A stretch of 55,294 nucleotides of DNA from contig NZ_JAFZKX010000093.1 in assembly GCF_017551775.1 (NCBI RefSeq), positions 1 to 55,294 of the forward strand. The letters are read 5' to 3'. Below the pieces are notes generated by a model that worked only from the letters and a program-made list of their open reading frames with translations, made no database searches and was not told where the DNA came from. The DNA comes from Fibrobacter sp. Lineage in GTDB: Bacteria; Fibrobacterota; Fibrobacteria; Fibrobacterales; Fibrobacteraceae. A program made the translations under genes and the position numbers. How positions within the stretch are numbered: position 1 is the first letter of the stretch; each line of letters opens with the position of its first letter. Below are positions 1 through 55,294 of the stretch, one piece after another.

Positions 1-2289
1 GAGCGAGGGGCCCGCGGTATCCTTGAACGGGTCACCCACGGTATCGCCCACCACGGCAGACTTGTGCGTATCGGAACCCTTGCCGCCGTAGTTACCCTTC
101 TCGACAAACTTTTTCGCATTGTCCCAGGCGCCGCCCGCATTGTTGAGCATGGTGGCAAGAGCAAACCCGCTCGCAAGCCCGCCCGCCAAAAGTCCGAACA
201 CGCCCGCGACACCCATGGTAAGTCCCACCAGCACAGGCACCACAACCGCAAGCACCGAGGGCATAATCATTTCGCGCTGGGCACCCGTCGTCGAAATTTC
301 CACGCAGCGGGCATAGTCCGGCTCGCCCGTCCCATCCATGATTCCCGGAATCTCGCGGAACTGGCGGCGCACCTCCTCCACCATCGCGCTAGCGGCACGG
401 CCCACCGCCTTGATGGTAAAGGCACAGAAAACGAACGTCATCATCGCCCCGATGAACAACCCGCCGAGCAGCATGGGGTTCATCAAGTTGAGGTTGTAAA
501 TCTGCATGAAGTCAGCGTAATTCACCTTGCTTGCGACCATTCCGAGAAGGTCCCCGTTCTCGGCGATGGCACGCGTGCCGCCGTCCAGGAACTTGACGCC
601 CGAAATGCCCGAAAGCGCTTTAGCGAGATCGCTCGCGCCGTTCGCGAACGCCACGGAACCCACCTTCCACACACCCTCCGCAGAGGATGCGAGGTGTCCA
701 AGCCAAATTTTCACTTCTTCTACGTAAGATGCGAGAAGCGCCATCGCAGTGAGCGCTGCAGAACCAATAGCGAAGCCCTTGCCCGTCGCAGCGGTGGTAT
801 TCCCGAGCATGTCGAGTTCGTCGGTACGGGCGCGCACTTCGGGATCGAGGCCCGCCATTTCGGCGTTACCGCCCGCATTGTCGGCAATCGGCCCGAAAGC
901 ATCGGTCGCAAGCGTGATGCCGAGCGTGCTCAGCATGCCCACAGCGGCAAAACCCACGCCGTAGAGGCCCATAGCCATATTCTCAAAACCGCCCGCACAG
1001 CCGAACGCGGCCACGATGCCAATCACGATAGTCACGACCGGAAGCCCAGTGGAGAACATGCCGACGGAAATGCCGTCGATAATCGTAGTCGCCGCACCGA
1101 GCTTGGCCTGGCCCGCGATACCGCGAGTGGGCTTGTAGGCATCGGAAGTGTAGTATTCGGTAAACTGCCCGATAAGGATTCCCGCGGCAAGGCCCGAAAG
1201 CACGGAACCGAAGATGCCTATCGAAATGAAATCAATCTTCACGAGCACGAGAAGCGCCACAAGGATAAGCACCGAAGAGCCGAGCGTTCCTGTAAGGAGG
1301 GAGCGCAACAGGGATTTCGTGGTGGCATTTTCCTTCGTGCGCACTGCAAAGATGCCCACAAGCGAAAGGATAATTCCAATCGCAGCCACCACCATCGGGG
1401 CGATCACGAGCTTTATGCCGCCCAGCGGTAAGGCAGCCCCGAGAGCCGCCGTCGAAAGAATGGATCCGCAGTAGGATTCGTAGAGGTCGGCGCCCATCCC
1501 GGCGACGTCCCCCACGTTATCACCGACGTTGTCCGCAATGGTCGCCGGGTTGCGCGGGTCATCCTCGGGGATGCCCGCCTCGACCTTGCCCACAAGGTCG
1601 GCGCCGACATCGGCCGCCTTCGTGTAAATGCCTCCACCCACGCGGGCGAAGAGTGCCTGCAGGGAAGCGCCCATACCGAAGGTAAGCATGGTCGTGGTGA
1701 TTTCCACCATCTTCGCATGCGCCCATTCCGCATTGTTCACCATGTCGGCAGTCCAGCCACCGAGCGAAATTTTCGCCGCCAAATCAGCGCCGAAATTCCA
1801 CACATTGTGGTCGTAAATGTAGTTGAGCGCAAAGAACCATGCCGAAATATCTAGGAGACCAAAGCCCACCACCACGAGGCCCATCACGGCGCCGCTACGG
1901 AACGCGATGACAAGCCCGCGGTTCAAGCTGCTGATGGCGCCGTTCGCCGTGCGGGAACTCGCGTACGTCGCCGTCTTCATGCCCAAAAAGCCGCAAAGCC
2001 CGCTGAAGAAGCCGCCCGTAAGGAAGGCTACCGGCACGAACGGATTCTGGATGCCCATGAAGGCCAGCACCACGAATACCGCGAAAAGCACCGCAAAGAC
2101 GATGGAAACCGTCTTGTATTGCCGCCGGAGGTAGGCAAACGCACCTACGCGCACAAAATGCGCAATCGCCTTCATTTTCTCATTGCCGTCGGGCTGCCGC
2201 TTCATGAACCTGTAAAAGAAAAACGCCATGGCGAGCGCAAACAACGCTGCAACCGGGACCAGGAACCAATAAGCTGGAATAGTAAGCAT
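1..2289 (-). CDS. hppA: Membrane-bound ion-pumping pyrophosphatase, C-terminus cut by window edge
   Basis: Couples pyrophosphate hydrolysis to H+ or Na+ export across the inner membrane. Translating the minus strand from the ATG at 2289 gives 763 codons open to the window edge. The family-specific pyrophosphate-binding stretch (DDPRNPATIADNVGDNVGD) is present, as are GNTTAATGKG and, near the edge, GDTVGDPFKDTAGPSL. The protein is hydrophobic throughout with many predicted membrane helices. The Ala after GNTTA is the residue that marks K+-dependent members of the family (K+-independent ones have Lys there), so I infer a K+-dependent, possibly Na+-pumping enzyme. Only a few dozen C-terminal residues should be missing, judged from where the GDTVGDPF motif normally lies. 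It is transcribed divergently from the membrane protein at 2397. Confidence 0.95.
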   Translation of the reverse strand, partial: MLTIPAYWFLVPVAALFALAMAFFFYRFMKRQPDGNEKMKAIAHFVRVGAFAYLRRQYKTVSIVFAVLFAVFVVLAFMGIQNPFVPVAFLTGGFFSGLCGFLGMKTATYASSRTANGAISSLNRGLVIAFRSGAVMGLVVVGFGLLDISAWFFALNYIYDHNVWNFGADLAAKISLGGWTADMVNNAEWAHAKMVEITTTMLTFGMGASLQALFARVGGGIYTKAADVGADLVGKVEAGIPEDDPRNPATIADNVGDNVGDVAGMGADLYESYCGSILSTAALGAALPLGGIKLVIAPMVVAAIGIILSLVGIFAVRTKENATTKSLLRSLLTGTLGSSVLILVALLVLVKIDFISIGIFGSVLSGLAAGILIGQFTEYYTSDAYKPTRGIAGQAKLGAATTIIDGISVGMFSTGLPVVTIVIGIVAAFGCAGGFENMAMGLYGVGFAAVGMLSTLGITLATDAFGPIADNAGGNAEMAGLDPEVRARTDELDMLGNTTAATGKGFAIGSAALTAMALLASYVEEVKIWLGHLASSAEGVWKVGSVAFANGASDLAKALSGISGVKFLDGGTRAIAENGDLLGMVASKVNYADFMQIYNLNLMNPMLLGGLFIGAMMTFVFCAFTIKAVGRAASAMVEEVRRQFREIPGIMDGTGEPDYARCVEISTTGAQREMIMPSVLAVVVPVLVGLTMGVAGVFGLLAGGLASGFALATMLNNAGGAWDNAKKFVEKGNYGGKGSDTHKSAVVGDTVGDPFKDTAGPSL

Positions 2290-2396
2290 TGAAACCTCTT
2301 TCTACTAAACCTTTGGCCGGCATCCGACGACCTTATAAAGAAATCTATAACGAAAATCCTAGAAAGGACGCTAAATTTTGTTTAAATTTACACTCC

Positions 2397-3179
2397 ATGC
2401 TGGAAAATCTCAATTTCCATTTCGAATTCTACGACTGGCTGCTCGTTTTCATGGTCACGGCGCTCGGAGTCTTCAGCGCCTACACCAAGGACCCCCAGCT
2501 CAAGGCCGTCGCGGCGACCATCCCCATCCCCTGCGGATTCGCCTATATCGCCGTCGGACTCCCCATGGGCACCGCGAACGCCATTTCGGGTTTCATGTGC
2601 CTGCTTTATGTGCATATCGTACGCATTCTTCACTATAAGGTAAAGGTTCCCATCATCCCCTCCATCGCCCTCGGCCTGGCCTTCTTCGTCGCGCTCGGAA
2701 CCTTCCTGATGCCCCGCATCCCGGATGGGGAAGCCTTCTTCATCGGGGCCTGCCTCTTCGACTTCACCGTGGGAGTCATCCTCTTCCAGAAGCAAAAATA
2801 CAAGTCCGGAGTCCGCTACAAGACTCCCCTGCCCGTATACATCAAGGCACCCGCCATCGCGGGCGTCGTCGCTGGCCTCATGGTCATAAAGAGGCTCATG
2901 GGCGGGTTCTGCACGAGCTTCCCGATGATGAACTCCATCGTAAGCTACGAATCGCGCTTTTCGCTGGGCGACCAGTGCAGGCAACTCCCGCTATTCCTCA
3001 TCGCGGGGCCGTTCATGTTCGCCGAGATGCGCTACCTCGAGATATTCCTGCACCTGAACCACTGGATTGTGCTCCTGTGCGGCTACGTGCTGTTCGCATG
3101 CATCTACTGGCCGCTGAACAAGGAACTCAAGCGCAGGAACGAGATGGCCGACGCGTCGTATTCGGACAAAAACAAGTAA
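2397..3179 (+). CDS. Polytopic inner-membrane protein, unknown function
   Basis: About 260 residues, mostly hydrophobic, with roughly seven or eight candidate membrane helices (for example GVFSAYTKDPQ flanked by hydrophobic runs, and IALGLAFFVALGTFLM). The C-terminus is charged and probably cytoplasmic. I chose the ATG at 2397 (MLENLNFHFEF); the reading frame is open back to 2289, but that upstream part overlaps the hppA start region and has no membrane-protein character. No clear Shine-Dalgarno sequence precedes it, and an AT-rich stretch (AAATTTTGTTTAAATTTA) lies immediately upstream. I recognise no family. It is followed by a short hairpin terminator and stands alone, so context says little about its job. 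Confidence 0.75.
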   Translation: MLENLNFHFEFYDWLLVFMVTALGVFSAYTKDPQLKAVAATIPIPCGFAYIAVGLPMGTANAISGFMCLLYVHIVRILHYKVKVPIIPSIALGLAFFVALGTFLMPRIPDGEAFFIGACLFDFTVGVILFQKQKYKSGVRYKTPLPVYIKAPAIAGVVAGLMVIKRLMGGFCTSFPMMNSIVSYESRFSLGDQCRQLPLFLIAGPFMFAEMRYLEIFLHLNHWIVLLCGYVLFACIYWPLNKELKRRNEMADASYSDKNK

Positions 3180-3181
3180 AG

Positions 3182-3204
3182 AACGCCACATAAAAGCGTT
3201 TTTT
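3182..3204 (+). terminator. Rho-independent terminator after the 2397 gene
   Basis: Stem AACGC (3182-3186) pairs with GCGTT (3196-3200) and runs into a T tract. It lies 2 nt after the stop codon. The stem is short, so strength is uncertain. Confidence 0.5.
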
Positions 3205-3291
3205 GCCCCCTTTTGCCAAATTTTTACTTGTAAATTCCGCTCCAAATAATTAGATATTCAAGAGAACTATAGATGCACCACGAGGAGCCCT

Positions 3292-4386
3292 ATGAAAAAG
3301 ATTGCACTTCTTCCGATATCACTGTTTGCAGCTCTATCCATCACCGCATGCGGTGACAGCGAGTCCGGCAACCCCGTCACCCCCGAAGGCGGTAGCCAGC
3401 CCGCACTTTCTTCGGAAGCGCTCCCCGGTTCCTCGGATGCACTCCCGACATCGTCCGCGACAGTCCCCGGTTCTTCAGAAACGGTCCCGCCCGCATCTTC
3501 GGCAGCCGTCCCGGCTTCTTCCGCGACAGTCGAAGCTCCGGTTGAATTTACCACTGACGCGGTAGCCCTCCCCGACATGGGCTGCACCTCCGAGCCCCTT
3601 TCGTTCGGTTCGGGCGTGAAGCTCACCTGCAACGGCGAATATGTCGGCAACATCCTCGAAGACAGCGACACTTCCCCGTTCGACCCGAACGCGGCCGCCT
3701 ACACGAGCTTCGTCGGCATCAAGAAGATTTTTGCAGCGCTGCAGCCCACCGACAAGGCCGTATTCATCTTGCGCCACGCCCACCGCACCAGCAGCACCGA
3801 CGTCGACGGCGTCCTTACCGGCCTCGGATACGAACAGGCAATCACCGTCGGCAAGCAGATCGCGGGCACCGAAGAAATCAAATACTGGCATTCCGAGATT
3901 CCGCGCACCATGCAGACCAGCATGGCAATCGCCCAGGGCCGCGGGCAAACCGAATTCTCGCATGTTGCGCTCAAGGAACTGAACGGCGGCTGGTTCGAGA
4001 AGGACCACGCCAAAGTCGAAGAATACAATGCTACCGTCTCTAGCAGCTACGACGTCGTTTCGCGCTGGGCCTACAACGAATACCCCGACCCGACCGTCAA
4101 TTATAACGAAGGTTTCTACGACCTGATGGAACGCGGAACCCAGTTCATGAGCGAAATCATCCTCGCCAAGGTCGTCCCGCAGAGCCGCATCAGCGTCGTC
4201 ATTTCACACGACCAGATGCTCTACCCGCTCACGATTTTCGCGACGAACAGGCTGCTCGAAATGAAGCACCACGAAGACAAGAGCTGGCTCAACTTCCTCG
4301 CAGGCGTCGCCGTGATCGTCCATGCAGACGGTTCCATCAAGTACGTGCCGGTCATGGGCCTCGACGAAGGCACCATGTCTAGCTAG
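3292..4386 (+). CDS. Lipoprotein with histidine-phosphatase (phosphoglycerate-mutase-like) domain
   Basis: Predicted secreted lipoprotein of 364 residues. It starts MKKIALLPISLFAAL and has a lipobox ending SITAC, followed by a Ser/Pro/Ala-rich linker to about residue 85. The remainder resembles the histidine phosphatase superfamily: FILRHAHRTSS carries the RH(G/A) phosphohistidine motif, SEIPRTMQTSMAIA the conserved second Arg region, and VVISHDQMLYP the distal catalytic His. The substrate cannot be read from sequence; surface-located members act on phosphorylated sugars or small metabolites. GAGGAG lies 7 nt before the ATG. The trmO start is only 8 nt after this stop codon, so the two are probably co-transcribed, although their roles look unrelated. 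Confidence 0.8.
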   Translation: MKKIALLPISLFAALSITACGDSESGNPVTPEGGSQPALSSEALPGSSDALPTSSATVPGSSETVPPASSAAVPASSATVEAPVEFTTDAVALPDMGCTSEPLSFGSGVKLTCNGEYVGNILEDSDTSPFDPNAAAYTSFVGIKKIFAALQPTDKAVFILRHAHRTSSTDVDGVLTGLGYEQAITVGKQIAGTEEIKYWHSEIPRTMQTSMAIAQGRGQTEFSHVALKELNGGWFEKDHAKVEEYNATVSSSYDVVSRWAYNEYPDPTVNYNEGFYDLMERGTQFMSEIILAKVVPQSRISVVISHDQMLYPLTIFATNRLLEMKHHEDKSWLNFLAGVAVIVHADGSIKYVPVMGLDEGTMSS

Positions 4387-4394
4387 TTCAGGGC

Positions 4395-5081
4395 ATGGAC
4401 AGCCTTAACCTAAAAATCATCGCCCGCATAAAAAGCGACTTCCCCGAAAAGTTCGGGATACCCCGCCAGAGCGGGCTTGTCCCTTCGTTGCGTTCGACCA
4501 TACGGTTCGAGCCCGAATTCAGGAATGCGGATGCGCTCCGCGGGCTGGAAGGCTTCAGCCACCTGTGGCTCATCTGGATATTCTCCGAAAACATCCGGGA
4601 CACATGGCACCCGACGGTGCGGCCCCCGCGCCTCGGAGGCAATACGCGGCTCGGCGTATTCGCCACAAGGAGCAGTTTCCGCCCGAACCCTATCGCGATG
4701 AGCTGCGTGAAGATTGAAGGTATCCGCCTGGACGCTCCAGACGGGCCCGAAATTATCGTGAGCGGTGCCGACCTTATGGACGGCACCCCCATTCTGGACA
4801 TCAAGCCCTACCTGCCCTACGCCGACAGCATTCCCGACGCAAAGGGCGGTTTTGCGGAAGCCCGCAGGTACGATTCCCTGCAGGTGGAAATCGCTCCCGA
4901 GATAGCGAGCCAGGTACCGGAAGGCAAGCTCGACGCCCTCGTCGAGATATTGAGGCAGGACCCGCGGCCGCACTACCAGGACGATCCCGAAAGAGTTTAC
5001 GGACTCGCCTTCGCCGGCAAAAACATCAAGTTCAAGGTTGCCGACGGAACGCTCACCGTCATAGCCGTAGAAAGCGCCTAA
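4395..5081 (+). CDS. trmO: tRNA (N6-threonylcarbamoyladenosine-37) N6-methyltransferase TrmO
   Basis: TrmO methylates t6A at position 37 of certain ANN-decoding tRNAs using S-adenosylmethionine. The N-terminal half has the TsaA/YaeB signature: GLEGFSHLWLIWIF, RPPRLGGNTRLGVFATRSSF, RPNPIAMS and DLMDGTPILDIKPYLPY. These cover the SAM-binding beta-barrel unique to this family. The C-terminal part (PRPHYQDDPERVYGLAF) matches the tail domain of full-length TrmO, and 228 residues is the usual length. It directly follows the phosphatase-like lipoprotein gene and ends before a strong hairpin terminator. Cytoplasmic housekeeping function; identification is firm from motif order. Confidence 0.93.
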   Translation: MDSLNLKIIARIKSDFPEKFGIPRQSGLVPSLRSTIRFEPEFRNADALRGLEGFSHLWLIWIFSENIRDTWHPTVRPPRLGGNTRLGVFATRSSFRPNPIAMSCVKIEGIRLDAPDGPEIIVSGADLMDGTPILDIKPYLPYADSIPDAKGGFAEARRYDSLQVEIAPEIASQVPEGKLDALVEILRQDPRPHYQDDPERVYGLAFAGKNIKFKVADGTLTVIAVESA

Positions 5082-5122
5082 AACAAATTTCCTAAAACGC
5101 CGCACGAGCGGCCACAAGAAAA

Positions 5123-5153
5123 CCCGGGGCAAACAACTTACCCCGGGCGTTTT
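5123..5153 (+). terminator. Rho-independent terminator of the lipoprotein-trmO unit
   Basis: Perfect stem CCCGGGG (5123-5129) with CCCCGGG (5141-5147), 11-nt loop, followed by CGTTTTGA. It lies about 40 nt after the trmO stop codon. Confidence 0.75.
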
Positions 5154-5164
5154 GATCCACCCCA

Positions 5165-5186
5165 AAAGCCAGATTGAGCATCTGGT
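5165..5186 (-). terminator. Terminator of the CE6 esterase unit
   Basis: CCAGAT (5169-5174) pairs with ATCTGG (5180-5185) around a 5-nt loop. On the minus strand the stem follows the esterase stop by 2 nt and runs into CTTTTG. It can also act on the plus strand, where TTTTATTT follows. Confidence 0.6.
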
Positions 5187-5187
5187 T

Positions 5188-6384
5188 TTATTTAATCAGC
5201 ACCTTCTGTACAGAACGTTCGGAGCCCACCTGAACGGACAGCATGTAGCTACCCTGCGGGAGCAGCGACGCATCGAAACCGAGCGTTCCTCCGGCATAGC
5301 TGTTGCTGAAGTCGAGAACGGCCTTGCCCTGCATGGTGAACACCTTCGCCGAAACAGCGAAACCGTTCGCCCGGACCGGCACGGACACGCGACCCGCATG
5401 CACGACGGCCTTTCCGATAACAGTCGACGCATCGGCAACCACGCCAATAGCGAGCGCAGAAGATTCAGACCCGACGCTGGAACTGGATCCCGGAGCAACT
5501 TCGCTCGAGCTGGATTCTTCGACAGAGCTGCTCGACGGAGTCGTCGTTACGGGCTTAAGGTCATCACCCAGGATTTCCATCACCTTCTCGGCATAGCGCT
5601 TACCGAAGTCGCGGTAGCCCTGCGAAGAGAAGTGGATGCGCATCATGTCCAGGTCGTTGAGACCCTCGGCAGAAACGAGGTAAAAGTTCTTGGACTGTTG
5701 CGGAAGTTTCCGGATGTTGTTGTTCGTGCCCTTGGAGCTTCCTTGATACGGGACCTCGCCCGCAAAGAACGGAATGTTCTCGTCGAGGCCGATGTCCCTG
5801 ACCAGACGGTCGTAGACCTTCTTGACCTTGTTAGGCCAATCGCTGTCGCCCTCGTCGGTTTCGCCCTGGTGGAAGATGATGCCCTTGATGACGCCGTCTT
5901 CCTTGGCCTTCAAAGCCATATCCACCAAGCGCTGGTAGGGATTGCCACCGTAATCATTGACGATGTCCTTGAACCAACCAGCCTGGGTTGACAAATAGCT
6001 CTGGTCAATAGGCGAATCGAACGCCACGATGCTGCAGCCCGCTATGGCCACAACCACGACGCCAACCTTGATTTGCGGGTCAAGCTTTTCGACCAGCGTG
6101 CGTCCGAAGTAGTCGGTGGGGCCAAGGCCGCCGTGTTTGTTCGCCAAAGGCGGAATCGCGTCGTTCCACGTACCCAGCTTCCTTCCGTTGAAGTTGTCGA
6201 TTGCCGAAAGCATCTGGAAACGCGGATCGACCGTCTTGTCTTGAGACTCGATAGTGCCCTGGCCCTCCATGTTGGACTGACCAAAGGCGAGGTAGATGTG
6301 GAAATTGGGATCCGGTGCGGCAAATGCAGCCGAAGCCATAAGCGCCGAACCGACAATCAGTCCAATCAGGTTCTTCTTTTTCAT
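5188..6384 (-). CDS. Secreted CE6-type carbohydrate (acetylxylan) esterase, second of a tandem pair
   Basis: Predicted secreted SGNH-fold esterase of the CE6/DUF303 family, which removes acetyl groups from plant xylan. The signal peptide ends near residue 22 (MASAAFA|APDPNFH). Catalytic blocks are visible: FGQSNMEGQ (nucleophile Ser), IIFHQGETDEGD, and LDMMRIHF carrying the distal Asp and His. A Ser/Glu-rich linker follows at about residues 290-325, then a C-terminal domain of about 75 residues (VSVPVRANGFAVSAKVF ... SERSVQKVLIK) resembling the sorting domains of type IX secretion cargo. The ATG at 6384 has GAGGAG 5 nt upstream; an upstream in-frame start would break the signal peptide. It follows its paralogue by 44 nt, so the two probably form an operon. 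Confidence 0.88.
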   Translation of the reverse strand: MKKKNLIGLIVGSALMASAAFAAPDPNFHIYLAFGQSNMEGQGTIESQDKTVDPRFQMLSAIDNFNGRKLGTWNDAIPPLANKHGGLGPTDYFGRTLVEKLDPQIKVGVVVVAIAGCSIVAFDSPIDQSYLSTQAGWFKDIVNDYGGNPYQRLVDMALKAKEDGVIKGIIFHQGETDEGDSDWPNKVKKVYDRLVRDIGLDENIPFFAGEVPYQGSSKGTNNNIRKLPQQSKNFYLVSAEGLNDLDMMRIHFSSQGYRDFGKRYAEKVMEILGDDLKPVTTTPSSSSVEESSSSEVAPGSSSSVGSESSALAIGVVADASTVIGKAVVHAGRVSVPVRANGFAVSAKVFTMQGKAVLDFSNSYAGGTLGFDASLLPQGSYMLSVQVGSERSVQKVLIK

Positions 6385-6428
6385 TTTGACTCCTCTGTTG
6401 AACCAAACAATTTCCACATACCACCAAG

Positions 6429-7679
6429 TTACTTTATCTGTACTTTCTGTACAGACCGTTCAGAACCAACCTGAACGGATACCATGTAGTTTCCCTGCGG
6501 GAGGCGCGACGCATCGAAACCGAGCGTACCCATGGAATAGCTGTTACCGAAGTCGAGCAGCATCTTGCCCTGCATGCTGAACACCTTCGCAGACACCGCG
6601 TCGCCATTCACCTTGACCGGCACGGACACGCGACCCGAGTTCACGACAGCCTTCCCGATAGCGGAAGATACCGCAGCGACCGCACCGATGGCTTCGGTCG
6701 AAGAACTGGAACGGTGGACGTGCTGATGGCTGGAACTGGAAGCGGTCACGCTGCTGGAACTTTTCGGAGCAACTTCGCTCGAAGTGGGCCCAACGGCGGA
6801 ACTGGATTCGGCTACGGAACTGGAACTGGTCGCTGTCGCCACGGGCTTGATCTTGTCACCCAAGACCTCGACCATCTTCTCGGCATAGCGCTTGCCGAAG
6901 TCGCGGTATTCCTGCGGGGTGAAGTGGACGTTCTGGCCATCGCCCAATGCCTGGTTGAAACCTTCGGAAGAGACCACGTAGAAGTTCTTGGACTGCTGCG
7001 GGAGTTTCGCGATGTTTTGGTTCGCACCGGAACTGGAACCGCTGCGCAGCACTTCGCCCGCGAGGAACGGGATATCGCTGTCGAGTCCCAGGTCCTTGAT
7101 GATGTTGTCGTAGACCTTCTTGACCGAGTAAGGCCACTGGCTGTTGCCGGCGTCGGTTTCACCCTGGTGGAAGATGATGCCCTTGATGACGCCGTCTTCC
7201 TGGGCCTTCTTCGCCATCTCGATCAGGCGGCCATAGGGATTGCCACCATAGTCATTGATGCGCTGGGTCATCCAGCTCTGCTGCGTCCTCGCGTAATTCG
7301 CGTAGTTGTCCTTGTCGAACAGCTGGATACTGCAGCCCGCAACTGCGACCACGATGACACCCACCTTGATCTGGGAATCCGTCTTCTCGACCATAGTACG
7401 GCCGAAGTAGTCCGTAGGTCCGAGCTTAGCCCCCTGACAATGCGCCAGCGGGGGCGTCGCCTTGGACCACCGTCCCTTCGTCTTGCCGGAACAGGAACCG
7501 TTATCGGCAGCCCATAGCACCTGGAAACGTTCGTCAACGGTCCTGTCTTCGTTGCCGATATCGCCCTGGCCTTCCATGTTGGACTGGCCGAAAGCGAGAT
7601 AAATGTGGAAGTTAGGATCTGGTGCCGCATATACGGCAGATGCGGCACAAGCCGCCATAATCACTTTTTTGATATTCAT
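6429..7679 (-). CDS. Secreted CE6-type carbohydrate (acetylxylan) esterase, first of a tandem pair
   Basis: Close paralogue of the following gene, with the same architecture: signal peptide (MNIKKVIMAACAASAVYA), SGNH catalytic domain with FGQSNMEGQGD, IIFHQGETDAGN and GDGQNVHF, Ser-rich linker, and a nearly identical C-terminal domain ending SERSVQKVQIK. It differs by a Cys-containing insertion (CSGKTKGRW ... CQGAKLGP) absent from the second copy and by a His-rich break in the linker (SSHQHVHRSSSS). GGAGAG lies 5 nt before the ATG at 7679; the open frame extends upstream without signal-peptide sense. Expected to act outside the cell on acetylated hemicellulose. Substrate specificity is inferred from the family. 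Confidence 0.88.
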   Translation of the reverse strand: MNIKKVIMAACAASAVYAAPDPNFHIYLAFGQSNMEGQGDIGNEDRTVDERFQVLWAADNGSCSGKTKGRWSKATPPLAHCQGAKLGPTDYFGRTMVEKTDSQIKVGVIVVAVAGCSIQLFDKDNYANYARTQQSWMTQRINDYGGNPYGRLIEMAKKAQEDGVIKGIIFHQGETDAGNSQWPYSVKKVYDNIIKDLGLDSDIPFLAGEVLRSGSSSGANQNIAKLPQQSKNFYVVSSEGFNQALGDGQNVHFTPQEYRDFGKRYAEKMVEVLGDKIKPVATATSSSSVAESSSAVGPTSSEVAPKSSSSVTASSSSHQHVHRSSSSTEAIGAVAAVSSAIGKAVVNSGRVSVPVKVNGDAVSAKVFSMQGKMLLDFGNSYSMGTLGFDASRLPQGNYMVSVQVGSERSVQKVQIK

Positions 7680-7914
7680 TTTTACTCTCCATAAACAAGA
7701 GCAGAACAAACCCAATCCTGCTCGGAAATTAATATAGATAAAAAAACGCAAACGTCTGCAATTACAGGCATTATCCGTTGTATCATGGCGCAACACACAA
7801 AAGAGACCGTTCCCGGAGCCTTTTTTTTTCGATTTTTACCGAATTTTCACACTGTCCCATACCGCAAAAACAAACATTTATTTATATTCCCTATGTATTT
7901 ATCGGAGGAATCCA
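7680..7914. promoter_or_regulatory. Divergent promoter region between esterase pair and lipoprotein
   Basis: 235 nt with no credible gene. It must hold the promoters for the minus-strand esterases and the plus-strand lipoprotein. AT-rich tracts occur on both sides (near 7728-7745 and 7860-7890). I see no operator-like palindrome. Confidence 0.4.
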
Positions 7915-8424
7915 ATGAAAAAGATTATCATGACGGCCATCGCGGCCGCAAGCGTATGCCTTCTTTCCGCCTGTGGCGGTGAGGAATCCAAGCCTTCCCG
8001 TGCTGACATGTGCGCACAGGGCCTGAACGAAGACTGCCTCATCGGCCAGTGGAACCTGCAGTCCATCCAGAGCAGGGACGGAAGCCAAATTTACACGGAC
8101 TTCGGTGTTACCCCGAGCACGCTCGAATTCAGAGACGACGGGACGTTCTATTTCGTGTTCACGACCAACACCGGCATTTCCGAAATGGCCGGCAACGGCT
8201 GCGGCGGCTCAGACAATTACGGAACCTGGGAAATCGCAGGCAAAGTGCTCAAGTTGAAGATTGGCCGTACCGACTGTCTGGAAACTGGCCGCAGCTACAC
8301 GCTGACGCCGACCATCAGCGAACGCAACCTGAACCTGAACACGGTAGTCTTCCACGAAAACGACATGACCGACCAGCTCACGAAATCCAATTCTACCGAA
8401 TACTTCGTCCGCGTGGGCGAATAA
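7915..8424 (+). CDS. Small lipoprotein, possible lipocalin-like fold
   Basis: 169 residues. The signal peptide has lipobox LLSAC (Cys20), then the mature part CGGEESKPSRADMC. The core pattern (IGQWNLQSIQSRDG ... LEFRDDGTFYF ... GTWEIAGKVLKLKIG) looks like the beta-strand run of lipocalin-like/META-type small lipoproteins, which is a fold-level guess. Four further Cys residues in the mature chain could form disulfides. GGAGGA sits 6 nt before the ATG. Monocistronic: a hairpin follows the stop, and the next gene is convergent and nearly touching. Function unknown. Confidence 0.75.
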   Translation: MKKIIMTAIAAASVCLLSACGGEESKPSRADMCAQGLNEDCLIGQWNLQSIQSRDGSQIYTDFGVTPSTLEFRDDGTFYFVFTTNTGISEMAGNGCGGSDNYGTWEIAGKVLKLKIGRTDCLETGRSYTLTPTISERNLNLNTVVFHENDMTDQLTKSNSTEYFVRVGE

Positions 8425-8432
8425 GCGCAGCC

Positions 8433-8460
8433 AAGCCCGCTTCAACGCGAGGCGGGTTTC
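8433..8460 (+). terminator. Probable terminator after the small lipoprotein
   Basis: CCCGC (8436-8440) pairs with GCGGG (8452-8456), followed by TTT. It overlaps the 3' end of the convergent transglutaminase gene. The T tract is short, so this is moderate evidence only. Confidence 0.4.
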
Positions 8461-10421
8461 CAGCGTTTATCCTCGTACTCGTCGAGAATTTCCAGGGCAC
8501 GATGCAACCGCATCTGCCCTTTTTTTGTCGCCGGCGTAAATGTGCGGCAACGATCGGCAAAAGCAGCGACCGTTTCACCGGGACGGCGGCGAAGCCCAAG
8601 GGCGGCCAACATCTTCTCGGCAGAATCGAGCATGCGCACAAGCTGTAGGACCGAAGCTCCATAGCCGGGGCGCCTACCGCGACGACGCCATCTTTTCCAG
8701 GCCAGGAACGACGCCAGCGCAACGACGGCGATGGCGAAAATCCAGTTGAACAGCGAACTCGAAAGAACATCGCGGGAGACGTCTTGCCAGGAATTCAACG
8801 CGCCCCTCCATTCCCCGTCCCTGAGGAGGTGGAACATCCGCGCCATGCGAGCCCGGAGTGCTTCCATTTTCATCGCCATCCACGACGGGCGTTCCATCTT
8901 CACCACAAAGAGCGGCGGTGTCGGATCGAAAGATCTCCAACGGCCCGAAATACTATAGAGTTCAACCCACGCATGCGTAGAGTTTCGGCGGAACAGCGCA
9001 TAAGGGCGGCCCGGCATGACTTCCGGGCGGGCAAAACCCGTCACGTAGCGCGCAGGGATACCCGCACGCCGCAACAGGAGTACAGACAAAGTCGCATAGT
9101 ATTCGCAATAGCCCGAACGAGTGGCCCAGAAGATGCGCAGCGGATCGGAATGCGGGCCAAGTTTGGCTTCGGCGGTGGCACCGGATTCATCAACGCGCAA
9201 GGAATAGGCGAAATTGAGCAGGAAATACGAACCGATAGCGTGGGAATAGGCATACGGCTTCACAGAATCCGGGTAACCGGCAAGCGTATCAAGCCCCATC
9301 TCCGTCGCGACCGTATCGAGGAAGCCCGCCAACGGCGCGAACACCTGCAGGTAGGCGCTATCGGGCGCATCGCCATAACCCTCGAATGTGGCATAAGGGT
9401 CGGCGGAATCCGTCGGCATGTAGTAGAACCAGTCTCCCCGCCGGGTTTCGCCTTGCTTGAACACATTCGACTTGAAATACTCCACAGAATCCGCATTCTT
9501 CGCGGCAACGGCAACAGCCTCGTATGGGGCGAAAATGAATCCGAAATTGTCGAGCGCAGACTGCACCCACACCGAGCGCGAACGGTTAGAAGCCGATGCC
9601 GAATCACCCTTCTCAAAAACGGCGTAATCCACCTTGTAGCGGGCGGGATAAAGCTGGCGTTCACTGTGCGCAGGCAATTTCCAGATGCCGCCCACGTACT
9701 TCTCGTAGACGGCGGCGCGCATGTAATTCGGAGCGAGAGTATCCCACACGCGCAGCACCACTTCGCGATTGTACTTGTTCACGAAATTCGATTCGAAGGA
9801 CCCGAGTTTCACCACGGGGTCGAATCCCATCAGGTGGCGCTTCGCGAAATAATCGGCAGCCTTTTGGGAACGGTACTGCCCGTGCGAACGCCAGTACTTG
9901 AGCCCGCCAAACGAAATCGCGGTGAAGCCTGCGAACAGGAGCAAAAACAGCGCATGCTTCCACAATTTGACTCCCGGCCTTCCATAAGCATGGAGCAACA
10001 ACAGCAGAGTCGCGAAATTCACCGCGACACCAACCGCACGAGCCTGGTAGCAACTCAACAGGAGCACCGCCACGCCGTTGAAGAGGACGAACACGTCGTA
10101 ACCGCCGTTACCGAGGCTGCGTTTTTGCAGGTACGCAAGCGAAAGGAGGTAATATGCGGGAATGTAAACAAGCCAGGGCGACATCCCGTATTCCACCTCG
10201 GGGCTGAACACCCACCAGAAGGCGAAGGGGACGATAAGCCCGTAGGCGACCGACTTGCGGTACACGGGAACATGCGCGGCATCGTAGCGGAATAAAAGTA
10301 CCGCAAACGCCACGGCAAAGGCAAACCCGAGCCAAGGCAAATCAGAAGAGAACCCCAGGTTCAGCGACGCAGCGCAGAGGAGGAGCGTCTTCGATATTTC
10401 GCGGAAGGAGAACTTTCTCAT
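8442..10421 (-). CDS. TgpA-like membrane protein with periplasmic transglutaminase domain
   Basis: 659 residues. The N-terminal part (to about 180) has several membrane helices, as in DUF3488/TgpA proteins. A large periplasmic region ends in a transglutaminase-like core with the Cys-His-Asp triad visible: ATRSGYCEYYATLSVLLLRRAG (Cys), STHAWVELY (His) and FDPTPP (Asp). One further helix (LFNWIFAIAVVALASFLAW) leads to a cytoplasmic tail of about 90 residues. Proteins of this type occur with MoxR ATPases and DUF58 proteins; the physiological substrate is unknown. The start overlaps the DUF58 stop by 4 nt (ATGA), showing translational coupling. Confidence 0.9.
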   Translation of the reverse strand: MRKFSFREISKTLLLCAASLNLGFSSDLPWLGFAFAVAFAVLLFRYDAAHVPVYRKSVAYGLIVPFAFWWVFSPEVEYGMSPWLVYIPAYYLLSLAYLQKRSLGNGGYDVFVLFNGVAVLLLSCYQARAVGVAVNFATLLLLLHAYGRPGVKLWKHALFLLLFAGFTAISFGGLKYWRSHGQYRSQKAADYFAKRHLMGFDPVVKLGSFESNFVNKYNREVVLRVWDTLAPNYMRAAVYEKYVGGIWKLPAHSERQLYPARYKVDYAVFEKGDSASASNRSRSVWVQSALDNFGFIFAPYEAVAVAAKNADSVEYFKSNVFKQGETRRGDWFYYMPTDSADPYATFEGYGDAPDSAYLQVFAPLAGFLDTVATEMGLDTLAGYPDSVKPYAYSHAIGSYFLLNFAYSLRVDESGATAEAKLGPHSDPLRIFWATRSGYCEYYATLSVLLLRRAGIPARYVTGFARPEVMPGRPYALFRRNSTHAWVELYSISGRWRSFDPTPPLFVVKMERPSWMAMKMEALRARMARMFHLLRDGEWRGALNSWQDVSRDVLSSSLFNWIFAIAVVALASFLAWKRWRRRGRRPGYGASVLQLVRMLDSAEKMLAALGLRRRPGETVAAFADRCRTFTPATKKGQMRLHRALEILDEYEDKRWKPASR

Positions 10422-11698
10422 AACGAGACCTCCCCCGCATCCAGATTTTCGACGGGAACGAACAAGGTATCGTCGCTGTTCTCACGGGCAGAAGCGCACA
10501 CCACGACCTGCTTGTGGACCAGCGGATCCTTGACCGCGAAGAGCCCCACGCGAAGCACCGGCCCCATCGGGCGCGCCGCGGGCGACCAGAGTTCGGGCTC
10601 GTCGCCGCGACCGCGGGACGCTTGTTTCTGGCCCCGAGAATCTTTTTTCAAACCGTCAAATGCCTTTTTCGGGTCGCCGACACGTTTATCGCGGGCATAA
10701 ATTTCGGCGCAAGGTATGCGGGCAAGAGTCTCGAGCAAGACGCTCGCGGCATCCGTTCCCGCAAGCGAGAACTCGTCATCGCACACAAAGAGGCGCCCGA
10801 GGATTCCCCGGTCCAGAAGCCACATCCCGATTCCCGCCGCAAGCCGGATCATGGGTTCGAGCACAGACTTTTCGCGCAGGTTGCGCGCGCGGGTATCGAG
10901 CACAAGCACCACGCCCGCGCCGCGTTCGCCCTCGAACTCCTTGGTGAAGGGCCGCCCGTAACGCGCGAACGCCCTGTAGTACAAGTCGCGCAGGGAATCG
11001 CCCTCGCGGTACTCGCGCACACCCGCAAAATCGAGCCCGCGCATAAAATTGCTCATCAAAAGCGGCACGAACGCAAGCCCGCTCTGGCCCGTAGTCAAAA
11101 ACGGGAAGGCGGTGACGTTCTTCGGGCGCGGATACACGAGAATTTCCGCCTCGCCCACCTTGAAGGGATTGCAGAGCATGCCCTTGATTTCGGGAACCGT
11201 GAGCGAAACCTTCGGGATGCGGTAGGCGCCCCGGAACCGCGTGCGGATGCAGGCCCGCAGTTCGCCCGTGCCACCCGCGGGAACCCCGCGGAGTTCCGGA
11301 GAGTTCTCGCCATCGAGCGACGGATCCATGCGGGAGCACGACGCCCACACGCAATCGATTGCGGTTCCGGCCTGGAGGCGCACCGAGACGTAGGCATTAT
11401 CGCCCTCGGTAGCGTTCTCGACACGCGAAACGGAACCCGAGAGCTTCGTCTTTTTGGACGTGAGGAAGAGCGACGGGACCAGCGAGAGGAAAAAGAGGAA
11501 AACGAAGCCCGAGAAAACCCAGGCGGCCCAAAAGCCGGCGAAGGCACCCGCGAATATGGAGAAGAGGAACAGGGCGGCGCAGGCGCGGCCCGGGTACGTG
11601 AAATACTCCCTCCACACGTAGTAGAGGCGCATCAGCAGTCCCGCACGCTTGGGCGCACGGGGAATCGCACCCAGGAACCAGCTCAAGAATCGGCGCAT
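10418..11698 (-). CDS. DUF58 (von Willebrand A-like) protein of the MoxR cluster
   Basis: 426 residues. Two or three N-terminal hydrophobic helices (LFLFSIFAGAFAGFWAAW) anchor it in the membrane. The DUF58 signature follows: FAGVREYREGDSLRDLYYRAFARYGRPFTKEFE, then GVVLVLDTRARN, the vWA-like strand carrying the metal-site Asp. I chose the ATG at 11698 because GGGGA lies just before it; a TTG at 11710 in the same frame has no ribosome binding site. It sits between a MoxR ATPase (14 nt upstream) and the transglutaminase (4-nt overlap), the classic MoxR-DUF58-TgpA arrangement, probably handling envelope protein maturation. Target unknown. Confidence 0.9.
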   Translation of the reverse strand: MRRFLSWFLGAIPRAPKRAGLLMRLYYVWREYFTYPGRACAALFLFSIFAGAFAGFWAAWVFSGFVFLFFLSLVPSLFLTSKKTKLSGSVSRVENATEGDNAYVSVRLQAGTAIDCVWASCSRMDPSLDGENSPELRGVPAGGTGELRACIRTRFRGAYRIPKVSLTVPEIKGMLCNPFKVGEAEILVYPRPKNVTAFPFLTTGQSGLAFVPLLMSNFMRGLDFAGVREYREGDSLRDLYYRAFARYGRPFTKEFEGERGAGVVLVLDTRARNLREKSVLEPMIRLAAGIGMWLLDRGILGRLFVCDDEFSLAGTDAASVLLETLARIPCAEIYARDKRVGDPKKAFDGLKKDSRGQKQASRGRGDEPELWSPAARPMGPVLRVGLFAVKDPLVHKQVVVCASARENSDDTLFVPVENLDAGEVSL

Positions 11699-11712
11699 AG
11701 TTCCCCGCAATT

Positions 11713-12621
11713 CTATTTCGGGATGTCTACCTGACGGAGAATTCCGGCGAGGACATCACGGCTCGCGCCCCGTGCGGCGTCCTTCGGGAACACGCGATGT
11801 TCCATGACCGGATAGAAGACCTTCTGGATATCGTCCGGATTCACGAAGTCACGCCCCGCGACAAAAGCGCTCGCGCGGGCCATCTTGACCAGGTTGAGGC
11901 CGGCGCGAGGGCTGGCCGCAAGCCTAACGCCCGCATCACTGCGGGTCGCCTGCACGAGCATGACCGCATAGCGTTCGAGCGCTTCGTCGATATGCACCTT
12001 CCGCACCGTCTCGCGGGCGGCGAGAACCTCCTGCACGCTCGTAACGGCGGAGAGCCTCTGGAGGGGTGTTCCCTCGCGGTGCCCGTGCAGAATCTGCATT
12101 TCTGTTTCCAAAGTCGGGTACCCGATGGAGAGCCGCACCATAAAGCGGTCCATCTGAGCCTCGGGCAGCGGGAAAACCCCGTGGAACTCCACCGGGTTTT
12201 CCGTCGCAAGCACAAAGAAGAGTTCGGGCAGCCTGTGGGCCTCGCCCTCGAGGCTCACCTGGCGTTCTTCCATCGCTTCCAAAAGCGCACTCTGCGTTCG
12301 GGGAGAAGCTCGGTTGATTTCGTCGGCCAAGAGCACCTGCGTGAAAACGGGACCCCTGCGGATTTCGAAATCTCCGGTATTCGCCCTGTACACGGCGCCC
12401 CCCGTAACGTCGGCCGGGAGCAGGTCGGGCGTGAACTGGATACGGGCAAAGTCCGCCCCTATGGCCACTGCGAGCGCCTTCGCGAGCGTCGTCTTCCCGG
12501 TACCGGGAACATCCTCTATGAGCACGTGACCATCGGCGAGAAGCGCCATCACGAGCATTTCCACGCTGTCGTGCTTGCCGAGCAGCACGGAATCGAGAGC
12601 ATCCATCAAGCGCTTTACCAT
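11713..12621 (-). CDS. MoxR-family AAA+ ATPase
   Basis: 302 residues. Walker A is GTGKTTLAKALA near residue 40, and Walker B with the MoxR signature is LLADEINRASPRTQSALLEAMEE. Sensor 1 lies in FVLATENPVE and is followed by GVFPLPEAQMDRFMV. MoxR ATPases act as chaperone-like remodelers of vWA-domain partners, here presumably the DUF58 protein encoded next. Length and motif order are those of a complete MoxR core. ATG at 12621, 28 nt after the nadE stop codon; all four genes nadE-moxR-DUF58-tgpA read in the same direction with short gaps. Confidence 0.93.
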   Translation of the reverse strand: MVKRLMDALDSVLLGKHDSVEMLVMALLADGHVLIEDVPGTGKTTLAKALAVAIGADFARIQFTPDLLPADVTGGAVYRANTGDFEIRRGPVFTQVLLADEINRASPRTQSALLEAMEERQVSLEGEAHRLPELFFVLATENPVEFHGVFPLPEAQMDRFMVRLSIGYPTLETEMQILHGHREGTPLQRLSAVTSVQEVLAARETVRKVHIDEALERYAVMLVQATRSDAGVRLAASPRAGLNLVKMARASAFVAGRDFVNPDDIQKVFYPVMEHRVFPKDAARGASRDVLAGILRQVDIPK

Positions 12622-12649
12622 ATTTCCCGCCTGGTTAAAAGTTTAGGCC

Positions 12650-14197
12650 CTACACACCCTGGCTTTCGCGGTATTCGCCACCGAACGCCATCCCGCTCAC
12701 CGAAAGAATCGGCGGGAACTGGATGCGCTTCGCGAGAGCGAGCCCGCGGAACCGCCTGTGCCATGCGCGCATATCCTCGAGCGCATCGGCCTTGGTCTTG
12801 AAAAGTTTCTTGAAGTACTTCGGGTCGGCCCCGATTTCCTTGCAGAGCGTTCCCTTCTCGAGCAATTCCTCGGTCTCGTCCAGGCCGTGGTTCCCGTCGA
12901 CCCAGAAGGCGAAAAGTTTGTCGTGATACGGGTACTTGATCGGGTCGCCCTTGCCCTCGTCCACGTTCATCGCCTCGCTGAGTTCTGCACTCGCCGGCAC
13001 GTCGATGGACGCCTTCGGGATAATTTCCTTCTTGCGGTTGATGTAGCCAGCCAGTTCGTACACCTGCGTCTTCCACAGGTCGCCGAGAGCGCACATCACG
13101 CCGCAGGTATCGCCATAGAGCGTGCAATAGCCGGCAGTGGCTTCGCTCTTGTTGCCGTTGCACGTGACGCCCGCGCCGAGCACGGAGGCAATCGAAAGCA
13201 GCACGGAAGACGAACGGGTACGCGCCTGAAGGTTTTCGTAGGCAAGTCCTTCCACCTTGATTTTCTTGTCGCTGCGGACAAAGGAGCATTTTCCGAGGCT
13301 CTCGCAGACCGCATCCAGCATATCCGAAATCGGAGCGACCATGTAGGGAGTCTTCAGGTTATTCGCCAGGTCGCGAGCCGCATTCTTCGTGGTATCGGAA
13401 TTGAACTTCGTCGGCATGTTCACGAGGTACACGTTCTTCGCACCAATCGCTTCCGCATACAACACCGCAGACACGGCGCTGTCGATACCGCCGCTCGCAC
13501 CGATGACCATGCGTTCGATATGGAACTTCTTCAGGTTCTCGCGAATCATGTACACGAGTGCGTCGTGCAGCGCCGCAATCGGTTCGGCAGGCTTTACGGA
13601 CTTCTCGCCCGAAACAAACTTCACGCGGCCCTTGGTAATATCCAGCAGCGCTTCGCATTCGCGGAACTGCGGCATGCGGTAGGCCACCTTGCCCGTCTTG
13701 TCGTACACGCGGCAGCCGCCATCGAGCGCATAGATGTTCTTGCCGGAATTTTCCGTCCCGACGGCGCCCATGTAAACAATAGCCTTCTTGTTCTCCTTCA
13801 CGAAATCCGTGCAGAACTCGTCGACAAAGCCTTCCTTTACGACAGAGAATTCCTGGTAATCCGAAACGACCTCGAAGTCGTTGTCCCAGCCATCCATGCA
13901 GCCATCGACATAGTGGTTGTACATGCATTCGTCGAGCATGGCGCTCGTACCCACAAGGATTTCGATACCGCGCGAAAGCTTTTCAAGAACCTTTTCCGCA
14001 TCGTTGCACTTGATTTGGAAGCCGATTTCTTCCTGCCTGGAACCGAGCTTGAAGAGATCGCCGGATATGGCGAACTCCGGGAACACCACCGCCTCGGCAC
14101 CAGCCTTCTTCGCGCGAGCGACCGCGGCCTTCATCTTCTTGATATTTTCTTCCGGCTTTCCCGGGACGACTTCCATCTGCACTAAATAGACTTTCAT
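12650..14197 (-). CDS. nadE: NAD+ synthetase with a shortened, apparently non-catalytic glutaminase domain
   Basis: Final step of NAD synthesis: amidation of nicotinate adenine dinucleotide. The C-terminal synthetase domain is complete: GASGGIDSAVSA (ATP pyrophosphatase P-loop, SGGIDS at 235-240), ENLQARTR, GNKSEATAGYCTLYGD and DVPASAELSEAM. The N-terminal nitrilase-type domain starts normally (VVFPEFAISGD, Glu41) but only about 58 residues separate ILVGTSA from IVYMGAVGTE, where glutamine-dependent NadE has roughly twice that. The LPNYxVFDE block with the catalytic Lys and the CEDxW block with the catalytic Cys are not found. I infer ammonia-dependent synthesis or an external amidotransferase. 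At 515 residues it is shorter than usual two-domain NadE. First gene of a run into the MoxR cluster. Confidence 0.9.
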   Translation of the reverse strand: MKVYLVQMEVVPGKPEENIKKMKAAVARAKKAGAEAVVFPEFAISGDLFKLGSRQEEIGFQIKCNDAEKVLEKLSRGIEILVGTSAMLDECMYNHYVDGCMDGWDNDFEVVSDYQEFSVVKEGFVDEFCTDFVKENKKAIVYMGAVGTENSGKNIYALDGGCRVYDKTGKVAYRMPQFRECEALLDITKGRVKFVSGEKSVKPAEPIAALHDALVYMIRENLKKFHIERMVIGASGGIDSAVSAVLYAEAIGAKNVYLVNMPTKFNSDTTKNAARDLANNLKTPYMVAPISDMLDAVCESLGKCSFVRSDKKIKVEGLAYENLQARTRSSSVLLSIASVLGAGVTCNGNKSEATAGYCTLYGDTCGVMCALGDLWKTQVYELAGYINRKKEIIPKASIDVPASAELSEAMNVDEGKGDPIKYPYHDKLFAFWVDGNHGLDETEELLEKGTLCKEIGADPKYFKKLFKTKADALEDMRAWHRRFRGLALAKRIQFPPILSVSGMAFGGEYRESQGV

Positions 14198-14228
14198 AGG
14201 GCCTTCTTTTTTTTCTAAAGAAATATAA

Positions 14229-14262
14229 AAAACGTTGCAGGAACAGACCCCGCAACGTTTTT
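14229..14262 (-). terminator. Bidirectional terminator between nadE and the 14289 lipoprotein gene
   Basis: AACGTTGC (14231-14238) pairs with GCAACGTT (14252-14259) across a 13-nt loop. A and T tracts flank both sides, so it can end transcription from the lipoprotein gene on the minus strand. Confidence 0.75.
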
Positions 14263-14288
14263 TTCAAATTCAGACATACGCCGCCATT

Positions 14289-15443
14289 TTACTCGTACAT
14301 CGGCACTTCCCATTCCTTCGGAATGTTCGGCTTGTCGGTATCGCCATGCGCGTACTTGAAACCCTTCTTGGGATCGAGATCCGAGACCACGCCCTTGACC
14401 GAGGTAGTGCAGTCCGTATTCAGGCAGCCCGTGACCTTGAGCATGAGGTTATCCCCATACACGTCCCACGTACCCTTCTTCAGTTCCTTGCCTTCAACGC
14501 CCTTGTAGGCCTCGAGTTCAAACGTTTTGTCTTTCTTGAGGTCGAGCATCCAGTCGAGTCCGTCGACAGACACGTCCCATTCCTGCGCCAGGTCCTTCGC
14601 GGAAATCTTTTCGTATTCCAGGTCAGACGTCTTGCACGAAAGCGACTTGCCCGTAGAGAACTCGATTCCGTATTCGGAGCTCACCGATGCCGTGAACAAA
14701 GACGGCAAGGCGGCGGTAAAGAATATCGGACGCAGCAGGAGCTTGCCGCGGTGAATGTCATAGTAGCCGGCAGACCAGGTATTATCCTTTTCGCCCTTGT
14801 TTTCCACAATATAGCGGCCATCATAGAACGAGTAGATTTCCTTAGCGCTGGAATCCTGCTTGCATTCAAGCTTCTTTCCGGCAAGGTCCTCACCCTTCGA
14901 GATGATGGACGAAGACGTCTTGACAGAAGCTTCCTTCACGTCCTTGTACGTCTTGCCGTCGAGCGTATACTGCAGCTGGTCTTCGTCATTTACGATAAAC
15001 CCGATAGAGCGGCCAGAATTCTTTGCGACGAGGGCCTTCATGGAATCCACGACGCCCTTGGCATCAATCGCCGCGATGGAGGCCTGCGAGAAGTCGATTA
15101 CGCCGTCCTTGAAATCGGAGGGGGCAGCGATCCATGCGGTATCGGGAACCCAGATAGAGAACAGGCCGAGCTTCGTACCCGTAGCGAGGTACGCCTTGCC
15201 ACCGAAGAAGCCGGAGAGTTCCATATTACGTTCGAGGTCATCGAGGGTGGCGACACGCGCACCTTCGGGAATTTCCCTCTTCATGGACGAGGAGGATTCT
15301 TCGGCCTTCGAGGAAGAGGACTTTTCGGAGTTACCGGCAGAAGACAGCAAATCGTCGGAAGCATCGGACGAATTGGTGTCGCCGCAGGCACCGAGAGTAA
15401 GCGCGAGAGCCGCGCAACCGGCAAGAATGAATGAACGTTTCAT
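14289..15443 (-). CDS. Lipoprotein with Ser-rich linker, unknown function
   Basis: 384 residues. The signal peptide MKRSFILAGCAALAL ends in lipobox TLGAC. A Ser/Glu-rich linker runs to about residue 55, then a globular part with no motif I recognise (GARVATLDDLERNMELSGFFGG is its beginning). The C-terminal region (KKGTWDVYGDNLMLKVTGC) resembles the strand pattern of small lipocalin-like lipoproteins. ATG at 15443 has AGGA 7 nt upstream; the frame extends beyond it without signal-peptide logic. It is separated from nadE by a strong terminator and from the epimerase by 69 nt. Confidence 0.75.
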   Translation of the reverse strand: MKRSFILAGCAALALTLGACGDTNSSDASDDLLSSAGNSEKSSSSKAEESSSSMKREIPEGARVATLDDLERNMELSGFFGGKAYLATGTKLGLFSIWVPDTAWIAAPSDFKDGVIDFSQASIAAIDAKGVVDSMKALVAKNSGRSIGFIVNDEDQLQYTLDGKTYKDVKEASVKTSSSIISKGEDLAGKKLECKQDSSAKEIYSFYDGRYIVENKGEKDNTWSAGYYDIHRGKLLLRPIFFTAALPSLFTASVSSEYGIEFSTGKSLSCKTSDLEYEKISAKDLAQEWDVSVDGLDWMLDLKKDKTFELEAYKGVEGKELKKGTWDVYGDNLMLKVTGCLNTDCTTSVKGVVSDLDPKKGFKYAHGDTDKPNIPKEWEVPMYE

Positions 15444-15512
15444 GCTAAATCCTTTTTTTAAGGAATATAACTCCTTTCTCCGCAAAAAAACAACAAAATT
15501 GCAAAAAAAGGC

Positions 15513-16379
15513 CTATAAAGCGGCCTCAGGGTGATATTCAAGGTCTTTTTTCGCACTTTCTATGTCCGGAACGGCGTCATAGAGGAATCCGGCAAGCGCC
15601 TGTTCGGCAGATACGCGACGGCCGCCAATACGGTTCTTGAACACCGCGAGCCTCTTCGCAAGCCACCAGGGAACGCTCAACATCCAGTGCCGGAGGCCCG
15701 CCTGGCCAAGCACGCGACGCGCCATTTCGGCCATCGTCATCACCTCGGGCCCGGCAAGCGCATAGGTCTTGCCCACCGCCTCGTTCGCAAGCCCCGCGGC
15801 GGCAATGCCCTTCACCAGGTCCACGCTCCGTACCGGGCGCTTCTTCGCGGTACCGCCGCCGGGCATCGGGTAAATCGGGAACCTGCATACGAAATCCGCG
15901 AACATGCGGAATTCCACGCCACCGCCGTCGCCTATCACGAGAGTCGGCCGCACGATGGTCCATTCGAGCCCGGATTCCTTCACCGCAGCCTCCCCCGCAC
16001 GCTTGCTCGCGCCATAGGGGGTAAGCACCGGGTAGGTGACCGAAATACTCGATACATAAAGGAGCCTGCGGATGCCCGCGTCCTGGCACGCCGAAACCAC
16101 GTTCCGCGTACCGCCCGCGTTTATCTTCTCGAAGGCCCGCGGGTCGTTAGAAAGGAGAATTGCCGCCAGGTGGAACACGCAGTCCACGCCCTCGAACGCG
16201 GGGCGAATGGACTTGTAATCCGCGACATTGCCATAGGCGACTTCCACTCCAGCCGGAAGCGACTGCACCAGTGAATCGCCCGGGAGCGAAAGAACGCGGA
16301 CACACACACCGCGTTTCAAAAGTTCCCGGCAGAGCGCCCTCCCTACGACGCCTGCACCTCCCGTTACAAGCGCCTTCAT
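15513..16379 (-). CDS. NAD(P)-dependent sugar-epimerase/dehydratase-type oxidoreductase (extended SDR)
   Basis: 288 residues. The Rossmann nucleotide-binding motif is at the start (MKALVTGGAGVVGRALCREL). The extended-SDR active site follows: FHLAAILL (conserved HxAA), SSISVTYPVLTPYGASKRAGE with the YxxxK pair, then TIVRPTLVIGDG. Family members act on nucleotide sugars, hydroxysteroids or quinone-type cofactors; the substrate cannot be told. The start codon overlaps the dnaA stop (ATGA), so it is translationally coupled to dnaA. That is an unusual partner, and I see no functional link. Confidence 0.85.
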   Translation of the reverse strand: MKALVTGGAGVVGRALCRELLKRGVCVRVLSLPGDSLVQSLPAGVEVAYGNVADYKSIRPAFEGVDCVFHLAAILLSNDPRAFEKINAGGTRNVVSACQDAGIRRLLYVSSISVTYPVLTPYGASKRAGEAAVKESGLEWTIVRPTLVIGDGGGVEFRMFADFVCRFPIYPMPGGGTAKKRPVRSVDLVKGIAAAGLANEAVGKTYALAGPEVMTMAEMARRVLGQAGLRHWMLSVPWWLAKRLAVFKNRIGGRRVSAEQALAGFLYDAVPDIESAKKDLEYHPEAAL

Positions 16380-17860
16380 CAGGTTTCCAGCATGTAACGG
16401 ATGTCCCTGACGCGCCTCGCAAGGGCTACATCCTTGTCCATCATGGCAACCAGGGAGCGAATGGCGGCGATCACCGTGGAGTAATCGCGGTTGAAGATCT
16501 TTCCCACTTCCTGTTCCGTCTCCGAGGTGAGTTCGCGGCAGAGGAACATGGCAATCTTGCGCGGGATGGAAGCGCCCTTGTCCTGGCGCTTCGAAGAAAG
16601 CACGACCGCATCGATATTGAAGGAGGCGGCGACCGTCTCGCTGATGCACTTGAGCGTGAGCGTCGCGCCGTCGTTCTGCGGGGAGACGAGCAGCTGCTTA
16701 ATGCTGTGCAGGTTCAGTTCCACACCGTTCAGGCTGTGCATCGCATCGAGCCAGTTGAGCACGCCTTCGATAAGGCGGAAGTTGGCGCGCGGAGGTATGG
16801 AAAGGAACCTGCAAATTTCTTCGCGGTCGTCGCTCGCGAACGGCAGGCGTTCGGATTTCATGCGGATGACGCCCATACGAGTATTCAAGTCGGGCTCGTC
16901 CATGCCGACCGCGACACAGTTTTCCAGATGGTTCAGGAGCACCGAGGTCAGCTGCGGAACGGAGGCATCCCTAGAAGGCTTCTCACCCGCGGCGAGCTTC
17001 TTGAACGAAGCCGGATGGCGGTCGCACGAAAGGATGACCTGCTTGCCGCTGTTGCGCAGGCTGTTGATCATCTTGGCGAGGATTTCCTGGCTGTAGACGC
17101 CGCTCTTGAGCAGCTGGATATCGTCAATCAGCAGCAAATCGCATTCCGAATAAAGCTGCCTGAACTTTTCCTTCAGCTCATCGCGCTTCGCCCATTCCTT
17201 GGCGACAGAAGCCTCGACGATGGACATCGTATCGCGCAAGAAATCGTATGCCTGGCGGTATACGACACGCATTTCCGGATTCTTCGAGGAAAGCCTTGCG
17301 GCAACGGCCTGGAGCAAGTGCGTCTTGCCGAGACCCGAAGCGCCATATACGAGGAGCGGGTTCATCGGAAGGTCACCGGGCTTTTCGACCACGGTGAGGC
17401 ACGCCTTGAGCGCGAGGGAATTGCAGGAGCCTTCCACGAAATTCTCGAACGTATAGCCCGCATACATCGGGGAGCCGAGAGCGGCCTTCTTCTTTACGCG
17501 CTTCACCTGGGCGGCCTGCCTTGCAGCCTGCTTCACCACGGCGGGCACGGGGTTCGGGAACTTCATCTCGGGAACAGGGGCAGAAACGGCGCGCAGACGC
17601 ACCTTATAATCTTCAAAAGCGGACCCGAGGACTGTAGAAAAAGCCTTGCGCAGGAGATCGCCGTAATGGCTGTTGAGCCAAGTTTCACGGAACTTGTCGG
17701 GAACTGAAAGCCAGGCTATCCCGCCGGACATGCCCTCGAACTCAATAGTCTCGAGGAACTGCATCCCAAAAGAGCTGAATTCACCCTGCGACAGCATATA
17801 ATCCTTCACGGACTGCCAGGGCGAAGTCGACAAATTCAATAAAGCAATCGTATTATCCAC
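16379..17860 (-). CDS. dnaA: Chromosomal replication initiator DnaA, divergent, lacking the usual arginine finger
   Basis: 493 residues with all four DnaA domains. Domain I resembles others (WLSVPDKFRETWLNSHYGDLL). The AAA+ domain has Walker A GASGLGKTHLL (173-183), Walker B LLLIDDIQLL and sensor 1 SCDRHP; sensor 2 (NFRLIEGVLN) keeps its Arg. Domain IV carries FNRDYSTVIAAIRSL, corresponding to the DnaA signature GRDHTTV. Where DnaA normally has RLxSRF, this protein reads VLLNHL, so the arginine finger position is His311. Start is GTG at 17860; a perfect DnaA box overlaps it, suggesting autoregulation. The next gene overlaps by 4 nt. It may be the main dnaA or a second, specialised copy; the window cannot decide. 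Confidence 0.88.
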   Translation of the reverse strand: MDNTIALLNLSTSPWQSVKDYMLSQGEFSSFGMQFLETIEFEGMSGGIAWLSVPDKFRETWLNSHYGDLLRKAFSTVLGSAFEDYKVRLRAVSAPVPEMKFPNPVPAVVKQAARQAAQVKRVKKKAALGSPMYAGYTFENFVEGSCNSLALKACLTVVEKPGDLPMNPLLVYGASGLGKTHLLQAVAARLSSKNPEMRVVYRQAYDFLRDTMSIVEASVAKEWAKRDELKEKFRQLYSECDLLLIDDIQLLKSGVYSQEILAKMINSLRNSGKQVILSCDRHPASFKKLAAGEKPSRDASVPQLTSVLLNHLENCVAVGMDEPDLNTRMGVIRMKSERLPFASDDREEICRFLSIPPRANFRLIEGVLNWLDAMHSLNGVELNLHSIKQLLVSPQNDGATLTLKCISETVAASFNIDAVVLSSKRQDKGASIPRKIAMFLCRELTSETEQEVGKIFNRDYSTVIAAIRSLVAMMDKDVALARRVRDIRYMLET

Positions 17861-17861
17861 A
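17853..17861 (+). promoter_or_regulatory. Perfect DnaA box over the dnaA start codon
   Basis: TTATCCACA at 17853-17861 covers the GTG start of dnaA. DnaA binding here would block initiation of its own translation unit. It is the only perfect box I find nearby. Confidence 0.6.
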
Positions 17862-18247
17862 ATAAACCAAAAAGAGCTAGAGGGGGGCTACTAAAGGTTG
17901 GGTTTAAAAATTAGATAAAGGGGTCAGGCAAAAATCGTTCCCGAAACCGGTTCAAAAAAATTTTTTAAAAAACAGCGCAAAAAAGGCTTTTTTTACAAAA
18001 AAAATTTTTATTCCCGAATCTACCCCCATTTTTGGGGATTATAATCACGTAAGAATCAAATAATCTTCCCAATAAAAAACACAACATATCAACAGAAAAA
18101 TTTTAAACCATCCCTTGACAGAACGGGTGGTGAACAAAAAAGCACGATTTTCGACAAAATCGGCCTTTTTGCGTCAATTTGGGGCATTTTTTGTCAACGG
18201 AGGCTTGTAACTCGTTGATATTACGAAAGTTATGTAAGGTTTAAATA
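17862..18247. other. AT-rich intergenic region upstream of dnaA (possible origin, unproven)
   Basis: About 386 nt without a gene. It contains long A/T runs (17946-17975 and 17985-18015), a TATAAT-like hexamer near 18040, a C4/G4 hairpin around 18025-18040, and the terminator at 18136-18162. An AT-rich region beside dnaA is where oriC often lies, but I find only one perfect DnaA box and no box cluster, so origin function is weakly supported. Confidence 0.3.
18136..18162 (-). terminator. Terminator of the 25.1-18.2 kb operon
   Basis: CGATTTT (18145-18151) pairs with AAAATCG (18156-18162), loop CGAC. On the minus strand the stem is followed by TGCTTTTTTG. It lies about 85 nt beyond the last gene of the operon. 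A weaker T run also follows on the plus strand. Confidence 0.65.
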
Positions 18248-19681
18248 TTATTTTCTCGCGAAAACAATAAAGTTTCCATCAACATAGGCCACGGCCCATT
18301 TTGTGGATTCACGGAGGCCCTCCAGGAGGCTCTCCCAGCGGGCATAAAAACGCAGCGGAAAGACCGCCCGATCGATACCCAGGGAATCTGCATCGGAGAG
18401 AAACAGCACCGGCTCTTCGGAGTATCGCATGTACCGCTCGAAGAATTCCGCCGTCTTCAGGATGAAGCGCCCGTCTATATATATAGAATCCGCGGGGTTC
18501 ACGAAGGCAAGGTACCCGCCGGCACGGTCATCGTTGAACAGCCGGCCCGGATGCGGGTGTTCCTTCATCCAGGCGGCAGCGGAGACGGGCACGCGCTGGT
18601 ACGAGACCCAGGAATCGTAAGCGGAAACGGAACGCCCCCAAAAGCCGAGGAGGAAAGCGAGGATTACTATAGAACTTAGTTGGCAGAACTTTTTGAAACG
18701 TGGCAATTGCCCAAAGCAAGGCATGAAGACGGAAAGAAAAACGGGCAAGAAGAGCGCGAAGTTCCTTTCGGCCGAAAGCGCCATCACCGATGTTACAAAC
18801 AAAGTAGCAAGCACTACAAAGTTTTCGCGACTGCGGACCAGCTTTACGACCGCATACGCCGCCCCGAAAACAGCGAGCGCAACCATCAGCGCGCTTGCAA
18901 GGACGTTCTCGCCGGCAAGGAGAATCGTAAACGGGCTCCGGTTCTCGGCGATGCCGCTCGCGAACGCCGCCGCCGAGGGAGAAATACCGAGCAGCCTGTC
19001 CAGAAGCCCGAACGGGTACAGGAAAATCGAGACGCCGTCCCCGTGCAAGAAGGGCATCGCGAACAGGAGCAAAACAAACAGAGTAGGGAAAGCCGCATCG
19101 GCAGCACGCACGCGCCCGGCCCGTTTCATGCGTTCCGCGACGACGGGCAGCACGCACAACGCCGCGAACAGCGGGCCCAGAATGTAGAGCCCCTGGAAAC
19201 GGCACCACACCCACTGCAAGGCAAGTACCGCAAACGCAACCGCATAAACCTTCAGGTCGGCCCGGCGCTCAAGACGCGGGAGCAGCCACGGAAGCGCATT
19301 CCAGTACACCCCGAGAAACAGGAGCGAAAAGAGCACAGGGCGCATTTCGAACTGGAAGCGGAACACGAACAGGATAACAGCCGCAAGCGCGACCGGGAGC
19401 GGGTTGCGGAAAACGTCGATACGCCTCCCCCGCATAAAAAGCGCGAACACGCCGCCCCACATCACCGCCTTGAAAACAACAAGCAGGGGCGCGCCCCCGA
19501 TGCAGTACACCGCGTACATCACCTGCTGGAAAAACTCATGGATATTCACCATGCCCGCACGCGACGGGCTCCAGGTCACCACCCACTCACGCGCACAGGC
19601 GAGATGCCACCAGATATCGGTATCCGTCAGGGGGAACAGCGCGAAAAGCAGCGCCAAGAGCGGGACCGCAATCCAATTCAT
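18248..19681 (-). CDS. Polytopic membrane protein, possible GT-C-like glycosyltransferase
   Basis: 477 residues. About ten hydrophobic helices are followed by a soluble C-terminal domain of about 110 residues (SAAAWMKEHPHPGRLFNDDRAGGYLAF ... IYIDGRF). An acidic pair near the N-terminus in the first extracellular loop (LTDTDIWWHL) and the helix-then-periplasmic-domain layout resemble GT-C glycosyltransferases. This is architectural resemblance, not a motif match. Its start overlaps the stop of the TIGR02171-like gene by 4 nt (ATGA), making it the last gene of an operon with the AlgX-like and SirB1-like genes. A hairpin terminator follows. Confidence 0.7.
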   Translation of the reverse strand: MNWIAVPLLALLFALFPLTDTDIWWHLACAREWVVTWSPSRAGMVNIHEFFQQVMYAVYCIGGAPLLVVFKAVMWGGVFALFMRGRRIDVFRNPLPVALAAVILFVFRFQFEMRPVLFSLLFLGVYWNALPWLLPRLERRADLKVYAVAFAVLALQWVWCRFQGLYILGPLFAALCVLPVVAERMKRAGRVRAADAAFPTLFVLLLFAMPFLHGDGVSIFLYPFGLLDRLLGISPSAAAFASGIAENRSPFTILLAGENVLASALMVALAVFGAAYAVVKLVRSRENFVVLATLFVTSVMALSAERNFALFLPVFLSVFMPCFGQLPRFKKFCQLSSIVILAFLLGFWGRSVSAYDSWVSYQRVPVSAAAWMKEHPHPGRLFNDDRAGGYLAFVNPADSIYIDGRFILKTAEFFERYMRYSEEPVLFLSDADSLGIDRAVFPLRFYARWESLLEGLRESTKWAVAYVDGNFIVFARK

Positions 19682-22368
19682 TTAGAATCCAGTTTTACAA
19701 GCACGGAATCAAGCCGGACAGACAGCACCCTCGCACCGTAACGGTTGAGATGGTCATCGTTTTCCGCCATCGACGAGGTGTAATCGTGCTTGCCCATCTT
19801 GTTTTCATCTACTAGGTGGAAATTGTCGTACTTCTTTTCCAGCGCGGATATCTTCGCGATAAGTTCCGGAGCCTCGCTGCGCGCAATTCCATAGCGGCCG
19901 AACGCTCCCGTCTTCCTATAATTGGGATTCTGCGGGAAAATAACCCCAATGACTTTGACACCGTGTTCGCCGGCAAGTTTCACCATATCTTCTAGGATAT
20001 CCACGTTGGCGTCAAAGCGATCTGGGAGGTAATGGTTCCACAAACTGTCCTGCAAGATAGTAGGCTTCTCCAGCCAGCCCGGACCCGACGACACCATGAG
20101 CCCGCGGTGATACATAATCCGGTCCGCCTCCTCGCTCCCGACTGCTGCCCTGGTGTATTCCAGTATCCGCGCATCACGATCGTCCTTCCAGTAATTATGA
20201 TTTTCGTCATAGACGAATCCCGGATAGAATTTATACCTGTCGTAGAAGAAATTATCGGAAGTTGAATCCTTCCACCAGAAATCGATATCCAGGGAAACGA
20301 TGATATAGCGCAGCCTGTCCACATTGCCAAGGACATAGCGTTCGAAAAGCGCACGGGAAACAGCCATGGAATTCGGAGTCTGTGCCAAGTTCACCGCAAA
20401 GTAATGCTTCAAGGCAACCGGGTCCACCGCCGCCAGCGGGCGCGAGGAACCGAGAATCACCACGTCGGCCGTATCGCGGTACTGCCACAACAGTTCAAGC
20501 TTATAACGGTAAAGGGACATCTCCATGCTACCGCCGGCGAACATGTAGGCACCCGCACTATCCTGCACCAAGGTATCCTTTCCCGCGAGCACAGGCTTCT
20601 CGCCAATCCACAAATCCGGATACGTGACGTCGTTCCCTTCCACAAGTTCCGTAATCGACGAATCCTTCAAATTGACCGTAACAATCTTGCCGTGCGCCCC
20701 GTTCTTGTCCACAAGCGTCGCAACCACGACATCCTCGTTCGAAGTCCATTCCGTATGGTCAAACGTGTACGACGCCGGCGACGGCACGCCCTGTACAAGA
20801 TTCCCGAGGCTATCGGCCACAAGGAGCATTTCGTGCGTCCCGTATTGCTTCCCGGTGAAGTCCCTACCGGTCCGTCCACCGAAATCCAGGAACAGCGTGC
20901 GCTTGCTCCCATCCTGAGCCAGGCTCGCATTGCACGCCTGTTCGCCGCCGTACCACAATTCTTCTTCGGATTCCTCGAGCAGAGTCTTTCCTTCCTTCGC
21001 GCGTTTTGCACGCAGCAGGCGCGCACCGGTAACGGCCAGGCGCCAGTCCTCGCTGATTCCGCCATGATAGGCGCCGCCGAAAAGTTTCGAATCTTCCCTG
21101 AAGGCCGCATTTCCAAAAACGACCTGCCAGGTCGAGGCCGCATGGAAAGCAGCATCGTCCTTGTTGTTCCCAGAATAATCCACGAAAACGACCACCGTAT
21201 CGCCGCTATCCAGCACGCGCCAACGGGGAATCGCTCCCGAAAAACCCCTGAGCCTCTTCACGACCCCGCTAGCGATATCCAAGGAGCGGACAAAAATCGT
21301 CGACTTGTCCGAAGAAACGCCTTCCGGCACGGTCGAGAAAGCCACATACCTGCCATCGGGAGATATGGCCGGATGGTAGACTTCCATGGTATCGACAATC
21401 TCGTGCACCACCGGATCCCCGCCGATAAAATTGACAAACATGAGATTGCCCGAAGCTTCGTTCCTGAAAACAAGCTTCGCTTCCATGGTACCGAAAATCG
21501 AGCGAAACTCTTCGGAGGTTATCAGCACCTTCACGTCGTCGTGAACGATATAGCCCCTATAGTCCGTCATGACCGGATTCGGAATGGCGCCGTACGCGAT
21601 ACGGAACCCGATATAGTCCATCCTCAAGTCAGCCGTCACAGGATACACATCGCTCCTGTCGTACACGTGGACATCTGCGGAATCGTCCCTGAAGGAGCCG
21701 CCCTTCAAAATTCTCGTATTGAGGAATCCGCCACCGAAAATCCCCACATAATTTTCCAGGGTCGTATCCCTGTAACCGCCGAGCCAGTCGTTCACCCATT
21801 CCTTGACACCGCCGGCAAAATCGCAGGGGACCGTCGGCTTCTCGCCACACGCCTTTTTCCAGTTGTTCTCCGCGACCAGCGTCCATTCCGCCTCGGTCGG
21901 CAACCTGAACGCGTCGACATCGAACCGGGTAGAAAAATCGAGCATCGAGACGCAGTGCCCATCGTCATCAATCACAGCCTTCGTATAAGTATACACCGTA
22001 TCCAACCCGTGCTTTTTGCTCAAGGCGTTCGCATACAGGACCGCATCGAAAAAAGTCACGTTCGAGACCGGCTGGTTCTTCAGCTCGGAATCGAAATGGA
22101 TTCCACGAACCTTCCCGTATTCACCGAAGGTGACTTCACGCTTGCCGATGTAGAAGTCATACGAAAATTCCACGCGCATGGAAGGCTTCACCGTAGGCAA
22201 GGCCTCAACATCATTCGTCCCGAGATTCACGCTCTTGTCCGATGCGTGAACAAGAACCATTCCGTCGTCAAGGGAAAAAGGCTCGTAGTTGTTGAGAGAG
22301 TTGACCGATTCCGAATTAGAGCATCCAGCAATCAAAGCAAGGACAATCAAAAGAAAGATTCGCACCAT
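19678..22368 (-). CDS. Large lipoprotein of the Fibrobacter paralogous family TIGR02171 type
   Basis: 896 residues. The signal peptide MVRIFLLIVLALIAGC has its lipid-attachment Cys at 16. Three regions are visible. Residues about 30-260 look like a formylglycine-generating-enzyme/sulfatase-modifying fold (YIGKREVTFGEYGKV, FRLPTEAEWTLVAEN, GGVKEWVNDWLGG, LKGGSFRDD). The middle has TolB-like propeller repeats (YHPAISPDGRYVAFST). The last 330 residues look SGNH-like (VVILGSSRPLAAVD, distal ENDDHLN). Length, lipidation and this architecture fit the family described as paralogues in F. succinogenes, function unknown. ATG at 22368 chosen for the signal peptide. It sits 58 nt after the SirB1-like gene and overlaps the membrane-protein gene. 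Confidence 0.82.
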   Translation of the reverse strand: MVRIFLLIVLALIAGCSNSESVNSLNNYEPFSLDDGMVLVHASDKSVNLGTNDVEALPTVKPSMRVEFSYDFYIGKREVTFGEYGKVRGIHFDSELKNQPVSNVTFFDAVLYANALSKKHGLDTVYTYTKAVIDDDGHCVSMLDFSTRFDVDAFRLPTEAEWTLVAENNWKKACGEKPTVPCDFAGGVKEWVNDWLGGYRDTTLENYVGIFGGGFLNTRILKGGSFRDDSADVHVYDRSDVYPVTADLRMDYIGFRIAYGAIPNPVMTDYRGYIVHDDVKVLITSEEFRSIFGTMEAKLVFRNEASGNLMFVNFIGGDPVVHEIVDTMEVYHPAISPDGRYVAFSTVPEGVSSDKSTIFVRSLDIASGVVKRLRGFSGAIPRWRVLDSGDTVVVFVDYSGNNKDDAAFHAASTWQVVFGNAAFREDSKLFGGAYHGGISEDWRLAVTGARLLRAKRAKEGKTLLEESEEELWYGGEQACNASLAQDGSKRTLFLDFGGRTGRDFTGKQYGTHEMLLVADSLGNLVQGVPSPASYTFDHTEWTSNEDVVVATLVDKNGAHGKIVTVNLKDSSITELVEGNDVTYPDLWIGEKPVLAGKDTLVQDSAGAYMFAGGSMEMSLYRYKLELLWQYRDTADVVILGSSRPLAAVDPVALKHYFAVNLAQTPNSMAVSRALFERYVLGNVDRLRYIIVSLDIDFWWKDSTSDNFFYDRYKFYPGFVYDENHNYWKDDRDARILEYTRAAVGSEEADRIMYHRGLMVSSGPGWLEKPTILQDSLWNHYLPDRFDANVDILEDMVKLAGEHGVKVIGVIFPQNPNYRKTGAFGRYGIARSEAPELIAKISALEKKYDNFHLVDENKMGKHDYTSSMAENDDHLNRYGARVLSVRLDSVLVKLDSK

Positions 22369-22426
22369 TGAGGTAAATCTAAAAAAATTGAATGTCCTGC
22401 GCCAGTGGGCATTGCCCGCGAAGCCA

Positions 22427-23173
22427 TCACAAATGGTCGGGAAGCCGACTTTTCGCAATTTCACGATTCACGCCGATTCCCGGATAAGCCGGAAAAAGGT
22501 CATCAGCGAGCCTGTACCAGCGAAGGGCGCGGCTCACATCGGAATCCAGGTAGAGATTCCCGATATCGAAAGCGGCAAGGCCGGCAAGTTCACGAGCGCC
22601 GAGCGGCTTGAATTCGAGACCGCTCCAATTGCCGTCGCGGTATTTTTCGCGGTATTCGTCATCGGTATAGGAATAGCCACGCCTGTTGGGCTCCAGGTTT
22701 ACGGGAGGCTTGCCAGCGGGAGCGTACCGCAAAAATACATGTCCGGGCAAGAGTATCGCCTGCAGCGGAATTTGCCGGGCTTCGGCTGCCATCATCGCAA
22801 GCCAGGCAAGCCCGAGGCAGCCGGAGCGGCGCGTTTCGAGAACGCGCAGCGGGAGTACCGCGTCGTGTGCCACGGCGCCCTCTCCCGCCCCGGCAAATTC
22901 GATATTCCAGAATTCCCACAGGAGCGACTTCAGCGAGCCGAGGGTATCGTGCGTTACAGACAAACTGCTGTCATAAAAAGCGAGTCCCTCGCGCCACGCG
23001 GGTACCGAATCGACACACCACGGGTCCCGTTCCTCGAAGGTACACGCCATTTCCGCATACGTCACGTCTTCGGGTCGCACCGTCCACAGGAGCAGCGCGA
23101 GCGAAGCCGAAAGCAGCAACAGGAAAATCGGCCAAAAATACCGCGAGAACAGGGAATGGAGTCGGGCGAACAT
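22427..23173 (-). CDS. Membrane-anchored SirB1/transglutaminase-like protein
   Basis: 248 residues. One N-terminal membrane anchor (YFWPIFLLLLSASLALLLW) is followed by a periplasmic domain. The stretch TRRSGCLGLAWLAMMAAEARQIPLQ, then ILLPGHVFLRYAPAG and NLEPNRRG, matches the SirB1 N-terminal/transglutaminase-like pattern, with Cys and His in the expected places; the third position is Asn-Leu-Glu rather than a clear Asp. The C-terminus resembles a single TPR-like helix pair (ALRWYRLADDLFPAYPG). It lies between the AlgX-like and TIGR02171-like genes with gaps of 16 and 58 nt. Enzymatic activity is uncertain. Confidence 0.7.
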   Translation of the reverse strand: MFARLHSLFSRYFWPIFLLLLSASLALLLWTVRPEDVTYAEMACTFEERDPWCVDSVPAWREGLAFYDSSLSVTHDTLGSLKSLLWEFWNIEFAGAGEGAVAHDAVLPLRVLETRRSGCLGLAWLAMMAAEARQIPLQAILLPGHVFLRYAPAGKPPVNLEPNRRGYSYTDDEYREKYRDGNWSGLEFKPLGARELAGLAAFDIGNLYLDSDVSRALRWYRLADDLFPAYPGIGVNREIAKSRLPDHL

Positions 23174-23189
23174 CCTATCTCGTCGAGTC

Positions 23190-25136
23190 TTATTTCAGGG
23201 CGTCCCATTCCATCGGGGATTGCCAGAAGTCACGAGCGGTCATCATGTAAATGACGAGCCTCTTGCTCTGCATATCCTTCTTCATCTTCATCATGCGGTG
23301 GTAAACACCGGGGCCGCCGCCCCAGCTGGTAAGCACCTGCACGTCGAGCCCAGTCGCGAACGCGAGCAGGGAACCCGGCCCGCCGCTCTTCTGGTCGACC
23401 GATTCGAACACGCCCGTGAACGAATCGCCCATCAAGAGGATAGGCGCATTCTTGCCGCCCTTGTAGGGTTCAGCGCCCTTGAGAATCTTCATCACGGGCA
23501 GCGTATCCGCCGGATACTTCGATTTTTCCGCATCGGGCAGGTGCGCCACCAGGTCGCCTTCGCGCAGTGTCGTCGTTTCCTGCATGTTGAGAGAACCCGG
23601 CTTCGCTCCGGCATCGGCATACCAGGCATACTGCGTCACGCGGGATGCCAGCTGTTCCATGGCGGCAAGCATTCCGGGGAGAGCCCAGTGCGTATCGTAG
23701 CGCTGGTAGCTAAAGCGCGGCGGTTCATCGCCAGCCTTGGCCGCCATGAGCGACGGGTAGATATCGAGCACGTCGAGGCCCGCGGCAAGCATCTCGCGGG
23801 TGAATTCGCGACCCGCGGGATTCACGCAGAGGTCGGCGGGCGTCCCAGCCACAAGGCGTTCCGCGTAGATTTCTTCCTTCACGGGCACGGGAACCACAAG
23901 CAACTGCACTCCGATAGAATCCAGGTAGTTCTTGAGTTCCAGCAGGCGCGGGAGCGGGTTGTGCAGGCTATCCTGCCCCGTTATCTTGTCAGCAAGCAGG
24001 TAGTTCGCATTGCGGCGGAACCAGAGGAACGTTTCCGCAGAAGATGCACCCGAAGTCGCCCAGGCGTTCTGTTCCTTCGGGAGTTTTGCAAGTGTCTGCG
24101 CAAGCGCCGTCTTGAACTTTTCCGTTTCCGCATTCACGGGGCAGCTGCCTTCCAGCGAAGCGAGCGTCTGCAGCCTGAAAGAGGAATCCGTATCAAGCAC
24201 GCGATTCACCGGTACCACCTCGCCAGCAGCCGCCAGGGAATCGGCGACAGCCTTCGCGCGAATCTGCTCTTCGGTCAGGCGGAACGCGGGCACTTCGAAA
24301 GCGACCCACATGGCCTTCCCCATCGGGTTTCCGCGCATTACGGCGAACGGCTGGTTCATGGAACCCGCAGGCCAGAAATCGCCCGGCGTATGCTGTTCCA
24401 AATCGGTATTGAGCGTCGGGTACCAATAAGACGAAAGCGTGCGCGCCCAGTTCATGGCGTCATCCGCATTCATTTCCGCCGTCAGGTAGTAATTGAGAAC
24501 CTCGGCGGTCTCCCCATGCGATACAAACTTCAACTTTCCGTAGAAAGCGCTACGTCCCGTCCAGGGAGCAGGCGTAACTTCGGCCCACCACTCCACGGAA
24601 CCATCGCTCATCGGCACGCCCCAGAGGCGGCTCACCGTCTGGAAAGCGCGGAACACATCGGGCTCATCCCACTTGACGGCCTCAACCGCATTGAGGACCT
24701 GCGAAAGCGAATCATTACCCGTCTGCGCGTAGAGAATCTTGGAAAGCGGTTCCCACGCCACGGGCGCCGCGGTCTGCGCAATCGCAGGCACAGAACCAGA
24801 AACGGAATCGAGCATCGGGAACGGATAATCCGCAATCTTTGCGCCCGCCATCTTGCCCGTGTAATTTTCGGGCTTTTCGTCCTTGCCGGCAAGGCGAATC
24901 GGGTTTGCGAAATAGGCGGCGAAATCGAGCGCTGCAAGAGTCGGCTTCGCGACAACACGCACCTGACGGTCCGCGTCGATAATTTTTATTTCGAACGCAG
25001 TAGCTGCGGGATCCTGGCCAGGAACCACCACGGCAGCGGATTGCGCGGGAGCATCGCCCTGATTTGCCGGTGCAGAAGCGCAAGCACTCAGCCCGAAAGA
25101 AATCGCGACGGCACAAAGCCCATAGATAAACTTCAT
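23190..25136 (-). CDS. Lipoprotein with AlgX/AlgJ-type SGNH domain
   Basis: 648 residues. Lipoprotein signal MKFIYGLCAVAISFGLSAC, then an Ala/Pro linker. The C-terminal 300 residues match the AlgX/AlgJ SGNH-like hydrolase fold: NANYLLADKITGQDS, LKNYLDSIGVQLLVVPVP, YQRYDTHWALPG (catalytic Asp and His) and LLMGDSFTGVF (nucleophile Ser). Such proteins transfer acetyl groups to secreted polysaccharides together with a membrane MBOAT acyltransferase; none is encoded in the window. The N-terminal 300 residues are unassigned. GGTGG 8 nt before the ATG serves as ribosome binding site and is part of a hairpin. First gene of a four-gene operon. Confidence 0.82.
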   Translation of the reverse strand: MKFIYGLCAVAISFGLSACASAPANQGDAPAQSAAVVVPGQDPAATAFEIKIIDADRQVRVVAKPTLAALDFAAYFANPIRLAGKDEKPENYTGKMAGAKIADYPFPMLDSVSGSVPAIAQTAAPVAWEPLSKILYAQTGNDSLSQVLNAVEAVKWDEPDVFRAFQTVSRLWGVPMSDGSVEWWAEVTPAPWTGRSAFYGKLKFVSHGETAEVLNYYLTAEMNADDAMNWARTLSSYWYPTLNTDLEQHTPGDFWPAGSMNQPFAVMRGNPMGKAMWVAFEVPAFRLTEEQIRAKAVADSLAAAGEVVPVNRVLDTDSSFRLQTLASLEGSCPVNAETEKFKTALAQTLAKLPKEQNAWATSGASSAETFLWFRRNANYLLADKITGQDSLHNPLPRLLELKNYLDSIGVQLLVVPVPVKEEIYAERLVAGTPADLCVNPAGREFTREMLAAGLDVLDIYPSLMAAKAGDEPPRFSYQRYDTHWALPGMLAAMEQLASRVTQYAWYADAGAKPGSLNMQETTTLREGDLVAHLPDAEKSKYPADTLPVMKILKGAEPYKGGKNAPILLMGDSFTGVFESVDQKSGGPGSLLAFATGLDVQVLTSWGGGPGVYHRMMKMKKDMQSKRLVIYMMTARDFWQSPMEWDALK

Positions 25137-25168
25137 AAAAAAATCCACCAGAAAAATGTTTCTGGTGG
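25137..25168 (-). terminator. Perfect hairpin terminator that includes the AlgX-like gene's ribosome binding site
   Basis: CCACCAGAAA (25145-25154) pairs perfectly with TTTCTGGTGG (25159-25168), 4-nt loop. On the minus strand the stem is followed by a run of seven T, then the ATG at 25136. The 3' arm contains GGTGG, the Shine-Dalgarno sequence of the AlgX-like gene. Confidence 0.8.
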
Positions 25169-25200
25169 AAATATAACTTTAAATTCAGCGCGACAGGATT

Positions 25201-25653
25201 TTAAGATGCGTTCTGGGAATTGTCGTGATTCGAATCCCTTGTTTTTAGCGTTTCTATGCGGTGATTCAGCAATTCAGTCACCTGCGGAATCAGCGAATCC
25301 TTGATGCGTTCGAGGTACAGGCACTGCAACTGAATCATGCGGTCGCGATGGCGCCCGGCGTGCTCCTGAATCCAGTTGCTCACGGCCGCCTGCCTGTTTT
25401 CGAGTTGGCTGCGCAATGTCTGTTGTATAAACGTTCGCTGTACTTCCATATAACGGTGCATATTAAAAGGAAGACGGTATGTGCGAATAAACTGCTTTAA
25501 AAGCTCCAGAAGCGAGAGGTTTGCGTCTTTATGGGCATCAACGAACTTCTTCAAATCGTCCAAATGATCCCTGAAAAAAGGCACTATAGCCGCATCGTCA
25601 ATCTGGTAAAGTTCAAGCTCGTCTTGCTTTTTTGTTGCTTCATCAACAGCCAT
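25201..25653 (-). CDS. Small, mostly helical cytoplasmic protein, unknown
   Basis: 150 residues, charged and rich in predicted alpha-helix, with no signal peptide or membrane segment. Blocks such as DDAAIVPFFRDHLDDLKKFVD and LENRQAAVSNWIQEHAGRH suggest amphipathic helices or coiled coil. I recognise no family. It begins 9 nt after the trhP stop codon and ends before a perfect hairpin terminator, so it is most likely the second gene of a trhP unit. No strong Shine-Dalgarno is visible, consistent with coupling to upstream translation. Confidence 0.65.
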   Translation of the reverse strand: MAVDEATKKQDELELYQIDDAAIVPFFRDHLDDLKKFVDAHKDANLSLLELLKQFIRTYRLPFNMHRYMEVQRTFIQQTLRSQLENRQAAVSNWIQEHAGRHRDRMIQLQCLYLERIKDSLIPQVTELLNHRIETLKTRDSNHDNSQNAS

Positions 25654-25662
25654 GCTACAAAT

Positions 25663-26997
25663 CTACGTATTTGCAGCATTTTTTGCAGTGATGTTTTTTA
25701 CAAAGAAGCCAAATTCCATATTTTCTGTGTTTTTAAACACATCACCTTGCACAATGACTCTACCCTCTGTGCCGGGGTTCAATTTGTCTGCAGCCGCGCC
25801 ACGAAAATCGAGAAGTCCAGACACCTCGCAAGGCACCATTCCCGAAGGCGTCATCAGTTCGAGAGAGTCATCCATCGTGAAGGGATTTTTCACGTTCACG
25901 CGGAAAGAATTCGATGCGGAATCGTAGCCTAGAATCTGCGCGGCGACGCACCCGCCCTGCGCTGCGACGTGCGTAGACTCGTAGTTCTGCGGCAAGGGAC
26001 CTTTGAGGAAGCCCGGCATAAACCCACGGCCATCCACAAACTCAATAGCACGGCGCGACTCCTGCGGAACAAGTTCCGGCGAGCACTCCGCACCCGATTC
26101 AAGCGCATGCACTGTTGCATCAATCGTCATACGGTAGGCACGCACTACCTGACTGAGGTAGTACACCGAACGTGTGCGGCCCTCTATCTTGAACGAATCC
26201 AAGCCGCCTTGTACAAGCGAAGGAACGACATCGAGCGCGCACAGATCGCGGCTGCTCATGAAGTACGTGCCCCAGGTATCTTCGTCCAGAGCGACCGGCG
26301 GAAGTTCGGGACGGTCGGTACGCTGGAGAGTAAATTCACCTTCGTGTTCGCGGTAGTCATCGGCCTGCGGACCGGAATTCGCATAGAGCCTGTAAGGCAT
26401 GCGGCAGCTGTTATCGCACGCGCCCTGGTTGGCATCGCGGTGCGTGACCCAGTTGCTCAACATACAACGTCCAGACATAGCCATACAAACGGCACCGTGA
26501 ACGAACACCTCCAGTTCCAGTCCGGGCAGTTTTTCCTTTATCTCTAAAATTTCCGACAAACGAAGTTCGCGGCTCAATATGATGCGACGCACTCCCAAAT
26601 CGTACCAGAATTTTGCGGCAAGGTAATTCGTGGTATTAGCTTGTACGGAAAGGTGTATTTCCACATCGGGGCGTTCCTTCCTAAGCCAGCCCACAAAACC
26701 CGGGTCTGCGACAATCAGTGCATCGGGCTTGAGTTCAATCGCCTGCAGCAGAGCCTTCTGGAAGGCCTCCACCTTCACGTTGCGGGGAATCACGTTGCTC
26801 GTGAGATAAAACTTCTTCCCGAGGGAGCGCGCGTATGCGATACCTTCGGCAAGGTCGTCCAGGTTCTTGAACCCGTTTTCGCGCGAACGCAGGCTGAACG
26901 CGGGCTGCCCCGCATATACAGCGTCCGCACCGTAGGCGTACGCATACTTCATGCGGGTCAAGTCACCCGCCGGCGCTAAAAGTTCTGGCTTCTTCAT
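25663..26997 (-). CDS. trhP: tRNA hydroxylation protein TrhP (peptidase U32 family, YegQ type)
   Basis: U32 proteins of the YegQ/TrhP branch are needed for prephenate-dependent hydroxylation of uridine 34 in certain tRNAs. Visible hallmarks: MKKPELLAPAGDLTRMKYA, YGADAVYAGQPAFSLR, HLSVQANTTN, RRIILSRELRLSEI, the U32 signature EVFVHGAVCMAMSGRCMLS, and NQGACDNSCRMPY, whose Cys residues may bind a metal cluster. Length of 444 residues fits YegQ rather than the longer RlhA branch. ATG at 26997. It is separated from the Wzi-like gene by 60 nt holding a small hairpin and a repeat, and is followed closely by a small helical protein. Confidence 0.9.
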   Translation of the reverse strand: MKKPELLAPAGDLTRMKYAYAYGADAVYAGQPAFSLRSRENGFKNLDDLAEGIAYARSLGKKFYLTSNVIPRNVKVEAFQKALLQAIELKPDALIVADPGFVGWLRKERPDVEIHLSVQANTTNYLAAKFWYDLGVRRIILSRELRLSEILEIKEKLPGLELEVFVHGAVCMAMSGRCMLSNWVTHRDANQGACDNSCRMPYRLYANSGPQADDYREHEGEFTLQRTDRPELPPVALDEDTWGTYFMSSRDLCALDVVPSLVQGGLDSFKIEGRTRSVYYLSQVVRAYRMTIDATVHALESGAECSPELVPQESRRAIEFVDGRGFMPGFLKGPLPQNYESTHVAAQGGCVAAQILGYDSASNSFRVNVKNPFTMDDSLELMTPSGMVPCEVSGLLDFRGAAADKLNPGTEGRVIVQGDVFKNTENMEFGFFVKNITAKNAANT

Positions 26998-27011
26998 TCT
27001 CTATACAAATT

Positions 27012-27054
27012 CTAGTAACTAGTAACTATTAACTAAGAACTGCGGCGAAGCCGC
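27012..27054. repeat. Short direct-repeat tract and hairpin between the Wzi-like gene and trhP
   Basis: TAGTAACTAGTAACTATTAA (about 27013-27032) consists of near-repeats of TAGTAACTA. It is followed by the hairpin GCGGC-gaa-GCCGC (27042-27054), which starts 3 nt after the Wzi-like stop codon. There is no clear T tract, so termination is doubtful. Confidence 0.4.
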
Positions 27055-27057
27055 TTC

Positions 27058-28686
27058 CTACCACTTGAATCCGGCGCGGAGATACGCCTTGCGGTCGTCA
27101 ATGAAGGTAATCTCGCCCATGAAGCTCACGTACTGCCCTTCGTAGCTGATCGCGGGCGTAAGCGAGTACTGCATCTTCGCTCCGTCAAGGAACTTCTTGG
27201 GAGTCTTCATGTGGTTACGGCGCGGAGTCGTGTCGTTCACGGCGCTACCGTAATCCGTTCCCTTCCAGAACCAGGTATTGCGAAGAGACGCAAAGATGTG
27301 CTTGTCCAGGCGCGCATACACGTTCCAGTCAATCGTCTGGCTGTTGGGGCCGCCCTGGTTCCCGAGCGGGTAACCGAGATGCGCGATCTGCGCCGTGTTC
27401 TTCTCGAAATGCGAATACACGTAGGGTTCGACGCGGGCGTATTCAGCAAGCGTTCCCACTTCGAGCAGGTGTCCCTTCAAATAGAAGTTGTGACCCGCCT
27501 GGAAACCCGCCATCCAAGCCCACTTGGCTTCGATGTTGTCGTTCTTTATGAGACTGATCGGAGATTCCATATCGTCGAGGAAAAATTCAGTATAAATTCT
27601 CGCCGTGTTGAACAGGCGGTAGTTGAAGTCAAACGCGAGAGAACCGTTGTTGGTATTTTCGCTGTAGTTTCCCTTTTCCATGAACAGCGGGACCGTCGGC
27701 ACAAAAAGCCAAGGCTTCAGGTTATCGTAAAGCACCGTGAGTTCGCTGATGCCGAACGTTCCGTTCCCAATCGCAAGTTCATAGCGATGGCCGAACACGT
27801 TGCGTTCTTCCTTGTTATCCATGCTCATGCTGTTGTTGACAATTCGCAAGTCGCCATAGAAGCTGAAAACGCGGAGCGGTCCGAACTGCAAGTCCACAGA
27901 AAGCATGTTGTACGGAAGCGCGAACTGGTTCAAAGACAAGTTGTTGTAGTAGCCCGGGCCCCAGTGGAGCACATCGCGAGCGAGGTCAACGCGAATCCAG
28001 TCGTAGTTGAACGCGAAATGCGTACGGTAGCGCGCGTAGCTCGTATATTCCACGCCGGAATTATTTTCTTCTTTCTGCACTTCCAAAAATTCGTGGTCCC
28101 ACGACCTCGACTTTTTCGCGGAGTGCCCTTCATCGTAAATGCGGGCGTCGAGCACGAACTCGAGCGAATCCGCATAGCCGCGCAGGTAGATACCGCCATC
28201 GATACCCGGCCAAATGGTATCGCCAAGATTCTCGCCTCTGCGGTTGTCTATGTCGTTGATATATTCCCCGCCACGGTAATCGATACCGCCGACAATGCTC
28301 GTCGCAATCGCGAACTTCGGGAGTTGCCCCGCACGAAGGGCTTCGAGATTCTTGACGCAGGAAGTATCTCCCTCATGGCACTGCAGCTCAAGCCCGTGCC
28401 CGGAAATCGCTCCTCCCCGCAGGTTGTCGTAATAGAGCAGCGCCTTTCCCTCGGTATTCACGAAGCGCTTGATAAACGTGGTATCGCGCCGCGGGTAGGT
28501 AAAGAACTGACGCTCGTCTCCCACAGTCTGCCTGTGGTATTCGAAGAGCATCGGGGCAGTCTCGAGCGTGCGCAGGCCACGGGCGCGTTCGGTCCCGATA
28601 ACCGGAGATGCGGCAAACGCCTGCAAGGGAATCAGCGACAGGAATGCCGCCGCGAAAAAAAGCGTACGTGATTTTTCAAGAATCAT
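27058..28686 (-). CDS. Outer-membrane beta-barrel protein, Wzi-like
   Basis: 542 residues. The signal peptide MILEKSRTLFFAAAF ends around AFA|ASPVIG. The rest alternates polar and aromatic residues and ends in Lys-Trp (YLRAGFKW), typical of outer-membrane barrels. The segment VLHWGPGYYNNLSLNQFALPY resembles the WGPG block of the Caps_assemb_Wzi family, outer-membrane proteins that anchor capsule at the cell surface. ATG at 28686; an upstream GTG at 28692 adds only two residues. Monocistronic between a divergent promoter region and trhP. Its exact polysaccharide partner is unknown. Confidence 0.75.
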   Translation of the reverse strand: MILEKSRTLFFAAAFLSLIPLQAFAASPVIGTERARGLRTLETAPMLFEYHRQTVGDERQFFTYPRRDTTFIKRFVNTEGKALLYYDNLRGGAISGHGLELQCHEGDTSCVKNLEALRAGQLPKFAIATSIVGGIDYRGGEYINDIDNRRGENLGDTIWPGIDGGIYLRGYADSLEFVLDARIYDEGHSAKKSRSWDHEFLEVQKEENNSGVEYTSYARYRTHFAFNYDWIRVDLARDVLHWGPGYYNNLSLNQFALPYNMLSVDLQFGPLRVFSFYGDLRIVNNSMSMDNKEERNVFGHRYELAIGNGTFGISELTVLYDNLKPWLFVPTVPLFMEKGNYSENTNNGSLAFDFNYRLFNTARIYTEFFLDDMESPISLIKNDNIEAKWAWMAGFQAGHNFYLKGHLLEVGTLAEYARVEPYVYSHFEKNTAQIAHLGYPLGNQGGPNSQTIDWNVYARLDKHIFASLRNTWFWKGTDYGSAVNDTTPRRNHMKTPKKFLDGAKMQYSLTPAISYEGQYVSFMGEITFIDDRKAYLRAGFKW

Positions 28687-28889
28687 AAACACAATTTAGC
28701 TTTTTCATCCGTTGTCATTTTTTCAACAAGATTGTTTTCGGCCACTTTCGTCCCAAACGGAACCAAAGCCCCCGATTTCCCGAAATTTTTTTTTTAAAAG
28801 ATTCACAAAACAGCCAAAAAACGCCATCAAATCTAAATATCTTTTTCACATAAGCCCCACGGGGTTTCATTTGGTCTAAGGATGTTATC

Positions 28890-30659
28890 ATGAAAACAAG
28901 AACTCAAAAGTGCTTGGCGATTATCTCCGCATTCGCATTCGCACTCACCGCCTGTTCCGACGAACCATCGGGCGTGCAGGCAAGCGAAAACAGCGAGACA
29001 GATAAGCCGCTCCAAGAAGAATCCTCAAAGAAGATGTGCCTCTCCGAAGAGTACACGGGCCACTACGCCGAAGACGGCGAAACGATCCTGTGTTTCGATG
29101 CGACAGGCGATCTCATTTTCTGGATAGATGCAGACGGAATTATCGGCCTACCGAATTCCAGTTCGGGAACATCTCCCAACGAGAATCCCATGGCGCAGTC
29201 TTCCGCCGGTAACGGCACCGACACGGGCTCGTCACTTGCCGGCAGCTCCTCGTCGAGCATGGTTTCGCCGGCCAGCAGCGCCACCACAAGCGCAACAAAC
29301 AAGGCTTCCGACGGCAACGCTCCCGCCATCACGTACACGGCCTCCGGCGCGACCATCACGAAGAACAACGGCTGCGTCGAAGTGAACGGCGGCGAGGTCG
29401 TCATCACCTGCGCGGGCGAATACGACTTCAGCGGAACCTACACGGGCAGCGACGCGCAAATCCGCGTGTACTCCCCCAAGAGCGATAGCGGGGTCTACCT
29501 GAACCTGCGCGGGCTTGCGCTCACCAACAACGCAGACGCCCCCATCTACGTGCAGATGGCAAGCAAGGTTTTCGTCGTCGCAAAAAGCGGCACCGAAAAC
29601 ACCTTCACCGACGCGAGCACCCGCGCCAAGACGCATAGCTACGTGAACGCGAACGGCGAAACGAAAACCGACACCACGGGCGCCTGCATCTACGCGAAAG
29701 ACGACCTCACCATCAAAGGCGAAGGCACCCTCACCGTGAAGGGCAACTACAACAACGGCATCCATTCCAGCAACGACCTGCGTTTCCGCGGCGAGACCAT
29801 CGTGAACGTTTCCGCGAAAAACCACGGCCTCAAGGGCAAGGAACTTGTCGACATCGAGAAGGGCAACATCACCATCAACGCGACCAGCGGCGACGGCATC
29901 CACAGCGACATGAACGTAGTCCTGACCGGCGGCAACGTCAAGGTCAATGCGGGCGACGACGGCATCCACGCCGACTCCGCGCTCCACCTGGCCGGCTCCA
30001 CCGTGAACGTCGAGAAGGCGGGCGAAGGCATGGAAGCGTTCTACATCTTCGCGGAAGGCGGCGTCACCGCGACCTACGGCACCGACGACGGCTGGAACGC
30101 AGCGGGCGGTTCTGCCGACGGTTCCACCAGCACGGGCGGCAGCCAAGGCGGCTGGGGCATGGGCATGGGCGGCATGCAGAGCAGTTCCAAGGGCTATATC
30201 GTCATCACCGGCGGCCACCACTACATCAGCGCCTCGGGCAACGACATCGACGTACTCGACGCGAACGGCACGGCAAAGCAGAGCGGCGGCGTGGTCATCC
30301 TCGAGATTCCCAGCAGCGGCAGCGGCATGGGCGGCATGGGCGGAGGAAGGCCCGGCAGCGGCAGCAGCAGCGGATGCTCCACCAACATGGCCGGTGGCCT
30401 CATCGACACCGACAACGGGTTCACCATCACGGGCGGGGTGCTGCTCGGATTCGGGAACCAGACCGAGGAATACCCGAACTGCGGGAAGGTCTCGTACACG
30501 GCGGGCACGGCCTACGGAAGCGACGACGCTGCGTTCAGCCCCAAGGGTTCGGGCAGCATGATCGTCTACGGCGGCTCCGTAACCTCCGTCGGGGAAGTGA
30601 ACACTAGCGGCATGCAGGTGCTGGAATTCCCCAACGGGCTCAAGTATTATTACAAATAA
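28890..30659 (+). CDS. Surface lipoprotein with Cthe_2159-type carbohydrate-binding beta-helix
   Basis: 589 residues. Lipoprotein signal with lipobox LTAC, Ser-rich linker to about residue 140, then a right-handed beta-helix with repeated short strands: VYLNLRGLALTNNADAPIYV, GEGTLTVKGNYNNGIHSS, INATSGDGIHSD and NAGDDGIHADSALHL. The recurring GIHS/GIHAD ladder is the hallmark of the Cthe_2159 family (pfam14262), whose founder binds cellulose-like and pectin-like polymers. Two Gly/Met/Ser loops interrupt the helix (GGWGMGMGGMQSSS and GSGMGGMGGG). AAGGAT lies 6 nt before the ATG. Probably a fibre-binding surface protein; the ligand is inferred from the family. Confidence 0.82.
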   Translation: MKTRTQKCLAIISAFAFALTACSDEPSGVQASENSETDKPLQEESSKKMCLSEEYTGHYAEDGETILCFDATGDLIFWIDADGIIGLPNSSSGTSPNENPMAQSSAGNGTDTGSSLAGSSSSSMVSPASSATTSATNKASDGNAPAITYTASGATITKNNGCVEVNGGEVVITCAGEYDFSGTYTGSDAQIRVYSPKSDSGVYLNLRGLALTNNADAPIYVQMASKVFVVAKSGTENTFTDASTRAKTHSYVNANGETKTDTTGACIYAKDDLTIKGEGTLTVKGNYNNGIHSSNDLRFRGETIVNVSAKNHGLKGKELVDIEKGNITINATSGDGIHSDMNVVLTGGNVKVNAGDDGIHADSALHLAGSTVNVEKAGEGMEAFYIFAEGGVTATYGTDDGWNAAGGSADGSTSTGGSQGGWGMGMGGMQSSSKGYIVITGGHHYISASGNDIDVLDANGTAKQSGGVVILEIPSSGSGMGGMGGGRPGSGSSSGCSTNMAGGLIDTDNGFTITGGVLLGFGNQTEEYPNCGKVSYTAGTAYGSDDAAFSPKGSGSMIVYGGSVTSVGEVNTSGMQVLEFPNGLKYYYK

Positions 30660-30782
30660 ACGGGAAATAAGGCCAAAAACGCAAAAGTGAGCCCCGTCAC
30701 ACGGCAAAAATATTTTTGCAAACAACCTTACCAATCCCGAAATTATTTGCTATTGTTGTAAGTACTCCAAACCAACCCCAAA

Positions 30783-30832
30783 AGCCAGGCAGCGAAAGTG
30801 TACACACTTGCATTGCCTGGCTCCTTTTTTTT
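30783..30832 (+). terminator. Strong intergenic hairpin terminator
   Basis: AGCCAGGCA (30783-30791) pairs with TGCCTGGCT (30814-30822). An inner AGTGT/ACACT stem lies inside, and CTCC plus eight T follow. It is about 120 nt after the 28890 gene and insulates it from the 30942 gene. Confidence 0.75.
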
Positions 30833-30941
30833 AGTTAGTGTGATATTTCAACCAATAAACCGGTTATTTCTATATAAAGCAGTCCCACATACGTAAAAAA
30901 AAGGTAATTTAAATGCGTATGGTACCCCGAACGAGGTTTCA

Positions 30942-33900
30942 ATGGTTTCTTTGCGCTCTTTTGTAACAATAGTCTGCTCGACCGCCCTGTTTGCCTACGC
31001 CCAGGTGGAATTCCCCATGGGTTCCGAAGTCGTCAACGTGAAGGAAGAACCCTACAACGCCAAGGGTGACGGAAAAACCGACGATACCGAGGCCATCCAG
31101 AAGGCCCTGAGCGACCACCCGGACGGCGACTTCATCATCTACCTCCCGCACGGCATCTACAAGATTACCTCGGCCATCCAGTGGCCTTCCGCGAACAAGC
31201 CCGACAAGGATTACCGGCGCACCATCCTCCAGGGCCAAAGCATGGGCGGTACCATCATCGCCCTCCAGGACGACGTCCCCGGATTCGAGAACCCGGATTT
31301 CCCGCAGGCGATCATCTACACGGGTGACGGCCCGAACCCGAGACAGAGGAACTCCATCCGCGACCTCACGCTCCGTACCGGCAAGAAGAACCCCGGCGCC
31401 ATCGGTATCCGCTTCAACGCCTCCGTGCAGGGCACCATCAACAACGTGAAAGTTTCTTCGGGCGACAGCTCGGGCGTCTACGGTATCGACCTGGGCTTCA
31501 CCGACAACATCGGCCCGCTGCTCCTCAAGAACGTGGAAATCGACGGCTTCGGCGTGGGCATCTACGCCGGCGGAAAGACGAACAGCCTGACCCTGGAGCA
31601 CGTGACCCTCGGCGGGCAGAAGAAATTCGGCATCGACAACGACGGCCAGATGCTCTCCATCCGCGCGCTGCGCTTCAAGGGCGGCGCCACCGCGGTCTAC
31701 AACCACGGGCAAGACGCTTCGATGGTCCTCGTGGACGGTACCCTCGAATACGACCCGGGCAAGAAGGGCTCCAAGCCGGTCACCGCAATCGTGAACGAGG
31801 GCCAGCTGTTCGCGCGCTCCGTCGTGGTGAGCAAGTTCAAGTCCAAGATCAAGAGCACCAAGAAGGCCTACAACGAATCGGTATCCAACACCGAAATCGT
31901 CGAGTTCGCCACGCAGCAGAACCTCCAGCTCTGCCACAGCCCCAAGAATTCCATGAGGCTCTCCGTCACCGAGACCCCGAACAACCCCGAGCAGAAGTCC
32001 ATGTACTGGACCTCCATCACCGGTGAATACGGCGGCAAGGCCAACGACGGCTCCGACGACTCCAAGGCAATCCAGGACGCCATCGACGACGGCGCCGAAA
32101 CGATATTCTTCCCGCCGGGAGGCCGCTGGACCATCAACCGCGACATCTACTTGCGCAACCGCATCCACAGGCTCATCGGTACCGAAGGCAAAATCGACGG
32201 CAAGGGCAAGTTCATCATCGAGGACGGCGCATTCGTCGACCTCACCATCGAAAGGTTCTCCACGTTCGCAAGCGGCATCACGAACCGCTCCAAGCGCGCG
32301 CTCATCCTCAAGAACATGTACCTCAAGTCCTACGAGTCCGACGACTTCGCCACGGGCGACATCTTCATGGAAGACGTTTCCGTCGGTACCATACGGACAA
32401 ACCAGCAGCGCCTGTGGGGCCGCCAGATTACCATGGTCGGCGACACCAAGGGCCCGAAGATTTCCAACAACGGCGGTTCCATCTGGATTCTCGGCCTCAC
32501 CGCCAAAGACGGCAACACCGTCCTCCACAACTTCAACAAGGGCTCGGCCGAACTCCTGGGCGTGAACGTCATCGCAAGCGACAAGGCGAAGAACAACCCG
32601 ATGTTCATCAACGACAACTCGAACATCTCCATCGTCGGCCTCAAGGAGACGCTCACCCGCGGCAACCCCTACGCCAAGGTCGTCGAGGAATCCCGCCAGG
32701 GTTCGAAGGTCTACGCCCTCAAGAATACGGAACTCCCCCACAACGAGACGGGCGGATCCATGATGGCGCTCTATACGGGATACGCCCCCAAGCAGGGCCA
32801 GAACGAACCGCCCAAGGCCAGCGTCACGAGGGAAAACATCCTGGTCCAGCCCAACAAGCTCCACCTTGTCGGAAACGTGGAAGACGACGGCCGCGGCGAC
32901 GGCCTCTGCCGCGTCCCCGTAGTCTGGAAGAAGGGCGCGGGCCCCGGTAAGGTCACCTTCTCCGATTCGCTCGAATACGAAACCGACGTGACGTTCACCG
33001 CGAGCGGGCGCTACAACGTGCTGTTCAAGGCGAACGACGGCTACACCGAAGGCACCGACACCGGCAGGGTCTACGTGTTCGACAAGCGCTACACCACGCT
33101 CGACCACAGCGGTGACAACATCCCGAGCGGCCGCGGCATGGACGCCTGGATCTCGCAGTTCGATAACTACACGCCGCACAGCACCGACGAGAACCTGCGC
33201 ATCGCCCACGACAAGAACGACGCCGGAAAGATTTACCTCAAGTTCGACCTGTCCGCACTCCCGGGCCCGCTCTTCGACGCCGCCCTCAAGCTCGACTTCG
33301 ATGCGGACTCCATCAAGAAGCCCGTGCAGCTCAACATCTTCGGCCTGAAGGAATCCGCGAAAGACGCGACCTTCGGCGAAGACAAGCTGGGCATCGACTG
33401 GAAGAGCGACGAACTCACGTGGGAAAACGCGCCGGCCAACCTCGACCAGCCCGGCGGCCAGTTCAATATCCGCAAGAACTCCGGCGGCGGCATCGACACC
33501 AAGTACGCCGACTTCCTCGGAATTATCACCATCAACCCGAAGGCCCCGCTCGGCGCCTTCCTGCGCACCCCCACGCTCACTGAATTCTTCAAACGCAAGC
33601 ACGCCTCCGGCCTCTACACGCTCATCCTCACCGCGGTCGAACCCGGCGAGACCTTCATCAAGTCCAGGAACGCGGGCAGGAACTCGGCGCCTGCGCTCTA
33701 CGTCGGGTACTACGACAACTCCCGTTCCGTGGGCGGCGAGGCGATGGACGGCGGCTACACGCTCTCGAAGGTGAACATCGACATCGTGAACCTAGACTGC
33801 AACTTCGACCTCACCGTCGGCTACCCGCAGTTCGTGCAGATCGAAATCATAAACGAGTCGGGCAAGCGCATGCTCACGGTCGCCGCCCGCGAACTCGCCG

Positions 33901-34016
33901 GCGAAAAGAAGACCAACTTCAAGTTCAAGGCGAAGGCGTTCCCCACTGGCAAGTACACTCTCAAGATCATCGGCGAGGCATTCACCGCCGAACAGAAATT
34001 CTTCATCCTCAACTAA
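30942..34016 (+). CDS. Secreted double beta-helix protein (pectate-lyase-3/GH55-like) with DNRLRE-like module
   Basis: 1024 residues with signal peptide ending near FAYAQ. Two pectate_lyase_3-type beta-helix starts are visible: NAKGDGKTDDTEAIQKAL (about residue 39) and GGKANDGSDDSKAIQDAIDD (about residue 360). This tandem arrangement is seen in GH55 glucanases and phage-tailspike-like proteins. Residues about 720-920 look like a DNRLRE beta-sandwich (RIAHDKNDAGKIYLKFDLS, DELTWENAPANLDQPGG). The last 75 residues resemble a secretion-sorting domain. Catalytic residues cannot be identified by eye, so the enzyme activity is unproven. GAGG precedes the ATG by 7 nt. The next gene follows after 21 nt, suggesting an operon. 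Confidence 0.75.
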   Translation: MVSLRSFVTIVCSTALFAYAQVEFPMGSEVVNVKEEPYNAKGDGKTDDTEAIQKALSDHPDGDFIIYLPHGIYKITSAIQWPSANKPDKDYRRTILQGQSMGGTIIALQDDVPGFENPDFPQAIIYTGDGPNPRQRNSIRDLTLRTGKKNPGAIGIRFNASVQGTINNVKVSSGDSSGVYGIDLGFTDNIGPLLLKNVEIDGFGVGIYAGGKTNSLTLEHVTLGGQKKFGIDNDGQMLSIRALRFKGGATAVYNHGQDASMVLVDGTLEYDPGKKGSKPVTAIVNEGQLFARSVVVSKFKSKIKSTKKAYNESVSNTEIVEFATQQNLQLCHSPKNSMRLSVTETPNNPEQKSMYWTSITGEYGGKANDGSDDSKAIQDAIDDGAETIFFPPGGRWTINRDIYLRNRIHRLIGTEGKIDGKGKFIIEDGAFVDLTIERFSTFASGITNRSKRALILKNMYLKSYESDDFATGDIFMEDVSVGTIRTNQQRLWGRQITMVGDTKGPKISNNGGSIWILGLTAKDGNTVLHNFNKGSAELLGVNVIASDKAKNNPMFINDNSNISIVGLKETLTRGNPYAKVVEESRQGSKVYALKNTELPHNETGGSMMALYTGYAPKQGQNEPPKASVTRENILVQPNKLHLVGNVEDDGRGDGLCRVPVVWKKGAGPGKVTFSDSLEYETDVTFTASGRYNVLFKANDGYTEGTDTGRVYVFDKRYTTLDHSGDNIPSGRGMDAWISQFDNYTPHSTDENLRIAHDKNDAGKIYLKFDLSALPGPLFDAALKLDFDADSIKKPVQLNIFGLKESAKDATFGEDKLGIDWKSDELTWENAPANLDQPGGQFNIRKNSGGGIDTKYADFLGIITINPKAPLGAFLRTPTLTEFFKRKHASGLYTLILTAVEPGETFIKSRNAGRNSAPALYVGYYDNSRSVGGEAMDGGYTLSKVNIDIVNLDCNFDLTVGYPQFVQIEIINESGKRMLTVAARELAGEKKTNFKFKAKAFPTGKYTLKIIGEAFTAEQKFFILN

Positions 34017-34037
34017 CGCAATCTGACCGGTACGAAC

Positions 34038-35741
34038 ATGAACAAACTCCTTTCTGCATTACTCATTCCGGCAGCGCTCTTCGTAGCCTGTAGCGAACAG
34101 ACTCACACGAACACCTCGTCCGTCACCGACGGCAACGAAAGCTTCGCAGAAGAGTCGTTCAGTTCCAGTTCCTCGCTCACCACGAGGCTCGACATCGATT
34201 ACCGCGACACGCTCGTCTCGGGCGACACGATGAACTTCTACATGGAGTTCGCCTCCTGGGATACCATCACCGTCGAGAGGGACACGAGCGACGAGGATTC
34301 GAAGGATTCCACCTACGTGCAGAAAATCTGCCACGACGACATCCTCTGCCTCGACAGCGCCAACACGACCGTTTCGCTGTTCCTGGGCGACTTCCCCAAG
34401 GGCACGCGCATCTCCGTGCTAGCCGCGACTAGCGACATGGAGAACGACACCATCCGCATCCGCGGCGAGAAGAGCGGCAACCTCCGCACGCTCATGCCCG
34501 TGTACGATACCAAAAAGAAGGATTCCGTCTATAGCGACTACATGATTCCGGGCTCCGGCGCCGACATGATCCCCAACAGTTTCATCGCGTTCAACGACGA
34601 CTTCTACTACCTCGAACTCGCCGCGAAATTCGACACCTCGGCGCACCTGCGCATCAAGGCTGACGTCGACACCGGCTTCTACAACTATACGGGCGATTCC
34701 GCGCAAGTAGACATCGACCTGCGCGACACCGTGCGCGGCATCCTCGTCATCGGCGAGGCCCCGAAGAAAATCGACGTGAAGTTCAAGGTGGAAACCGGCT
34801 TCAGCGTGAACCTCTCCGTGCAGGGCTACAGCATCAACAAGTTCGAAATCCTCGACCAGGACGAGCACGTCTACAGCCCCGACGCCGACACGCTCGACAC
34901 CCTGCTCGTCACCAACTCCAACACCGAATGGACGCTCTCGCTTTACCCGAGCAACGTCGTGAGCTTCGTTTCCGGGCCCTTCGCGACCTTCGAGGCCGCC
35001 ACCCGCTTCCGCAGGCTGAACCAGGGCGAATACCTCGCCAAGCCCGACTCCATCATCTACCCCGGCGACACGCTCACCGTGGTGCGCCCCGCGAACGACT
35101 CCACCAAGTACTACCTGCGGCAAGACCACTACGTGTGGCTCGCCGACCTCAAGAAGGGCGACTCCCTGGTCGTGTACCACGAGATGGCGGGCTACTGCAA
35201 GTACCAGGAATGCAAGGGCACCCCGCGCGCCTCCTACTGGCTCATCAACGACAAGGGCGACTCCGTAGGCACCATCAGCAGCCTCGAGCACAGCTACAAG
35301 GCCAAGAAGGACGGCCCCGTCTACCTGCGCTACCTGCAGCTCAATTCCAAGGCCTTGACCGACTCGAACCTCACCCTCAGGACGTTCATCCAGAGGCCCG
35401 GGTCGCTCGACTCCCTCAAGTTCTACAACGAAGCCAAGGACGAGACCTACACCACCAAGCGCGTGAAGGCCGGCGACACCGTGAAGCTCTCGGAATTCGC
35501 CTTCCAGACAGTCCCCTACAAGACGAGTTCCAACGTCAAGTGGTTCGTCCCCTGCGAAGACCTGACCATCATCGGTACCGCGTCTTACCTGAGCCAGATC
35601 GAGAACTGCAAGGGCGAACAGGAGATATCCTCGTTCTACCTCATCGCGCAGGATGACGCCACCGACAAGGACGCGCGCCTCATCGCGCAGAGCATGGCCG
35701 ACCCCCTCATGAGGGACACCTTGACCATAAATGTGCGCTAA
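34038..35741 (+). CDS. Large lipoprotein, unknown function
   Basis: 567 residues. Signal peptide MNKLLSALLIPAALFVAC, short Ser-rich linker, then an acidic, strand-rich body without a recognised catalytic motif. Repeated elements such as LVSGDTMNFYMEF, YPGDTLTVVRP and VKAGDTVKLSEF look like related beta-sandwich modules, perhaps three or four. Four Cys in two nearby pairs (ICHDDILC and GYCKYQEC) and two later ones may form disulfides. It follows the beta-helix protein by 21 nt and probably partners it at the cell surface. I assign no function. Confidence 0.72.
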   Translation: MNKLLSALLIPAALFVACSEQTHTNTSSVTDGNESFAEESFSSSSSLTTRLDIDYRDTLVSGDTMNFYMEFASWDTITVERDTSDEDSKDSTYVQKICHDDILCLDSANTTVSLFLGDFPKGTRISVLAATSDMENDTIRIRGEKSGNLRTLMPVYDTKKKDSVYSDYMIPGSGADMIPNSFIAFNDDFYYLELAAKFDTSAHLRIKADVDTGFYNYTGDSAQVDIDLRDTVRGILVIGEAPKKIDVKFKVETGFSVNLSVQGYSINKFEILDQDEHVYSPDADTLDTLLVTNSNTEWTLSLYPSNVVSFVSGPFATFEAATRFRRLNQGEYLAKPDSIIYPGDTLTVVRPANDSTKYYLRQDHYVWLADLKKGDSLVVYHEMAGYCKYQECKGTPRASYWLINDKGDSVGTISSLEHSYKAKKDGPVYLRYLQLNSKALTDSNLTLRTFIQRPGSLDSLKFYNEAKDETYTTKRVKAGDTVKLSEFAFQTVPYKTSSNVKWFVPCEDLTIIGTASYLSQIENCKGEQEISSFYLIAQDDATDKDARLIAQSMADPLMRDTLTINVR

Positions 35742-35766
35742 TCTGCCCCGAAAAGCGGCAAAAGCC

Positions 35767-35794
35767 TTGAAATCCGCCCCAGAATTGCTATTTT
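35767..35794 (+). promoter_or_regulatory. Candidate sigma-70-type promoter of rpsD
   Basis: TTGAAA (35767-35772), 16-nt spacer, TATTTT (35789-35794), about 80 nt before the rpsD start. Sequence fit only. Confidence 0.35.
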
Positions 35795-35805
35795 TGGGGC
35801 CTAAT

Positions 35806-35840
35806 CTTGCAAGTCGCGCCAAGCTCTGCCAATTTGCAAG
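35806..35840 (+). promoter_or_regulatory. Inverted repeat in the rpsD leader
   Basis: CTTGCAA (35806-35812) and TTGCAAG (35834-35840) can pair in the leader RNA just upstream of rpsD. Ribosomal protein S4 represses translation through leader structures in several bacteria, so a role in feedback control is possible but unproven here. Confidence 0.4.
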
Positions 35841-35873
35841 CTGAACCAAAGAGCTTCCTCAAAGAGGTATAAT

Positions 35874-36479
35874 ATGTCCTCCTTCCGTGGACCGAAAGGC
35901 AAGGTCGCCCGCTCCCTGGGCATTGCCGTTTCTCAGAAGACTCAGAAGGCGCTCGACCGCCGCAACTTCGCTCCTGGCCAGCATGGTCAGAACCGCAAGA
36001 AGTCTGCTTCCGTTTACAAGCAGCAGTTGGTCGAAAAGCAGCGTCTCCGTTTCACCTACAACATCTCCGAAGCGCAGCTCGCCAAGGCTTACAAGGAAGC
36101 TAACCGCCGCGAAGGTTCTGCCGGTGACAACCTGATGATTCTTCTTGAAACCCGTCTCGACGCTCTCGTCTACCGCATGGGTTTCGCCCGTACAATCTTC
36201 GCTGCCCGTCAGTACGTCACGCACGGCCACTTCACCGTGAACGGCGTCCGTAGCTTCTCTCCGGCCCGCCAGATCAAGGCCGGCGACGTGATCGCTATCC
36301 GCGAGCAGTCCAAGGAACACGTCCAGATCAAGGAAGCCGCTGCCAACGCTCCGGCCGCTCCTGAATACCTGTCTGTCGACACGAACAAGATCGAAGGCAC
36401 GCTCGTGAAGCTCCCGCTCCGCGAACAGATCCCGGTCCAGCTCGAAGAACAGCTCGTCGTGGAATACTACTCCAGGTAA
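35874..36479 (+). CDS. rpsD: 30S ribosomal protein S4
   Basis: Primary 16S rRNA-binding protein of the small subunit body. 201 residues, full length: N-terminal FRGPKGKVARSLGI and RRNFAPGQHGQNRKK, then the S4 RNA-binding domain ETRLDALVYRMGFARTI and RQYVTHGHFTVNG. The N-terminal region lacks the four-Cys zinc site, so it is the zinc-free form. AGAGGT lies 6 nt before the ATG. Unlike in many bacteria it is not in the alpha ribosomal operon; it stands alone with its own promoter-like sequence and terminator. Its right side is the border of the accessory island. Confidence 0.97.
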   Translation: MSSFRGPKGKVARSLGIAVSQKTQKALDRRNFAPGQHGQNRKKSASVYKQQLVEKQRLRFTYNISEAQLAKAYKEANRREGSAGDNLMILLETRLDALVYRMGFARTIFAARQYVTHGHFTVNGVRSFSPARQIKAGDVIAIREQSKEHVQIKEAAANAPAAPEYLSVDTNKIEGTLVKLPLREQIPVQLEEQLVVEYYSR

Positions 36480-36504
36480 TTCGAGATCAAACGCAAGTTT
36501 GGAA

Positions 36505-36533
36505 ACACCCTGCTCCGGCAGGGTGTTTTTTTA
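36505..36533 (+). terminator. rpsD terminator
   Basis: Perfect 9-bp stem ACACCCTGC (36505-36513) with GCAGGGTGT (36518-36526), loop TCCG, then a run of T. Confidence 0.9.
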
Positions 36534-37157
36534 TCGTTTTTCTTCAAGGTCTATAACGTGCTCCAACGGGTGCAAGCCCCTGGCGGCAATCCAATAGTCG
36601 CAAGCTTCCTTGATATCCATATGTTTAGCGAAGCTCTCCCCGTCAATGCACTTGTAACCGCCCGTGAAGATGTACGTTATGACGGGACCGGAGCATTCCA
36701 CCTTGCTCTTGTTCAAATCGTATTTGTAGCTCTTGCACAGTTCCTCCAGTTTCGCCTTGTCGCACCTGGGATGGCGCTCGCGTATTGTCGCTAGGCCATC
36801 ACTCATGATCATCTCGAACTCGCCCGGATGGCGATATGTGACCCTTATCCGAACGGTGTCGTTGTAAATCTTGAGCTCGCAATTTGCCCGGAAGCCCTTG
36901 TAGCACAACAGCGTGTCGTTGGCGTTCGTCACTGCATAATCAAGACTTACCTGGAACCTCTGCCATTGCTCAAGCTCTTCTTGCACCAGGCATCCCTTCG
37001 ATGTCCGCTCCGGAGCCTGCTCCGAAGTTTGCTCCGCACTGGAACTGCTTTCCGCATTCGGGTCCCGAATAAACAGTATCTGCGGAAACTCCCCCACGCC
37101 ACCGCGTGCAGAAGAAATCTCAAACACAATCAAGAGCAATGCGACATGGAACTTCAT
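36531..37157 (-). CDS. Secreted or periplasmic protein, unknown
   Basis: 208 residues. N-terminal hydrophobic segment MKFHVALLLIVFEISSA looks like a signal peptide. A Ser/Glu-rich stretch (AESSSSAEQTSEQAPERTS) follows, then a domain with seven Cys residues (KGCLVQ, LLCYKGF, ANCELKI, PRCDKAKLEELCKS, EYKYD-type helix, VECSGP, YKCIDG). The Cys pattern suggests disulfides and an exported location. I recognise no family. ATG at 37157 chosen because it begins the signal-like segment; no Shine-Dalgarno is evident. It is convergent with rpsD and shares its terminator, and lies 56 nt after the antitoxin-like gene. Confidence 0.65.
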   Translation of the reverse strand: MKFHVALLLIVFEISSARGGVGEFPQILFIRDPNAESSSSAEQTSEQAPERTSKGCLVQEELEQWQRFQVSLDYAVTNANDTLLCYKGFRANCELKIYNDTVRIRVTYRHPGEFEMIMSDGLATIRERHPRCDKAKLEELCKSYKYDLNKSKVECSGPVITYIFTGGYKCIDGESFAKHMDIKEACDYWIAARGLHPLEHVIDLEEKR

Positions 37158-37213
37158 AAGGCTATTGATGAATATAAAAAAACTTTGTTGCAAACTAGGG
37201 GCGTTCAGCGGCA

Positions 37214-37567
37214 TCACCGTTTCACTCCACCTCGCTTCGCTGAATACCTCGTCTTTTTTTCCGCGACGCAGGGCGCTATGACCAGCTTAAGCCCCATCGC
37301 CTTGAGCACACGCATAACAGTGTCAAACCTTGGATGGGCATCTTCTTTCAGAGCCTTATAAAGACTTTCACGATTCAGGCCCGCCTTTTTGGCAATCTTT
37401 GCCATGCCCGCAGACCGCGCCGCATGCTCAAGGCATCGCTGCCACAACACGGGATCATTCGCCGCAAGAGCCTCTTCTAAAAGGAGAATCACATCCTCTT
37501 CCGTTTTAAGAAGGTCCGCAACGTCCAAATCAGTAACTTCAGCATCTCTTTTTTTCATTGACTTCAT
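37214..37567 (-). CDS. HI1420-family addiction-module antidote protein (orphan antitoxin)
   Basis: 117 residues. The N-terminal part (DLDVADLLKTEEDVILLLEEALA) and helix-turn-helix (MAKIAKKAGLNRESLYKAL) followed by PRFDTVMRVLKAMGLKL match the HI1420-type putative antidote proteins, normally encoded directly after an HI1419/RelE-type toxin. No toxin gene precedes it here: the upstream 300 nt holds no plausible coding sequence. AAGGAGG lies 5 nt before the ATG at 37567, and a perfect palindrome lies just beyond it. Likely DNA-binding and self-regulating. It may be a remnant of a toxin-antitoxin pair or a free-standing regulator. Confidence 0.8.
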   Translation of the reverse strand: MKSMKKRDAEVTDLDVADLLKTEEDVILLLEEALAANDPVLWQRCLEHAARSAGMAKIAKKAGLNRESLYKALKEDAHPRFDTVMRVLKAMGLKLVIAPCVAEKKTRYSAKRGGVKR

Positions 37568-37580
37568 CTCAGCCTCCTTG

Positions 37581-37598
37581 TGGTCAATATTTTGACCA
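37581..37598. promoter_or_regulatory. Operator-like palindrome of the orphan antitoxin
   Basis: TGGTCAA (37581-37587) and TTGACCA (37592-37598) separated by TATT form a perfect inverted repeat directly upstream of the Shine-Dalgarno sequence of the HI1420-type gene. Position and symmetry fit binding of a dimeric helix-turn-helix antitoxin. Confidence 0.6.
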
Positions 37599-37853
37599 GT
37601 TGATGTTTGAGGCGTTCTCTTGAATCTGAAACCCAAATAAAAAAGAACGCACCCCGCCTTTCCATAGCGAGATGCGCTGGCCTTTAATGTACCTAACATC
37701 CGAAAAGCTGGCAAGGGGTCAAAGGAAATTTTACAAAGGGCGTTCCCCGGCTCGCCTCCATCTGTCACCCTAGAGCGTAGCGATAGGTTTCACGTCGAAC
37801 CCAGTTTCGGCTTCACCATTTTGCTCCACCTCGCCGGGTCGGGCTATACTCGC

Positions 37854-37896
37854 CTTGCTACGCAAGTCTCACCGAGCCTCGCTACGCGAGTCTCGG
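37854..37896. repeat. Cluster of short palindromes at the island edge
   Basis: CTTGC-TAC-GCAAG (37854-37866) is followed by CTCGC-TAC-GCGAG (37878-37890). The second is nested between CCGAG (37872-37876) and CTCGG (37892-37896). Two variants of one hairpin in tandem resemble REP-type elements. Confidence 0.5.
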
Positions 37897-37936
37897 CACT
37901 AGCGTGTAACTATCCCTAACGCAAAAAATTTTGTAT

Positions 37937-38308
37937 TCACCAAACTTTTCGGTTAACGCAGATTTGTGCTTTAGGAAGTACTTTTCGCAAATAATTCAGC
38001 ACCTGCAATATTCGTTTCCGAACAAATCTTCGCAAAACGACGTTCTTGACACGAGGAAAGCAATCAATTATTCCGACAATTTTATCGCAATGTCGCATCT
38101 GTCGAACAATCGAATCGACTTCATTTTCAGCATTAACTCTAAGAAACTCGCTAATCTTAATTTTGCGAACATAGCCGTCAACATCAAATAGTTCCCGGAC
38201 ATAACGATAATCGAGAATATTCTGACAATCCTTAACAACGGAAAACCTTGTATCAGTGACTTCTCTTCTATCCCAAAACACGCCAAGTAGTTTGTATGTA
38301 CTTTTCAT
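37937..38308 (-). CDS. Unknown small protein paired with the DUF4417-like gene
   Basis: 123 residues, basic at its C-terminus (RRFVRKRILQVLNYLRKVLPK), with no signal peptide or membrane segment. Its ATG at 38308 is one base after the preceding stop codon, so it is surely co-translated with the DUF4417-like gene. CGGAG lies about 8 nt before the start. No family recognised. AT-rich base composition unlike the flanking host genes suggests it arrived with the island. Confidence 0.65.
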   Translation of the reverse strand: MKSTYKLLGVFWDRREVTDTRFSVVKDCQNILDYRYVRELFDVDGYVRKIKISEFLRVNAENEVDSIVRQMRHCDKIVGIIDCFPRVKNVVLRRFVRKRILQVLNYLRKVLPKAQICVNRKVW

Positions 38309-38309
38309 C

Positions 38310-38981
38310 CTATGCGCTCCGCTTATACTTCTTACTCAGCTTATGATAATCATCGTACACACGATAGCCAAACCCCATCATATTCATTTTTTCCAAAGCA
38401 ACATCGTCTTCAGGACCGTAAACAACTAATTTAGACGGCATCACTCGCAAGATGCTTGAGATAAAACGAAAATCAAGCGGATTTTCATCCGCACATCCGA
38501 GAAATCCCGTTGCCCACATAACCCCCTTGGGGATACTATTCAAATTTTCGGCCGAACGGGCATCTCCGGTTCGGAGATTCGCCACAACCTTCACCCCATT
38601 TACCGCCAAAACAGCCATGAACAATTGATGTAAAAGCATTATCACATCTTGCCACTCTTCATCCATGTCGCTTGTAACCGTTATATCAATGGTAACGACT
38701 CCCAAAAAACGTCTGTATTCGGGAATTTCTTTAAGAACTTTCTTAAGTCGTGGATAAATACGTTTATCCCCACAATAAAAACAGAGCAAAGTCTTTATAG
38801 GATCCGTTACAAGGCCATTTTTTCGAAAATCGTATGGCACGACAAGTTCTGGATAGTCATCCAAAAACATTTCTTTTGACAGCAAAGGGAAACCCTTGCT
38901 ACAGTTTTTTACCCCCATGTGTTTTAAATACCGAATATATTCTTCGGCTATTTCCTGCAAATCAATCAGATTTTCAACCAT
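38310..38981 (-). CDS. DUF4417-like protein
   Basis: 223 residues. The sequence DDYPELVVPYDFRKN, then FLGVVTIDITVTSDMDEEWQDV and SIPKGVMWATGFLGC follow the layout of DUF4417 proteins, found mainly on phages and mobile elements; their function is unknown. Assignment is by remembered pattern and is moderate. It is the first gene after the structured element at 39037-39126, with a 55-nt leader, and is followed one base later by a small unknown gene. Confidence 0.6.
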   Translation of the reverse strand: MVENLIDLQEIAEEYIRYLKHMGVKNCSKGFPLLSKEMFLDDYPELVVPYDFRKNGLVTDPIKTLLCFYCGDKRIYPRLKKVLKEIPEYRRFLGVVTIDITVTSDMDEEWQDVIMLLHQLFMAVLAVNGVKVVANLRTGDARSAENLNSIPKGVMWATGFLGCADENPLDFRFISSILRVMPSKLVVYGPEDDVALEKMNMMGFGYRVYDDYHKLSKKYKRSA

Positions 38982-39036
38982 TTTTCTAAACCTCTAAGAT
39001 GCGGAGTCCTAAATAAAGATCTCCTATTTGCTTTTT

Positions 39037-39126
39037 ACTTGCCGAATTTGCTATCTTAAAGGTTCCTCAGCCTTGTTTGAATAGCAATATTCAGCAAGCG
39101 ACTTGCCGGGGGCGGCTGCTACCGCC
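39037..39126 (-). ncRNA. Structured element, copy 1, upstream of the DUF4417-like gene
   Basis: Non-coding element of about 90 nt. TTGCCGAATTTGCTAT (39039-39054) can pair, with one bulge and a C-A mismatch, with ATAGCAATATTCAGCAA (39081-39097). The apical part on the minus strand reads CAAGGCTGAGG. A second hairpin GGCGG/CCGCC lies at 39111-39126. The same blocks recur at 41505-41597. Both copies sit just upstream of minus-strand gene groups, suggesting a leader RNA, small RNA or recombination site. Calling it an RNA is inference. Confidence 0.45.
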
Positions 39127-39142
39127 TTCCGGCATTTTAATT

Positions 39143-39646
39143 TTATTTCCAAACTTTTATTTTTTCTTCACACTCCTTCTTTGGCAAAGTCTTGTTCTCA
39201 ACCATCAGTTTTGTCAAGCATATTGCCGCATCCGGCTTAGTCAAAAAATTTTCTTCAACCATATAATTCAAAGCATCCAATATACTAAAGAACTCAACCC
39301 CATAGGTTTTCGCTATTTCGAGATAATTACAGTCGCTCGTCAATATTGACAATTTATTTTTCTTTGCACAAAAAAGATTTATCACATCAATAAATGTTAA
39401 TTGCGAAGAATATTCGTTTCTCAAGTCATAGATTTCTGACATTTCTGAATCTTCATAACCTACAAATATCATTTTACTTGTCTTTTTTAATGCTTGATAA
39501 AGTTTCGGTTCAAGGACATCTTCTAGTTCACAAACGGTAGCTTTCGTTATAAAAAAATCGTTCTTCATAGACAGTAACGTTCCCATTTTACCAATGGAAA
39601 GCATATCACAAATACAGTTTGCGTCTATAAGCAACGGCTGTTTCAT
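39143..39646 (-). CDS. PIN-domain ribonuclease-like protein, probable toxin partner
   Basis: 167 residues. PIN-like acidic residues are in place: LLIDANCICDM (Asp8), ATVCELEDVLE (Glu40/Glu42), FIDVINLFCAKK (Asp87) and ILTSDCNYLEIA (Asp105). PIN proteins of toxin-antitoxin systems cut tRNA or other RNA. The gene overlaps the XRE-ImmA stop codon by one base (TAATG), so production is tied to that protein, as expected for a regulated toxin. The C-terminal 45 residues extend past the usual PIN core. AT-rich, like the rest of the island. Confidence 0.75.
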   Translation of the reverse strand: MKQPLLIDANCICDMLSIGKMGTLLSMKNDFFITKATVCELEDVLEPKLYQALKKTSKMIFVGYEDSEMSEIYDLRNEYSSQLTFIDVINLFCAKKNKLSILTSDCNYLEIAKTYGVEFFSILDALNYMVEENFLTKPDAAICLTKLMVENKTLPKKECEEKIKVWK

Positions 39647-40692
39647 TATACTGCGAAAACCCTCTTAACTTCACCAATATTCATTCCAAGCAACGCCGCA
39701 GCTTTAGAAATAGAAACAAGCCCTTTTTCCAACGCAATACCGACTAAACGCAAGAATCTGTTGGTATGTTCTTCGTGCCAATAAGATTTTTCAATAAACT
39801 CTTTATAACCCGGCCTTTTATTCTTTTGAACACGAAACCCCATATAACGTTGTTCCGATATAATCCCACATTCTTTCAATTTATGCATAATGGCATCAAT
39901 CGATATCCCGAATTCCTTTTGCAATGGAATAATATCGTAAGATGAAATCTCCTTCTTTTCGCCTACAACTTTACGAATTATTGTTTCAGGAAGTAGCAAT
40001 TCGCTAGCAAAACTGTTGCAAACACATTCAATCATTTTGGGAGATAGAGTCGTATCAATATCCAGTATCAAATGTCCAAATTCGTGCAGTGCAGTCAATC
40101 TTTTCCTTTCGGGACAATCCTTGTCAGCAAGTACAATGATTGGAATATTTTTATCAATCCATGTACTCAATCCATCAAAACCATTTACCACTTCAATTTC
40201 TACAACTTTTACACCATGTTTTTCGAGCAATTCAATCGTGTCACCAATGCAGTTTTCACCAAGGTTCCACATTTCTCTAATTTTTTGAGCCGCACCCCTG
40301 GCCTCTTCCAATGTACTCACCCTGTATCTAGGCAAGTTTTCCGTCGGCACAGCGCCACAAATCTCCTCCGCCTCAATATAACGTTCTATGATGTCGGCGG
40401 TAGACTTTTCAATCATACTCTTTGTTTTCATAGGAACATTGCTTTTTTTACGAAAACAAATATCGCCCATCTGAACCTTTATCGGACGAGAAAAATAATC
40501 TGGGGATAATCCAACCGCCCTTGCCAACGACATAAGATGATCTAGTGTCGGCTTGAGCTCGCCCTTTTCGAACCTAGAAATCGTCATCTTGGTAACAGGC
40601 GGGTCCATGTGCGAACAGAGTTCGTCCATAGACCATCCCTTCATAAGTCTGGCATTTTTAAGCCTTATCGGGAAATCAGTTAATGTAGCCAT
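39646..40692 (-). CDS. XRE helix-turn-helix regulator fused to ImmA/IrrE metallopeptidase
   Basis: 348 residues. An N-terminal HTH_3 domain (FPIRLKNARLMKGWSMDELCSHM, TISRFEKGELKPTLDHL) is followed by an ImmA/IrrE zinc peptidase with ALHEFGHLIL (HEFGH at 203-207) and a downstream CNSFASELLLPE carrying the third zinc ligand. Such fusions act as repressor-proteases in phage immunity and in antitoxins of the COG2856 type. It precedes and overlaps the PIN gene, so I infer a toxin-antitoxin or stress-triggered switch in which proteolysis relieves repression. ATG at 40692 with GGGG upstream; an upstream in-frame start at 40737 runs into the preceding gene. Confidence 0.82.
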   Translation of the reverse strand: MATLTDFPIRLKNARLMKGWSMDELCSHMDPPVTKMTISRFEKGELKPTLDHLMSLARAVGLSPDYFSRPIKVQMGDICFRKKSNVPMKTKSMIEKSTADIIERYIEAEEICGAVPTENLPRYRVSTLEEARGAAQKIREMWNLGENCIGDTIELLEKHGVKVVEIEVVNGFDGLSTWIDKNIPIIVLADKDCPERKRLTALHEFGHLILDIDTTLSPKMIECVCNSFASELLLPETIIRKVVGEKKEISSYDIIPLQKEFGISIDAIMHKLKECGIISEQRYMGFRVQKNKRPGYKEFIEKSYWHEEHTNRFLRLVGIALEKGLVSISKAAALLGMNIGEVKRVFAV

Positions 40693-40723
40693 AAGCTTTG
40701 CCCCACTGCAAAAAATACTACCA

Positions 40724-41086
40724 TTAAACTTGCACACTAATTCCAGTTTTTAGCGCAATCGCTTGAGATGCATAATCCAACAATTTTTCGTATGCAGGCT
40801 TGAATGTGCCGGGGACATCCACAGCAAGGCGCTTTTCTAGCCAACCTTTAAGTTTGATGCATTTCTCAAAGTCAAAATAATCACAGTCTCCAAAGTCAAG
40901 CAAGGATCCGCATGAATCATTAACGGGATTCACAAAATCATCTTTGAATTGATGCCAAATCTCTTGATTTGTACCGAAATCAAAATCATACATTTCTACC
41001 CTTGGGTCCGGCAAGGATTCTGGAATATCAGGTTCATCGCCATAATACGGAATTCCTTCTAACGTTTTAAACAAAACAAACCACAT
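40724..41086 (-). CDS. Small acidic protein, possibly an immunity-type protein
   Basis: 120 residues, strongly acidic (YYGDEPDIPESLPDPRVEMYDFDFG and LLDFGDCDYFDFEKC). No signal peptide. Its start overlaps the upstream stop codon by one base. The composition, size and tight pairing with another small gene resemble immunity proteins of polymorphic toxin systems, but no family is recognised. Located 31 nt before the XRE-ImmA gene and probably transcribed with it. Confidence 0.6.
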   Translation of the reverse strand: MWFVLFKTLEGIPYYGDEPDIPESLPDPRVEMYDFDFGTNQEIWHQFKDDFVNPVNDSCGSLLDFGDCDYFDFEKCIKLKGWLEKRLAVDVPGTFKPAYEKLLDYASQAIALKTGISVQV

Positions 41087-41457
41087 TACATTTCCTCCAA
41101 TCGTTTGATTTTGAAATGAGTTCTTTTTTTCGAGTTAGTCAAAGTTCCATCTAAACGATAATGTTTGTTGGAGGCCTTATTTTGTATTCGAAGGTAGCCG
41201 GACGCCATATCGCATATAACTTTATTCTCGGCACCTTCAAAAACAAATTTCACACCATCCTCATAGGCTTTCGCATTAGAGGCATAATGGTTTACAACGT
41301 CTATTACGTTGACCTTTTCCTGAATCCATTTATCATTATGTTTTCGTTCTCGTTCCTTACTGTTTTCGTAGTCACTTTTAGCAATGATACATGCGGGAAC
41401 CTCAACTTCGCAATAATGTTTTGAAACCTCGGAATATATCTCTTTTGCGTTAGCCAC
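41086..41457 (-). CDS. Small protein, possibly a toxin-type module
   Basis: 123 residues, basic C-terminus. Ends with DMASGYLRIQNK, then YRLDGTLTNSKKRTHFKIKRLEEM, a pattern I associate loosely with C-terminal modules of polymorphic toxins; this is memory, not a verified match. Start codon is GTG at 41457 with AAGGAGG 5 nt upstream. A perfect palindrome (41475-41492) and structured element copy 2 lie just before it. It heads the accessory operon 41457-39143. Confidence 0.6.
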   Translation of the reverse strand: MANAKEIYSEVSKHYCEVEVPACIIAKSDYENSKERERKHNDKWIQEKVNVIDVVNHYASNAKAYEDGVKFVFEGAENKVICDMASGYLRIQNKASNKHYRLDGTLTNSKKRTHFKIKRLEEM

Positions 41458-41474
41458 AATGGCCTCCTTGATAT

Positions 41475-41492
41475 GGAATGCGTCAGCATTCC
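41475..41492. promoter_or_regulatory. Perfect palindrome before the small-ORF/XRE-ImmA/PIN operon
   Basis: GGAATGC (41475-41481) and GCATTCC (41486-41492) flank GTCA. It lies directly upstream of the Shine-Dalgarno sequence and could be the operator of the XRE-ImmA protein or an RNA hairpin. Confidence 0.5.
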
Positions 41493-41504
41493 GGTTGATA
41501 TTTA

Positions 41505-41597
41505 ACTTGCCAACAGTGCTATCAAAGAGGACCTCAGCCTTGCTTGAACAGCATTGTCAGCAAAACGACTACATTACAAATGACCGCTGCTACAGCC
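41505..41597 (-). ncRNA. Structured element, copy 2, upstream of the small-ORF/XRE-ImmA/PIN operon
   Basis: Related in sequence and order of blocks to 39037-39126: shared ACTTGCC, TGCTATC, CCTCAGCCTTG, TTGAA, AGCA, TCAGCAA, CGACT and GCTGCTAC. TTGCCAACAGTGCTAT (41507-41522) can pair imperfectly with ACAGCATTGTCAGCAA, keeping the same C-A mismatch as copy 1. An AT-rich promoter-like tract on the minus strand (about 41605-41640) precedes it, so it would lie in the 5' leader of the 41457 operon. Confidence 0.45.
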
Positions 41598-41676
41598 ATT
41601 GTATGTTACAAATATATAAAATTTTATAAAATTGTATCGTAAATTTACATTTACTAACAAGCCACGGCGAGACTCA

Positions 41677-44600
41677 CTACACTGCTTCCATGGCCTTCAG
41701 CAAATCTTCATAATTTGCGACTTTGTGGTATTTCACATCGTCGGTAGAGATTTCATTGAAAAGTCGCTCGGCACAGTGGATTTTTGCATCTTCAATAGCC
41801 TTGAGTTGCATGGAATCCATGCTGCCCTTGGTTTCAGCGACAAAAAAGATGTGCTTGACGGAGCCTTTCTTGAAAGCGATTGCCCAGTCCGGCGAATAAT
41901 TGCCTACAGGCGTCGGGATCTGAAATCCCCGTGGTCCAGAAGGAAGTTTTGCATATACGGCAACTTCATCAGCGGTCTCTAGCTGTTTTGCGAATTTCGC
42001 TTCAACACTTTCTTCCGGTTTCTTGGCATAGCCATCCGTAAAGATATAATCGGTGATGTGCTTTTCAGTCAAGAAAGCCTTGTCAAGCGTGGCATGCTTT
42101 TCTGCGGTGAATATGTCGCTGTCATAGGTGCCGTCAATCATGGAGTAGCCGATATGCTCCACAATCATGGTCGCTTTCTGTTCCTTGATGAGTTTTACCA
42201 CATTCTTGATGTACTCTTCAGGATTGTTGCGGAACATGAACAACTTGCCATCGGTCTTTTTCAAGATTTCGACAACGGTTTTGCGCGTAAGTTTCGCGCC
42301 TTCGGCAATTTCCCCAACAAGGTCATATTTGACAGTTGATGTCGATATGGAATTCGCTTTTTTACGGACAGTCTTGGTAGCACCGAACTGGTCAACGGAA
42401 GTCTGATCGGCTTCTGTAATCACATACGTGAGTTCGCTGACCATCAAGTTGTCATTAATACTCTTGGCGGCTTTTTCAATCAGTTCATTACTGTCGTAGT
42501 CAACGGTATAGACATACTTGTGGTTCAGACGTTTCCACAAATCCTGAAATTCTTGCTTGTAGTAATTCGCGTTCAAGCAGGTTGCGGGAACTTCGGTTGC
42601 GTTGCCATCTTCGACCATAGTATTGAGGGCTAATTCCGCATCGAAGGTAAGTTGCACCATCTGATGGAGCGAGGTTTCCATTCCCGCAAGTTTTGGAGCC
42701 ATCGGCGCAAGCGTACCGGCATCCTTGTGCATCTTGTAAGTTTCGGTGACACGTCCCTTCTCGTCGATATAGTCATTCTGATACAAGTAGGCATACACAA
42801 GTGTCGCTTCGGCATCGGAAAGCGTATGCTTTGTGCCATCCACCATATCAATGGTTTTTCCAAAGAAGTATGCCTTATCGGCAACAAGGGGCCTTTCGCG
42901 GAGCGCTTCCCGAATTTCAGATTGTAAACCAGAAACAAAAGCGCCATAATCTTCATTGGCAACAACAGTCAACTTGTTCAGATTATGGATATCATCACCC
43001 AGAACTTCTAAATCCTGGCGGTCACCATCCTGATTGACACACAAACGCAATCCACGACCAACTTCTTGACGGCGGCGGACATTTGAACTAGCATGGCGTA
43101 ATGTGCAAATCTGGAAAACATTCGGATTGTCCCAGCCTTCTTGCAAAGCTGAATGGCTAAAGATAAAGCGAACGGGGTTTTTGAAACTGAGCAAGAGTTC
43201 CTTATTCTTCAAAATCAAATCATAAGCAGAAACATCATCGCTCATGCCGCCCAATTTCTTTTCCGCCTTGCTGTCGCAGGCATGCCCCTTCTTGTCAATA
43301 GAGAAGTAGCCCTTGTGAGTATCCTCGGCAGAAATCCCCTTCAAATACTTTTGATATTCATCATCAAAGAAAGTCAACTTTTCGGAAAGGATATTGTTGT
43401 ATTCCTCTTCAAAGGTTTTCCAAAGGAAACCATGGACTTCTTCGTCGCCGTCGTATCCCTTATAATTCGCCACTTCATCGATAAAGAACAATGACAGGCA
43501 CTTGATGCCCTTATTGAAAAGTTCCTCTTCTTTCTTGAAATGAGCTTCGATGGTTTCGCGAATTTGCAAGCGCTGCATGGTCTTGGCATCAGTATCGTTT
43601 ACCACCTGGCCCTTATAAATAATCTTGCCATTGGTGAAAACGACCTGGTTTGCAATGGGGTCAATTTCTGCGACAGTAAAGCCGTCATACGCCTTGGTGC
43701 CACTAGCAACGGAAAGTTTGTCGCCGTATTCAAACTTGCGATATTCGCGGCTGATACCACTTCCTTTTTTGACTTCAAGCTGAATTTTTGCAACAGGGGC
43801 TTTCTTCGGGTCCAAGATAATATCGTCAAGATACAGATATGCCGATGTGCCCGCCAAGTTTTTTGCCGTAAGCGTCTTGACTTGTATCTTTTTCACCAAT
43901 TTCTGGCGGTAGGCATCAAGTGCATCCAACGCATAAATCAAGTTATGCTGTGTTTTATGCGTCGCGGAATAATTCAAGATGAATAGCGGTTTGAATGCCT
44001 GCATGGTCTTTTGCGTAACATCGCCTTCAAGCTTTTGCGGTTCATCAAGAATAATAATGGGACGGTTTGCTGCAATGACATCAATAGGCTTGCGACTACC
44101 AAACTCGTCACGTCGGTCAAAAATTCTGCGATTGGCCTCAGCAACCTTTTTGCCTTCGGCGATTTTCTTCTTGTAATCTTCTTCGTCAAACGAAGATGCA
44201 AACGCCTGCGCATTGATAATCATTACATTGATTCCTGCATCACTCGAATACGAATCAATTTGCTGCAAGCGTTCACTGCTGTAAATGAAGAAACGGGCCT
44301 TCTTGCCATAATATTCCATGAAGTGATCTTGAAGTGTTTCAAAACTTTTATTCACGCCTTCACGAATCGCCTTGCTCGGAACGATGACCACGAACTTGCT
44401 CCAGCCATAACGCTTGTTGAGTTCGAACATCGTCTTGAGATACACATAGGTCTTGCCAGTGCCCGTTTCCATCTCGATGTCTAGGCGGCAAGCCTCATGC
44501 CCACCCGCAGACTTTACCACACTTGCAGAGCGTTTAATATCGCACTTATCCTGCGCCTTATGGATATTTTCAAGAAGTTCCTTGTCGGTAAGTTCTATTT

Positions 44601-44772
44601 CGTGATTACGAAAACCCGCATCGTCTTCTTCAAAAGCATTTACCTGGCCTTTGCGCTTACCTAAATCGCGACGATAACGCGTATTATCATAGCAAGGTTG
44701 CCCAGCAAAAACGCTTACGGTATTTTCTACAGCATCTGTCTGGTACTGCTGAATCTTGAACTTAAATTTCAT
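41677..44772 (-). CDS. res: Type III restriction-modification enzyme, endonuclease/helicase subunit
   Basis: 1031 residues. Res uses ATP to track along DNA and cuts unmodified targets together with Mod. Walker A is METGTGKTYVYLK near residue 105, motif Ia VVIVPSKAIREGV, Walker B IIILDEPQKLEG, motif III NYSATH; motif VI lies in ASSNVRRRQEVGRGLRL. The C-terminal nuclease has the PD-(D/E)xK pattern in NYSPDWAIAF and FFVAETKGS. Length is typical. It begins 11 nt after the Mod stop codon and ends the four-gene operon. The protein appears intact. Confidence 0.92.
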   Translation of the reverse strand: MKFKFKIQQYQTDAVENTVSVFAGQPCYDNTRYRRDLGKRKGQVNAFEEDDAGFRNHEIELTDKELLENIHKAQDKCDIKRSASVVKSAGGHEACRLDIEMETGTGKTYVYLKTMFELNKRYGWSKFVVIVPSKAIREGVNKSFETLQDHFMEYYGKKARFFIYSSERLQQIDSYSSDAGINVMIINAQAFASSFDEEDYKKKIAEGKKVAEANRRIFDRRDEFGSRKPIDVIAANRPIIILDEPQKLEGDVTQKTMQAFKPLFILNYSATHKTQHNLIYALDALDAYRQKLVKKIQVKTLTAKNLAGTSAYLYLDDIILDPKKAPVAKIQLEVKKGSGISREYRKFEYGDKLSVASGTKAYDGFTVAEIDPIANQVVFTNGKIIYKGQVVNDTDAKTMQRLQIRETIEAHFKKEEELFNKGIKCLSLFFIDEVANYKGYDGDEEVHGFLWKTFEEEYNNILSEKLTFFDDEYQKYLKGISAEDTHKGYFSIDKKGHACDSKAEKKLGGMSDDVSAYDLILKNKELLLSFKNPVRFIFSHSALQEGWDNPNVFQICTLRHASSNVRRRQEVGRGLRLCVNQDGDRQDLEVLGDDIHNLNKLTVVANEDYGAFVSGLQSEIREALRERPLVADKAYFFGKTIDMVDGTKHTLSDAEATLVYAYLYQNDYIDEKGRVTETYKMHKDAGTLAPMAPKLAGMETSLHQMVQLTFDAELALNTMVEDGNATEVPATCLNANYYKQEFQDLWKRLNHKYVYTVDYDSNELIEKAAKSINDNLMVSELTYVITEADQTSVDQFGATKTVRKKANSISTSTVKYDLVGEIAEGAKLTRKTVVEILKKTDGKLFMFRNNPEEYIKNVVKLIKEQKATMIVEHIGYSMIDGTYDSDIFTAEKHATLDKAFLTEKHITDYIFTDGYAKKPEESVEAKFAKQLETADEVAVYAKLPSGPRGFQIPTPVGNYSPDWAIAFKKGSVKHIFFVAETKGSMDSMQLKAIEDAKIHCAERLFNEISTDDVKYHKVANYEDLLKAMEAV

Positions 44773-44783
44773 ATCAGCACCTC

Positions 44784-46694
44784 TTAAATGACCTTGCGTT
44801 TGGTAGAGGGGCTGTAGTGAGTGAAGATTTGTTCAAAGTTGTCAAGTACTTTGTCGCTTTCAAGGCCAAAATTACGCATATAGAAATAATAAGGCTTTTT
44901 CTTTGCAATTTCGATGACGACTTCATCGGAGAGTTTTTCGTCGAAGCATGCCATCAAGAAGCCATCTGCCACATTAAAGCAGTTGAAAGAAGCATTACCG
45001 ACCTTGACTTCAAATTCTTCAATCTTGCTGGAAAGGGGTAAATTGCATTCAGGCATGACCTGGAAAAGCAAATCAAGCGGAGTGCGGCCTTCTTTCACAT
45101 TGTCGGCATTGAACAGGTTTACATCGACTGTTTCAGCCGGACTGTAATAGACATCTTTCATGTTGCTGTCGGCAAGTTTCAAGACACGGAAGCCGATATC
45201 AAGGTCTTTGGTTTTATCACCATTCTCCTTCTTGATTTTGTCGCCTGCACGGCGGATGCGTTCCTTGCCAATTTCGCAGATGGTCTTATAACCAGCCTTG
45301 TAGGCTTCGGAATCTTCCGCAGTTTTTTCAGGGAGTTGCACGCAGATGTATTTGCGTTTTCCACCATCTTCGGCATTCAACTGCATAACGGCATGGGCTG
45401 TTGTTGCGGAACCGGAAAAGAAGTCGAGAACAATTGAATCCTGTGACGTATTAGCAATTTGAATCAGCAAATGAAGCAACTTTACGGGTTTCGGACCATC
45501 AAAAAAACCGGACCCGTCAAACAAGTTCTTTAATTCTTGTTTCCCTTCTTGATTGTGCCCACCTTCTGTATGTAATATTAATGTATTTGGTCTTAAACCC
45601 GATTGAACTTCACTTAGAAATGTTTTTTTCCTCGGAACTCCATCTCCATTATTTCCAAACCATATTCGTTTATCAGACAGCCAATTGTTATATGTTTCTT
45701 TTGAGCAACTCCAATATCTACCACTAGGTGGAACAACCTTCCTTCCCGACGGTGTAGTAATTTCATATGTTAAACTTTCCGATCCTGATTTAGCGGACAG
45801 ACTAACCGACGTCCACAAGCCTCTAGGATCATTATCTGGATTAGAATAACCTGTAGGAATCTCTTCATTTCGGGGTAACAAACCTATTTTCCATCCATTT
45901 GAGCAATTCTGCACACTATTTTTACAATAACACAATATATGGTCATGCATCGTCGAAAAATATGTAGCGTCATTTGAACGTGCAAATTTTTTTTGCCAAA
46001 CTAAATTTGCCACAAAACAACTTTCCCCGAACACTTCATCACCAACTTTACGCAAATTATCAACTTCATTATCGTCAATACTAATAAATATCACTCCATC
46101 ATCACTTAACAAATTCCTTGCAATTTTCAGACGGGGATACATCATGTTCAGCCAGTCGGTATGAAAACGCCCGTTGCTTTCGCTGTTCTTCTCGAAGTTC
46201 TGCAAGAGCATATTTCCGTCTTCGTCATACATCCCGCTCTTGGACTGAAATGTTTCCGTATCTTCCTTGAAGTCGTCGTTATACACAAAATCATTGCCCG
46301 TGTTGTAAGGCGGATCTATGTATATCATCTTGATTTTGCCCAAGTAGTTTTCCTGAAGCAATTTGAGCACTTCAAGGTTATCACCTTCGATGTAAAGGTT
46401 CTCGGTATTGTCGAAATCGACCGACTCTTCCTTGCAAGGGCGCAGCGTCATATTCGTAGGAGCATTCGCATTATGGATAGCTTCGCGCTTGCCGGGCCAC
46501 GTGAACTGATAGCGTTCATCGCCTTCGCCAATGGTCGCATGGCTAAGGTTTTCCTGCAATCTTTCAAAGTCAATAGCGACCTTGGTCTTGCCGTCTTCGC
46601 CGACAGTCTCAGTGATGCATTCCGGGAAAAGGCTCCCAATTTTCTTGATGTTTTCGTTCACCATATCAAGACTATGCATGTTCGCTTTTTCCAT
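44784..46694 (-). CDS. mod: Type III restriction-modification DNA adenine methyltransferase
   Basis: 636 residues. Modifies the recognition site at the N6 of adenine and gives the restriction complex its specificity. Motif IV is IYIDPPYNTGND (DPPY at 127-130), and the SAM-binding motif IVLDFFSGSATTAHAVMQLN comes later, the motif order of beta-class enzymes. The middle (about 180-400) is the variable target-recognition region; around 45540-45960 the DNA is especially AT-rich, as often seen in exchanged recognition domains. ATG at 46694 with GGAGA 7 nt upstream. It follows the DUF4391 gene by 16 nt and precedes Res by 11 nt. Confidence 0.93.
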   Translation of the reverse strand: MEKANMHSLDMVNENIKKIGSLFPECITETVGEDGKTKVAIDFERLQENLSHATIGEGDERYQFTWPGKREAIHNANAPTNMTLRPCKEESVDFDNTENLYIEGDNLEVLKLLQENYLGKIKMIYIDPPYNTGNDFVYNDDFKEDTETFQSKSGMYDEDGNMLLQNFEKNSESNGRFHTDWLNMMYPRLKIARNLLSDDGVIFISIDDNEVDNLRKVGDEVFGESCFVANLVWQKKFARSNDATYFSTMHDHILCYCKNSVQNCSNGWKIGLLPRNEEIPTGYSNPDNDPRGLWTSVSLSAKSGSESLTYEITTPSGRKVVPPSGRYWSCSKETYNNWLSDKRIWFGNNGDGVPRKKTFLSEVQSGLRPNTLILHTEGGHNQEGKQELKNLFDGSGFFDGPKPVKLLHLLIQIANTSQDSIVLDFFSGSATTAHAVMQLNAEDGGKRKYICVQLPEKTAEDSEAYKAGYKTICEIGKERIRRAGDKIKKENGDKTKDLDIGFRVLKLADSNMKDVYYSPAETVDVNLFNADNVKEGRTPLDLLFQVMPECNLPLSSKIEEFEVKVGNASFNCFNVADGFLMACFDEKLSDEVVIEIAKKKPYYFYMRNFGLESDKVLDNFEQIFTHYSPSTKRKVI

Positions 46695-46710
46695 ACTTAT
46701 TCTCCGGTTA

Positions 46711-47394
46711 TTAAACTTTGGGACTGGATCCTTCGGGGCTTCGCCCCTCAGGATGACGTGTGGGGTGTGTCGCTTCGGCAAGCTCAGCGAGCTTAGCTTT
46801 CATCTGGTTAAATAGTTCTAGTTTACGGGCAGGTTGATTTTCAGTGCGAGCCTTCTTTTCTAGGACATCTATTTCTTTTTGCAGTTTGGCAACATGTTCT
46901 TGAATAACGAGATTTTCGGCAACAGTCAGGGAATCGTTCCAGGGTTCGCCCGCCACCTGTTTCACAATTCCATTCCAAGCCGCATCCAGGTCAAGCCCAT
47001 CAAAAACAAAACTGAAATCATTTGCCTCCACCCATTCTTTCGACACGACAACATGATCATCGTATTTCAAGGCAAAACGGGCGACATTTTCAGCACACAA
47101 CGCCAAAAGAATGTTCTTCTGCCCAATACGATGCAAAAGCATCTCGACATTCTTGGGGTTGAACGCTTTCTGTTTCAAAGCAACATTTGCCACAAAAAAT
47201 CCAGGCGCACGCGAGCCCGACGCCATGGGCATCGTCTTTGGGCTAACCATGTTCGTAATCATCACCTGTTTCACATCCCTGTTGAACACCGCCTTCTGCG
47301 CAGTCGTCATCGCAGACATCGAACCAATACGCCCTAAAAGGGAGTCTTTCGCTATCACCTGTTTCATGGCCGTATTTTCAGGAAATCCAAACAT
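46711..47394 (-). CDS. DUF4391 protein with a REP-derived C-terminal tail
   Basis: 227 residues. The middle (HRIGQKNILLALCAENVARFALKYDDHVVVSKEWVE) and the C-terminal coiled-coil segment (LVIQEHVAKLQKEIDVLEKKA) fit DUF4391, a family of unknown function recurrently encoded between SNF2-type helicases and type III Mod genes. AAGGAG lies 5 nt before the ATG at 47394; the GTG six bases upstream overlaps that site. The last 20 or so residues (HPTRHPEGRSPEGSSPKV) are encoded by a palindromic REP-like element and are probably not part of the ancestral protein. Confidence 0.78.
   Translation of the reverse strand: MFGFPENTAMKQVIAKDSLLGRIGSMSAMTTAQKAVFNRDVKQVMITNMVSPKTMPMASGSRAPGFFVANVALKQKAFNPKNVEMLLHRIGQKNILLALCAENVARFALKYDDHVVVSKEWVEANDFSFVFDGLDLDAAWNGIVKQVAGEPWNDSLTVAENLVIQEHVAKLQKEIDVLEKKARTENQPARKLELFNQMKAKLAELAEATHPTRHPEGRSPEGSSPKV
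46728..46754. repeat. REP-like palindrome within the 3' end of the DUF4391 gene
   Basis: Nested arms ATCCT/AGGAT (46728-46732, 46750-46754) and GGGGC/GCCCC (46735-46739, 46743-46747) form a perfect stem with two short internal loops and a 3-nt apical loop. GC-rich against an AT-rich background, so it looks inserted. Confidence 0.65.
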
Positions 47395-47403
47395 GCGCAC
47401 TCC

Positions 47404-50400
47404 TTAACGAACGACCAAGAAGCATATCAGTTCAAAATCGTCGAGTCCCTTGATGGCCTCGTTCCTGAAATCCACAAAGTCTCCGTTCAAGAAGGAACTG
47501 ACGTCGCTTTCTTCCTTCTTACAAACAATGGAATCTATCGCATGTCCCAGGCATTCCGAAACGCGGCCCATATCGCGCCCATCGCGGGTTTCTTCGTTGA
47601 ACGCATCGCACAAGATCTTGTCAGGCGAAGATTTTCCCTTAGCAAGCAGACGCATCACATCCAAAATTTCCTTAGGCTGCAAATGATTGGCGATAATTTC
47701 GCCATCGTTCCCCACATAGACCATATAGAATGGGTGCAAACGATTCTTGCCCTTGATGGATTCGTCGCCCTTGACATTCTTGAGCACAAAAATCACACCC
47801 GGCTTTTCGCCCTTCACCACAGCATAGATTCCGAACGGCACATGGTCCATATCCGTCTTCTGCTTGATATAGGCAAGTAGGTCCATACGGAACTCGTTCA
47901 GGCCCAAATCCATGATGGATACACCCGATTCCATATCTTCCAAATCGACGACTTCTTCTTGCAATTTTTTGAGCTGATTCCGGCGGTATTCCAAGTCGCC
48001 CTTTTCGTCCTGGTTAATCAAATCATCGTCGCCAGTCGCAGTCATCACCGAGATACGCATTCTCGTCTCGACACGTTCTTTCAGGTTGATGTATTCATCC
48101 AAATCAAGGTCTGGCCAAAAGTTCACCAACTGGATAACCTTATTCTGGCTGCCGATGCGGTCGATACGTCCAAATCGCTGCACAATACGCACTGGGTTCC
48201 AGTGAATATCGTAATTGACACAATAATCGCAATCCTGCAGGTTCTGGCCTTCGCTAATGCAATCCGTCGCTATCAAGATATCGATGTTTGCATTATCGTT
48301 GGGGTACAGGGATTCGCGATCTTTTGATTTCGGAGAAAAGGCAGCAAGTACATGGTTGATGTCCGCCTTGAAATTCGGAATGGTCGAACGCCCGTTGATA
48401 TCGCCAGTTACGAGAGCCGCATTTACGCCCATTTCATTTTTCAAGAAATCGGAAAGACTTTCGTAAAGGTATTCCGCCGTATCCGAGAACGCAGTAAACA
48501 CAAGGACCTTCTTGTTCCCTTCGTTAATCGGGTTGGATATCTTTTCGCGAATAATCCTTTTTAGTTCATTCAGTTTAAAATCATATTCCGGGGTGACGCC
48601 CTTCACCATATTGACAAGTTCACCGAACGTCTTTATATCACTATCGATATCGCGCTTCCACGAGATGTAATCCATGTCGCGCAAATCAATTGCGGCCTTC
48701 TTGCCTACGGTAAAGTAGTCGGTATTCTGGTCATCGCCATCAAGGGAGAACGGATTTGCTTCGATGGTAATTTTTTCACTGACCTTGGTCCGCTCGTAAT
48801 TATCAATTGTTTTTGAAGTCTGTTTCAGGTAGCCACAGATTTCTTCAACCGTCATTAAGAAGGAATGCACCGAACTTTCCATACGCTTGAGCAAATTTAT
48901 CGCCATGATGCGCTGGATTCCAAGTTCACGTCCTTTACGGAAGTTTTCCGATTCGCTTGCCCCCAGATACTTTGGCAAGGAACTGTCCAATACAAAATTG
49001 AGCGGAGTATATATCGTGAGTTTTAGGTTCTGCAACAACTCAAAAATTTCATGGTAATTGATACCGCCCGCCAAGTCAGTCAGCTTCGGCCGCAGAGAGA
49101 TGGGCTTGTTTCGTTCCGGGAACGCACCAATCTCCTTCATATCGTAATAAGTCTGGATTTGCCGACGAGAGCGCGCAATCGTCACGCTGTCAAGAACTTC
49201 GAAAAAGTCAAAATCCAGACGAGACAACAGGTTCGGAGTAGTACGTTCTTTTTCTGGGAACTTGCACCATGCGTTATAGACCCCTTGCGCCTGCCTAAAA
49301 ATTTCGTCAATATCATTCCTAGTCGAAAGTTTGCTGTTAAATTCATCGGGGTTGTCGCAATATGCGAGAGCCAGCTGGTTACGCAAGTCGTAGAAACGGT
49401 TATTGACGGGAGTCGCCGAAAGCATGAGCACTTTCGTTTTCTTATTGGGCTTTATAATCCGGCTCATGAGTCGCATGTAGCGGTTTTCTTTTTCACCACC
49501 CTTGCTGTTCGTACCGTTACCGTTCCTGAAATTGTGGCTTTCGTCTATCACCACAAGATCGTAATTACCCCAGTTGATGCTGTTAATCGAAAGGCCCGTC
49601 GCAATTTTACCTTCGTCGCGAGACAAGTCCGTGTGATAAGCGATGTCGTAACGCAAACGATCTTCAGCCAGCGGGTTGTTCACCTGATTCCCACGATAAG
49701 TCATCCAGTTTTCGGACAACTTCTTGGGGCAAAGCACCAAGACATCCTTGTTGCGACCTTCGTAATACTTTATGACTGCGAGGGCGGTAAAGGTCTTGCC
49801 AAGACCCACGCTATCAGCCAAGATGCAGCCGTTATACTGTTCCAACTTGTGAATTATGGCGACTGCAGCATCTTTCTGGAAATTATAAAGTTTGTTCCAG
49901 ACTGCCGTTTCCTTGAAACCCGTCGCCTCGTTCGGCAGAACATCTTCCGATACATCTTCCAGGAATTCGCTGAAGATGTTGTAGAGCGTCATGAAGTAGA
50001 TGAGTTCCGGAGAATTCTCTTGATAGACCGTCGTTATCATCTTGACGACATCTTCGGTGACATCCTTCAACTTTTCCGCATCGTTCCAGACGGCGTTAAA
50101 CTTTTGCAGGAACTCCGCACTCGCCGGATTTTCAAGACGCGTCACCATGTTCATCAGGTTGTTGCCGCGCTTTACGCCCAAGTCCACCGTCGTGAAAGTA
50201 TTGATTGGCGTGTAAGTGTAGGTATCTTCGGGATTCTTGACCGAAAGAAAATTGTTCATGCCTTCGCGTGTCACGTTCGACTTAAACTTCACCTTGCGAC
50301 GAACCCATTCCGCACATTCGCGGGCCACCACCCGCTGTTTGAGTTCGTTGCGTAGGCGCAGTTCGAATTCGGTGCCGTACAGGGACTTTTCGCGATGCAA

Positions 50401-50625
50401 GCGTTGGATGTAAAATTCCTTGCGCTCCTTGTCGGAATCTTCGGCGACAAATGTGGGCGACGTAAAAATGAACCGAAAATCTTCGCAACCTTCCAACTGC
50501 TTGCGGAGTTCATCGAACGCATAGATGGAAAAACAGGCCGCAGCAATAGAAACTCGACTGCCACGACGAATCTTGTCAAGAAGATCGGCCTTGACCGTCT
50601 TAGTCACGTTATCAAATAATTCCAT
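47404..50625 (-). CDS. SNF2/DEAD-type helicase with N-terminal PLD-like region
   Basis: 1073 residues. The N-terminal 170 residues (DLLDKIRRGSRVSIAAACFSIYAFDEL, RFIFTSPTFV) resemble the PLD-like region seen in many defence helicases, although no clean HKD motif is visible. The helicase core follows: ADSVGLGKTFTALAV (Walker A), VVIDESHNFRNGNG (DESH box), MLSATPVNNR (motif III), VLVFTAFSDTAEYL and VQRFGRIDRIGSQNKV (motif VI). It leads the operon with DUF4391, Mod and Res, each a few bases apart, so it probably works with the type III restriction system. ATG at 50625. Its leader holds a long interrupted palindrome. Confidence 0.88.
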   Translation of the reverse strand: MELFDNVTKTVKADLLDKIRRGSRVSIAAACFSIYAFDELRKQLEGCEDFRFIFTSPTFVAEDSDKERKEFYIQRLHREKSLYGTEFELRLRNELKQRVVARECAEWVRRKVKFKSNVTREGMNNFLSVKNPEDTYTYTPINTFTTVDLGVKRGNNLMNMVTRLENPASAEFLQKFNAVWNDAEKLKDVTEDVVKMITTVYQENSPELIYFMTLYNIFSEFLEDVSEDVLPNEATGFKETAVWNKLYNFQKDAAVAIIHKLEQYNGCILADSVGLGKTFTALAVIKYYEGRNKDVLVLCPKKLSENWMTYRGNQVNNPLAEDRLRYDIAYHTDLSRDEGKIATGLSINSINWGNYDLVVIDESHNFRNGNGTNSKGGEKENRYMRLMSRIIKPNKKTKVLMLSATPVNNRFYDLRNQLALAYCDNPDEFNSKLSTRNDIDEIFRQAQGVYNAWCKFPEKERTTPNLLSRLDFDFFEVLDSVTIARSRRQIQTYYDMKEIGAFPERNKPISLRPKLTDLAGGINYHEIFELLQNLKLTIYTPLNFVLDSSLPKYLGASESENFRKGRELGIQRIMAINLLKRMESSVHSFLMTVEEICGYLKQTSKTIDNYERTKVSEKITIEANPFSLDGDDQNTDYFTVGKKAAIDLRDMDYISWKRDIDSDIKTFGELVNMVKGVTPEYDFKLNELKRIIREKISNPINEGNKKVLVFTAFSDTAEYLYESLSDFLKNEMGVNAALVTGDINGRSTIPNFKADINHVLAAFSPKSKDRESLYPNDNANIDILIATDCISEGQNLQDCDYCVNYDIHWNPVRIVQRFGRIDRIGSQNKVIQLVNFWPDLDLDEYINLKERVETRMRISVMTATGDDDLINQDEKGDLEYRRNQLKKLQEEVVDLEDMESGVSIMDLGLNEFRMDLLAYIKQKTDMDHVPFGIYAVVKGEKPGVIFVLKNVKGDESIKGKNRLHPFYMVYVGNDGEIIANHLQPKEILDVMRLLAKGKSSPDKILCDAFNEETRDGRDMGRVSECLGHAIDSIVCKKEESDVSSFLNGDFVDFRNEAIKGLDDFELICFLVVR

Positions 50626-50777
50626 CTACTAATCGCCTATCGCACTTTGCGGCGGGCGGCAAATCAAGCAATAAAGAAATGGTCGTCTAACCGTAAGGCG
50701 CGGGTTGCGCTCTTATTCGGGCGGGATTTACGCTATTTTCTGGGAATAGAAAAGGCGTGGAATCGAAAGCGCTTATC

Positions 50778-50896
50778 GTTACTGAGGTTACGACCAAGTA
50801 CCCTTCGACCAATAAGCACAAACGACCCACGCACAGAGTGCGTGAGCGCTTGCCTTACTCTTGGTCGATTTGAAAAAATGGTCGTATTTCAGTAAC
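50778..50896. promoter_or_regulatory. Long interrupted palindrome with repeated CGACC motifs
   Basis: GTTACTGA (50778-50785) mirrors TCAGTAAC (50889-50896). Inside, TACGACCA and TCGACCAA on the left mirror TTGGTCGA and TGGTCGTA on the right. The centre is CACGCAC-AGA-GTGCGTG (50828-50844). Both arms keep the same block order around one centre. Further GGTCG copies lie near 50680 and 50926. Possible operator array, structured RNA or recombination site. Confidence 0.55.
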
Positions 50897-50981
50897 CAGA
50901 ATAAGAGCAAAAACTCTAATTTTTTCGGTCGCCCAATGCCGCGAGGCAAGGGGCTATGTCTATAAGAATGATAGTAAAAAG

Positions 50982-51075
50982 GTGACCCCGGAACAGTGTC
51001 CGGGGTGACAATACGGGGGTTTTAGGGGGTGGAACCCCTTAGGCTGAGGGGGTGCGCCCCGGAACAAGTCCGGGG
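50982..51075. repeat. REP-like GC-rich hairpins
   Basis: Two related hairpins: CCCCGGA (50986-50992)/TCCGGGG (50999-51005) and CCCCGGA (51057-51063)/TCCGGGG (51069-51075). The first is framed by GTGA and GTGAC. The sequence between is a string of G- and C-runs. They resemble dispersed REP elements. Confidence 0.55.
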
Positions 51076-51142
51076 CAGGCTCTCGACCCGGCCGGGGCTG
51101 CAGCCAGGGGGAGACATCCCCCACCATGGTTCCCTTTTTGCC

Positions 51143-51172
51143 CCAACAAAAAAACACCTGCCGGCGGGCAGG
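51143..51172 (-). terminator. Terminator of the 51.2-52.7 kb operon
   Basis: CCTGCC (51157-51162) pairs with GGCAGG (51167-51172), 4-nt loop. On the minus strand it is followed by TGTTTTTTTG. It lies about 40 nt beyond the zinc-ribbon gene's stop. Confidence 0.75.
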
Positions 51173-51209
51173 CGTTTTCTGTACAAACTAAATCGAATCC
51201 GGATCGCCG

Positions 51210-51548
51210 TTACAGCAGGCCCTTCTTCGCGCTCTTCATCAGGTTCTTCACCTGCTTGCTCGTGAGCTGCGGGACTTCGGCGTCCTTCTGGGCGCGGGAC
51301 TTGGGGGCGCAATCCTCGCAGTAGTGCTTGATGACGGTGCCGAAACTGGCCGCGCCGTCGGTCCTGTCGGTCTGGCGGCTACGGAAGGCGCGCACGTACG
51401 TCTCCCTGTGGCACTTGTCGCAGATGCCGATCTTGGGTTCCGCCGGCTGTCTGGAGCCGCGGTCCTTCTTGCCCTGCTCGTGGGTCATGTTCCAGGCCCT
51501 GCTCTGGGCCGCAATCTTCTGCGCAAAATGATCGTCTAAGAGGCTCAT
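51210..51548 (-). CDS. Small zinc-ribbon protein, unknown
   Basis: 112 residues, soluble and basic. A four-Cys ribbon is visible: GICDKCHRETY and KHYCEDCAPKS, likely binding one zinc. The N-terminal helix (LLDDHFAQKIAAQSRAWNM) and Lys-rich C-terminus may contact nucleic acid. AAGGAGATAGT precedes the ATG at 51548. It follows the SGNH-like gene by 13 nt and ends the operon at a hairpin terminator. No named family assigned. Confidence 0.7.
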   Translation of the reverse strand: MSLLDDHFAQKIAAQSRAWNMTHEQGKKDRGSRQPAEPKIGICDKCHRETYVRAFRSRQTDRTDGAASFGTVIKHYCEDCAPKSRAQKDAEVPQLTSKQVKNLMKSAKKGLL

Positions 51549-51561
51549 ACTATCTCCTTTT

Positions 51562-52149
51562 TCATTCTTCCATCTCTTTCAATATACAATCTTCGAGGAA
51601 CATCGACTGCAGGGTGATGCACAAAGAGGTGGGTTTGGCGTCTTCCGAATAAAGGCTGCGGGCGAACTTGCCTCTTTCCAGCTGCTTTTCCTTGAATATT
51701 TCCGCATGGGCGGCAAAATCGAACACTTTCACGCGCTCCGGGTACTCGAGGGGGTACCCGCGGAGGGCCTCGTTTATAATATCTATCTGGTCGCGCGCCT
51801 CGGGCAGGTAGTCCACGGGTATGGTCACCACCATTATCCCGGACTGGGTCTTGTTCACCAGCTCGCGCACCAGGCCCGCGTAGTTGGCCGCGGTCTTCGC
51901 GCCGTCGCCGGTTTCCTTCCTCAGGTCGCGGAGGCCGAGCCCCAGCACTATGCGCCCGGCCTTCTTGCCGATGATGTCGGACGCTGCCCGCTGGACGAGC
52001 TGCGGTATGGAAAGGGGCGTTGGGGCGTTGATGGAAAACTGCATGGGCCTGGACGGCGCCCTGCACAGGAGCATCTCGGCGCAGCGCGAGGCGACCTCGC
52101 CCTGTTCACCGAAAAGTTCGTCACCTATTATAAGTATCCTGTTTTCCAC
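51562..52149 (-). CDS. SGNH-hydrolase-like cytoplasmic protein, possibly inactive
   Basis: 195 residues without signal peptide. ILIIGDELFGEQGE resembles SGNH block I but has Glu where the nucleophile Ser is expected (GDS). VLGLGLRDLRKE could correspond to the GxND block. No terminal DxxH motif is present. So the fold is plausible but hydrolytic activity is doubtful. It lies between the TusA-domain gene (12 nt) and the zinc-ribbon gene (13 nt), all minus strand. Function unknown. Confidence 0.55.
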   Translation of the reverse strand: MENRILIIGDELFGEQGEVASRCAEMLLCRAPSRPMQFSINAPTPLSIPQLVQRAASDIIGKKAGRIVLGLGLRDLRKETGDGAKTAANYAGLVRELVNKTQSGIMVVTIPVDYLPEARDQIDIINEALRGYPLEYPERVKVFDFAAHAEIFKEKQLERGKFARSLYSEDAKPTSLCITLQSMFLEDCILKEMEE

Positions 52150-52161
52150 GTCTATAATCTA

Positions 52162-52695
52162 CTACTTATCGGCGGGTTTGACCACAAAAACGGCCCAAAA
52201 TCCCTGTTTTTTCTCGCGGGAGAGGATTTTGCAGCCGTCCGCGACCAGCGCTCCCGGGACATTTTCGACCGGGGAACCGTCGTCGAGCCATATCTGGAGG
52301 ACGCGCCCGCGGGGGTAGCCGGCCATCACGAGCCTGGAGCGCACGGCGTTACCGGGGCACACGACGCCCCGCAGGTCCAGCACGTCGGGGAAATCCGCAG
52401 ACAGACCCTCCGGCAGTGGTCCGACCTTCGCCTGCTCGCAGAAGCGCTCTATCTCGCCGCAATGTTCGCCCGGGCTCTCGAGCCACTCCCCGACCGGATA
52501 GTCAGGAAGGCGCGCGGCGACCACCCTCGAAAGTGCCTCCTCGGGCGAGAGGACCGTCCCGAGGGTCCTGCGGAACCACTCGGCGCTCGCGAACGAGACG
52601 AGCCTCCGAAGGGCGTCTTCAAACCCAGGTTCGCCCCGATTGGCGTCCATCCACCGTGAAAGAGTAGTCCCGCCGTCCGTTTTCCGTTCATCCAT
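52162..52695 (-). CDS. TusA-domain sulfurtransferase-like protein with N-terminal extension
   Basis: 177 residues. The C-terminal 75 residues have the TusA/SirA pattern: VLDLRGVVCPGNAVRSRLVMAG, with the sulfur-carrier Cys in a CPG rather than the usual CPxP context, then YPRGRVLQIWLDDGSPVENVPGAL. The first 100 residues (RWMDANRGEPGFEDALRRLVSFASAEWFRRTLG) are helical and unassigned. ATG at 52695 follows GGGTGA by 6 nt; a GTG nine bases earlier is the alternative. First gene of a three-gene minus-strand unit. A sulfur-transfer role is inferred from the domain only. Confidence 0.72.
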   Translation of the reverse strand: MDERKTDGGTTLSRWMDANRGEPGFEDALRRLVSFASAEWFRRTLGTVLSPEEALSRVVAARLPDYPVGEWLESPGEHCGEIERFCEQAKVGPLPEGLSADFPDVLDLRGVVCPGNAVRSRLVMAGYPRGRVLQIWLDDGSPVENVPGALVADGCKILSREKKQGFWAVFVVKPADK

Positions 52696-52881
52696 TTTTT
52701 TCACCCGAATTTACAATTTTGTGACGCTTCATCGGAAAAGGCACAAAATTGGACATTTTTGTAAAATTTGCTTTTTTACTGACATTTTTCACATAAAAAA
52801 TAGCAACGAAATATGGCAAAGTAGCCCAATGGTTTCTATATTTGGCGCCAAGCATTCAAATATGCAAAGGTTTCGAAAACG

Positions 52882-54441
52882 ATGAGTACTTTCCTTCTCT
52901 ACGCAATGTTCGTAGTCTATGTCATCGCCGGCGTAGGATTGGTGATTTACGGGTTCAGTTGCTACTATAGCATATACCTGTTCCTGAAGAACAGCCGCCA
53001 CACCAGACTTACCGACCGCAAGAATATCCTCCAGTTCTACCGCGAGCATTCCATCAACGAGCTCCCGCAGGTCACGACCCAGCTTCCCATCTTCAACGAA
53101 GCGAACTGCGTCGAACGTCTCCTCGAGGCCGTGTGCGCCATCGACTACCCCAAGGACAAGCACGAGATCCAGGTCCTGGACGACTCCACCGACGAATGCT
53201 ACGAGGTGGCCAAGAAGAAGGTCGAGGAACTCGCCGCCAAGGGTTACGACATCAAGCTTATCCACCGCACGAACCGTTCCGAATACAAGGCCGGCGCCCT
53301 CAAGGAAGCCATGGCCGTCGCGAAGGGCGACTTCCTCGCCATCTTCGACGCGGACTTCGTGCCCGAGAAGGACTTCCTCCTCAAGACCATCCCCTACCTG
53401 GTGATGGACGACCAGATCGGCCTCGTTCAGGGCCGCTGGGGCCACCTGAACCGCACGGAATCCGGTCTTACGCTCGCCCAGTCCATCGGTATCGACGGCC
53501 ACTTCGTGGTGGAACAGTCCGCCCGTAGCTGGGGCAAGCTGTTCATGAACTTCAACGGTACCGCAGGCGTGTGGCGCAAGCAGGCCATCTACGGCGGTGG
53601 CGGCTGGGAAGGCGACACGCTGACCGAAGACATGGACCTTTCTTACCGTTCTCAGCTCGCTGGTTGGAAGATGAAGTTCGTGTTCGACGTGATCGTTCCG
53701 GCCGAACTCCCCAACGACATCAACGCGTTCAAGGCTCAACAGTTCCGCTGGGCCAAGGGCTCCATCCAGACGGCCATCAAGATCCTGCCGCGCGTGCTCA
53801 AGGCCAAGGTTCCTCTCCGCGTGAAGATTGGCGCCATCCTCCACACGACGCACTACTCCATCCACCCCTGCATGTTGTTCACCGCGCTCTGCGCATGGCC
53901 GCTGCTCGCGTTCTTCGACCCGGTCGCGCACATCCCGAACTGGGGCTACACCGTCGGTTTCAGCTTTATCTTCCTCGCCGCTATCGCTCCTTCCGTTCTT
54001 TACTTCGTCGCACAGCGCTGCTCCGGCTACACCGGCTGGAAGATCCGCCTCCTGAGCCTCCCCATCCTCATGGCGCTCGGCGTGGGCATCGCGGTCAGCA
54101 ACTCCCGCGCAGTGTTCTCCGCAGTGATCGGTTCCAAGGGCAGCTTCGTCCGCACCCCGAAGAGCGGCGGATCCAAGAAGAAGGCCAAGAGCCACTACGC
54201 CCAGAAGTTCCCGTGGCAGGCAGTCATCGAACTGGGTGTCGGAGTCTACTGCATCTTCGGTCTTCTCGAATACATCGGCGCACAGAAGTTCATCATCGGA
54301 CCGTTCCTCGCCCTCTACGCGGTCGGTTTCCTCTCCGTGGGCGTGCTCTCCTTTATGCACTACATCAGCAACCTGATCGAGATGCACAAGGTCCGCAAGG
54401 AAGCCCGCAAGGCCAAGAAAGAAGCCCTGCAGGCGGCATAA
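52882..54441 (+). CDS. Cellulose-synthase-like family 2 glycosyltransferase (processive polysaccharide synthase)
   Basis: 519 residues. One or two N-terminal membrane helices, a cytoplasmic GT2 domain, and four or so C-terminal helices. The processive D,D,D,QxxRW signature is complete: VLDDSTDE (Asp100/101), FDADFVPE (Asp156/158), TEDMD (248-252) and QQFRW (286-290). Such enzymes make and export beta-linked chains such as cellulose, glucomannan or related exopolysaccharides from nucleotide sugars. The Lys-rich cytoplasmic loop (GGSKKKAKSHYAQ) is unusual. No BcsB- or PilZ-type partner is in the window. Weak ribosome binding site; preceded by an AT-rich region and followed by a perfect terminator. 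Confidence 0.87.
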   Translation: MSTFLLYAMFVVYVIAGVGLVIYGFSCYYSIYLFLKNSRHTRLTDRKNILQFYREHSINELPQVTTQLPIFNEANCVERLLEAVCAIDYPKDKHEIQVLDDSTDECYEVAKKKVEELAAKGYDIKLIHRTNRSEYKAGALKEAMAVAKGDFLAIFDADFVPEKDFLLKTIPYLVMDDQIGLVQGRWGHLNRTESGLTLAQSIGIDGHFVVEQSARSWGKLFMNFNGTAGVWRKQAIYGGGGWEGDTLTEDMDLSYRSQLAGWKMKFVFDVIVPAELPNDINAFKAQQFRWAKGSIQTAIKILPRVLKAKVPLRVKIGAILHTTHYSIHPCMLFTALCAWPLLAFFDPVAHIPNWGYTVGFSFIFLAAIAPSVLYFVAQRCSGYTGWKIRLLSLPILMALGVGIAVSNSRAVFSAVIGSKGSFVRTPKSGGSKKKAKSHYAQKFPWQAVIELGVGVYCIFGLLEYIGAQKFIIGPFLALYAVGFLSVGVLSFMHYISNLIEMHKVRKEARKAKKEALQAA

Positions 54442-54443
54442 AC

Positions 54444-54653
54444 CTACAGACGATTAGCATTTGGGCATCCGCGGATTTCGCGGATGCTTTTTTGCATTTG
54501 GAGCACGCGGTCGGAGGAGGCGGCGGCGTAGGCGTCCCGGCTGGCGAGGTACCCGCGGTAGAACGAGCCGTACAGCCCGAGGGCGACGGACACGAGTATG
54601 CCGGCGGCGGCGAGCGCCACCATGAGTTCCATCAGCGTGAATCCCTTGCGCAT
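54444..54653 (-). CDS. Very short pseudopilin-like protein
   Basis: 69 residues. Class III prepilin signal MRKG|FTLMELMVALAAAG, with Glu at +5 of the mature protein, then the usual hydrophobic helix (ILVSVALGLYGSFYRGYLASR). The globular part is only about 40 residues, much shorter than typical type II secretion or type IV pilus minor pilins. GAGGAGG lies 8 nt upstream. The start overlaps the preceding pseudopilin gene by 22 nt. The stop codon lies just before the shared terminator, so truncation by sequence loss is possible. Confidence 0.78.
   Translation of the reverse strand: MRKGFTLMELMVALAAAGILVSVALGLYGSFYRGYLASRDAYAAASSDRVLQMQKSIREIRGCPNANRL
54465..54493 (+). terminator. GT2 terminator overlapping the pseudopilin 3' end
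   Basis: Perfect 9-bp stem GCATCCGCG (54465-54473) with CGCGGATGC (54479-54487), followed by six T. It lies inside the coding 3' part of the convergent pseudopilin gene. Confidence 0.85.
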
Positions 54654-55132
54654 CGCACAAGCCTCCTCAACGTGAAGTTGCCGGAACCGACCTCGACCCA
54701 CTGGAGCGGGTAAGGCCCGAATACCGGGGTGTATACAGCGCGGATTTTAAAAGGGGAAACAACGGGGTGAGGCCTTGGGGCCGGGAGGGCTTCGACCCGC
54801 GTCAGGACGGTATCGGCGCAGGGCGGGCGCGAGACCGCGAGGGAATCGAGGTAAGCGACAGCGGTGAGAGCGGAGTCGGCACGGGCGATTTCGGCAGAGG
54901 AGATGCGCCTGAAGGCGGCGGCGTAGTGCCCGAGCGCCACAGTCCCCGAGGCGAGGACGGCGAGCGCGACGAGGACCTCCAGGAGGGTGAAACCTTTTGG
55001 TTTATCGCATGCCGTTCGTTTATTGTGGGGCGCGGGATGTTTATCACTGGGCCAAGATGCGCCGCGGGGAGCGGGATGTTTATCACTGGGCTTAAATGCC
55101 GCGCAGGGAGCTAGATGTTTATTTCTGGTCAT
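54632..55132 (-). CDS. Pseudopilin (GspI/PilV-like) with long repetitive leader
   Basis: 166 residues. The prepilin cleavage motif KPKG|FTLLEVLVALAVLASG occurs after an unusual 47-residue leader. That leader is MTRN plus three 13-residue repeats, two of them starting KHPAP. The mature part keeps Glu+5 and a Cys pair (PPCADTV, RLVRCAR). The start codon overlaps the upstream stop (TAATG), which supports the long leader by coupling. A downstream start codon nearer to the cleavage site is not present. Probably a minor pilin of a type II secretion or type IV pilus-like machine; the rest of that operon is outside the window. Confidence 0.8.
   Translation of the reverse strand: MTRNKHLAPCAAFKPSDKHPAPRGASWPSDKHPAPHNKRTACDKPKGFTLLEVLVALAVLASGTVALGHYAAAFRRISSAEIARADSALTAVAYLDSLAVSRPPCADTVLTRVEALPAPRPHPVVSPFKIRAVYTPVFGPYPLQWVEVGSGNFTLRRLVRCARDSR
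55004..55120. repeat. 39-bp tandem repeat, three units
   Basis: GGGATGTTTATCACTGGGC occurs at 55034 and again at 55073, exactly 39 bp apart; a decayed third copy aligns at 55112. The array encodes the 13-residue repeats of the pseudopilin leader in frame. Confidence 0.75.
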
Positions 55133-55294
55133 TACTGAGCGGCCCTCCGGAAGACGACGCTCTGCCCGGCGAAAAACGCGGGAAGGAGCGCCTGGGACGA
55201 GTCGCGCACGGTTCCGGGGAACGCGGCACCGCCGAGGCTGTCGGGAGTATCCAGCACCACGTTCCCGCCCGGCGCCGCGAGCACGCCCGCGAAC
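55132..55294 (-). CDS. 3' end of an upstream pseudopilin-operon gene, partial
   Basis: The minus strand is open from the window edge for 53 residues (FAGVLAAPGGNVVLDTPD ... SVVFRRAAQ) and ends with TAA overlapping the next ATG. Codon composition is host-like. It is too short to assign to a family; position suggests another component of the same pilin-like operon. Confidence 0.6.
   Translation of the reverse strand, partial: FAGVLAAPGGNVVLDTPDSLGGAAFPGTVRDSSQALLPAFFAGQSVVFRRAAQ

Follow-up and report, generated by a model that had tools for sequence, protein, structure and literature searches.

Upstream of a restriction-modification (R-M) operon in Fibrobacter sp. lies a large nested palindrome, and the question that it raises is whether it acts as DNA or as RNA. 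A first-pass annotation of the 55,294-nucleotide stretch of DNA analysed here (the window) had placed this palindrome where the promoter of a helicase-DUF4391-Mod-Res operon should be, and had offered several readings: a multi-site operator, a cruciform or structured RNA, or the end of a mobile unit. The nested arms that it described are present: an outer pair at 50709-50718 / 50899-50908, which tool extension lengthened to 13 nt (92%), frames inner blocks running from 50778 to 50896, among them CAGTAAC/GTTACTG, TACGACCA/TGGTCGTA (50789-50796 / 50879-50886) and TCGACCAA/TTGGTCGA (50805-50812 / 50861-50868), around a central apical hairpin of the GTGCGTGG type. Comparison of the fold with 200 dinucleotide shuffles gave z scores of -7.0 for the plus strand and -8.5 for the minus strand, with no shuffle equalling it. 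The palindrome is real, and an origin by chance is remote. The reported recurrence of CGACC also held: CGACC/GGTCG occurs seven times in 281 nt, as compared to 0.8 expected from the window average, and nowhere else in the window does the count reach seven. The copy at 50681 is part of an extra direct repeat and that at 50927 falls in a 5′ hairpin region; most of the seven are complementary stem arms or the conserved GTCG of the apical hairpin, and the array is thus no independent feature.

To place the palindrome in a wider setting, we searched for relatives. BLAST of the window's own genome returned clear relatives on three contigs (C71, C19 and C26), and BLAST over 60 related genomes returned copies in nearly every member of the same genus. 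A covariance model built from 31 copies (R1) detected the element in every one of 41 sampled Fibrobacter genomes, with 349 copies in total and 2-21 per genome. Many of the genomes appear to be metagenome assemblies; for retrieval of copies with their surroundings the best-scoring ones were preferred, and eight genomes were sampled more deeply. Over 168 genomes of the phylum, R1 matched 91 at E <= 1e-6: the Fibrobacter genomes listed save one, members of several further genera in the same family, and a single genome from a different family. The own-genome copies found by R1 lie on C93 (the contig of the window), C71, C26, C46 and C19; C19 and C26 also hold partial tandem copies. Own-genome BLAST matches on C38, C5, C62 and C55 have no such fold, were not found by R1, and were discarded as chance. 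An exact 21-mer of the core occurs in 66 contigs of the GTDB collection, titled as Fibrobacter, its family or its order, bar three oddly labelled bins. Among the records with copies is one titled F. intestinalis ATCC 43854, a cultured strain, so the element can be tested. A search of 11 loci against Rfam 15 gave, as its sole match at the gathering score, one neighbouring tRNA and nothing for the element itself. We found no description of this RNA in open-access papers, and the structure is apparently undescribed so far.

Copies of the family keep a fixed order on one strand: a promoter-like TATA box and GACATAG come first, the structured core and a U-run follow, and a co-directional gene completes the series. 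In the window the series runs along the minus strand to the helicase gene at 47404-50625, behind which lie DUF4391, Mod and Res; this bears out the suggested position at the 5′ end of the operon. The minus-strand fold (z -8.5) and the covarying stems described below likewise bear out the structured-RNA option. From this anatomy we infer that the palindrome encodes a structured RNA of this family, transcribed from the minus strand as the 5′ leader of the helicase-DUF4391-Mod-Res operon. The plus strand was considered as the source of an RNA and rejected, as that side has neither a U-run nor a conserved gene. The parts of the window copy and its operon, in predicted roles, are as follows.

50748..50907, minus strand: leader RNA core (covariance-model match, 132 bits)
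50954..50960, minus strand: conserved GACATAG, presumed RNA 5′ end (from motif conservation upstream of copies)
50930..50955, minus strand: short 5′ hairpin GCCC..GGGC after the start motif (seen in the alignment)
50899..50908, minus strand: 5′ arm of the outer stem (the outer pair first annotated)
50853..50907, minus strand: A half, the 5′ strand of the long hairpin, made up of CTCTTATTC, the 5′ arms of P1, P2 and P3, and GAGTAAGG
50820..50850, minus strand: apical hairpin GCGCTCACGCAC-TCT-GTGCGTGGGTCG, its 3′ strand common to the terminator
50769..50819, minus strand: M half, the 3′ strand of the long hairpin, made up of GTGCTTATT, the 3′ arms of P3, P2 and P1, and GATAAGCGC
50750..50765, minus strand: putative terminator 3′ strand CGATTCCACGCC then UUUU, the alternative partner of GCGTGGGTCG (hairpin -34.7 kcal/mol)
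50709..50718, minus strand: 3′ arm of the outer stem, downstream of the U-run, so that closure is possible only after read-through
50674..50696, minus strand: 23-nt direct repeat (78%) of part of the A half
47404..50625, minus strand: SNF2/helicase, 1073 aa, first gene of the operon
46711..47400, minus strand: DUF4391 protein
44784..46781, minus strand: Mod, an N6/N4 DNA methylase, type III-like
41677..44772, minus strand: Res, with ResIII helicase and RE_endonuc nuclease

Across the family the A half consists of CTCTTATTC, P1, P2, P3 and GAATAAG. The presumed start is well kept: ACATAG is found in 58% of 193 upstream regions and in 4% of shuffled ones. A TATA-rich -10-like box precedes GACATAG in many copies and is poorly kept in the window copy (TACTATCATTCTTATA), whose U-tract, UUUUCUAUU, is interrupted and weaker than the usual six U; because of these two features, the window copy may terminate weakly. 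Immediately upstream of the window leader, at 50982-51009 and 51057-51076, there are short palindromes of the CCCCGGAACAnnTCCGGGG type; similar ones stand near other copies, and they are probably a dispersed repeat of the genus.

Which genes follow the leader? A co-directional gene lies near the 3′ end in 91 loci, as expected of a leader. In seven loci the nearest predicted ORF is on the opposite strand; these are short ORFs inside the leader or flank, and most of the seven have a co-directional gene within about 400 nt. Genes on the upstream side are of mixed orientation (54 to 42). We grouped the first co-directional genes of 80 flanked stretches and the own-genome copies into 49 clusters and counted by hand from Pfam results: R-M or DNA-modification clusters made up 31 of 49 downstream as compared to one of 65 upstream, a ResIII (Fisher P 4e-14). 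The downstream systems are of types I, II, IIG and III, or Dnd-like, and their domains comprise HsdM, type III Mod, MmeI-type, N6 and C5 methylases, D12, EcoRI methylase, Tsp45I nuclease, HsdR/ResIII, SNF2 helicase and a DndC-like PAPS-reductase domain. In a larger set, 119 of 189 copies stand directly before R-M genes, and 12 further copies precede DUF4417-type genes, some of them followed by a second leader and R-M genes. Seen from the side of the genes, a hand count over five genomes gave a leader for about 16 of 35 N6- or C5-methylase systems.

The copies fall into subtypes distinguished by their apex, termed short, long R and long L. Type II R-M genes come next in 38 of 39 long R copies and R-M genes in 74 of 128 short copies; none of the 12 long L copies has R-M genes next, and lipoproteins (called from their N-termini) and other genes are found there instead. 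With long L at zero of 12 and about half of the methyltransferase genes having no leader, the link between leader and R-M genes is strong, yet neither exclusive nor complete. Copies before lipoproteins or other non-R-M genes, including Fib_succ_major and collagen-like proteins, were seen at L074-L079, L193, L225, L241 and L242, many of them in a subtype whose long apex differs (CAGTTTGCT..GGGCAACAGCCC).

Several loci have a more complex layout. Tandem leaders 1.4-2.1 kb apart occur at L090, L094, L096, L102, L103 and L106, the first before a module of small genes (with a DUF4417-related protein in several) and the second mostly before R-M genes; small genes related to these modules seem to be present in the window at 40724-41457. 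Weaker copies with a degenerate 5′ half lie downstream of the main leader at L093:3776-3939, L111:3668-3833, L114:1612-1767 and L116:1620-1777, and precede small genes including an addiction-module antidote (L114) and an EndoU nuclease (L116). On contig C71 of the window's own genome, an apparent valS 3′ end occurs twice (L009:1-279 and 2131-3054), and between the two lie a leader, a T5orf172 gene and a small membrane protein, an arrangement that resembles an island with duplicated ends.

How might such a leader work? Two folds can be drawn for it. In one, the A half pairs with the M half to form the long hairpin. With both arms taken as fixed windows from the two ends, the mean A:M pairing energy over 194 copies is -39.1 kcal/mol in cis and -19.4 kcal/mol in trans. 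In 37 aligned copies of one subgroup, chosen by its P2, 98.4% of alignment cells pair and 14 pairs change on both sides; doubly changed cells number 173, as compared to 44 in shuffles and 10-29 when the strands are slid. P1 and P3 are hypervariable, while P2 is fixed inside this subgroup and differs between subgroups. In the other fold, GGCGTGGGTCG...GUGCUUAU pairs with AUAAGUGC...CGACUCCACGCC directly before a run of four to eight U. When most of the last 8 nt are required to be paired, 191 of 194 copies have a hairpin that ends at the U-run (52 of 194 when a strict closing pair is demanded). Its median energy is about -41 kcal/mol, and 97.6% of cells in its stem pair, as compared to 33-57% when slid. 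Compensated variants of this stem include GGTGTGG/CCACACC (L042), CGCGGGUCGUC/GACGGCCCGCG (L159) and a change of TCG/CGA to TTG/CAA between subtypes; covariation within one subgroup is slight because the core hardly varies. As the two folds share one strand, they exclude each other. These data support two mutually exclusive structures, A:M and a candidate terminator. The free-energy minimum is A:M in 126 of 130 short leaders and the terminator in 24 of 42 long R leaders. This thermodynamic advantage of A:M in almost every short leader counts against the attenuation proposed next, which would require some factor to release M.

Together, these features suggest that the leader is a transcription attenuator in which A:M serves as antiterminator against an intrinsic terminator, a reading that we consider probable. 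Its name, like the minus-strand transcription, the termination and the assignment of A:M as the 'on' state, derives from anatomy. A:M would form first in the nascent RNA and would keep GGCGTGGGTCG...GUGCUUAU from its other partner, allowing RNA polymerase to continue into the R-M genes. When A is occupied or otherwise unavailable, be it through an RNA in trans, a protein or a ribosome, GGCGTGGGTCG...GUGCUUAU would pair with AUAAGUGC...CGACUCCACGCC, the terminator would form before the U-run, and only a short leader RNA would be made.

Other readings account for part of these data. The terminator could instead be the 3′ end of a stand-alone small RNA with a target elsewhere or a role in the defence system, the R-M operon having its own promoter or depending on read-through: a strong terminator and U-run in nearly all copies, together with a promoter-like start, would delimit an RNA of about 220 nt, and RNAs whose partners are orthogonal typically have hypervariable stems. 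Such an RNA would not require, however, a second long hairpin whose formation exactly precludes the terminator. The distance from the U-run to the gene is usually 40-120 nt in short copies (250-400 nt in the subtype with a second A copy, below); this short start-codon distance and the strict co-direction point to a leader, and we noticed no other promoter-like conservation from the U-run to the gene. We judge a stand-alone RNA unlikely. It is less likely still that the switch works mainly on translation, with access to the ribosome-binding site set by the outer stem (GCUCUUAUUC/GAAUAAGAGC) and by start-codon hairpins, and termination secondary. Complements of the outer stem are indeed enriched past the U-run (mean -10.1 as compared to -7.4 kcal/mol shuffled), GAATAAG recurs there in 26% of copies as compared to 1%, and the start codon is hidden in some copies, for example by TAAGGGC..GCCCTTATG in L029, L031 and L035; yet start-codon hairpins are not general, whereas the terminator is found in 191 of 194 copies.

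Readings in which the palindrome acts as DNA fit poorly. For an operator, bound as double-stranded DNA by an R-M protein or regulator, speak the repetition of CGACC in both orientations and the known DNA-binding control of R-M operons (RptR, PMC12255303). The multi-site operator of the first-pass annotation is not supported, however, as the CGACC copies mostly form the paired arms of stems, which vary freely between copies, with compensation and independently of the downstream gene, while the conserved parts (the U-run and the GACATAG start) are strand-specific; we give this reading almost no credence. Nor does a cruciform account for the U-run, the start codon after it and the single orientation, which fit a single-stranded transcript. 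Equally implausible is the end of a mobile element or a recombination site (a MITE, an IS end or an attC-like hairpin) flanking R-M cargo by chance. Its inverted-repeat shape, the many dispersed copies, the horizontally moving genes nearby and the chimeric copies L099 and L106, which point to recombination between leaders, would suit such an element. Against it stand the one orientation relative to the downstream gene, the short start-codon distance, the U-run, the compensatory stem changes, window flanks lacking a target duplication, the many unrelated R-M operons that follow, and neighbours with no recombinase family in common; moreover, a plasmid search with the window copy and a search of viral contigs with an exact 21-mer of the core gave no match. 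The refuting pattern named in the first-pass annotation, absence upstream of related operons and occurrence elsewhere as a decayed transposon, did not appear.

Specific identities were also considered and rejected. A MITE or insertion sequence was dismissed on the fixed orientation to the downstream gene and on reading the window flanks, where no target-site duplication was seen. The integron attC motif RYYYAAC ... GTTRRRY is absent from the hairpin ends of the copies read, the inner ends being GTTACTG..CAGTAAC in the window and other variable sequences in the rest. A retron RNA was set aside as the downstream cluster representatives scanned with Pfam gave no RT domain.

If the leader is an attenuator, do its variable stems carry specificity? 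The first-pass annotation had advised checking whether the motif also lies at recognition sites of Mod. The stems are not tied to that site: the same hsdM-type gene occurs with different stems (L023/L029), and different genes occur with the same stems (L029/L031 and L035/L036). Two apparently chimeric leaders, L099:6501-6654 and L106:3607-3761, have A and M from different parents and part of P1 or P3 unpaired, which suggests recombination between leaders. As leaders and genes reassort and leaders recombine, the stems are unlikely to encode the recognition site of the R-M system.

Two observations bear on pairing between RNAs. Firstly, among copies of the same subtype, with homologous downstream genes excluded, strong cross-pairs (<= -28 kcal/mol) make up 3.1% within genomes as compared to 6.8% between genomes. 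This depletion, about twofold, was not significant with 99 copies and was significant with 194, none of 2000 permutations being as low, in a permutation that ignores the spread of leaders between species. Secondly, long R leaders (L190, L192, L194, L207 and others) have a second copy of A, termed B, about 60-75 nt past the U-run and before the gene. B is able to pair with M in place of A, with a predicted energy of -44.5 kcal/mol for M of its own locus as compared to -36.7 for M of others (42 copies). The 23-nt direct repeat at 50674..50696 of the window resembles this B copy, which is not regular in short copies such as that of the window. Both observations hint that base pairing from one RNA to another may be of consequence, and the lower cross-complementarity within genomes suggests that such pairing is locus-specific. 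P1 and P3, and P2 across subgroups, can vary if both arms change, and the leaders of one cell can therefore stay orthogonal.

A bolder and rather doubtful extension of the attenuator reading is that each terminated leader RNA would use its variable stems to act in trans on the nascent leader of its own locus, in the manner of plasmid copy-number control. Were this the case, an R-M operon entering a cell without its RNA would be fully expressed and then throttled once established, R-M loci whose stems match would be 'incompatible' with each other, and the leader would be an RNA counterpart of C proteins common to all R-M types.

What is known of the restraint of R-M systems, above all on their entry into a new cell, concerns mainly protein regulators. 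The RNA family described here, spread over a bacterial family, stands before systems of types I, II, IIG and III and before a Dnd-like gene, and it shows two competing folds and hints that copies sharing a cell distinguish self from non-self in their pairing. If our reading holds, it would represent a way of controlling restriction generally at the level of RNA, a marker for new Fibrobacter defence genes, and a natural library of orthogonal attenuators.

The leader resembles attenuators of the trp, riboswitch and T-box types in being a 5′ leader with two competing hairpins, a predicted terminator before a U-run, and a co-directional gene. Unlike them, it has no known aptamer, its antiterminator stems are hypervariable between paralogous copies, and one family precedes many unrelated R-M operons. 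Antisense-RNA attenuation governs the copy number of plasmids such as pT181 and pIP501. As there, base pairing of stem-loops would decide the outcome, and pairing sequences diverge between co-resident systems; by contrast, no separate antisense promoter was seen in the Fibrobacter leader, and the partners A and M lie on one transcript. Engineered orthogonal versions of antisense-RNA attenuation exist (PMC3753616). Within R-M loci, a parallel is offered by the pneumococcal tvr (SpnIV) type I locus, where a simple 19-bp hairpin attenuator controls the recombinase gene tvrR (PMC6265443); both are RNA hairpins with a U-run that attenuate, or in Fibrobacter would attenuate, transcription, whereas no alternative antiterminator appears for tvr in the portion of that report considered here. 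Finally, RptR and activator/repressor proteins of the C-protein type control R-M systems at promoter DNA (PMC12255303, PMC3695507). Like them, the Fibrobacter element would be dedicated to the regulation of R-M operons; the difference is that theirs are proteins acting on DNA, and this one is an RNA.
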